This document shows positions 1 through 34,083 of a DNA stretch of 34,083 nt, one piece after another; within the stretch, counting starts at the first letter, position 1; each line of letters opens with the position of its first letter. Source of the DNA: a virus; IMG/VR virus record IMGVR_UViG_3300044974_000506, positions 1-34,083 of that record; one strand, written 5' to 3'. The notes below the pieces were generated by a model. That model made no database searches. It was not told where the DNA came from and saw nothing but the letters and a program-made list of their open reading frames with translations. The position numbers and the translations under genes are program-made.

Positions 1-2
1 GA

Positions 3-134
3 GTTGATCGCGCAAAGATGAAACTATACGATCTTGAACAGAAAGCCCAAGATGCTGTGATGCAAGAAAATGATTCAAAGCCAGTCTTTGATCGTGGTCG
101 AAGTACAGACAAATTCAAGAATCTGAAAGTGTAA
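3..134 (+). CDS. C-terminal fragment of an unidentified protein (5' truncated)
   Basis: An open frame runs from the window edge to a TAA at 132-134 and gives 43 residues, ending in Lys-Asn-Leu-Lys-Val. It is rich in charged residues (KMKLYDLEQKAQDAV is part of it). The stop codon shares its last A with the ATG of the next gene (TAATG), which is the tight spacing seen across this genome and supports a real gene end. The start lies outside the window. No domain is recognisable in so short a piece, so no function is proposed. Confidence 0.55.
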   Translation, partial: VDRAKMKLYDLEQKAQDAVMQENDSKPVFDRGRSTDKFKNLKV

Positions 135-748
135 TGCAACTGAAGAAGATTGAAAAGAAGGTTTATGCTCTGTCCAAAAACTGGGTTGGGGAGAAACATA
201 TTCCTTCTATGATTCGTCAACTGAATAAAGCATTCAAATCAAATATTGTTTGCTTTTCTTCTGAACGATTTGAGGATGAATACTATCCTGACCATAATGT
301 AATTGTGAATGGTCATTATTGTCTCAAAATCTCTGATATAATTCCTGAGCACATTTATATCTGTCTAAACTTTCCGAGTGATTCTAAAAAAGCGATCATA
401 ACTGAAGAGGGTGCTCGGAATCTTGCTGTGAAGATTATTCGCGCTATTCATCACGAATATCGCCACAAACACCAACAGAAGCAACGCCCTTTGCTTTTAC
501 AGAAAGAATATAAACCAAAGCCGAAACAGAATAAAATGAAAGCGATGTATTATGGGAATCCAGATGAATTGGATGCTCATGCATACGAAACACAAGCTGA
601 GAAACTGGATATAAATAAATTACGAAAGGCGCATAAGATTTCCTGGAAGGAATCAGAAGCCGTGTTTATGTATCGAAAAACATTTCGGAATCAAGATCCG
701 AAAGTTTGGAAAAAGTTTCTCAAAAAGGTTTATAAAAATGGCAGATAA
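134..748 (+). CDS. Small HExxH zinc metallopeptidase-like protein
   Basis: This 204-residue protein contains His107-Glu-Tyr-Arg-His111, an exact HExxH zinc-binding and catalytic motif, at the end of a predicted helix (residues 95-111). About 34 residues downstream, Glu145-Leu-Asp-Ala-His offers a plausible third, glutamate zinc ligand, as in gluzincins and ImmA-like peptidases. There is no signal peptide or membrane segment, so it should act in the cytoplasm. The C-terminus is very basic (many Lys and Arg). It starts at the stop codon of the upstream gene and overlaps the next gene by 11 bases, so the three are probably co-translated. The substrate is unknown; a phage or host protein are both possible. 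The catalytic motif is seen directly, and the peptidase assignment is inferred from it. Confidence 0.55.
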   Translation: MQLKKIEKKVYALSKNWVGEKHIPSMIRQLNKAFKSNIVCFSSERFEDEYYPDHNVIVNGHYCLKISDIIPEHIYICLNFPSDSKKAIITEEGARNLAVKIIRAIHHEYRHKHQQKQRPLLLQKEYKPKPKQNKMKAMYYGNPDELDAHAYETQAEKLDINKLRKAHKISWKESEAVFMYRKTFRNQDPKVWKKFLKKVYKNGR

Positions 749-1097
749 AACTGCACTTCAAGAAGCGTCCCAAGCACTATTTTGCGCATTAGCAGATTAT
801 TTGGGTCACAGAGAATCAGCAAAGGTCTTCGATAAGAAAGTTTATAAGACTTATGAAGAGTTTACTGCCAAATATGATCCTCCTGGTCAAAAAAACATAA
901 CGCAAGTTATAAAAGAAGCATATAAAACCAATGTAAACACACCTGGTGTTTCCTTAACAGATATTGAAAAATTTTTAATCTCTGATAAAACTTGGTTTCA
1001 TTCTTCTATGCATATTGCAAAACAAGTTTTAGTGGAAGTTGGTAATATTAACCAAAAATTTAATAGAATTAAAAACGTCAGCTGGAGTTATGGGTAA
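738..1097 (+). CDS. Conserved phage protein of unknown function, N-terminal part (probably frame-shifted into the next gene)
   Basis: The frame encodes 119 residues beginning MADKTALQEASQALFCALAD, with no recognised domain. It ends at a TAA (1095-1097) shortly after a Trp-Ser-Tyr-Gly. The downstream frame (1090-1917) continues with Gly-Asn-Ile-Gln if the reading shifts by +1 at the GGG before the stop. The joined protein would have about 394 residues. The stop is preceded by a Shine-Dalgarno-like GGAG four bases before GGG-TAA, which recalls the prfB +1 frameshift site. Alternatively it is a stand-alone small protein, or the extra G is a sequencing error. The function is unknown in every case. 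Confidence 0.6.
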   Translation: MADKTALQEASQALFCALADYLGHRESAKVFDKKVYKTYEEFTAKYDPPGQKNITQVIKEAYKTNVNTPGVSLTDIEKFLISDKTWFHSSMHIAKQVLVEVGNINQKFNRIKNVSWSYG

Positions 1098-1917
1098 TAT
1101 CCAAACTCTATTCTCACGAGCAAATAAGATCTTAAAAGAAGTTGAAGGTCCATCAAAAGCATTCGGTAATATTAATAAGTGGAGTCCAGCAGATATCTAC
1201 TTTGCAACTCCAGCTGCAAAAACAAAATTGGCAGCAGCAGTTTCTAAAAAGCCAAAGATAACATTTGAAGAACTCAATGGAATGATCTCTGGTATGATTG
1301 ATTCTGCAGACCTTCTTCCATTGTCATTAAAGAAACAGACAGGCGAAGTTGAAGTTGTTAAAGTCAACTTTGAGGGTGGTGGTGAACTGCCATATATATT
1401 TGCAGGCATTGGCGGTAAAGAAGAAGATGCTCGATCTTTGATTATTGAAATAAGTAAAACAGATAAATCAACTGATATAGTTATTCGCCATGATGCTGCA
1501 ACAGGCACATTTTCTGGTGGAACTTATAAGATGGAGATTCGATCAAAGGCTGGAGCAAGAGGTGGCTCATTATCTGGAAATAAGATAATTGACGTCGCAA
1601 AAGCAGTTGATGCTCAATTTGGCACTAAATTAGAACTATCCATGCAAACTGCCAAGCAAGGTTTTGCAGAAGAAGCAACCAAGAAATTAAAAAATCTTAA
1701 GAAAGAGCCAAAAGATTCTCCAGAAGGTATTCGATACAGACAAATCAGAAATGATTTGAGTAAGAAATATTTTACTGATTCTGGACCAAATAAAGAAATA
1801 AAAGAATATATGCTGAGCAATGCACGTAATGGAAAGTCAACTAAATTAGTAAAAGCGTTTATGGTTGCTGCAGCATCTGGAAGTGAGTACTCAGCGAAAT
1901 ATGTTATTGCGAAATAA
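1090..1917 (+). CDS. Conserved phage protein of unknown function, C-terminal part
   Basis: Translation from the ATG at 1090 gives 275 residues. The frame opens further upstream (to a TTG at 1039), but the extra residues look like out-of-frame translation of the preceding gene. The ATG overlaps the upstream stop as ATGGGTAA. The only Shine-Dalgarno-like sequence (GGAG, 1084-1087) is just two bases from this ATG, too close for good initiation, which favours a frameshift fusion with 738-1097. The protein contains a Lys-Trp-Ser-Pro-Ala-Asp-Ile segment near its N-terminus and a Gly-rich centre (FEGGGELPYIFAGIGGKEED). The C-terminus is Lys-rich. There are no transmembrane segments and no recognised catalytic motif. 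A virion or DNA-associated role is possible but not shown. Confidence 0.6.
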   Translation: MGNIQTLFSRANKILKEVEGPSKAFGNINKWSPADIYFATPAAKTKLAAAVSKKPKITFEELNGMISGMIDSADLLPLSLKKQTGEVEVVKVNFEGGGELPYIFAGIGGKEEDARSLIIEISKTDKSTDIVIRHDAATGTFSGGTYKMEIRSKAGARGGSLSGNKIIDVAKAVDAQFGTKLELSMQTAKQGFAEEATKKLKNLKKEPKDSPEGIRYRQIRNDLSKKYFTDSGPNKEIKEYMLSNARNGKSTKLVKAFMVAAASGSEYSAKYVIAK

Positions 1918-1927
1918 TTGAGGTTTT

Positions 1928-2878
1928 ATGACTATATTTGTGACTGGTGGTTTGGGATTCATTGGTTCTAATTTCGTAATCTCGCACCTTAAAAAATATG
2001 TAAGCGACACGGTAGTCGTTCTTGATAATCATTCCTATGCCGCGAATGGAAGCAACCTGAATGGCTATTGGGAAGATTATCGCCTAGAAGTTAAGCATTG
2101 CGATATTCGCAATCTTGGTGTTCTGGAGAATCTCTATGAAGACTACAAACCTTCTCACACTTTCCATTTTGCTGCTGAATCTCACGTGGATAATTCTATT
2201 CGGGGCGATGATGTGTTCGTGGACACTAACATTGGCGGAACTCACAATATCATCAAGTGTATCCGTAAACACAGGAGTCGATTAGTCCACATCTCGACTG
2301 ATGAAGTCTACGGAAGTCTAACTCACGAAGATCCTCCGTTTACTGAGAATACTCCATACAATCCTCGCAATCCGTATTCTGCAACCAAAGCAGCCAGCGA
2401 TCATCTTGTTCGCGCATATATCAACACGCACAATATTGATGCAATTGTAACCAATTGTTCTAATAACTATGGTCCACGCCAGCATCGTGAGAAATTTATT
2501 CCAACAATTATTCGCCACATCAAGAATAACACACCTGTTCCTGTTTATGGTAGCGGAATGAATGTTCGTGATTGGTTGTATGTTGAGGATCACTGCGAGG
2601 CTTTGCTTACAATCAAAGAGAATTGGAAAACAGGCGAGCGTTATAACATCGGTGGTGGTGTTGAGATGAGCAATCTCGATATGGTCACTTTGATTCTTGA
2701 CGTTATGGGTAAGCCAGTGCATATGTATCAATCATGGATTAATTTTGTAAATGATCGTAAAGGTCATGACTTCAGATACGCCATGGATGCGAGTAAGATT
2801 TATAAAGAACTAGGTTGGTCAGCAAAGACTAAACTTGCTGAAGGTCTAGAAAAAACATTGGAGTGGTATAATGCGTAA
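1928..2878 (+). CDS. rmlB: dTDP-glucose 4,6-dehydratase (RmlB/RfbB)
   Basis: This enzyme converts dTDP-glucose to dTDP-4-keto-6-deoxyglucose with NAD as internal redox cofactor. The 316-residue protein is an extended short-chain dehydrogenase. It has the N-terminal nucleotide-binding TGGLGFIGSNF (Gly-x-x-Gly-x-x-Gly), the ISTDEVYG segment typical of RmlB (the Asp-Glu pair does the dehydration), and the catalytic YSATK (Tyr-x-x-x-Lys). The length is slightly below the bacterial norm of about 350. GAGG (1920-1923) lies just before the ATG as ribosome-binding site. It overlaps rmlA by 8 bases, so it is the first gene of a translationally coupled sugar operon. The DEVYG and fold motifs favour RmlB over CDP-glucose dehydratase (RfbG). 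Confidence 0.88.
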   Translation: MTIFVTGGLGFIGSNFVISHLKKYVSDTVVVLDNHSYAANGSNLNGYWEDYRLEVKHCDIRNLGVLENLYEDYKPSHTFHFAAESHVDNSIRGDDVFVDTNIGGTHNIIKCIRKHRSRLVHISTDEVYGSLTHEDPPFTENTPYNPRNPYSATKAASDHLVRAYINTHNIDAIVTNCSNNYGPRQHREKFIPTIIRHIKNNTPVPVYGSGMNVRDWLYVEDHCEALLTIKENWKTGERYNIGGGVEMSNLDMVTLILDVMGKPVHMYQSWINFVNDRKGHDFRYAMDASKIYKELGWSAKTKLAEGLEKTLEWYNA

Positions 2879-3743
2879 GGGAATTATTTTATCAGGTGGA
2901 ATGGGAACAAGATTATACCCATGCACCGAAGTGACTTCAAAACAGTTATTACCAGTTTATGATAAACCGCTGGTTTATTATCCATTATCGACATTGATGA
3001 TGGCTGGTATTCGTGACATTATGATCGTGAATTCACCAAACGATGCAGAAGCATTCAAACGTCTTTGTGGCGATGGCTCTCAGTGGGGAATCAGTATCTC
3101 TTATGCTATTCAGCAAGAGCCGAAAGGTATTGCTGAATGTTTCCGTATCTGTGAGAAATGGATCGGAAAGGATGATGTGACGCTCATTCTTGGCGATAAT
3201 ATTTTTTATGGTAACGAACTCATCAATCGTTTCAATGCAGCAAATTGGAATAATGTCGGTTGCACGCTGTTCGCATATCATGTTGCTGATCCAGAAAGAT
3301 TTGGTGTTATTGAATTAGACAGCAACGACGATCCTGTCAAGATTGTTGAAAAACCCAAATTTGCACCCAGCAATTATGCGGTGACTGGGCTTTACTTTTA
3401 CGACAATAACGTAGTAGAATATGCTTGGAGGATTACTCCTTCAGCAAGAGGTGAACTCGAGATTACAGACATCAATAACATCTATATGCAAAATCATGAT
3501 TGCAAGGTTGAGTATTTGAATCGTGGTATTGCTTGGATTGATACTGGAACTTTCGAATCTCTCTCAGAGGCTTCTGTATTTGTTGGTTCTGTGCAACGTA
3601 GAACTGGGATGATGATTGCATGCCCAGAAGAAATTGCATATAAGAATGCATGGATCACAGAGAATCAAGTGAGAGCCGCTGCTGCAAAATATAGCAAATC
3701 TGATTATGGTAGATATCTTGGACAAATCTTGAGGACAAAATAA
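2871..3743 (+). CDS. rmlA: Glucose-1-phosphate thymidylyltransferase (RmlA/RfbA)
   Basis: This enzyme joins dTTP and glucose-1-phosphate to make dTDP-glucose, the substrate of the upstream RmlB. The 290-residue length is exactly typical. The N-terminus carries the nucleotidyltransferase signature GIILSGGMGTRLYPCTEVTS followed by KQLLPVYDKPLVYYPLSTLM, which distinguishes RmlA from cytidylyltransferases such as RfbF. LGDNIFYG (metal-binding Asp) and the later VEKPK and WIDTGTFESL segments are also present. It overlaps rmlB by 8 bases, and its stop overlaps the ATG of the next gene by one base (TAATG), so expression is coupled. Phages usually rely on host dTDP-glucose, so carrying the whole front end suggests a need for extra or independent supply. 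Confidence 0.92.
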   Translation: MRKGIILSGGMGTRLYPCTEVTSKQLLPVYDKPLVYYPLSTLMMAGIRDIMIVNSPNDAEAFKRLCGDGSQWGISISYAIQQEPKGIAECFRICEKWIGKDDVTLILGDNIFYGNELINRFNAANWNNVGCTLFAYHVADPERFGVIELDSNDDPVKIVEKPKFAPSNYAVTGLYFYDNNVVEYAWRITPSARGELEITDINNIYMQNHDCKVEYLNRGIAWIDTGTFESLSEASVFVGSVQRRTGMMIACPEEIAYKNAWITENQVRAAAAKYSKSDYGRYLGQILRTK

Positions 3744-5038
3744 TGAGTGACGTGAAGCAAATGATTGAAGAATTGGTTGCCGCTGTTGGTACGCCGAAGT
3801 ATGCGTATAACTGTAAGCAATTCAATCCTGAGAAAGATACAGTATTCTATTCTGGTCCATATTGGGACGAGAAAGAAGTTATTGCTGGCGTCACTGCATT
3901 CTTGACAGGTAAGTGGCTCGTCTCTGGTGAGCAAGTCGCCAAGTTTCAGTGGGCGTTTGGACATAAGTTCAATGTAAAGCATTGCCACATGGTCAACTCT
4001 GGTTCGTCTGCCAATCTTACCATGGTTGCTGCTCTCAAGAAACACTTGGGCTGGAAGGATGGCGACCAAGTTATCGTTTCACCAGTAGGCTTCCCAACTA
4101 CAATTGCTCCGTTGGTTCAAAATGGGCTTGTGCCAGTCTTTGTTGATATTGAGATGGAAACACTCAACTTTGATCTTGATCATGTTGAAAAGTGGATCAC
4201 CGATAAGACCGTTGCCATTTTTGTCTCACCAGTTCTTGGCAATCCGCCAGATATGGATCGAATCAAGGCTATGTGCGAGAAACATAGCATTCGTTTGATT
4301 GGTGATAACTGCGATTCACTTGGCACAAAGTGGGATGGCAAACTGCTGACGGATTATTACTATGCGTGGACAACATCTTTCTATCCTGCTCACCACATTT
4401 CGACAGGCGAAGGCGGCATGGTTTGCTCAAACGACGAGCAACTCATCAATACTGCTCGCAGCATTAGCTGGTGGGGTCGTGATTGCCGTTGCGTTGGTGC
4501 TGCTAATCTATTGGCTTGTGGAACATGTGGCAATCGCTTTGATAAATGGCTTGAAGGATATAATGGAATAATCGATCACAAGTATCTGTTCTCAAATATG
4601 GGATACAATCTCAAGCCACTCGATCTTCAGGGTGCGATTGGTATTGAGCAGTTGAAGAAGATCGATGAGATTGATGTCAAGCGTCGTGTAAACTTTGCTC
4701 GTATCAAGCATCTCTTCGAGAAATATGTTCCTGGTGTTCGTGTTGCTGAGAATCTTTTGCTTGCTGATCCTTCTTGGTTCGGTGTTCCTTTGATCACTGA
4801 TACACCTGAACTGAAAGAAAAACTCCAGGCATTCTGTGAAGCAAATCGCATTCAGACTCGCAACTACTTTGCTGGAAATATTCTGTTGCATCCTGGTTAC
4901 AAGCATCTTGACGATGCCTCGAAGTATCCGAATGCTAACAAGGCATTGAGCAATGTATTCTTCGTCGGTTGCCCACCGCATTATGGCGAGGATGTGTTTG
5001 CCTATTACGAAAGCGTGATGTCAAAATGGCAATCGTAA
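3743..5038 (+). CDS. rfbH: RfbH/E1-type NDP-4-keto-6-deoxyhexose 3-dehydrase (PMP and 2Fe-2S enzyme)
   Basis: This is a 431-residue member of the DegT/DnrJ/EryC1/StrS fold, but of the dehydrase branch. The usual PLP-binding lysine is replaced by histidine in YPAHHISTGEGG (His217-His218; the known E1 enzyme has His220). The family's iron-sulfur ligand pattern is present: Cys190, then 57 residues, Cys248, one residue, Cys250, eight residues, Cys259 (Cys262 follows). Published E1 has C-x57-C-x1-C-x7-C. The expected reaction is removal of the C3 hydroxyl of a nucleotide-4-keto-6-deoxyhexose, using PMP and an external reductase. No reductase gene is visible here; a host ferredoxin or flavodoxin system could serve, as for SpnQ. 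It overlaps the next gene by 13 bases. Confidence 0.85.
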   Translation: MSDVKQMIEELVAAVGTPKYAYNCKQFNPEKDTVFYSGPYWDEKEVIAGVTAFLTGKWLVSGEQVAKFQWAFGHKFNVKHCHMVNSGSSANLTMVAALKKHLGWKDGDQVIVSPVGFPTTIAPLVQNGLVPVFVDIEMETLNFDLDHVEKWITDKTVAIFVSPVLGNPPDMDRIKAMCEKHSIRLIGDNCDSLGTKWDGKLLTDYYYAWTTSFYPAHHISTGEGGMVCSNDEQLINTARSISWWGRDCRCVGAANLLACGTCGNRFDKWLEGYNGIIDHKYLFSNMGYNLKPLDLQGAIGIEQLKKIDEIDVKRRVNFARIKHLFEKYVPGVRVAENLLLADPSWFGVPLITDTPELKEKLQAFCEANRIQTRNYFAGNILLHPGYKHLDDASKYPNANKALSNVFFVGCPPHYGEDVFAYYESVMSKWQS

Positions 5039-5907
5039 ACGTCTTTGGAGGATATGGCTTTGTCGGAAGTGAATACTGTAACGTCGCCAAAGGCTGGATC
5101 AAAAATTACAGAGATAATTACCAAGTACGGAGTGCCGATTGCGTTTACTTTATTAGTACCGTTGATAACTATAATGTACACGTCGATTCTCTCTTGGATA
5201 TTGATACTAATCTCGTTGTATTGATGAAGGTTCTCGACGAATATCGTAAATATATAAAAGAAACTGGTGAACAAGGGGTGTTCAACTTCATGAGTTCTTG
5301 GTTCGTTTATGGACAAGACTCTGGATTTGGCGAAGGATCGCGTGGTATTCCCGAGACCGATCCTTGTGACCCAAAAGGATTTTATTCAATTACGAAGCGT
5401 TGCGCTGAACAGTTGCTTATGTCATACTGCGAGACGTTTGGGCTTCAATATCGAATCTTGAGGCTGGCGAATGTACTGGGTAAACAGGATAAAAAGGTAT
5501 CTGCGAAAAAGAACGCTCTCCAATACCTATTGGGAGAGATCGCGGCTAACCGACCAGTTGATCTCTATGATAGTGGGTATTTTTATCGTGACTATATTGA
5601 TGTTAGGGATTGCGCTCGAGCAATCGATCTGGTTGTCCAGCAAGGAGAAATCAACTCCATCTACAATATCGGAAACGGTAAACCGATAATCTTTCGAGAC
5701 ATTGTTCGTTACGCTCGAGACGCGATGGATTCTGCGTCAGAACTCCGCACGATTGAGCAGAAAGAATTCCACAAGAAAGTTCAATCCTCTCGTTCCTTCT
5801 TTATGAATAATACTAAACTTGAATCCTTGGGTTACAGACCACAATACACGATTCAAGAAACCGTCGACGACATCATTCACGGAATACTAACTAAAGAAAA
5901 TAACTAA
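5026..5907 (+). CDS. NAD(P)-dependent SDR epimerase/dehydratase/reductase of the sugar operon
   Basis: The protein has 293 residues from the ATG at 5026 (MAIVNVFGGYGFVGSEY); a frame extension back to 4969 would lie inside rfbH and lacks support. GGYGFVG is the dinucleotide-binding loop and YSITK is the Tyr-x-x-x-Lys catalytic pair. RDYIDVRDCARAI and YNIGNGKP are typical of extended SDR sugar enzymes. In Salmonella and Yersinia dideoxyhexose operons the corresponding last enzyme is a 4-ketoreductase such as abequose synthase (RfbJ) or paratose synthase (RfbS). That role fits the position after rfbH, but the exact product cannot be read from the sequence. Epimerase activity is the alternative. 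Confidence 0.75.
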   Translation: MAIVNVFGGYGFVGSEYCNVAKGWIKNYRDNYQVRSADCVYFISTVDNYNVHVDSLLDIDTNLVVLMKVLDEYRKYIKETGEQGVFNFMSSWFVYGQDSGFGEGSRGIPETDPCDPKGFYSITKRCAEQLLMSYCETFGLQYRILRLANVLGKQDKKVSAKKNALQYLLGEIAANRPVDLYDSGYFYRDYIDVRDCARAIDLVVQQGEINSIYNIGNGKPIIFRDIVRYARDAMDSASELRTIEQKEFHKKVQSSRSFFMNNTKLESLGYRPQYTIQETVDDIIHGILTKENN

Positions 5908-5912
5908 ATATA
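5904..5912 (+). promoter_or_regulatory. Possible T4-type late promoter (CTAAATATA)
   Basis: CTAAATATA resembles the T4 late promoter core TATAAATA and lies 25 bases before the ATG at 5938. The gap includes a good Shine-Dalgarno sequence (GGAGAG, 5929-5934). It sits at the boundary between the sugar operon and the cargo-like genes, a sensible place for a late transcript to begin. In an AT-rich genome such a short match can arise by chance. Confidence 0.3.
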
Positions 5913-5937
5913 CTATATCCCACAGTGTGGAGAGAGT

Positions 5938-7080
5938 ATGTTTGGTTTCAAACAGTATATTCCGTTTCTAACAGAGCAAAAAGCACCTGCTCGCGGAATT
6001 CAACACCTCCCACACGCATTCGAACCAGCCTTCCACGCTCGTAAAGTTGCAGTATCATCTGCAGTCTCTAAAATTCAAAAAGTCGCTAGTGGTCGCGCTC
6101 CACTGACTCGTAAAATCGACGATCGTATGTCATTCCAGGTTATCCACACACCTGAAGGGAAGGTTGGAGTCAAATACAAAGGTCCTGGAGCAACATATAA
6201 CTTCTCTCCAGAAGATATCAAGAAACAATATAGCGAAAAACCATATATCGCTGGACCATTGATGAACACTCTCAAGCACATTCATAAGGTGCTTCCAGAA
6301 GGACCAGGGGAGTATCAAGGTGGATATCTCAGTGCTATCGAGGATCGCACCGAAGAAGATGGTAAGATTGGGCACAAACCAAATACTATTCGCTATTCTA
6401 TAGATAAAAACTCTCCAGAAGGTAAGAAACTCGCAAAGGCTCCGTTGAGTGTCGCCTTACACTCTAGACTAAATGCGAAGGGTGAGGCTTCTCCTATTGA
6501 AGCAGGTGAATTGAAAGATCATCCTGATGTTCATGTAATGAATCATGTTGTTTCTGCTGATGAGAGAAAATTAAGCCCAGAAGCAAAACGTAAAGTTCTT
6601 ACTCATCTTGCAGCTGCAAAGGAATTGAATAAGGATCATGGTCATGAACATCATGAAGGTCATGAAGAAACATTACAACGATATTCCAATTCAACCGTTG
6701 ATAGTGGCGAAAAGCCATCTGCTAAAGGCTATAAGAAATTCTTAGAAAAATATCACCAAAAACGAATTGATTCAGTGAAGACAGAAAAAGCCAAAAATCA
6801 AAAACGTGAAGAAATGAAAGCAGCGATGAATCATGTAAATGATAATCTAGAAAAATTCGATCGTTCTTTTGATATACACCACCACTTACAACAAGCCACT
6901 TATGCAACAGCTGACGCTCTATCTAAAACGGCTCATGGTGGGTATTCGCATCACATCTTTGGTCAAGAGGCTGCTGGCGAGGGATTTGTTTCTGGCAATT
7001 CTAAATTTGTACCTCGTAAATTCACTGAAGCAAATCGCAAAAGATCAGCCGAACTCAAAGCGCAAAAGAGTGTAATATGA
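5938..7080 (+). CDS. Putative head-internal (capsid-targeted) protein of unknown function
   Basis: A 380-residue soluble, basic, His-rich protein. Its first residues, MFGFKQYIPFLTEQ, resemble the capsid-targeting sequence of T4 internal proteins (IPIII begins MKTYQEFIAE), and FLTE/Q fits the Leu-x-Glu preference of the T4 prohead protease gp21. Two other genes here (14889 and 15747) share the same start. A His-rich patch (HGHEHHEGHEE, about residues 234-244) could bind metal. The C-terminal half is coiled-coil-like (Lys/Glu-rich, residues 255-300). There is no recognised enzyme motif. Its stop (TGA 7078-7080) overlaps the ATG at 7077 (ATGA), so it is coupled to the next gene. Packaging into the head is an inference. 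Confidence 0.7.
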   Translation: MFGFKQYIPFLTEQKAPARGIQHLPHAFEPAFHARKVAVSSAVSKIQKVASGRAPLTRKIDDRMSFQVIHTPEGKVGVKYKGPGATYNFSPEDIKKQYSEKPYIAGPLMNTLKHIHKVLPEGPGEYQGGYLSAIEDRTEEDGKIGHKPNTIRYSIDKNSPEGKKLAKAPLSVALHSRLNAKGEASPIEAGELKDHPDVHVMNHVVSADERKLSPEAKRKVLTHLAAAKELNKDHGHEHHEGHEETLQRYSNSTVDSGEKPSAKGYKKFLEKYHQKRIDSVKTEKAKNQKREEMKAAMNHVNDNLEKFDRSFDIHHHLQQATYATADALSKTAHGGYSHHIFGQEAAGEGFVSGNSKFVPRKFTEANRKRSAELKAQKSVI

Positions 7081-10000
7081 GTAAAGCCACTTTCACGTTC
7101 GGTCGTTTCAATCCTCCAACAGAAGTTGGGCATGGTAAGTTGGTTTCTGCTGTCCAATCTCATGCAGAAAAGTCTGGCGGTAGCCATTATATTTTCCCAT
7201 CACATTCTCAAGATGCCAAGAAAAATCCATTGAGTCACGCTGATAAAGTTCATGCTATGAATAGGCTGTTTCCAAATGCGAATGTGGTTTCACAAGGAAA
7301 GGTTAGAACAGCAATCGATGCAATGAAGCATCTAGAAAAGAAAGGTCACACTAATGTGACAATGGTTGTTGGCTCAGATCGAGTTGCAGAGTTCCATGGA
7401 TTACTTTCTAAATACAGAAAGAAAGAATTTCCTGGAATCAAAAAGGTAAACGTTGTTTCAGCAGGTAATAGAGATCCTGATGCAGAAGGCGCAGAGGGAA
7501 TGTCTGCTTCTAAACTTCGCGGATTGGTTTCTGCAGGAAAGAAGGACGAATTCGTTTCACATTATAGCGACAAAAAATTAGGCGCACATATACATGATAG
7601 AGTAAAAGCAGGTTTACAAATGGAATCAACAAACCCTGTCGGCATTTTTCTACTTGGTGGTCCTGGAAGCGGGAAAGATTATGTTCTCAAGAACATTTTC
7701 TCTCGTTTCGATTTGACTGAAGTGCAAGCAGACCAAATTCTGAATGGAGTTGCATCAGAACTCTATGAGTCAAAGCAGAACATCGTCATCAATGGCGCGA
7801 ATGATCCAGAAAAGATTTCTGTGATTCAATCGATGCTTGAGGGATATGTTTTTGATTTCGTGCATGTAACTGTATCAAATAAAGTTTCTCGTTTGCGCAA
7901 TGAACAGCGCGAACAGCCAATTGACGAATCAAAGCGCATTGATAAGTTTCTCAAGGCAGAAAAACTTGCTCAGCAAACTGAAGCATATATCTTCAATAAC
8001 TCAATCAATCTAAACGAGTCATCAGAGTTTGAAAGAGTTTTCTTTGCTTCTCAAATCGAAAAACTTCTTGAGCGAATTGTTGAACTTGGTTTACCAATGC
8101 TTGAATCAGCAGAACCAAAAACTTTTTTGCACCTTCGCGAAAAGAAATTTCCTCCCGTCGCGAAGGACAAAGAAACAGGGCTTCCAAAAAAGTACGTTCG
8201 AGGTTTGAGCACTTCAACCGCAAAGGCACGTAAGACTCATTGGAAAAAGATGGGCAAGTTGTCAGATAAAGATCCAAGAGCGTATGAGCCAGCTCCTGGA
8301 GATGCAACTGCGAAAACAAAACCAAGCAAGCATACTATTGCTGTTCGTAAGATGATGGACGAACAGGTTTCAGGTAGTTTGAAAGTTCCACATACCGTAG
8401 AATCAATCGCTGAGAAACATAAAGTTTCAGTTGCTTCTATTATCGAAGCATTGAAGCGTGGTATGCAGGTTGAGATGGAACATACCAAAGACGAAGCAAC
8501 CGCAAAGATTATTGCACTCGCTCATCTCTGGGAAAAGCCAGATTACTATACATTGCTCGCAAAGATGGAGCAAGCAGAACCAATGACTGCTGCTGATCAC
8601 ATTGACGCAGAAAAGAAAATTCAAAGAGAACGAGATCGTCGTGACTGGAGAATTTTACATCATCAAAATCGTCACATCCATAAAGCAGCGATGGGCGAAG
8701 CAGCTGAAGATCTACCACCAAAACTACGTCGCGCACCAAGAAGTGGCAATATTACTCAGGTGATGGATAAGCGTCAAGAGACAGGTCGCGTTGAAGAATC
8801 AGATTCTTCACTCTCAGCAAAAGCCGCAAAGTCTGGTATTTCTGTTGGCACTCTTCGCAAAGTCTATAAGCGTGGAGTTGCTGCATGGAATTCTGGACAT
8901 CGTCCAGGAACGACACCACAACAGTGGGGTCACGCTCGTGTGAATTCTTATATCAATAAGGGCAAAACATATCACACTGCTGATAAAGACCTAAGAGAAG
9001 AACTAGAAAATATTGACGAACTATTCGAAATGCAATTAGTGGGCACGGACGAATACCGAAAGCATGCAATTGCAATGACCCCAGGACAAGACCAGGAGAT
9101 AGCAAATGCTTTCAGCACTAAAGCAACTACTCAAACCAAGGAATCAAATGAAGGTTGTGGTTGCGAAAATGACACAAATGCAGAAGTTGGAAATGGAAAT
9201 GGAGAAAGTGTTCCTCGACGCTTCAGAGATCTCAGAACAGAAGCCAAAAAAGAAAAGGAAGTTGGCGGAGACTCAACAGTAAATCTAGAACCTGTCTTTG
9301 ATCCAAAAAAGAAAAAGCCAAAGAACTCTCAAATAACACCTCCAACTCACACAGACGCAGCTCTTCAGGGATTGCCAGTTGCTTCTCGCTATACAGCATT
9401 CGAAGAAAAGCAGCCAAAGAAAGACTTCATGCCAACTCCTCGTCAAGTTCCACCTCCTCCAGGTGGTCATGACGTGCCAAAAGGATTCAAGCGAGTTCGC
9501 GATCACATCGCTGGCTGGAAACTTGTAAAGGAAGAAGATAAAGAAGTTACTCTTGAGGAAGCAGTTCAATATCACCTCGAGAACAAAATCTCATTTACTG
9601 AGAATGTTTTCCGCCCAGGATCAGAAATGTTCTTTGATATGATCAGCGAAGCCAAGCGTCTTTATAAAGAAGGCAGTTATGAGCCAAAAGATGACTGGGA
9701 AAGAGACATGCTCAATTCAGACATCGGCGAGATCGCAGAGTTTGAAGGTCAACAAGTTGTTCTTGACTATCCTGTTCAGGAAGGTCTAGAAGAATGCTGG
9801 AAGGGTTATACTCAACGCGGAATGAAGAAGAAGGGCGATAAGATGGTCCCCAACTGCGTTCCTGTGAACGAAGCCGATGATCCAACAAAAGGTAAGGGTA
9901 TCGGCAAGCCATGGCAAGAAGGCGGTGGTGGTGCTGTTTATGTTCGAGTTGGCGACGGGGTCCGTAAAGTCAGTTTCAGTAAGTCTGGAATGAAGAAAAA

Positions 10001-10136
10001 GTATATGGATCCTGCAGCAACTCGCTCTTTTGTCGCTCGCCATCGTTGTTTGACGAACACGGATAAAACCAGCGCATCCTACTGGGCATGCCGTTGGCCA
10101 CGTTTCTTCAGCAATTCAGGTAAGACATGGTGGTAA
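7077..10136 (+). CDS. Giant mosaic protein: nucleotidylyltransferase, P-loop kinase and several small phage modules
   Basis: A 1019-residue chain of distinct modules. Residues 1-180 form a nucleotidylyltransferase resembling NMN adenylyltransferases: GRFNPPTEVGH near the start is the HIGH-type motif and SASKLR (about 143-148) is the second signature. Residues 190-345 contain a Walker A, Gly194-Gly-Pro-Gly-Ser-Gly-Lys200-Asp, as in small kinases. After that come short blocks I recognise as recurring separately in aquatic phage proteins: KKYVRGLSTSTAKARKTHWK, a DUF5661-like block (VEMEHTKDEATAKIIALAHL), GHRPGTTPQQWGHARVNSYI, LVGTDEYRKHAIAMTPGQ, FTENVFRPGSEMFFD, ECWKGYTQRGMKKKG (Cys907) and a C-terminal RHRC...YWACRW block. 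The first two domains could act in NAD or nucleotide metabolism; the rest is unknown. It may be packaged or processed like its neighbours. Confidence 0.8.
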   Translation: MSKATFTFGRFNPPTEVGHGKLVSAVQSHAEKSGGSHYIFPSHSQDAKKNPLSHADKVHAMNRLFPNANVVSQGKVRTAIDAMKHLEKKGHTNVTMVVGSDRVAEFHGLLSKYRKKEFPGIKKVNVVSAGNRDPDAEGAEGMSASKLRGLVSAGKKDEFVSHYSDKKLGAHIHDRVKAGLQMESTNPVGIFLLGGPGSGKDYVLKNIFSRFDLTEVQADQILNGVASELYESKQNIVINGANDPEKISVIQSMLEGYVFDFVHVTVSNKVSRLRNEQREQPIDESKRIDKFLKAEKLAQQTEAYIFNNSINLNESSEFERVFFASQIEKLLERIVELGLPMLESAEPKTFLHLREKKFPPVAKDKETGLPKKYVRGLSTSTAKARKTHWKKMGKLSDKDPRAYEPAPGDATAKTKPSKHTIAVRKMMDEQVSGSLKVPHTVESIAEKHKVSVASIIEALKRGMQVEMEHTKDEATAKIIALAHLWEKPDYYTLLAKMEQAEPMTAADHIDAEKKIQRERDRRDWRILHHQNRHIHKAAMGEAAEDLPPKLRRAPRSGNITQVMDKRQETGRVEESDSSLSAKAAKSGISVGTLRKVYKRGVAAWNSGHRPGTTPQQWGHARVNSYINKGKTYHTADKDLREELENIDELFEMQLVGTDEYRKHAIAMTPGQDQEIANAFSTKATTQTKESNEGCGCENDTNAEVGNGNGESVPRRFRDLRTEAKKEKEVGGDSTVNLEPVFDPKKKKPKNSQITPPTHTDAALQGLPVASRYTAFEEKQPKKDFMPTPRQVPPPPGGHDVPKGFKRVRDHIAGWKLVKEEDKEVTLEEAVQYHLENKISFTENVFRPGSEMFFDMISEAKRLYKEGSYEPKDDWERDMLNSDIGEIAEFEGQQVVLDYPVQEGLEECWKGYTQRGMKKKGDKMVPNCVPVNEADDPTKGKGIGKPWQEGGGGAVYVRVGDGVRKVSFSKSGMKKKYMDPAATRSFVARHRCLTNTDKTSASYWACRWPRFFSNSGKTWW

Positions 10137-10142
10137 AAAGAA

Positions 10143-10424
10143 GTGAACAAGCCATATTTGGAAGAAAAACTAAATAATTGGACGTTTGTTCGAACTTTTC
10201 GTCATAATGTTTTGAGTGATGAACTAGTGTGGCATCGTGACGAAAAAGGTAGATATATTGAGGTTTTAGAGGGTAGTGGTTGGGAAATTCAATACGAAAA
10301 TAAACTACCTCAAAAACTTTATAAAGGAGATCGGTTTTTTATCCCTGAGAAAACCTATCATAGAATAAAACGGGGAACGACTGATTTGATCGTAAAGATC
10401 GAGGAATTTGATGGAATATCATAA
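10143..10424 (+). CDS. Small cupin-fold protein
   Basis: A 93-residue protein starting at GTG (10143), 6 bases after the upstream stop. It reads as a single cupin barrel: WHRDEKGRYIEVLEGSGW corresponds to cupin motif 1 and YKGDRFFIPEKTYHRI to motif 2 (Gly-Asp-x-x-x-Ile-Pro-x-x-x-x-His). At least two histidines are available for metal or ligand binding, fewer than a classic metal cupin site. Cupins cover enzymes and sugar-binding proteins, so no reaction is assigned. The ribosome-binding site is weak (AAGAAG). The gene overlaps the following Dps gene by 14 bases. CTAAATA at 10170 lies inside this gene and is probably chance. Confidence 0.7.
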   Translation: MNKPYLEEKLNNWTFVRTFRHNVLSDELVWHRDEKGRYIEVLEGSGWEIQYENKLPQKLYKGDRFFIPEKTYHRIKRGTTDLIVKIEEFDGIS

Positions 10425-10902
10425 TCTTGTAGAACAAGCAGAAACGATGATAAATGAGCAAGCCGAACCTGCTCTTATCGACGCATTGACTAACGTAATG
10501 TCAGATGCATTTGTTTTCTATTTCAAAGCCCATTCCTTTCACTGGAATGTCACTGGCAAAGACTTCCCTCAGTTACATGATTTCTTCGGTAAAATTTATG
10601 AAAATACTTTTAGTAAGATAGATGATCTTGCTGAACACATTCGTGCATTGAATGCTCCTGCTCCAATGAATCTTGCGAGTATTGTTGCAAAATCTAAAAT
10701 TATGGAAAACAAAGACCCATTGACTGCAATGGAAATGGTCGCTGCTCTCGAAGCAGATAATACCAAAGTTCTTGCTGGTCTTTTGGCATGTGCAAAAATG
10801 GCAGAAGCCGCAGATGAAATTGGACTAAATGATTTCCTAACACAACTCTATGATGAACACAAGAAACTTGCTTGGATGTTGTCATCAACACTAAAGGGCT
10901 AA
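10411..10902 (+). CDS. dps: Dps/ferritin-like DNA-protecting protein
   Basis: Dps proteins form hollow dodecamers that oxidise and store iron and shield DNA from peroxide damage. The 163-residue length is typical. All four ferroxidase ligands can be placed with the spacing of known Dps proteins: His44 in SFHWNVTG, His56 in LHDFF (12 later), Asp71 (15 later) and Glu75 (4 later) in KIDDLAEHI. The ATG at 10411 is preferred to the upstream TTG at 10408 because GAGG (10401-10404) is then six bases away. The N-terminal ~20 residues include INEQAEPA, resembling the Ile-x-Glu sites seen in neighbouring genes. It sits among late, probable virion genes, so it might be packaged with the genome or might protect DNA in the infected cell. 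Confidence 0.85.
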   Translation: MEYHNLVEQAETMINEQAEPALIDALTNVMSDAFVFYFKAHSFHWNVTGKDFPQLHDFFGKIYENTFSKIDDLAEHIRALNAPAPMNLASIVAKSKIMENKDPLTAMEMVAALEADNTKVLAGLLACAKMAEAADEIGLNDFLTQLYDEHKKLAWMLSSTLKG

Positions 10903-10905
10903 TCA

Positions 10906-13900
10906 ATGGCAGTCAAAATTCCAACAAAACTCCACACAATGTCACCAACCTTTCAAAAGGCTTGGTATAAAAGAAACAAGATGGAGTTGCCTGCTCATTT
11001 GACTGGATCAGTCAAACAGGCATCAAAAGAAGTCAAGCCGTCAGAAAGAGCGAAAGCACTTCAAGCCAAGAGCCTCAAAGCCTACGGTGCTACAAAAGGA
11101 TTGAAGGTTGGTGGCGAGCATGGTAGCGGTGAGATGAAAGATACCATCGCTCCATTGACGCGCGATCAGCATTCTAAAGTTCAGGCTGCAGCAAGAGCAG
11201 CCAAAGCAGCAGAAAAAACAGCAGCACCAAAAAGAGAGCCAATCAAATCAAAAGAAGATCGTCTCAATTTCCTGAAGAAAACCTTTTCAAAGTCAAAGTC
11301 AGAAAAGAGACAAGCAAGATTTGATATTCCAACTGTAGATCCAGATAACGAAGGTCATGATGATTTAAGAGATGTTCATCAGTCATTGCATATTCGTAAA
11401 GGCACATATTCTGAAGCAACAGATCGTATGGCGTTAATAATGAATGAAGCATCAAAAGCAGAAGCAGAAAAACTTCTTGGTGGTCCAGTCAAAACAAGAA
11501 CAGGAACTGAGCCAAAAGGTAAACTTCCACTCGGATTTCGCCAAGCACGCAATCTAGCACGCAAGGCAATGAAAACAGGCAAAACAGTCACAGAATCTAC
11601 CATAGAGGTAAACGAAATGTCGTCACACGGTAAAGCACTCGCCAAAGCAATTATGGCAAAACAATCAAAGCATCCAATTGCTCAACAAATGGGTGAAGCA
11701 GTGAAAGATCAAGCCGATGTTGGTGAGTATGATTACGAAGGTGACATGGCAAAGTCTCAATTGCGTAGCATTATGGCAAATTCAAAGCGTATGCATGATA
11801 TGCTCGAAGATACCACAAATCTTCCTGAGTGGGTGCAGAGCAAGATTACTCTTGCTGAGGATTATATCCTTACTGCTGCCAACTATATGGAAGGTGAGAT
11901 GAACGAAGAAGTCGAGCAGATTTATGAGGGAAAAGCACATGACCGAATCACAGCTGGATTGAAAGATGAGAACAAAAATGTGCGAGTCGATGCAATCCTA
12001 CACCCAAAGGCAACACCAGAACACATCTCGATTGCGTTAAAAGATGAACACCCACATGTGCGCGAGGCTGCAATTAGACATCGAAATGCAACACCAGAAC
12101 ATATTTCGGCTGCGTTGAAAGATGATCATATGAGTGTGCGCAAGGCTGCAATCAAAAACCGAAATGCGTCATCAGAAAATATTTCGGCTGCGTTGAAAGA
12201 TGGAGACATTTATACGCGAATGAATGCAATCAAACATCGAAATGTAAAACCAGAGCACATTGCGATTGCGTTAAAAGATAAAGAATCATATGTGCGTGAT
12301 GCTGCAAAAAATAGAATGAAAAAGGAAGAAGTCTTCACTGAAGAAGAGTCAATTGAAGAAGCCAAGCAAGTAGATCACGCTAAAACTGTCGCAAATTCTC
12401 TTGCAGCGACCCATCCAAACTTTAGAGTTTCATCATACAATGGTGATCATGGAAGAGCACATGTTGTTCACCACAAGTCCGATACCAGAAATTTCAAAAA
12501 TGGTGAACAACTTATGGGTCCAAATATTCAATTGCAACACAATCATAAGACAAACAAAGTTCATATGGAAATGCAAGGGGATTATGATAATGTGCCTGAT
12601 CGCGATGAAGAAACACATCATCCAGATAAAGCACATGAAGCTGCGCACAAAATGTTCAAACCAGCCATTGATTTGATACACAAAACAGATAAAAAGACAA
12701 CTAATGAAGAAGTCGAGCAGATGGATGAGGGTATTATCCTCGAGGGTAATCTGTCAATCCGCGCACTTTACAATAAGTATGCTGATCATTATACCAGTTC
12801 TGAAGGTAATTCAGCAAAACGCGCTGATGCAGTAGAAAAAACAATCACTAAAGTTCATGGTCCTGAAGTTATGAATCATCTCAAAAAGGCAGTTAAGGCT
12901 AATTTGAGAAATGATATGGACCAAGAAGAAAACCATTTTGAAAGAGCTAGAAATGCTGCTGAGAAATCTGGATCTGATCGTGTTAACGCTACAGTTGGCA
13001 AAAACCGTTCGAAGTTCAGAAAAGAAGAAGTTGAATTAGATGAGAGCCACGGAGCTGAGAAGCTCGGCGATATGCTAGAATCAGACGCCGACCACGAAAC
13101 TAAGATGAAGCGCATTAAAATTGCACCAACTGCTCATCTAAAGTATCTACACAAATATAACATGGGATATTCTGGCGGTGGTGACCATCCTATGATTAAG
13201 CACATTAAAGATGAACTAAAAAATCGTAAGATGAAAAACGAAGAAGTCGAGCAGATGGATGAAGCAATCAGAGGTTATATTCAAAGTGAACCTGGTAATG
13301 AAGATGGCAGAGCAGTTCGTCGTCCTGCTGATCAAGCAGAACGAGATCAGTTAGCCAGAAATCTTATTGCGAATAGAAAATATAATTTAGGGAAAAAGAT
13401 TGGCAAAAAATCTGGGTCAGTCCGAAAAAATGCAGCAGGCATGACACCTTCGCAAAAAATATCTACGGCACTTCGTTCTCCAGAGGCATCAAAAAAGTTG
13501 GATCCTAAAGAGTTCCCATATATGCCAAAGAACGCCAAAATTACACCATTTTTGTCAAAAGAAGATGTTGAACTTGAAGAAGGCAAAATTGCCAAGGCAC
13601 TTGCCGTTGGTGCATTATCTCTCGCTTCAATGGGTGCAAAAGCCCACTCTGATACAACAAAGTCAGTTGCTGATCTAGCCAGAGAAAGACCTGCTGTCGC
13701 CAGCCTATTGAATAAGATTGGCGCACAGGGTCAAGTTCCTGCTTCAGATAAGCGTGCTGCTGAACTTCAAAGAAAACAAGATCAAGAAATGCCAGCTTCT
13801 GAACGTCGTGCAAAAGAACTAAAGAAGGAAGAAGTTGAGCAGGTATCTGAGAAAGCACCTCCAGGTGCAAAGTATGAGCGTATGGTCAAACATATCAAGT

Positions 13901-14244
13901 CAGGATATGCAAAGGGTGGATTGACTCCAAAAGAAAAGTCAATTGCTTATGCAACTGCTTGGAAGGCTTATAAAAAGAACGAAGAAGTAGAGCAAGTTGA
14001 GGAGAAATATGAGAATAATCCTCTAATCCCACCAAGACCAAATAAGGCTGTTGGTCTCAAACCTTCTCAATTAGCAAAGAAACCTGCTATGGCTGCAGAA
14101 GCAGCAGAAGGATCAACTCCAATAACTCCAAAGGAAAAGGAACTCGCTGCACATCATGGTGATAAAAATAAAATCACATACGGTGATGTAATCAAAGCAC
14201 GTCTAAAATCAGTCGCTCAAAAGGCAATGAAGGCAGGTAAGTAA
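10906..14244 (+). CDS. Giant modular protein with repeated protease-type linkers; candidate head-cargo polyprotein
   Basis: A 1112-residue, very basic, soluble protein. It consists of dissimilar blocks separated by a repeated linker of the form (K/N)-E-E-V-E-(Q/L)-x-x-E followed by Gly, Ala, Ser or Lys. Linker ends are at Glu341, 485 (SIEE/A), 608, 613, 713, 786, 892, 982 and 1033, giving pieces of roughly 50-145 residues. The Leu/Ile/Met-x-Glu before a small residue matches the type of site cut by T4 prohead protease gp21. Residues 351-471 are five HEAT-like repeats of 26 residues. Residues 983-1020 (KAPPGAKYERMVKHIKSGYA onwards) form a block I recognise as recurring in aquatic phage proteins. 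An Ala/Lys-rich N-terminus (1-240) could bind DNA. The gene starts 3 bases after the Dps stop. Processing is an inference. Confidence 0.8.
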   Translation: MAVKIPTKLHTMSPTFQKAWYKRNKMELPAHLTGSVKQASKEVKPSERAKALQAKSLKAYGATKGLKVGGEHGSGEMKDTIAPLTRDQHSKVQAAARAAKAAEKTAAPKREPIKSKEDRLNFLKKTFSKSKSEKRQARFDIPTVDPDNEGHDDLRDVHQSLHIRKGTYSEATDRMALIMNEASKAEAEKLLGGPVKTRTGTEPKGKLPLGFRQARNLARKAMKTGKTVTESTIEVNEMSSHGKALAKAIMAKQSKHPIAQQMGEAVKDQADVGEYDYEGDMAKSQLRSIMANSKRMHDMLEDTTNLPEWVQSKITLAEDYILTAANYMEGEMNEEVEQIYEGKAHDRITAGLKDENKNVRVDAILHPKATPEHISIALKDEHPHVREAAIRHRNATPEHISAALKDDHMSVRKAAIKNRNASSENISAALKDGDIYTRMNAIKHRNVKPEHIAIALKDKESYVRDAAKNRMKKEEVFTEEESIEEAKQVDHAKTVANSLAATHPNFRVSSYNGDHGRAHVVHHKSDTRNFKNGEQLMGPNIQLQHNHKTNKVHMEMQGDYDNVPDRDEETHHPDKAHEAAHKMFKPAIDLIHKTDKKTTNEEVEQMDEGIILEGNLSIRALYNKYADHYTSSEGNSAKRADAVEKTITKVHGPEVMNHLKKAVKANLRNDMDQEENHFERARNAAEKSGSDRVNATVGKNRSKFRKEEVELDESHGAEKLGDMLESDADHETKMKRIKIAPTAHLKYLHKYNMGYSGGGDHPMIKHIKDELKNRKMKNEEVEQMDEAIRGYIQSEPGNEDGRAVRRPADQAERDQLARNLIANRKYNLGKKIGKKSGSVRKNAAGMTPSQKISTALRSPEASKKLDPKEFPYMPKNAKITPFLSKEDVELEEGKIAKALAVGALSLASMGAKAHSDTTKSVADLARERPAVASLLNKIGAQGQVPASDKRAAELQRKQDQEMPASERRAKELKKEEVEQVSEKAPPGAKYERMVKHIKSGYAKGGLTPKEKSIAYATAWKAYKKNEEVEQVEEKYENNPLIPPRPNKAVGLKPSQLAKKPAMAAEAAEGSTPITPKEKELAAHHGDKNKITYGDVIKARLKSVAQKAMKAGK
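11905..14004 (+). repeat. Dispersed linker repeat (GAAGAAGTCGAGCAGATGGA type)
   Basis: Near-identical copies of about 24 bases lie at 11905-11928, 12706-12729 and 13240-13263. More diverged ones are at 13024-13044, 13561-13581, 13828-13851 and 13981-14004. All are in the same frame and encode Glu-Glu-Val-Glu-Gln/Leu-x-x-Glu between unrelated modules. A related stretch is found near the 3' end of the 1018-residue gene (22435). They could be conserved for the protein (cleavage or flexible linker) or act as DNA homology for shuffling modules. Confidence 0.7.
11956..12318 (+). repeat. Five tandem 78-bp units encoding HEAT-like repeats
   Basis: In-frame units begin at 11956, 12034, 12112, 12190 and 12268, exactly 78 bases (26 residues) apart. 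Each begins with Ala/Gly-Leu-Lys-Asp and continues with a pattern such as VREAAIRHRNATPEHIS, which forms a helix pair of HEAT or variant-leucine-rich type. The units differ at many bases, so they are old duplications, and the last is partial. Such repeats usually make a curved binding surface. Confidence 0.85.
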
Positions 14245-14245
14245 A

Positions 14246-14878
14246 ATGAAATATATCGTAGAACTAAAATACACAAATCCTGGACATGAACACATTTCAT
14301 TGCGCCGTCGCGTTGATTCCGTTGCTCGTGTAGTTGAGGCTTCAAACGAAGAAGAAGCCATCAATCGTGCAGCAAATCAACAACGTGCTCTTGGTTTCAA
14401 AATTCAAGAAGCAAAGGTTATCAACGAGGAGCAACGCACAACCACATTTCCAATAGGTGGCGGTGTAGTCAATCTTCCTAAGAATCTACCATCAGAAAAA
14501 GATGGCACTGCAAAACTTTATGATCCAGAGAAGCACGACAAGAAACTTTCTCCTCCAGCGATGATGAAGAAGGAAGAAGTTGGTGCTGATAAGCGTGATG
14601 CTGGTTACAAGATGTCACCAGCTGTTCGTAAGGCACAAGGTGAGTCTGATAGACTTTCAAAAGTAGTCAAACCAGTCCAGGCTGGAACTCTTGCTGCTGT
14701 CCATAAGTCTATGGAACGCACAATGGAACGCAATATGAAGAAAGAAGCAGCAGATCCAGGTTCTATGAGGGTTGTAAATAAGAAGGTGAAGGCTGCTGAT
14801 AAGATGATCAGCGCAGCAAAGAAAGCTGCTACTGTGAATCTTGAGCCAGAACTAAAGATTACGCGACCAATGGTCTAA
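14246..14878 (+). CDS. Basic phage protein of unknown function
   Basis: A 210-residue protein. Residues 1-60 could form a small alpha/beta domain (MKYIVELKYTNPGHEHISLR onwards). The remainder is low-complexity, Lys/Ala-rich and probably disordered, with KKEEVGADK resembling the linker repeat of the upstream giant protein. The ending ATVNLEPEL also echoes a STVNLEPV stretch in the 7077-10136 protein, so these genes share short pieces. The start follows the previous stop by one base, so coupling is likely. No enzymatic motif, signal peptide or membrane segment is seen. A role as a virion-associated protein is suggested only by its neighbours. Confidence 0.7.
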   Translation: MKYIVELKYTNPGHEHISLRRRVDSVARVVEASNEEEAINRAANQQRALGFKIQEAKVINEEQRTTTFPIGGGVVNLPKNLPSEKDGTAKLYDPEKHDKKLSPPAMMKKEEVGADKRDAGYKMSPAVRKAQGESDRLSKVVKPVQAGTLAAVHKSMERTMERNMKKEAADPGSMRVVNKKVKAADKMISAAKKAATVNLEPELKITRPMV

Positions 14879-14888
14879 GAGAATCATA

Positions 14889-15350
14889 ATGCTAAATTTC
14901 AAACAATATATCAATGAACAGGTCGATAATGTAATCGACACCGATGACCGTCGTCTAGAAAATAATCTAGATGCGTTCAACGATGAATTAGATACATTGA
15001 CCGATAAGCCATATCAAAACGCTCCAGTATTTCTTGCGCAATTGCGTGGAGTTTGTGAGCGTCATGGTATTCAGATCCCACAATCAGCAACTACCGAGTT
15101 TTTGAATCTTGGTGCTGAATTGGTCTACTCTCTTGGAACATCAGGGAAGTATCTCTATATCGTTTTTGATACAAACGATGCAGATGGATTTGTCGATGGT
15201 TACGCTCAAGTCGTAAGCAGCGATGAACTCGATGATTTGATGGGCATGACTGGTGAAGAATTGGCTGCAGAGCGCGAAGCAATCACCATGCGTCCATCAA
15301 CATGGTATGCAAAAAGAGATGACGACTCAGGAAACGATAGCGAATACTAA
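14889..15350 (+). CDS. Acidic protein with capsid-targeting-like N-terminus
   Basis: A 153-residue, strongly acidic protein beginning MLNFKQYINEQ, close to the first residues of the 5938 gene product and to T4 internal-protein targeting peptides. Ile-Asn-Glu/Gln fits the gp21 preference for Ile/Leu-x-Glu. At DNA level the two starts share TTTCAAACA(G/A)TATAT. The middle (residues 75-120) alternates hydrophobic and acidic residues (YLYIVFDTNDADGF), consistent with a small folded domain, and the tail is Asp/Ser-rich. No function is recognised. It lies 10 bases after the previous gene and 3 before the next. Confidence 0.7.
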   Translation: MLNFKQYINEQVDNVIDTDDRRLENNLDAFNDELDTLTDKPYQNAPVFLAQLRGVCERHGIQIPQSATTEFLNLGAELVYSLGTSGKYLYIVFDTNDADGFVDGYAQVVSSDELDDLMGMTGEELAAEREAITMRPSTWYAKRDDDSGNDSEY

Positions 15351-15353
15351 TTT

Positions 15354-15743
15354 ATGTTTTTTGATGATTTGAATGAATCCAATATTTTGTTATATGCAGC
15401 AAAATGCTATGATAAGCCCAACTGCATTGATAGCGAATTCGATGAAGATTATAAAAGAATCCGTTATATAAAACGATTGCTTCATCGATATCGCGTCACT
15501 GGAGAATTGAAAGAAAGGCTTATACTGAACCATCTTGTTGTGGCTCAAAATGTATTTGGTGTTGAAGGCTCTACGAGAATGTTGTTTTTGCGAATTGATC
15601 CTAGAGATTACAGCGCACTCAAAACATTCTTGATCTATACTTCAGCAATGCCAAAGGTTGTAAAAGGTATACGCGAACAGAATATTATTTCTAGTGATAT
15701 ACCTTTAGATAATAGAATTGTAGATATACTGAGAAAAATCTAA
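15354..15743 (+). CDS. Conserved T4-like phage protein of unknown function
   Basis: A 129-residue, mostly helical protein. Its pattern (LLYAAKCYDKPNCIDSEFDE, then YIKRLLHRY, ERLILNHLVVAQNVFG and TRMLFLRI) is one I recognise as recurring in aquatic T4-like phages without an assigned role. There is no catalytic motif, signal sequence or transmembrane helix. The start MFFDDLNESN contains Leu-Asn-Glu/Ser, again of the prohead-protease type, though it lacks the Phe-Lys-Gln core seen in neighbouring genes. It lies in the late block between two genes with targeting-like starts, and a virion or assembly role is plausible. Confidence 0.7.
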   Translation: MFFDDLNESNILLYAAKCYDKPNCIDSEFDEDYKRIRYIKRLLHRYRVTGELKERLILNHLVVAQNVFGVEGSTRMLFLRIDPRDYSALKTFLIYTSAMPKVVKGIREQNIISSDIPLDNRIVDILRKI

Positions 15744-15746
15744 TCG

Positions 15747-16115
15747 ATGAAAAAATTCAAAGAGTTTTCAGAACAAATTGCGATGAGTGTCGGTAGTGGC
15801 GCAGTAGCAGGAATGCCAACCGCCAGCCCACCAGAGCAAACACCTGTCGGTAAAGGTGTAACTACAAAAAAGAAAATGCTTCGTCGAATTGCACCGCATG
15901 ATATGTTCGGTGGCATTCCAGTTTTCAAAGTTCGTTCTGAAGACTATCATAAAGCAGTTCACGGAAAGAAAAAGTTCAAACACTATACGTCTTACGTCTC
16001 TGGTTCTCTTGGCGAAGATGTTCGTGATTTCGCAGTGCAAAATCCAAATTCTGGAATTATTGTACAGGATGAGGTTACAGGCGCGATGTTTTACCTAAAG
16101 CACGGGAAAAAATGA
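15747..16115 (+). CDS. Small protein with capsid-targeting-like N-terminus
   Basis: A 122-residue basic protein. It starts MKKFKEFSEQ, the third member of the Phe-Lys-Gln/Glu-Tyr/Phe...Glu-Gln group in this window. Residues 10-40 are Gly/Pro/Thr-rich and look flexible. The C-terminal 75 residues form a compact domain (IPVFKVRSEDYHKAVHGKKK onwards, ending GAMFYLKHGKK) of a type I have seen in other aquatic phages but cannot name functionally. It precedes the lipoprotein gene by a single base, so it may be co-translated with the lysis block while belonging by type to the head-cargo genes. Confidence 0.7.
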   Translation: MKKFKEFSEQIAMSVGSGAVAGMPTASPPEQTPVGKGVTTKKKMLRRIAPHDMFGGIPVFKVRSEDYHKAVHGKKKFKHYTSYVSGSLGEDVRDFAVQNPNSGIIVQDEVTGAMFYLKHGKK

Positions 16116-16116
16116 A

Positions 16117-16377
16117 ATGAAGAAAATAATTTTCTTGCTTGCTTTGTCATGTACACTTATTGGATGCTCGGACACATATAGATATCCTTGTCAGGATCCA
16201 GCAAATGCTAAGAATCCTGAATGTAATCGCCCATTATGTGAAGTCGATAAATTTTGTTTCGATACACTAAATGGTCTACCGCCAAAGGAAGCAGCAGAGA
16301 TTGAGGCTGAAGTGACACCAACTGTAGATGAAGTGTCAGTTGATGAAGTTAGTAAAGATGAACCAACAGGAGAATGA
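16117..16377 (+). CDS. Small lipoprotein
   Basis: An 86-residue protein with a clear lipoprotein signal. Lys2-Lys3 is followed by a hydrophobic stretch (IIFLLALSCTLIG) and a lipobox Leu14-Ile-Gly-Cys17. The mature part has further cysteines (YRYPCQDPANAKNPECN onwards) that could form disulfides, which points to a periplasmic location, and an acidic tail. It sits directly before a holin-like gene and the endolysin, so a role in lysis, such as an outer-membrane spanin component, is possible. It lacks the proline-rich look of classic Rz1, so superinfection or envelope roles remain open. Confidence 0.75.
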   Translation: MKKIIFLLALSCTLIGCSDTYRYPCQDPANAKNPECNRPLCEVDKFCFDTLNGLPPKEAAEIEAEVTPTVDEVSVDEVSKDEPTGE

Positions 16378-16379
16378 TT

Positions 16380-16790
16380 ATGTTTAAAGGTCCACGTTAT
16401 ACAGAAAGCGAATTGATGGCTCGATTGAAATTTACAGTCGGTCTTTCTCTTGCATTTACTCTCACAGGAATCGTATTTGTAGTTCTCTACTCATTGATTT
16501 TTGTGACGCAACCAATGACTCAATCGCCAAACGATGCGAAGTTCTTTGAGTTGATCACTCCAATCGCAACATTCTTGACTGGTATTCTTTCAGGTATTAT
16601 GTTGGGTAAGAATGACGATAAGAAAGCACCAGAGGCACCACGACCACCAGAACCAGCACTTGGTGATCCAACACCAGATGATTTGGTTCCAGAACCAGTC
16701 GCAGAAGTTGCTCCACTAGTTGTTGCTGGTGCAGTAGGCGCAGTGGCTGTTGCTGCTACTAACGATGACGACGAAGATCATATTGCCTGA
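16380..16790 (+). CDS. Holin-like inner-membrane protein
   Basis: The ATG at 16380 is chosen over the one at 16374 because AGGAG (16369-16373) then lies six bases upstream; this gives 136 residues. Two strong transmembrane segments are visible (about residues 14-36, FTVGLSLAFTLTGIVFVVLY; and 50-65, ITPIATFLTGILSGIML). A Pro/acidic linker follows, then a third weaker hydrophobic stretch near the C-terminus (PLVVAGAVGAVAVAAT). The position immediately before the endolysin and the small size suggest a holin, but holins have no sequence signature. Another small membrane protein is the alternative. Confidence 0.65.
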   Translation: MFKGPRYTESELMARLKFTVGLSLAFTLTGIVFVVLYSLIFVTQPMTQSPNDAKFFELITPIATFLTGILSGIMLGKNDDKKAPEAPRPPEPALGDPTPDDLVPEPVAEVAPLVVAGAVGAVAVAATNDDDEDHIA

Positions 16791-16798
16791 GGTGATTT

Positions 16799-17956
16799 AT
16801 GAGTTTAGCGGCTTTACAAAAGAAGATTGGCGTTACAGCAGACGGTGCATGGGGTCCAGGTACTCTACGCGCTGCTGCTGCATTCTATAAACTTTCTCCT
16901 GCACGTGCTGCTCACTTCTTTGGTCAGACAGCGCATGAGACAGGTGGATTCAAAGCGTTTTCAGAAAATCTAAACTACGGAGCCAAAGGCTTGCGTGGAA
17001 TTTTCGGAAAGTATTTCTCATCAGATGCTCTTGCTCTCCAATATGAAAGAAAACCAGAAAAAATCGCCAATCGCGTTTATGCAAATCGTATGGGCAATGG
17101 TCCTGAAGCGTCTGGAGATGGTTGGAAATATCGTGGTCGTGGTGCGCTTCAACTAACTGGAAAAGATAATTACCTCGCATTTTCGAAGTATTGCAATCGT
17201 CCAGATGTAATGACGAATCCAGATCTCGTTGCTACTGAACTAGCATTTGAATCTGCAATGTTCTTCTTCGAAAGAAATAAACTTTGGGCAATCTGTGATC
17301 AAGGAGTGACTGATGCTGCGATATTATCCATTAGTAAGAAAGTTAATGGTGGTACACACGGCTTGGAAGATCGCAAGGCTAAGACGAAAACGTACTTTAG
17401 CCAATTGAGCGCACCTGCTGGAGCAGCACCTAAAGTTGTAACACCAGCAGCGGCTCCTGCAGCAGCGGCTGGTAAAGTCAGCCCAGAAATGCAGTTGTCT
17501 GAACATTTCAATCTGAAAGAGTTTACGAAATCAGAAACAGCAATTCGTAAGAGAATTGATAATACACCTGGTCCAGCACATGCTTCAAATCTACAAAAAG
17601 TTTGCGAAAAAATTCTTGAACCAGTTAGGAGACATTACGGTAAACCAGTTCGTATTAATAGTGGCTACCGTGGTCCTGCTCTTAATGCTGCTGTTGGCGG
17701 ATCCTCCAAATCACAGCACTGCAATGGAGAGGCAGTCGACTTTGAAATTGACGGACTTGCCAATCCTGAACTAGCCAAGTGGGTGTCAGAAAACTGTGAC
17801 TTTGATCAGATTATTCTAGAATTCTATGATCCAAAAGAAGGTCCAAATTCTGGTTGGGTACATGCAAGTTACAGTGAAGGCGCTAATAGAAAGCAAAAAC
17901 TTACTGCTGTGACAGAGAAGGGTAAAACAGTTTACAAGCCTGGCTTCACTGTCTAA
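16799..17956 (+). CDS. Two-domain endolysin: GH19 glycosidase plus M15 peptidase
   Basis: A 385-residue peptidoglycan hydrolase. Residues 1-200 are a GH19 (chitinase/lysozyme-like) domain: FFGQTAHETGGF contains the catalytic Glu47, and GWKYRGRGALQLTGKDNY is the typical substrate-cleft segment. After a Pro/Ala-rich linker (about 201-225), residues 230-385 form an M15-type D-Ala-D-Ala carboxypeptidase or L,D-endopeptidase. Its zinc ligands are His307 and Asp314 (SQHCNGEAVDFEI) and His355 (GWVHASY). One domain cuts glycan strands and the other the peptide stems. There is no signal peptide, so export should depend on a holin such as the preceding gene. GAGGTG before the ATG is a good ribosome-binding site. 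Confidence 0.88.
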   Translation: MSLAALQKKIGVTADGAWGPGTLRAAAAFYKLSPARAAHFFGQTAHETGGFKAFSENLNYGAKGLRGIFGKYFSSDALALQYERKPEKIANRVYANRMGNGPEASGDGWKYRGRGALQLTGKDNYLAFSKYCNRPDVMTNPDLVATELAFESAMFFFERNKLWAICDQGVTDAAILSISKKVNGGTHGLEDRKAKTKTYFSQLSAPAGAAPKVVTPAAAPAAAAGKVSPEMQLSEHFNLKEFTKSETAIRKRIDNTPGPAHASNLQKVCEKILEPVRRHYGKPVRINSGYRGPALNAAVGGSSKSQHCNGEAVDFEIDGLANPELAKWVSENCDFDQIILEFYDPKEGPNSGWVHASYSEGANRKQKLTAVTEKGKTVYKPGFTV

Positions 17957-17959
17957 ATA
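17953..17959 (+). promoter_or_regulatory. Late-promoter-like CTAAATA just before the terminase start
   Basis: CTAAATA ends five bases before the ATG at 17965. T4 late promoters (TATAAATA) start transcription about six bases downstream, which would place the 5' end at or next to this ATG. No Shine-Dalgarno sequence is visible. The same arrangement occurs at 19521-19527. A chance match is possible. Confidence 0.25.
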
Positions 17960-17964
17960 TTTGT

Positions 17965-19512
17965 ATGGCTAGTGCCGATACATTAATAAAACAACCGTAC
18001 ACTAAAACAGTTTTCAAAACTCAAAAAGAGTTAGATGACTTTGTAAAGTGTTGTGACCCAGATACCGGTTATCTATATTTCATGGATAACTTTTTTTACA
18101 TACAACATCCTACTAGAGGTAGCATGTTGTATCATCCCTATAAGTATCAAGAACGATTGATTGATACTTATCACAAGTACAGATATAGTATCGCACTCAT
18201 GCCTCGTCAGAGCGGTAAGACCACAAGTGCTGCTGGTTATCTATTATGGTATGCTATGTTTGTACCCGATAGCACTATTCTTATCGCCGCACACAAGTAT
18301 GCAGGCGCGCAAGAAATCATGCAGCGTATTCGCTATGCCTATGAAAACTGTCCTATGCACATTAAAGCAGGCGCAGCGACATACAATAAAGGATCACTAT
18401 TCTTTGATAATGGTAGCCGTATCGTATCAGCCACGACAACTGAAAATACTGGTCGTGGTATGTCTATCACATTGTTATATCTTGACGAGTTCGCATTCGT
18501 AAGACCAACAATCGCTGAACAGTTCTGGACATCAATTACTCCCACTCTAGCAACTGGTGGTAAGGCTATCATTACATCAACTCCTAACAGCGACGAAGAT
18601 CAATTCGCATTGATATGGAAAGGTGCTAACAAGACTGAAGATGAGTTCGGTAATAAGACGGATGTAGGCAAGAACGGTTTTAAAGCATTCAGATCATATT
18701 GGCATGAACAACCCGGTCGTGATGAAAAGTGGGCTGAAGAGATAAAATCACAACTAGGAGAAGATCGTTTCAATCGTGAAATTGGTTGTGAATTTATTAT
18801 CGCAGACGAAACATTAATAAATCCAAACACATTGATTATGCTTGAAGGTATAGAGCCTATAAGCAGGTTAGGACAAGTACGATGGTACAAACAACCAACT
18901 AAAGGAAATATCTATGTTGTAGGACTAGATCCAAGCCTAGGTACAGGAAGCGATCCTGCTGCTATACAGATATTTGAAGCAAACACTACAGAACAGATAG
19001 GTGAATGGAAGCATAACAAAACAGAGATTCCACAACAAATTAAATTATTAGCAGATATCAACAAATATATCGTTGAGTGTACTGGTGAACCCAATAACCT
19101 ATATTATAGCCTAGAAAATAACAGTATAGGAGAAGCGGCGATTATTTCTTTAAATGAGTTCGGAGAAAGTAATATTCCAGGTATCTTTTTCAGCGAATAT
19201 GGTAAAAAAAGAAAAGGGTTTAATACTTCTCATAAGGTAAAACTAACTGCCTGCGCAAAATTTAAAACACTATTAGAAAGTAAAAAAATGAAATTACACA
19301 GTCGTTCACTTATTTCAGAACTAAAAACGTTCGTAGCGTTAGGCGGCAGTTATAGTGCTAAAGTAGGAGAAACTGACGATTTAGTGATGGCCACGCTACT
19401 TGTCACACGAATGCTACAACAACTAACAGACTTTCATTACGACTTAGAGACTCAGATGCGTGACCACGATGAAGTTATACCCCCTTTACCGTTTTTTGCC
19501 GTCCTAAGTTAA
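17965..19512 (+). CDS. gp17: Large terminase subunit (gp17-like)
   Basis: The DNA-packaging motor and nuclease that fills the head and cuts the concatemer. The 515 residues (T4 gp17 has 610) show the ATPase Walker A MPRQSGKTT (Lys85), as in T4 gp17, and Walker B LLYLDE (Asp174-Glu175). The coupling motif STPNS follows. The C-terminal RNase H-like nuclease has acidic residues in GLDPSLGTGSD (Asp322), LENNSIGEA and a final TDDLVMATLL. The N-terminal segment FYIQHPTRG is typical of T4-like terminases. No small terminase subunit was found in the window. The gene follows the endolysin by 8 bases and lacks an obvious ribosome-binding site. Confidence 0.93.
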   Translation: MASADTLIKQPYTKTVFKTQKELDDFVKCCDPDTGYLYFMDNFFYIQHPTRGSMLYHPYKYQERLIDTYHKYRYSIALMPRQSGKTTSAAGYLLWYAMFVPDSTILIAAHKYAGAQEIMQRIRYAYENCPMHIKAGAATYNKGSLFFDNGSRIVSATTTENTGRGMSITLLYLDEFAFVRPTIAEQFWTSITPTLATGGKAIITSTPNSDEDQFALIWKGANKTEDEFGNKTDVGKNGFKAFRSYWHEQPGRDEKWAEEIKSQLGEDRFNREIGCEFIIADETLINPNTLIMLEGIEPISRLGQVRWYKQPTKGNIYVVGLDPSLGTGSDPAAIQIFEANTTEQIGEWKHNKTEIPQQIKLLADINKYIVECTGEPNNLYYSLENNSIGEAAIISLNEFGESNIPGIFFSEYGKKRKGFNTSHKVKLTACAKFKTLLESKKMKLHSRSLISELKTFVALGGSYSAKVGETDDLVMATLLVTRMLQQLTDFHYDLETQMRDHDEVIPPLPFFAVLS

Positions 19513-19520
19513 AAATTTGA

Positions 19521-19527
19521 ATAAATA
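19521..19527 (+). promoter_or_regulatory. Late-promoter-like ATAAATA just before the 19533 start
   Basis: ATAAATA ends five bases before the ATG at 19533, the same geometry as at the terminase gene. No Shine-Dalgarno sequence is seen. It would imply a nearly leaderless late transcript; evidence is limited to the motif and spacing. Confidence 0.25.
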
Positions 19528-19532
19528 ATATT

Positions 19533-22500
19533 ATGGCTATAAGTTTAGAAAGAAAAATGGCAGAGTTATATGATGAGTTGCATAATCGCGGTTATGAACC
19601 ATATGCTCTGGACCGAACAGGAAAAAAGACATTAGATCCAGAAAAAGCATTAACTATTGGATTTACTTTACGTGATGAAAATGACCTCAAGTCTGATCCT
19701 GCTTATGTTTCAATGGATAAAAAACCCAGAAAAGATATCATAACTACTACTATCTGGGTAGATGGAGAGGTAGTTAAAAGCCCAGAATTTCAAATGTTTC
19801 ATAAGTTTATTAAACCCTGGGTTTTAAATAAAGTAGGTGAGATGGAAATAAGAAAGTCAGATCATTTTCAATTTGATATGCAAAAAAGGGCGAGAAACAA
19901 AATGCAACAAGAAAAAGATAACATTAGTGAAGGATACTATCCTTTAGGTAAAAAGACAAGTTTCAGCGATAATGTTCCAACAGTTAAAATTATTATTGAA
20001 CATAATCGCAATATTGAAGAAGGTGAACAAAGATTTCGCAATGTTCACAGAATATTTGTTGAAAACCTTTCCGGTGAACGTTTCTTATTACCAACTAATC
20101 GCCCAGGTCTTGCAAGAGTATATGCCCGTCATATCGCAGAAGGTGGCACACCATATGACGATAAGGCAAAACATATCACATCTTTAGTTGAAGAATATAC
20201 AAAAATGGCTGGATTTGTCCGTGCGACAAAAAATAATAGTCAATTCAACGAATCAACACAGCGTTTGATTAATGAAGGCGTGCTGCACTATAATAACCTA
20301 CGCGAAACATTGAGTCGCATGACTACTCATCGCGGGTATGTAAAGTATTTTGAAAGTTACACCCCTGTACTAAATGAAGAAAATGATGAAGGTAATAACT
20401 TAAACGAATTATTTGTACAAGAAACACTAGACCCACGTATTGAAAGTGTATTACCGATATTAAATCGTTTGTCAAAGAACTTAACTGAAATGAATGAAGT
20501 TAAAGAATTAGACGAATGGGCACAAAGTTTAATTGAAGGTGGTGACGGCGGAGAAGCAAGCGAAGAGACTGACGGCGACACACCAGGTGATGCCGGAGAA
20601 GGCGGTGCAGAAGATGTTACACCAACTAATGAACAAACTATACAACACAGATTTATTGACCAAGATGGAAATGAATACGATGAAGTAGAGGTAAAAAAAC
20701 CTCTCAGCACTAAACGTGAAATACGATATGTGCCAAAACAAAAATCTGAGCCAAAATCTGAGCCAAATTCCGAAAAAAAAGAGCCACCTAAAAAACCACC
20801 CACACCTGGACCATATGAAAGATATGCAGAAGCAAATGAGTTAAGTCAAAAAAAAATGGCTAACAGCCAAGAAGTTGCATCAGTTATAGCAGATAGTTTA
20901 GGCGGAGAAGAAGGGTTAAGTAGTGATGATATCTATAGTTCAATAGATGAGTATGCCGAATTATTGGCAGAAAAGGGTTATGGAGTCAATACAGATAAAG
21001 TCGCACAAATATTGATGGACAAATTAAACATCCATCTTGAAGGAAAAATAGATTCTACTACAGCATCATTAGCAGTACCTGCTGATAAAATGTTAGATGA
21101 AGCACCTGGTGCTATGACATTAAAACATAATCAAAACACTGAAAAGTCAAATCTTAAAGCATTTGATTTGGATGAGGGAAGCGGCGATGTTCCTATTGAA
21201 AAAATGACCGATGAAGAACTTGCTGACTATTTACAAGTAAGTGTTGGGTTCGTTAAGCGTAATCGTAAAAAGGCTGAACAGGCTGCCAGAGATAAAACAG
21301 ACGACAATTTGGATGAAGATATTGACAATTTAAATACTGCCCAACAATCTGCACAAATGCAAAAGCAGGGCGGCGAACTCAAAATACCAAAACAAGATTT
21401 TGATAGCATGTCACAAGGTTATGCAGTTGACAAAGGCATGCAAAAAGATATCAAAGCATCTACTGACAAAGAAGGTAACATTGATGCTACAAAACTATTG
21501 TCAAAAGGTGTTGATAGAATGATGCCTGCTATGGGCGGTGCTGCAAGAGACCTTAATAAAGTTTATTACAGAGACATGCCAGGCAAACTTCAAGCAGATC
21601 AAAAACGTAATCCAGAAGAATTTAAAAAGCAGTATGATGCACTTGACCCAGAATCAAAGGCTGAAGTTGATAGACAACTAGCGATAACACCTGCACAAGC
21701 CAAAGCAAATTATCAAGCACAGCAAGGTGCAGCGGATAAACAAATGACTGATATGGGTTATACAAAATATGGTTATAACTTACAATCACGCCCAGTCGTG
21801 AATCGTGTCAAAAATGCAGGCGCCTGGGTAAAAGACAAATTTAATGAAGAAGAACTAGATGAAAGAGTTGTACCTGGGCAACCATCTTTGGCACAACATA
21901 TACAATCACAAACAAAACCAGATCCTGCTCCTGAATTGCAACCGGTCAAGATTCAATCAAAAAGACCAGAAGGTGCAAACTGGAGTAAAGAATATCTACA
22001 AAAAGCAGCATCAAACGATGGTGGAAGATACATGGTATCTCCCGATAAAGCACAACAATATCTAGATACATTCCACAAAGAAGATGTTGAAGAAGGTCTT
22101 TTACATCAAGGCGCAGGTTGGTTAGCCAAGAAGTTAGCATCTTTTGCTGGATACAAGGCACTCAAGCCAGGCACATATATTGTACCTCCTCTAGCACAAG
22201 CAGGCGGAAAACCTATCTCATTTTCTATTCGTAGTGGATCAGATTACCCTGTCTTCAATCTACCTCCTGATGAAAAATATAATCCAGAACGAATCCATTC
22301 TCATATCAAGGCACATATTCAATCAGGTAACTATGAAACTGCGCCTTCTGCAATGCAACGTGATTATTCACAGAAGACAATGCCTACTGCGCCTTCTGCA
22401 ATGCAACGTGATTATTCACAGAAGACAATGCCTAAAGAAGAAGTAGAAGAAGATTTAGACGCTAATCAAAAGCGTGTAGGTCAATTAGGCCCAACCGAAA

Positions 22501-22589
22501 AAGTTAAAAATAATAACATTGGTAAACTAGTTGGCGCAAGCGAAAGTGTTGAATTGGATAGAATAAAAACACTTTCGGGATTAAAGTAA
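19533..22589 (+). CDS. Giant mosaic phage protein of unknown function with protease-type linkers
   Basis: A 1018-residue protein with no signal or membrane segment. Residues 1-330 look like one folded domain (for example HRIFVENLSGERFLLPTNRP and YTKMAGFVRATKN). Residues 335-430 are acidic and then Pro/Glu/Lys-rich with a short KSEP repeat, probably disordered. From about 430 on it becomes a chain of small blocks separated by Leu-x-Glu type sites: LDE523/A, LDE548/G, LDE777/R and VEE854/G (an ISE133/G lies within the first domain). The C-terminus (SVELDRIKTLSGLK) is of a kind common at the ends of cargo-like proteins in such phages. A perfect 48-bp tandem duplication is at 22338-22433. Structural or packaged protein is the best guess. 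Confidence 0.75.
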   Translation: MAISLERKMAELYDELHNRGYEPYALDRTGKKTLDPEKALTIGFTLRDENDLKSDPAYVSMDKKPRKDIITTTIWVDGEVVKSPEFQMFHKFIKPWVLNKVGEMEIRKSDHFQFDMQKRARNKMQQEKDNISEGYYPLGKKTSFSDNVPTVKIIIEHNRNIEEGEQRFRNVHRIFVENLSGERFLLPTNRPGLARVYARHIAEGGTPYDDKAKHITSLVEEYTKMAGFVRATKNNSQFNESTQRLINEGVLHYNNLRETLSRMTTHRGYVKYFESYTPVLNEENDEGNNLNELFVQETLDPRIESVLPILNRLSKNLTEMNEVKELDEWAQSLIEGGDGGEASEETDGDTPGDAGEGGAEDVTPTNEQTIQHRFIDQDGNEYDEVEVKKPLSTKREIRYVPKQKSEPKSEPNSEKKEPPKKPPTPGPYERYAEANELSQKKMANSQEVASVIADSLGGEEGLSSDDIYSSIDEYAELLAEKGYGVNTDKVAQILMDKLNIHLEGKIDSTTASLAVPADKMLDEAPGAMTLKHNQNTEKSNLKAFDLDEGSGDVPIEKMTDEELADYLQVSVGFVKRNRKKAEQAARDKTDDNLDEDIDNLNTAQQSAQMQKQGGELKIPKQDFDSMSQGYAVDKGMQKDIKASTDKEGNIDATKLLSKGVDRMMPAMGGAARDLNKVYYRDMPGKLQADQKRNPEEFKKQYDALDPESKAEVDRQLAITPAQAKANYQAQQGAADKQMTDMGYTKYGYNLQSRPVVNRVKNAGAWVKDKFNEEELDERVVPGQPSLAQHIQSQTKPDPAPELQPVKIQSKRPEGANWSKEYLQKAASNDGGRYMVSPDKAQQYLDTFHKEDVEEGLLHQGAGWLAKKLASFAGYKALKPGTYIVPPLAQAGGKPISFSIRSGSDYPVFNLPPDEKYNPERIHSHIKAHIQSGNYETAPSAMQRDYSQKTMPTAPSAMQRDYSQKTMPKEEVEEDLDANQKRVGQLGPTEKVKNNNIGKLVGASESVELDRIKTLSGLK
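22338..22433 (+). repeat. Perfect 48-bp in-frame tandem duplication
   Basis: Bases 22338-22385 are repeated without change at 22386-22433, duplicating 16 residues (TAPSAMQRDYSQKTMP) in the giant protein. The identity shows the duplication is recent, and being in frame it leaves the protein intact. Copy number could vary between related phages or within the population. Confidence 0.95.
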
Positions 22590-22622
22590 TATTTTTTGCA
22601 CATAGTTCGGTGATATATAATA

Positions 22623-22650
22623 TTGACACAGCATGATATTCGTGTAGAAT
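22623..22650 (+). promoter_or_regulatory. Sigma70-like promoter for gp32
   Basis: TTGACA (22623-22628), a 16-base spacer and TAGAAT (22645-22650) form a near-consensus promoter in the gap before the gp32 gene. GATATTC-GTGTA-GAATATC (22635-22653) is a perfect inverted repeat overlapping the -10 element and could be an operator. The sequence TTGACACA(G/A)CAT is shared with the promoter at 27004. Confidence 0.6.
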
Positions 22651-22663
22651 ATCTTGATGTGTT

Positions 22664-22682
22664 AGTTGTCTCCTAGACAACT
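22664..22682 (+). promoter_or_regulatory. Hairpin in the gp32 leader, possible translational operator
   Basis: AGTTGTCT, loop CCT, AGACAACT is a perfect 8-bp hairpin about 55 bases before the gp32 ATG. It contains CTCCT (22670-22674), complementary to the gp32 Shine-Dalgarno AGGAG (22726-22730). CAACATA occurs three times between hairpin and start (22683, 22705, 22720). T4 gp32 is known to repress its own translation by binding its leader, and this leader could do the same. Confidence 0.45.
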
Positions 22683-22737
22683 CAACATAAAACACATTTA
22701 GGCTCAACATAGGCATTTACAACATAGGAGATTATAT

Positions 22738-23754
22738 ATGGCAAGTCTAGCAGATATCCGTGCCCGTATCGCGGCACAAGAAAGTAAGAAATCAGGTCAG
22801 GGTCAACGCACCCAATCAGATAACGCAATCTACCCACACTGGAATATGGAAGAAGGCACTACTGCCACTATCCGTTTTCTTCCAGACAAAGATTCAAGCA
22901 ATACATTTTTCTGGGTAGAACGACAGATCATCAAGTTGCCGTTTAATGGCGTCAAAGGTGATCCCAACATGAAGCAGGTAGTCGTTCAAGTCCCATGCGT
23001 AGAAATGTACGGTGATAACTGTCCTATCTTAGCAGAAGTTCGTCCTTGGTATAAGGATGATACGCTCAAAGATATGGCTAATAAATATTGGAAGAAGCGT
23101 AGTTATCTGTTTCAAGGTTTTGTTCGTCAGAATCCGATCGGCAATGACGTAACTCCTGCGAATCCGATTCGTCGTTTCGTCATCAGCCCGCAGATTTTCA
23201 CAATCATCAAGGCAAGTTTGATGGATCCTGAAATTCAAGAATTGCCAACTGATTATCAGCGTGGTCTTGATTTCAACGTCAAAAAGACTAGCAAGGGTGG
23301 TTATGCTGATTATAGCACTAGTAACTGGGCACGCCGTGAAAGCCCGTTGACTGAAGTAGAGCAGGCTGCTATTGAAGCACATGGTCTATTCAATCTTGCT
23401 GACTTCTTGCCCAAGAAGCCAAGCGAAAGCGAACTACGTGTCATCAAAGAAATGTTTGAGGCTTCAGTAGATGGTAAGCCTTATGATAATGACAAGTGGG
23501 GCGCATACTATCGTCCATATGGTCTTGAGGCTCCTGCAACTAGTGCATCACAGTTAGCACCCCCTCATGTAACTGAGGTTACAACTCTTACTGTAAGCGC
23601 AAAAAAGGCAACAGTAGATGGACACGGGGATGTCCATGATGTTGAAGAAGAAGCAGAAACAAAGAGTGAACCCGTAGTAGTTCCTAAGAGTACTTCTAGC
23701 GATAAGGCACAGGACATTTTAGCGATGATCCGTGCTAGACAGCAGAAGGGCTAA
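22738..23754 (+). CDS. gp32: Single-stranded DNA-binding protein (gp32-like)
   Basis: This protein covers single-stranded DNA during replication and recombination and works with UvsX and UvsY downstream. The 338 residues (T4 gp32: 301) begin with a basic N-terminal region (DIRARIAAQESKK) used for cooperative binding. The OB-type core follows, with YPHWNMEEGTTATIRFLPD and the YLFQGFV...NPIRRFVISPQIF segment, and the end is an acidic tail (about 300-320) used for partner contacts, then a final basic stretch. Only part of the zinc site remains: Cys87 and Cys95 are present, but the third T4 cysteine position is Leu98. AGGAG lies 7 bases before the ATG. Own promoter and leader hairpin upstream; terminator-like hairpin downstream. 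Confidence 0.85.
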   Translation: MASLADIRARIAAQESKKSGQGQRTQSDNAIYPHWNMEEGTTATIRFLPDKDSSNTFFWVERQIIKLPFNGVKGDPNMKQVVVQVPCVEMYGDNCPILAEVRPWYKDDTLKDMANKYWKKRSYLFQGFVRQNPIGNDVTPANPIRRFVISPQIFTIIKASLMDPEIQELPTDYQRGLDFNVKKTSKGGYADYSTSNWARRESPLTEVEQAAIEAHGLFNLADFLPKKPSESELRVIKEMFEASVDGKPYDNDKWGAYYRPYGLEAPATSASQLAPPHVTEVTTLTVSAKKATVDGHGDVHDVEEEAETKSEPVVVPKSTSSDKAQDILAMIRARQQKG

Positions 23755-23763
23755 GAAAGTATT

Positions 23764-23785
23764 GGGGAGAGGTAAAACTCTCCCC
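23764..23785 (+). terminator. Hairpin after gp32, probable terminator or mRNA stabiliser
   Basis: GGGGAGAG, loop GTAAAA, CTCTCCCC is a perfect 8-bp GC-rich stem starting 10 bases after the gp32 stop. The following bases (TCTCCTAAAC) are not a clean T-run, so it may act as a weak terminator or an RNA 3' end protector that raises gp32 message levels. Confidence 0.5.
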
Positions 23786-23808
23786 TCTCCTAAACTGAGG
23801 TAACTACC

Positions 23809-24045
23809 ATGACACTACCAGACGAAAGATACCGCGCACTAAAGCAAGGTAAGAAATTACTTGAGGAATTATGCGATCCAGGCAAGACGCCTAGGGTGCC
23901 GAGCATCGTCCGTGATCGTGCGCGTGGTGCATTAAGACACTATCCAAATGACTATGAACTTGACCGTATCGCGGACAGTTGTCCTGATATGCTTGACAAA
24001 ATAGCATTCAATGATAGAATCGCTAAAAGAAATATTTTGAAATAA
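23809..24045 (+). CDS. BPSL0761-like small protein
   Basis: A 78-residue protein (MTLPDERYRALKQGKKLLEE, then RVPSIVRDRARGALRHYPND) with the pattern of the BPSL0761 family. These small helical proteins of unknown function are mostly reported from Betaproteobacteria such as Burkholderia. The match is from memory of the family pattern. Finding it in a phage suggests exchange with such a host, which is a weak hint about host range. TGAGGT precedes the ATG as ribosome-binding site. It sits between gp32 and uvsX, so its expression should follow the recombination genes. Confidence 0.65.
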   Translation: MTLPDERYRALKQGKKLLEELCDPGKTPRVPSIVRDRARGALRHYPNDYELDRIADSCPDMLDKIAFNDRIAKRNILK

Positions 24046-24054
24046 GGAGGCCAT

Positions 24055-25113
24055 GTGGCAAAGCCGTTTGATGTTAGCAAATTTAGAAAAGATATTACCA
24101 AGAGTATTGAAGGTCTCAGTATTGGTTTCAATGATCCTACTGATTGGATCAGTACTGGTAACCACGCTCTCAATTATCTTATTAGCGGAGACTTTAACAA
24201 AGGAGTCCCACTAGGTAAGGTAACTGTATTTGCAGGTGAATCGGGTTCAGGCAAATCATATATTTGTTCTGGTAACCTCGTTCGTCACGCACAACAGCAA
24301 GGCATTTTCGTAGTATTGGTTGATACTGAAAACGCACTTGATGAAGATTGGTTGAAGGCACTTGGTGTCGATACAGCCGAAGATAAGTTGTTGAAGTTGA
24401 ACATGGCGATGATTGATGACGTTGCTAAGACTATTAGTGAGTTCATGAAAAATTATAAACTTTTACCGGCGGATGACAAGCCGAAGGTATTGTTTATCAT
24501 TGACAGTCTTGGTATGTTGTTGACTCCAACTGATGTCAATCAGTTTGAAGCAGGTGATATGAAGGGTGACATGGGTCGTAAGCCTAAGGCATTGACTAGT
24601 CTTGTTCGTAACTGTGTAAACATGTTTGGTAGTCATAATGTAGGATTGGTTGCGACTAATCACACATATGCTAGTCAAGATATGTTTGACCCTGATGACA
24701 AGATCAGCGGCGGCCAAGGATTCGTTTACGCAAGCAGTATCGTTGTCGCTATGAAGAAACTCAAGCTCAAGGAAGATGATGATGGCAACAAGATTACTGA
24801 TGTGCGAGGTATTCGTGCTGCTTGTAAAATCATGAAAACTCGTTACGCAAAGCCATTTGAAAGTGTTCAGGTCAAGATTCCATATGAGACTGGCATGAAC
24901 CCATACAGTGGTTTGCTTGATCTATTTGAGAAGGCAAATATTTTGACGAAAGAAGGTAATCGTCTTGTCTATACAACTGATAGCGGTGAAGTTATCAAAT
25001 TCTTCCGCAAAGGTTGGGAAAGCAACGAAGATGGTTGTCTTGACAAAGTAATGTCAGAATATCAAAATCGTCAAACAAAGATAAGTAATACAAATTCTGT
25101 AGCGGAGGAATAA
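24055..25113 (+). CDS. uvsX: UvsX, RecA-like recombinase
   Basis: A strand-exchange protein that forms filaments on single-stranded DNA and drives phage recombination-dependent replication. The 352 residues carry Walker A GESGSGKS (Gly61-Ser68), Walker B VLFIIDSLGMLL and the DNA-binding loop region around FEAGDMKGDMGRKPKALTSL, all standard for T4-like UvsX. The start is GTG at 24055, four bases after a strong AAGGAGG (24044-24050). The out-of-frame ATG at 24053 is not used. uvsY follows 266 bases downstream with one small gene between, so the mediator is made from the same region. Confidence 0.93.
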   Translation: MAKPFDVSKFRKDITKSIEGLSIGFNDPTDWISTGNHALNYLISGDFNKGVPLGKVTVFAGESGSGKSYICSGNLVRHAQQQGIFVVLVDTENALDEDWLKALGVDTAEDKLLKLNMAMIDDVAKTISEFMKNYKLLPADDKPKVLFIIDSLGMLLTPTDVNQFEAGDMKGDMGRKPKALTSLVRNCVNMFGSHNVGLVATNHTYASQDMFDPDDKISGGQGFVYASSIVVAMKKLKLKEDDDGNKITDVRGIRAACKIMKTRYAKPFESVQVKIPYETGMNPYSGLLDLFEKANILTKEGNRLVYTTDSGEVIKFFRKGWESNEDGCLDKVMSEYQNRQTKISNTNSVAEE

Positions 25114-25118
25114 TACAG

Positions 25119-25376
25119 ATGAGTATTACTGTTATACACGAAGTTTGGCGTGCATTAAAAACTGAGATTGATGAAACGGTTCTTCCAGATGCCGCTGAAT
25201 CACTTGTAGATGTTCTCATTCAAAATGATTATGAAGCAAGCGATATCAAGGCAGAGTTTCGTAGAGATGTTCATGTGATGGATGCTGTCAAGGCATATAT
25301 CGCATCACAAGAGGACGAAGAAGAGGAATATGAGGAAGAAGAGGAAGATGACGAGGATTATGACGACAATTGGTGA
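25119..25376 (+). CDS. Small protein with long acidic tail
   Basis: An 85-residue protein. Residues 1-62 look helical (EVWRALKTEIDETVLPDAAE onwards). The last 25 are almost entirely Glu and Asp, ending in Asn-Trp. Such tails mimic DNA or contact basic proteins. The position between uvsX and uvsY suggests a helper in recombination, but this is only inferred from context. The start follows the uvsX stop by 5 bases. Confidence 0.7.
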   Translation: MSITVIHEVWRALKTEIDETVLPDAAESLVDVLIQNDYEASDIKAEFRRDVHVMDAVKAYIASQEDEEEEYEEEEEDDEDYDDNW

Positions 25377-25379
25377 TGA

Positions 25380-25838
25380 ATGAACTGGTATACCAGAATC
25401 ACAACTGATTTGAGTGTAATCCCTGATTTCATAGCACACTATGAATCAGAGTTAGAGCAAGCAAAATATGATTGTAGGGTAGGTGGAAAGGTAGAGAAAA
25501 ATATCTCAAATCTACCCGGAATCACGGAACAAAGATTTAATCAGTTACAAGAGATTGAAGCGGTATTGAATTATCTCAACATACAATTGCGTAAGTTGAG
25601 ACGTAAATACTTTCAGAAATATCTGGAAGGCTATAATAGAGCATTGACGAGCCGTGATGCTGAAAAGTATGTAGACGGCGAAGATGAAGTCATTGATTTT
25701 GAAGTACTAATCAACGAGGTAGCACTTTTGCGTAATAAATGGCTAGGCATCATGAAAGGGCTTGATAGCAAGCAATGGCAATTAGGCCATATCGTAAGGC
25801 TACGCACAGCTGGCATGGAAGATGTCACGGTCAGTTAA
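25380..25838 (+). CDS. uvsY: UvsY-like recombination mediator
   Basis: UvsY loads UvsX onto DNA already coated by gp32. This 152-residue, largely helical protein is near the size of T4 UvsY (137). It has a central basic helix (LNIQLRKLRRKYFQKYLEGY) followed by SRDAEKYVDGEDEVIDFEVL, comparable in order to the DNA-binding and middle parts of UvsY. The C-terminus (WLGIMKGLDSKQWQLGHIVR) also fits. Its place two genes after uvsX, as in many T4-like genomes, supports the call. The start codon follows the previous stop by three bases with no clear ribosome-binding site, so translational coupling is likely. Confidence 0.75.
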   Translation: MNWYTRITTDLSVIPDFIAHYESELEQAKYDCRVGGKVEKNISNLPGITEQRFNQLQEIEAVLNYLNIQLRKLRRKYFQKYLEGYNRALTSRDAEKYVDGEDEVIDFEVLINEVALLRNKWLGIMKGLDSKQWQLGHIVRLRTAGMEDVTVS

Positions 25839-26510
25839 GTGCTAAAATTGACTTTTCAAAACGGATTATCCTTAGAAAATTGGATAGTTGACGGGCATTC
25901 ATTGAACGGTGGAGGTTCTACACAATACCTTGATTTTTTAGATCCTTTACTCAAACAAAATAAAAAATACAATAGATGTTTAGAATGGTGTGCGGGTTTC
26001 GGCGCGATCGGTTATAGCCTGCTTGACGCAAAAATTGTGAACCATATCACATTTATGGATATGTTTAAGCCTGCGATAGATTATGTTAAAGATATGGCTA
26101 GTATCAATAATATTGATGATAAAGTTTTTGCCTATTGTACAGATAAAATTATAAATATTCCACCACAACAAAAGTTTGATTTGATAGTAGGGAACCCTCC
26201 CCATAGAGATAGATTATTGAACTTAGAAGAAATAGCCGTTAAAAATGAACTTCACTTAAAAACTCAAAACAGATTATTAGCAGATCCCGATTGGACTATC
26301 CACGAAGAATTTTTTACAAACATACATAATTACTGTAATCCAGATTGTGATATACTAATATCAGAAACAGGATCATATGCAGAACGAAACATAGAGTTGG
26401 CTAAACGTTCAAACTTATTATTCAGAGGAAACTTAGAAGCAGCACAATTAAATAAAGATGTAATTCACGGAAAATCATACGTTCACTGGTTCACTTATCA
26501 AGGAAAGTAG
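25839..26510 (+). CDS. SAM-dependent methyltransferase
   Basis: A 223-residue protein starting at GTG immediately after the uvsY stop. CLEWCAGFGAIGYSLL (about 48-63) is the SAM-binding motif I, FMDMF (74-78) holds the acidic residue of motif II, and LIVGNPPHRDRLL contains Asn-Pro-Pro-His. The last is the motif IV of N-methyltransferases acting on bases or glutamine (usual form Asn-Pro-Pro-Tyr). The substrate could be DNA, RNA or a protein such as a release factor, and no target-recognition domain is visible. AT content is higher than in uvsX. The context hints at DNA modification but does not prove it. Confidence 0.7.
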   Translation: MLKLTFQNGLSLENWIVDGHSLNGGGSTQYLDFLDPLLKQNKKYNRCLEWCAGFGAIGYSLLDAKIVNHITFMDMFKPAIDYVKDMASINNIDDKVFAYCTDKIINIPPQQKFDLIVGNPPHRDRLLNLEEIAVKNELHLKTQNRLLADPDWTIHEEFFTNIHNYCNPDCDILISETGSYAERNIELAKRSNLLFRGNLEAAQLNKDVIHGKSYVHWFTYQGK

Positions 26511-26511
26511 T

Positions 26512-26766
26512 ATGAAATTAGTCAGTAATCTAATCATATCCTATTTAAAATATAATAATGTTAATTTGCACGGACAAATTTTACAAACTGTTGAAGATGA
26601 TTGTGTCTGTATATCTTGTTTTTATCTACAATATGACATCACCGTTTTAGTTTATAATGATAATTTTATTAAATTAAAAATAAATCACTTACCATATACT
26701 ATATGCGATAGTATCAAAACATTTAGAACTGAGATTGACAGATTAAATAACCTAAGATATTATTAA
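26512..26766 (+). CDS. Small protein of unknown function
   Basis: An 84-residue, AT-rich gene product beginning MKLVSNLIISYLKYNNVN, with an all-beta look in the middle (CVCISCFYLQYDITVLVYND). Two cysteines flank a Val-Ile pair. There is no membrane segment or named motif. It starts one base after the methyltransferase stop, with AAGGAAAG upstream as ribosome-binding site, so it is probably translated from the same message. Function not recognised. Confidence 0.6.
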   Translation: MKLVSNLIISYLKYNNVNLHGQILQTVEDDCVCISCFYLQYDITVLVYNDNFIKLKINHLPYTICDSIKTFRTEIDRLNNLRYY

Positions 26767-26771
26767 AACAT

Positions 26772-26987
26772 ATGAACAACAAAATAAAGGCATTGATTGA
26801 ACTTATAGCAGCAGGACTATTAGGTGCAGGAATAATGATAGGACTAAAAATATTAAGTCCAAACCATGGCGAACAGATATTTTGGGTAATATGGTTAACT
26901 CTCTTTATGTACTTTGCCTACACTTTCAAGGTAGAATTACTTGAACTTCAAGACTTGATAAAAAGATTTAACAAGGAAAATCAGTAA
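26772..26987 (+). CDS. Small two-helix membrane protein
   Basis: A 71-residue protein with two hydrophobic helices (ALIELIAAGLLGAGIMIGL, residues 7-25; and FWVIWLTLFMYFAYTF, 37-52). A short charged tail (LLELQDLIKRFNKENQ) may form an amphipathic helix facing the cytoplasm. No signature identifies it. In early regions of phages such proteins often act on the host membrane, for example in superinfection exclusion, but this is only possible here. The next gene encodes a similar small membrane protein behind its own promoter. Confidence 0.6.
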   Translation: MNNKIKALIELIAAGLLGAGIMIGLKILSPNHGEQIFWVIWLTLFMYFAYTFKVELLELQDLIKRFNKENQ

Positions 26988-27003
26988 ATTGGGCAACCTC
27001 AAC

Positions 27004-27032
27004 TTGACACAACATATAGTGTCATGTAATCT
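27004..27032 (+). promoter_or_regulatory. Sigma70-like promoter with overlapping inverted repeat
   Basis: TTGACA (27004-27009), a 17-base spacer and TAATCT (27027-27032) lie before the gene at 27065. TGACAC-AACATATA-GTGTCA (27005-27024) is a perfect inverted repeat overlapping the -35 and could be an operator. AAGGAG before the ATG at 27065 supplies the ribosome-binding site. Confidence 0.6.
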
Positions 27033-27064
27033 ATATCTTGTAGTAATAAACAAAGGAGATATGT

Positions 27065-27325
27065 ATGAACTTGAAGTTGAAAGCAGCCGGAGATGTTGCC
27101 GGTGTCACAGCGGTTATTTTTGGTAGTATTGCCTTAGTGAATTATGTAACTAAGGAGTACGCATCAATCATTATCGCATTTGGCTTGTTGGCTTATTTGA
27201 TTTATATCATGTACAGTATCAGGTTAAGTTCCTTAGAAAATGAACAGCGTGAATTGGAACGTGTCGAGGAAGTTGTCCGTACACGCAACCTGCTTCAATC
27301 TCTAGAACAGAAATCTAGCAAGTAA
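27065..27325 (+). CDS. Small membrane protein with coiled-coil tail
   Basis: An 86-residue protein with two transmembrane helices (VAGVTAVIFGSIALVNYV and IIIAFGLLAYLIYIMY). A charged, probably coiled-coil C-terminus (SSLENEQRELERVEEVVRTR) follows. It has a good ribosome-binding site (AAGGAG) and its own promoter at 27004. The general layout matches the preceding 71-residue membrane protein, although the sequences differ. It is followed by the candidate structured RNA at 27327-27422. Role unknown; an early membrane function is a guess. Confidence 0.65.
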   Translation: MNLKLKAAGDVAGVTAVIFGSIALVNYVTKEYASIIIAFGLLAYLIYIMYSIRLSSLENEQRELERVEEVVRTRNLLQSLEQKSSK

Positions 27326-27326
27326 T

Positions 27327-27422
27327 AGGACCTCGCAAAAAGCCCTGGCCAGCGTATAGTGCTACAACGCTATATGTCTGGCCAGCGCCGTTTATAGACG
27401 GTCCTAGACGGTTTTACGAGGG
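27327..27422 (+). ncRNA. Candidate structured RNA of about 95 nt
   Basis: This gap contains nested complementary stretches. CTGGCCAG-CGTATAGTG (27345-27361) pairs with CGCTATATG-T-CTGGCCAG (27368-27385) in a 17-bp stem with one bulged T, two G-U pairs and a CTACAA loop. CCGT-TTATAG-ACGG (27388-27401) is a second hairpin. CCTCGCAAAA (27331-27340) pairs with TTTTACGAGG (27412-27421) with one mismatch, closing a three-way junction. AGGACC (27327-27332) can alternatively pair with GGTCCT (27400-27405). No tRNA or known riboswitch is recognised. It could be a small RNA, an RNA processed from the upstream message, or a terminator-like control element. Confidence 0.45.
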
Positions 27423-27457
27423 TTTGTAAGTTATTGATTTATATGGAATTATAGTTC

Positions 27458-27486
27458 TTGACCTAGGAACAGTTTGGGCGCATAAT
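27458..27486 (+). promoter_or_regulatory. Sigma70-like promoter for the small-gene cluster
   Basis: TTGACC (27458-27463), a 17-base spacer and CATAAT (27481-27486) precede the genes starting at 27515. The segment TATAGTT(C/G)TTGACCTAGG is shared with the promoter at 28143, which suggests one promoter class, duplicated. Confidence 0.6.
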
Positions 27487-27514
27487 ATCTATACAGTTGA
27501 TAGACGGAGTTTTT

Positions 27515-27703
27515 ATGTACTACGGTATGTTTACAGAGCAAGGCAACGCACTCATTCACGGTATCGTGATAACTGCTAAGGCTGCTGAATTAGATTGGGA
27601 TCAGGTCGTTGACCTGCTACATGATGTTAGCACACTCGACGGTTTCGAGGAAGCGACCGATACTGCGGTTCGTGATGAAGTTTATGCTACACTTTTCCAA
27701 TAA
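27515..27703 (+). CDS. Tiny acidic early protein of unknown function
   Basis: The ATG at 27515 is chosen because CGGAG (27505-27509) lies five bases upstream; an in-frame TTG at 27497 would put the Shine-Dalgarno sequence inside the gene. The 62-residue product (MYYGMFTEQGNALIHGIVIT, then LDWDQVVDLLHDVSTLDGFE) is acidic and helical, with no known motif. It lies first in a run of three tiny genes behind the promoter at 27458, typical of phage early genes that act on the host. Function not recognised. Confidence 0.6.
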   Translation: MYYGMFTEQGNALIHGIVITAKAAELDWDQVVDLLHDVSTLDGFEEATDTAVRDEVYATLFQ

Positions 27704-27713
27704 GGAGATTGTG

Positions 27714-27917
27714 ATGGATACGAGACATGGTAGTGCTTATGATCGCGGTAGTGCTGATAGTTACTATCGTCGTGGTCGCAAGCCTCACTATTATGTAGGT
27801 GCTACCTACACTAGCGAAATTGTCACCGAGGAGCGTATGACACGCGAGGAAATCGAAGCGTATCATAAGGGCTTTGAAGATAACGAGGCTTGGGGCAATC
27901 ACAAGGAATGGTTCTAA
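27714..27917 (+). CDS. Small conserved phage protein (RGSADSYY type)
   Basis: A 67-residue protein starting at the ATG at 27714, with AAGGAG (27702-27707) six bases upstream. The frame stays open to 27609, but that part overlaps the previous gene. The sequence GSAYDRGSADSYYRRGRKPH followed by TREEIEAYHKGFEDNEAWGN is a pattern I recognise from many unrelated phages and some plasmid proteins, without a known role. The block is rich in Tyr, Arg and His, suggesting a small compact domain. It is expressed with its two small neighbours. Confidence 0.65.
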   Translation: MDTRHGSAYDRGSADSYYRRGRKPHYYVGATYTSEIVTEERMTREEIEAYHKGFEDNEAWGNHKEWF

Positions 27918-27918
27918 T

Positions 27919-28122
27919 ATGGGATATCGTGTATTGACTAATTTGGAACGTAAGTATCAACCGCGTAAAGGTCTTGAAGGTCCCTTCTATTACCCTAACG
28001 GTCAGGTCTTATACTACGATCCTAAGGCTGGTCAGTACTGGGATCCTACTACGGACTTCTACGTGCCCCACGGTACTGTAGCGGAATTGAAAAACGAGTT
28101 TTTCGGCATTCTAAGTCGTTGA
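27919..28122 (+). CDS. Small early protein of unknown function
   Basis: A 67-residue protein from the ATG at 27919, directly after the stop of the previous gene (TAATATG). The frame extends to 27874 but only through the neighbour. It contains a Tyr/Pro-rich central stretch (GPFYYPNGQVLYYDPKAGQY, then WDPTTDFYVPHG) that looks like a short repeat, Tyr-Tyr-x-Pro/Asp, and is probably a small beta domain. The ribosome-binding site is weak (AAGGA). No function recognised. Confidence 0.6.
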   Translation: MGYRVLTNLERKYQPRKGLEGPFYYPNGQVLYYDPKAGQYWDPTTDFYVPHGTVAELKNEFFGILSR

Positions 28123-28142
28123 TATTGTTGGATTTATAGTTG

Positions 28143-28170
28143 TTGACCTAGGCCGTCAATTTGCTATAAT
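28143..28170 (+). promoter_or_regulatory. Sigma70-like promoter for the AAA+ gene
   Basis: TTGACC (28143-28148), a 16-base spacer and a perfect TATAAT (28165-28170) lie 35 bases before the ATG at 28205. CGGAG (28194-28198) is the ribosome-binding site. The upstream half is nearly the same as at 27458. Confidence 0.7.
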
Positions 28171-28204
28171 AGTTATATTGAGTTGTTTACTAACGGAGTA
28201 AATT

Positions 28205-29242
28205 ATGTCTGTTGTTCTTGTTAAGAGTGGGTCGTATCGCGGTATTCCTGTGATTAATACCCAGTTTAAGTTGGTTCGTGGTTTTCAGACTGGGAAGAAG
28301 GGTAGTTACATCACTGTTCGTAATGACGGTGTGTTCCCTGACTTTGCTGGTATTGACACGATTAAGATCAAGGTCGAGGACCAGCATGACTTTGAGTTTG
28401 TTGGTGGTGAAGCACCTGCTGAGGTATCTCAGTTTGTCACGCAGGCTGTGAAGCCTGTTGAGACCGATGACGAGGCTATGAATCGTATCGCTACCCGCTT
28501 TGCGATTCTGGACGAGATGGCTAAGGCTACTACAAACGGTGGTATCCGCGCAATGATCGTCAGTGGTCCCCCGGGCGTTGGTAAGTCGTTCGGTGTTGAG
28601 CAGCAGTTAGAGAAGGCGTCGATGTTTGATCGTCTTGCTGGCAAGACTCTCAAGTATGAGGTCGTCAAGGGTGCAATGACGGCGCTTGGTCTCTATGCTA
28701 CATTGTTCAAGCATAGCGATAAGAACCATGTGCTGGTGTTTGACGATTGCGATAGCGTACTCATGGACGATTTGTCGCTCAACATTCTCAAGGCTGCACT
28801 TGATAGTGGTAAGCGCCGTCGAATTTACTGGAACAGTGACTCCAGCATGTTGCGCCGCGAAGGTATCCCCGATGCGTTTGACTTTAACGGTTCTTGTATC
28901 TTTATCACTAACATCAAGTTTGAGAACTTGAAGAGCAAGAAGTTGCAGGATCACCTCGAGGCGCTTCAATCGCGCTGTCACTTTCTTGACTTGACGATTG
29001 ATACGGAGCGTGACAAGTTGTTGCGTATCAAGCAGGTGCATCGTGATACTGACGGCGGACTCTTCCGTGACTACGGGTTTGAGTTTGACGAGGGTGATCA
29101 GGTGTTGAACTTCATGTGGGATAACAAGTCGCGTCTGCGTGAGTTGAGTATGCGTATGGCTCTCAAGATCGCTGATCTGGTTAAGATTAGCCCCGCTAAC
29201 TGGCGTGCATTGGCTGAGTCTACTGTTATGCGTCGGGCTTGA
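28205..29242 (+). CDS. AAA+ family ATPase
   Basis: A 345-residue ATPase. Walker A is GPPGVGKS (Gly121-Ser128) and Walker B LVFDDCDS (Asp180-Asp181). A sensor-1-like Asn lies in CIFITNIKF, and candidate arginine fingers are in the following helix. Residues 1-100 form a separate N-terminal domain (GSYRGIPVINTQFKLVRGFQ onwards) that resembles neither RuvB nor clamp loaders. The gene has its own near-consensus promoter and a strong terminator, so it is a single-gene unit. Codon use is notably G-rich at third positions (many GTT, CGT, AAG) compared with the AT-rich gene downstream, which suggests high expression or different origin. The target of its ATP-driven remodelling is unknown. Confidence 0.8.
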   Translation: MSVVLVKSGSYRGIPVINTQFKLVRGFQTGKKGSYITVRNDGVFPDFAGIDTIKIKVEDQHDFEFVGGEAPAEVSQFVTQAVKPVETDDEAMNRIATRFAILDEMAKATTNGGIRAMIVSGPPGVGKSFGVEQQLEKASMFDRLAGKTLKYEVVKGAMTALGLYATLFKHSDKNHVLVFDDCDSVLMDDLSLNILKAALDSGKRRRIYWNSDSSMLRREGIPDAFDFNGSCIFITNIKFENLKSKKLQDHLEALQSRCHFLDLTIDTERDKLLRIKQVHRDTDGGLFRDYGFEFDEGDQVLNFMWDNKSRLRELSMRMALKIADLVKISPANWRALAESTVMRRA

Positions 29243-29267
29243 TACTCCGTTTACCCGAGCAAAGGCG

Positions 29268-29300
29268 AGAGGGTCTTTATGACCCTCTTTCCTTTATTAA
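29268..29300 (+). terminator. Rho-independent terminator
   Basis: AGAGGGTC, loop TTTAT, GACCCTCT is a perfect 8-bp stem followed by TTCCTTTATT. It lies 26 bases after the AAA+ gene and ends that transcript. Confidence 0.8.
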
Positions 29301-29321
29301 ATAATTTGAGTATTTTATAAT

Positions 29322-30347
29322 ATGAAAATGTTCATCAGTAAAGATCAACTCACCCATTTTTTAATCAAGGGTGATATACATTTGTCAAAAAAAGACTATG
29401 GATTTTTTAATAATTTAAAAACTCAGATATCAAATTCAAAGCCTATCACTTCTAATCAAGATAAACTTTATAGTAAATTACTACTAAAGTACAAAAGACA
29501 ATTTGTTAAACTTGGATATGATGTAGAACAACTCAATGGGTTAGGATGGCAGATAGAAATTGTGCCTTCCAAAGAAGAATTTTGTCACCCTAAAATATCT
29601 TTTGAAAATGGGGAAATAAAAATAAGATGTCCTTACAATACAAAATTTATACAAAAATTTAAAAATGTTCAGGACAATTTTTTTATCTGGGATAAACAAA
29701 ATAAATGCTATAGTGCAACAGCGTCTACTCACAATCTTAAGATAGCCTACAGTGAGTTAAACAAATATTTTGAAAATGTTAATTATGATTCTACTGTAGA
29801 ATCTATTTTATTAAATTTACAACAGTACAAAAGTTTTAAATTATGGGATCCTACCCTCGTAAAAACCAATAATAATTTTTACATCTACGGGATAAACGAA
29901 TCACTAAATAAAGCACTACACGATATAAAGTTATCTGATGAACCGCAGGTACTCTTAAAACTATCGCAATATGGTGTTAAAATAGATCAGTCAATACTAC
30001 AAGACGATGATTTATTGCATTTTGCAAGTAACTTTTACCCCTGTGTTGATATTGATGATATCAAATCACTAGGCAGTTGGCTTAAAGAGTTAAACTACGA
30101 TTTAATATATTTAGGATCTGAAATTATTTTTAATAAAGAAATATCCAAAGATATCAGGGATGTTTTAAGTGAAATTCCCATAAGCCGTAATACATCCGAT
30201 CTAGATTTATATGAAAACATTTTATATTTAAATTATACCTCTTATAAACATTCTCGCCGGACCTTGTTATTGCACAATGAAAACTTACACAAAAACATAA
30301 GCAAGGTAGTAACTATTAAAAACTCAAGGCCTATTTTAGTAAAATGA
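29322..30347 (+). CDS. Protein with HARP-like segment, unknown function
   Basis: A 341-residue, AT-rich gene. Residues 100-150 (IKIRCPYNTKFIQKFKNVQD, then FFIWDKQNKCYSATAS) resemble the HARP-type motif found at the N-terminus of SMARCAL1-like annealing helicases, in which a Trp-Asp and a basic loop contact forked DNA. There is no Walker motif, so it is not a helicase itself. UvsW, which remodels stalled forks, is two genes downstream, so this could be a fork-recognition partner. ATG at 29322 or 29328; neither has a Shine-Dalgarno sequence, while TATAAT (29316-29321) directly precedes the first. The HARP similarity is judged by eye and is uncertain. Confidence 0.6.
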   Translation: MKMFISKDQLTHFLIKGDIHLSKKDYGFFNNLKTQISNSKPITSNQDKLYSKLLLKYKRQFVKLGYDVEQLNGLGWQIEIVPSKEEFCHPKISFENGEIKIRCPYNTKFIQKFKNVQDNFFIWDKQNKCYSATASTHNLKIAYSELNKYFENVNYDSTVESILLNLQQYKSFKLWDPTLVKTNNNFYIYGINESLNKALHDIKLSDEPQVLLKLSQYGVKIDQSILQDDDLLHFASNFYPCVDIDDIKSLGSWLKELNYDLIYLGSEIIFNKEISKDIRDVLSEIPISRNTSDLDLYENILYLNYTSYKHSRRTLLLHNENLHKNISKVVTIKNSRPILVK

Positions 30348-30529
30348 GAGACTTAATTTGCGAACGTTGCAGGACTAAATTTATATGTAACGGATCCGAA
30401 TCCAGCTGCTGGTGCTTTCAAATATCTTATGTAAGATTGGACAAGACAGAGCAGTATAAAGATTGTTTATGCGAAAAATGTTTGATAGAATTAGAAAATG
30501 AGACAAGCCAAAATCATAATAAAGGATGA
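30344..30529 (+). CDS. Cysteine-rich CWC-type protein
   Basis: A 61-residue protein with the arrangement CERCRTKFIC, CWCFQ and CLCEKC, matching the 'cysteine-rich CWC' family of small probable zinc-binding proteins. Nine cysteines include the Cys-Trp-Cys that names the family. Its function is unknown in bacteria as well. It overlaps the upstream gene by four bases (ATGA) and the uvsW gene by 32 bases, so the three are translationally linked. Confidence 0.7.
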   Translation: MRDLICERCRTKFICNGSESSCWCFQISYVRLDKTEQYKDCLCEKCLIELENETSQNHNKG

Positions 30530-31952
30530 GGTCAACTGCAAGATAGAAGGTCTTGAGTTGGACTGCCGCAAGGCGTTGATGCGTAAATTTGAACATGAAG
30601 TTCCGGGCGCACGATATCTTCCTGCGGTCCGTCTTGGTAGATGGAACGGTAAGGTCAGTTATTGCAGCATAGCAGGCAGCACATACATCAATCTGATTCC
30701 TGATATTGTGCCTATACTACAAGAATATGATTATGATATTGACCTTGTGGACCTACGAGAATATCGTACTACATATGCATTTGAAGAAATAAAAGAAGAT
30801 AGTTTCGCGGATAAGGTATGGCCTAAAGGACACACGCAAGCAGGTGAATCAATACTATTGCGTGACTACCAAGTTGAATTAATCAATAACTTTTTGAAGA
30901 ACCCGCAGTGCATTCAAGAAGTAGCGACGGGCGCAGGTAAGACCATCATGACTGCGGCATTGAGCAAGAGCGTAGAGATATATGGTAGAACTATCGTCAT
31001 CGTTCCCAACAAGAGCCTTGTTGTACAGACTGAAGCAGACTATATCAATCTTGGATTAGATGTCGGCGTATACTTCGGTGATCGCAAGGAGTACAACAAG
31101 ACACATACAATCTGCACTTGGCAGAGCCTCAACAATCTTCTCAAAAATACACGCAGCGGTGATACTGACATAAGCATCAAAGACTTCATTGAGGGTGTTG
31201 TATGTGTCATGGTTGATGAAGTACACATGGCAAAAGCAGATGCACTGAAATCATTGTTAACTGGTCCATTCAGTCAGATACCAATACGTTGGGGACTAAC
31301 AGGAACTATACCTAAGGCAATGTACGAACAAGTGAGTTTGCTTGTAAGTCTAGGTCCTGTGATCGGTAAACTTAGCGCAGCCGAATTACAAGAGAAGGGT
31401 GTGCTTGCACAATGTCATGTCAACATCGTACAGATGAAAGACGGTGTAGAGTTTACTAACTATCAAAGCGAACTTAAACATTTGTTAGAAGATGAAAAGC
31501 GATTAGATAAGATTGCCCAACTTGTAGATAAGATAAAAGATAGCGGTAATACATTAGTGCTTGTTGATCGGGTCAATGCAGGACGTGAGTTACAAAGTAG
31601 ACTTCAAGATAGCGTATTCATATCAGGTGAAACTAAACTCACAGAGCGTAAAGAGGAATATGATGAGGTAAAAACGTCGGATACAAAAGTCATTATCGCA
31701 ACATATGGTGTCGCTGCTGTAGGTATCAATATACCGCGTATCTTTAATCTTGTGTTGATTGAGCCTGGCAAATCATTTGTCAGAGTTATCCAAAGTATTG
31801 GTCGCGGCATACGTAAAGCGGAAGATAAGGATCATGTAGAAATCTGGGATATCACTAGCGATTGTAGATTTGCCAAACGTCATTTGACACAACGTAAAGC
31901 ATATTACAAGGAAGCAAAGTACCCATTTACAATTGAAAAACTTGACTACTAA
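30498..31952 (+). CDS. uvsW: UvsW, superfamily 2 DNA/RNA helicase
   Basis: UvsW unwinds branched DNA and R-loops and switches replication from origin to recombination mode. The 484 residues (T4: 503) show motif I VATGAGKT (Lys148), motif II DEVH (Asp240-His243), motif III LTGTIP, and motif VI QSIGRGIRKAE with the arginine fingers. The N-terminal domain (residues 1-115, including ARYLPAVRLGRWNGKVSY) is the characteristic UvsW DNA-binding domain and separates it from UvrB or RecG. The start ATG is inside the previous gene with no clear Shine-Dalgarno sequence, so coupling is expected. Confidence 0.93.
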   Translation: MRQAKIIIKDEVNCKIEGLELDCRKALMRKFEHEVPGARYLPAVRLGRWNGKVSYCSIAGSTYINLIPDIVPILQEYDYDIDLVDLREYRTTYAFEEIKEDSFADKVWPKGHTQAGESILLRDYQVELINNFLKNPQCIQEVATGAGKTIMTAALSKSVEIYGRTIVIVPNKSLVVQTEADYINLGLDVGVYFGDRKEYNKTHTICTWQSLNNLLKNTRSGDTDISIKDFIEGVVCVMVDEVHMAKADALKSLLTGPFSQIPIRWGLTGTIPKAMYEQVSLLVSLGPVIGKLSAAELQEKGVLAQCHVNIVQMKDGVEFTNYQSELKHLLEDEKRLDKIAQLVDKIKDSGNTLVLVDRVNAGRELQSRLQDSVFISGETKLTERKEEYDEVKTSDTKVIIATYGVAAVGINIPRIFNLVLIEPGKSFVRVIQSIGRGIRKAEDKDHVEIWDITSDCRFAKRHLTQRKAYYKEAKYPFTIEKLDY

Positions 31953-31970
31953 TAAAAAATGTCGTAAAAT
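31942..31970 (+). promoter_or_regulatory. Possible promoter at the end of uvsW
   Basis: TTGACT (31942-31947), a 17-base spacer and TAAAAT (31965-31970). Transcription would begin about 31976-31977, essentially at the ATG of the next gene, so a message from here would have almost no leader. The match is good, but part lies in coding sequence. Confidence 0.35.
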
Positions 31971-31976
31971 AACAAC

Positions 31977-32477
31977 ATGCGTATATTAACTTTAGACAAC
32001 AAATATTATAACTTAGAAACATTACCTGATGAGATTGATGACTTGCGTTTTGCTATATTAGATAATAGCAATCCTCAAAGCGTAGATTATCATTATATAC
32101 CTCTTATCTTTTTAGAAAGTTTTAACACTCCGGCACTTGTATTGACAATCGCTAATCGCAATATCAAGATGCCGTTAGATTGGCAAGTGTTGATAGGCGA
32201 AAAGGAACATGGTGATCTTGAAACATTGCCACTAAGCAGCCTCAATGATCGTGGATTCAGTGCGTTTGAATTTAATCCATTAAGTTCCTTCAGTCCTACA
32301 TTCGTACCTATAGAGATTGCAGATATCTATCACGATGTAACTTGGTATGCTCCTAGACTACGTAATGGACAGTTCTTATGTGTACCGATAGATGATGGTC
32401 CTAAACCACGCTGTGTTTATTTCGTCAAAGAGATAAGCCGCAACTGTGAGATTGTTGACTACAATCAGGTATTTTGA
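31977..32477 (+). CDS. Conserved phage protein of unknown function
   Basis: A 166-residue soluble protein. It has a pattern I recognise near uvsW in aquatic T4-like phages (IPLIFLESFNTPALVLTIAN, then MPLDWQVLIGEKEHGDLETL and LNDRGFSAFEFNPL) but cannot assign to a function. The alternating hydrophobic residues suggest a mostly beta fold. It lacks catalytic motifs and membrane segments. There is no clear ribosome-binding site, but a promoter-like sequence ends 6 bases before the ATG. The stop overlaps the next ATG by one base (TGATG). Confidence 0.65.
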   Translation: MRILTLDNKYYNLETLPDEIDDLRFAILDNSNPQSVDYHYIPLIFLESFNTPALVLTIANRNIKMPLDWQVLIGEKEHGDLETLPLSSLNDRGFSAFEFNPLSSFSPTFVPIEIADIYHDVTWYAPRLRNGQFLCVPIDDGPKPRCVYFVKEISRNCEIVDYNQVF

Positions 32478-32659
32478 TGAAGTATGGTGTAAAAGTTTAC
32501 TGGCCTGATGGTGACTTCTTATGGGTGACTGAGGGTGATAGTAAGTTTCAGATGCAACCTAAACTGTTTGAAACGGAACAAGAAGCACTTGACTATGCAC
32601 AGATTTGGGGCGATACTGCTGTAGTAGAATTATATGGCGAAAGCAAAGATACCAACTGA
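32477..32659 (+). CDS. Small protein of unknown function
   Basis: The ATG at 32477 is preferred over the TTG at 32474 because it gives the common TGATG stop-start overlap. The 60-residue product (MKYGVKVYWPDGDFLWVTEG, then FETEQEALDYAQIW) reads as a small beta-beta-alpha domain, with Glu-Gln-Glu-Ala-Leu-Asp-Tyr-Ala typical of phage proteins that wrap a strand pair with a helix. No function recognised. Overlaps the next gene by 26 bases. Confidence 0.6.
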   Translation: MKYGVKVYWPDGDFLWVTEGDSKFQMQPKLFETEQEALDYAQIWGDTAVVELYGESKDTN

Positions 32660-33107
32660 CGAGAAGTTTGAGAAGCAAGACTTTGACTTGTTTGAAGCCT
32701 TAGCCGCCATTGATCGTAAGGACTATGGTTACTATGATAGTCTTACTGAAGAACAACAAAGAAAGTTTAGCCCCTATATGATGGTACGATGGATGAGTTC
32801 TATCAAGGGCAATACTGCATTACAACAATACCATGTTTTGAGTACAAACGAATTTGCTAATACACATTTGTTTAGCGAGTTTGTAAATAAGCATCCTAAA
32901 CTACAATGGTTGATGCTATGTGCTAGCGGTCTAGGTAATGGGAAACAGTTTCATCAATTTTTAAAACCTAACAAGTTGGATGATAACGACCTCATTAATT
33001 TTTTAAGTTCAATATATCCTACAACTAAAATCTCTGATCTAAAAATATTAGCCTCAATCATCACTACAGAAGAGTTAGAGCAACACATACGTGATTCAGG
33101 AAACTAA
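32634..33107 (+). CDS. gp62: Probable sliding-clamp loader small subunit (gp62-like)
   Basis: In T4, gp62 joins gp44 to load the gp45 clamp on DNA. This 157-residue protein has the same order of features as T4 gp62 (187 residues): an N-terminal FDLFEALAAIDRKDY (T4: EFFEIIGAINNK), then FSPYMMVRWMSSIKG (T4: YSKFMVENALSQFPE), a helical middle with an Asn-Glu-Phe-Ala-Asn-Thr (T4: YAMNLIG), and LCASGLGNGKQFHQF (T4: AAVPRGKRYGKW). The similarity is by eye and moderate. No gp44 or gp45 lies in the window, though either could be just beyond it. A late-transcription or unrelated factor is the alternative. Confidence 0.6.
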   Translation: MAKAKIPTDEKFEKQDFDLFEALAAIDRKDYGYYDSLTEEQQRKFSPYMMVRWMSSIKGNTALQQYHVLSTNEFANTHLFSEFVNKHPKLQWLMLCASGLGNGKQFHQFLKPNKLDDNDLINFLSSIYPTTKISDLKILASIITTEELEQHIRDSGN

Positions 33108-33774
33108 GTTCAAATGTGATTTTTGTGCTAAAGAGTTTTTACGAGAAACTACTATAGCAAAACACATGTGCGTACCTAAGCGCAGATGGCATGAAAAAGA
33201 TTTACCTGCAAACCGTATAGGGTTTAATTCTTGGATACAATTTTATGGTAAGCATAGTAACAAAAAGAAAAAAGATTATGCTGAATTTATGTCTAGTGCT
33301 TATTATGGAGCATTCGTAAAGTTTGGTAATTATTGTCTAGAAGTACAAGTGTTGAATATTCCTAGATACATAGACTGGTTACTTAAAAATCAAATAAGTA
33401 TAGATACTTGGAATCGTGATAGTGTATACACAAAATTTTTAATAGATTATTTAAAAACTGAGGATCCTTTAGATGCTATCGCCCGCAGCATAGAAACTTG
33501 CGTACAATTAGCAGAGACACATAAAATACAAACAAAAGATGTATTACGTTATGGAAATGTAAATAAGATTTGCTTTGAGATAACTAAAGGAAAAATCAGC
33601 CCTTGGATGCTATATCAAAGTGAAAGCGGATTGAAGTTTATGGAAACATTAGATAGCACACAACAAAAAATGATATTAGAATACATCAATCCAGAACAAT
33701 GGGCTATCAAGTTTAAGAAACATAAAAATGTGATAGCAGAAGTAAAAGAATTATTAAGCGCAGGCGGTTATTGA
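33091..33774 (+). CDS. Zinc-finger protein of unknown function
   Basis: A 227-residue protein from a GTG at 33091; no later in-frame ATG precedes the zinc finger. The start is FKCDFCAKEFLRETTIAKHM: Cys-x-x-Cys, twelve residues, then His and Cys, a C2H2-like finger probably of C2HC type. The rest is helical and basic, with RIGFNSWIQFYGKHSNKKKK and a central YYGAFVKFGNYCLEV. Related sequences occur in other aquatic T4-like phages, but I know no function. DNA or RNA binding is likely. The stop overlaps the next ATG (TGATG), and the start overlaps gp62 by 17 bases. Confidence 0.65.
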   Translation: MIQETKFKCDFCAKEFLRETTIAKHMCVPKRRWHEKDLPANRIGFNSWIQFYGKHSNKKKKDYAEFMSSAYYGAFVKFGNYCLEVQVLNIPRYIDWLLKNQISIDTWNRDSVYTKFLIDYLKTEDPLDAIARSIETCVQLAETHKIQTKDVLRYGNVNKICFEITKGKISPWMLYQSESGLKFMETLDSTQQKMILEYINPEQWAIKFKKHKNVIAEVKELLSAGGY

Positions 33775-34083
33775 TGAAAAATTTAAAAAATACATTAGAG
33801 CAAGGACAAGGATATGAGATATTATCTGGTTTTATACCTTCAGTTCTGATAGCAGATTACAAAAAAATACTTGGTCAATTACACCCTGTTCGTGCAAGTA
33901 GTAGCAAGAAAGTATACGCTGAACGTGAAGAAATAGAAAAATTAGATGACATAAGCGTATGGTGGAGCCAGACAGTTGAGACTTTTCCTGAATTTCAAAA
34001 AATTAAGAAACTAGTTGATCCTGTAATCTACAATAACTTTCCAACCCTTCAGTTCTATGCAAGCGACAATGTTACTATTAATG
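33774..34083 (+). CDS. Truncated gene, possibly a 2-oxoglutarate/Fe(II) oxygenase-type protein
   Basis: The open frame starts at an ATG overlapping the previous stop (TGATG) and runs off the window after 103 codons. The opening (GYEILSGFIPSVLIADYKKI) resembles the N-terminal helix-strand of phage 2-oxoglutarate-dependent dioxygenases. The metal-binding His-x-Asp motif would lie beyond the edge, so the call is tentative. VWWSQTVETFPEFQKIKKLV follows, with no further motif. Confidence 0.5.
   Translation, partial: MKNLKNTLEQGQGYEILSGFIPSVLIADYKKILGQLHPVRASSSKKVYAEREEIEKLDDISVWWSQTVETFPEFQKIKKLVDPVIYNNFPTLQFYASDNVTIN

Follow-up and report, generated by a model that had tools for sequence, protein, structure and literature searches.

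A phage gene cassette with an E1-type 3-dehydrase of a distinct branch, predicted to make a dTDP-linked 3,6-dideoxyhexose

The four-gene cassette and its dTDP-type enzymes

The window, meaning the whole 34,083-nucleotide stretch of viral DNA analysed here, carries four successive genes (Table 1). Their coordinates and their overlaps of exactly 8, 1 and 13 bases agreed with those recorded in an earlier sequence-only reading of this DNA. The start of the SDR gene was assigned to the ATG from which the orthologs align, while the program-made ORF entry opens at TTG 4969. The phage origin was confirmed by contig genes for a T4-type terminase, a gp32-like SSB, a UvsX-like recombinase and a helicase, and an endolysin gene was also present. 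A candidate T4 late promoter motif (TATAAATA) was rejected, its occurrence being at chance level. Just downstream of the cassette, both here and in relatives, lies a gene for a 1019-residue protein (7077-10136) whose N-terminus resembles nucleotidyltransferases; the protein also matched a zeta-toxin kinase weakly and includes DUF5661 and DUF5824 segments.

Table 1 Genes of the cassette and the features supporting their assignment
Gene product	Position	Strand	Supporting features
RmlB, dTDP-glucose 4,6-dehydratase	1928..2878	+	TIGR01181; best PDB match RmlB 1g1a
RmlA, glucose-1-phosphate thymidylyltransferase	2871..3743	+	TIGR01207; best PDB matches RmlA
E1/DdhC-like PMP-/[2Fe-2S]-dependent nucleotide-sugar 3-dehydrase of a distinct branch (predicted)	3743..5038	+	His218, Cys190, Cys248, Cys250, Cys262
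Extended-type SDR, probable 4-ketoreductase, usual partner of the E1 branch	5026..5907	+	S-S-W-F-V-Y-G ... G-F-Y-S-I-T-K; without the Asp-Glu dehydratase pair

The first two enzymes had been read as dTDP-type, and both passed the curated dTDP equivalog cut-offs of NCBIfam, RmlB with 399.2 bits (cut-off 365.1) and RmlA with 419 bits (cut-off 360.65). RmlB matched its closest solved structure with an E-value of 3e-87. For all four genes, dN/dS was ~0.03-0.13 in diverged pairs, with dS near saturation, indicating that they are under purifying selection. The window RmlB gene was nearly identical in nucleotides to L017:1765-2712, the RmlA genes of the same pair being only 80% identical, and single cassette genes seem to have been exchanged by recombination between phages.

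The 3-dehydrase and its SDR partner

The third gene encodes a histidine-type 3-dehydrase, as judged from its residues, structural matches and phylogeny. Among solved structures, its best matches were Yersinia E1 (3bcx and 3bb8, E ~1e-75 to 1e-73), followed by ColD. An AlphaFold model (pLDDT 86) likewise gave E1 3bb8/3bcx as the best PDB matches, with TM scores of 0.83/0.85, although the cysteine loop 249-264 was modelled with low confidence. His218 occupies the place of the PLP lysine, at the position reported before, and was invariant together with Cys190, Cys248, Cys250 and Cys262, first among 8 and then among 30 aligned relatives. Three of the proposed iron-sulfur ligands, Cys190, Cys248 and Cys250, were thus borne out, whereas the fourth is Cys262 and not the variable Cys259. 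The resulting pattern, C190-x57-C248-x1-C250-x11-C262, carries a four-residue insertion relative to the C-x57-C-x1-C-x7-C of E1, and a Salmonella-type DdhC (L085) also has 7 residues before the fourth cysteine where the phage protein has 11. In the tree, the protein did not group with lysine-type aminotransferases, which upheld the earlier assignment to the histidine-type Fe-S 3-dehydrases. Its proposed identity with RfbH/E1 was only partly sustained: the E1-type signature is present, but RfbH/DdhC orthology was rejected, as the best NCBIfam family (RfbH/DdhC, NF011936) was matched with 363.8 bits, below its equivalog cut-off of 423, and CDP genes were absent from the branch loci.

In maximum-likelihood trees, a split with full support set the E1-like protein and its branch apart from RfbH/DdhC. 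The members of this branch came from phages, Bdellovibrionota including Bacteriovoracaceae, one Nitrosomonadaceae MAG and one Prochlorococcus SAG. By the criterion used, 12 positions differed between the branch and the CDP side, among them Ser162-Pro163-Val164, where the CDP side has Ala-His-Thr, and Trp243, where it has Asp. One of the bacterial loci below 50% identity (L088, 49.8%) grouped with the branch, and a weak SDR match lay directly upstream of its E1 gene. SpnQ itself was absent from the tree; the unconstrained tree put an actinobacterial SpnQ/UrdQ-like group, whose member L164 has a 2,3-dehydratase in its cluster, with the CDP-side enzymes. When these SpnQ-type enzymes were constrained to join the new branch, the tree had a marginally higher score and was not rejected (p-AU 0.625), and no separate origin is therefore claimed for the branch.

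The SDR reached no NCBIfam cut-off. It retained the Rossmann glycine motif and the Ser-Tyr-Lys residues, with Trp-Phe at the position of RmlB's dehydratase Asp-Glu pair. Its model (pLDDT 83) showed an extended SDR fold, and the structural matches were tied among RmlB and other 4,6-dehydratases, epimerases and the 4-ketoreductase RMD (TM ~0.80 in both directions). Because of this tie, the assigned reaction rests on residues and context, from which a 4-ketoreductase is the simplest and probable reading within the pathway.

Gene neighbourhood in viruses and bacteria

Relatives of the E1-like enzyme were found in hundreds of public virus fragments, mostly adjoining the same SDR. Eighty viral loci with an E1 87-100% identical to that of the window (window type) were fetched, and the SDR gene was downstream in all 80; RmlA was detected in 78. 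Where the flanks were long enough, RmlA, E1 and SDR occurred together in 43/43 loci and RmlB in 38/43. A tryptophan-halogenase-family gene was inserted between RmlA and E1 in 7 of the 80; such FAD proteins in relatives' cassettes (L046:1846-3417, L057:5588-7213 and L071:5033-6649) were sometimes present where RmlB was lacking. RmlB, E1 and SDR also occur together in isolated phages of Synechococcus (S-H68/S-B05 type).

Two further viral scans contributed 160 loci, giving 240 viral loci of the branch, and RfbF and RfbG (CDP-glucose synthase and CDP-glucose 4,6-dehydratase) were found in none of them. Among well-flanked loci, the SDR was within 1.5 kb of E1 in 36/36 when the query came from a seawater single-cell virus and in 43/55 when it came from Bdellovibrionota. 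RmlB was frequent in the 160 further loci and RmlC occurred in some, with RmlA in only 3; certain relatives contained E1-SDR and RmlB without RmlA, or lacked both, and a GDP-mannose-epimerase-like gene adjoined E1 in many. These relatives weaken the case for a dTDP donor across the branch as a whole.

In bacteria, the SDR was present in 7 of the 8 loci whose E1 shared at least 50% identity, whereas the SDR threshold was passed in none of the 72 loci below 50%, 46 of which contained RfbF/RfbG. RmlB-RmlA adjoined SDR-E1 in two Bdellovibrionota loci (L086 and L089), RmlA alone did so in another (L176), and in G212 RmlA was ~3 kb from E1. As a rule, the SDR is the dedicated partner of this E1 branch.

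Predicted pathway and its alternatives

The four genes probably constitute a phage pathway to a dTDP-linked 3,6-dideoxyhexose, as predicted from their families and linkage. RmlA would convert glucose-1-phosphate and dTTP into dTDP-glucose, from which RmlB would form dTDP-4-keto-6-deoxyglucose. The E1-like enzyme would then remove the C3 hydroxyl with PMP and no Schiff-base lysine, with His218 as the acid/base and a [2Fe-2S] cluster on the four invariant cysteines, while ferredoxin or flavodoxin systems of the host would supply the two electrons. Reduction of the C4 ketone by the SDR would yield dTDP-paratose or dTDP-abequose, or an isomer. The sugar may finally be transferred, most likely onto a host surface glycan, by a glycosyltransferase of the host or one encoded elsewhere by the phage. 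A search for glycosyltransferases beyond the cassette, as recommended by the sequence-only reading, detected a GT2 glycosyltransferase together with methyltransferases ~10 kb upstream of the cassette in a 101-kb relative, and GT2 genes in other relatives too.

Other expected or competing pathway parts were also searched for, in records that are fragments, so that a reductase or RmlC may sit elsewhere in the genome. RmlC (PF00908) was found neither in the window nor in six related contigs; a D-sugar is therefore expected, and the dTDP-L-rhamnose pathway lacks support. A 2,3-dehydratase (PF03559) was detected in the positive control G1135 and in neither the window nor 13 other phage records, so a SpnQ-type 2,3,6-trideoxy product is not supported. 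Fer2 and FNR-type NAD-binding domains were absent from window-type records and reference phages, except for a ferredoxin in S-H68. SpnQ is supplied with electrons by ferredoxin or flavodoxin reductase pairs, and its mechanism has been reviewed along with that of E1 (PMC8987622). Since the records searched held no DdhD-type reductase, the earlier suggestion that host donors serve the phage enzyme as they serve SpnQ is plausible.

Three alternatives were weighed. The first, which is unlikely, retains the dTDP-3,6-dideoxy sugar but makes the conserved SDR an epimerase or the source of another isomer, or gives the 4-ketoreduction to an additional RmlD-like SDR located between RmlA and E1 in 28 of the 80 window-type relatives. 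The tied structural matches would fit this reading; however, the window and most relatives hold just one SDR besides RmlB, which keeps Ser-Tyr-Lys, lacks the dehydratase pair and is the constant partner of E1 where the RmlD-like gene is absent. Less likely again are two separate modules, in which RmlA/RmlB would feed another dTDP-6-deoxy sugar and E1 would use a CDP- or GDP-4-keto-6-deoxy sugar of the host. Other phages do have RmlA and RmlB without E1, and some viral E1-SDR loci lack RmlA or RmlB, often with the GDP-mannose-epimerase-like neighbour. Against this stand the overlapping genes and strict linkage of the window type, the separate occurrence of the RmlA/RmlB-E1 linkage in Bdellovibrionota, the absence of CDP genes across the viral loci, and branch residues such as Ser162-Pro163-Val164 that differ from the CDP side. 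It is highly improbable that the E1-like protein is a 4-aminotransferase forming a dTDP-4-amino-4,6-dideoxy sugar, despite its Pfam DegT/DnrJ family, a PHROG label of 'aminotransferase' and the transamination by SpnQ when its reductase is absent (PMC8987622), since histidine replaces the PLP lysine in every aligned relative, the four cysteines are invariant, and E1 and ColD dehydrases gave the best matches in both sequence and fold.

The preferred reading, a dTDP-linked 3,6-dideoxyhexose pathway, was compared with known systems. In Salmonella and Yersinia, the CDP pathway comprises DdhA/B/C/D (RfbF, RfbG, RfbH/E1 and E3), followed by the Abe, Prt or Asc enzymes. The phage cassette shares with it the histidine in place of lysine, the four cysteine ligands and, as had been foreseen, the predicted order of nucleotidylation, 4,6-dehydration, 3-deoxygenation and 4-reduction. 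Unlike that pathway, its first two enzymes are dTDP-type, its SDR is a separate family, its E1 is only ~34-40% identical and lies in another branch, and no E3/DdhD reductase was found. SpnQ/UrdQ-type 3-dehydrases resemble the phage enzyme in their Fe-S type, their general host reductases and their dTDP-sugar substrate (the last two predicted for the phage), but they act on a 2,6-dideoxy sugar after a 2,3-dehydratase, which the window and its relatives lack. ColD of the GDP-colitose pathway has the histidine-type 3-dehydrase fold as well; it is farther than E1 from the phage protein in sequence and fold matches, and its pathway is GDP-mannose derived without an Fe-S cluster, whereas the phage enzyme has the cysteines and is linked to RmlA/RmlB. 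Paulomycin was discarded as a dTDP-3,6-dideoxy precedent, as its paper concerns 2,6-dideoxy chemistry. T4-like cyanophages such as P-SSM2 and S-SCSM1 also carry sugar genes, including LPS and nucleotide-sugar genes for which host-surface alteration has been proposed; in the portions available, these reports name neither a dTDP 3,6-dideoxy pathway nor E1 (PMC2984593, PMC9602691). Searches of the open-access literature brought up no report of an E1 3-dehydrase in a phage.

3,6-Dideoxyhexoses are strong O-antigen determinants. In one survey, they occur mainly in Salmonella and Yersinia, and abequose and paratose are treated as CDP-linked (PMC7725333). On the best reading, the kind of pathway is known from its CDP version, and what is new is a separate E1 branch with its own SDR and dTDP-type partners. 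More tentatively, the branch may represent an unrecognised dTDP route to 3,6-dideoxyhexoses, widespread among viruses and present in a few bacteria, by which phages could install on the infected cell or virion a sugar that the host cannot make. If so, 3,6-dideoxyhexose chemistry would extend to a dTDP route in many phages, with E1-type deoxygenation under phage control, offering a testable handle on surface remodelling by phages. The labels 'CDP-4-dehydro-6-deoxy-D-glucose 3-dehydratase', which the S-H68 copy of E1 carries, and 'aminotransferase' would then probably be wrong for such phage genes, in substrate or in reaction.

Two variant arrangements were also observed. In four viral loci (L299, L303, L290 and L338), RmlC directly followed E1 and the SDR was absent, which suggests an L-configured, ascarylose-like variant. 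Furthermore, a 642-kb uncultured phage (LR756502) encoded, besides E1, a second, ColD-like dehydrase (L083:6513-8612) beside a GDP-fucose-synthase-like SDR.
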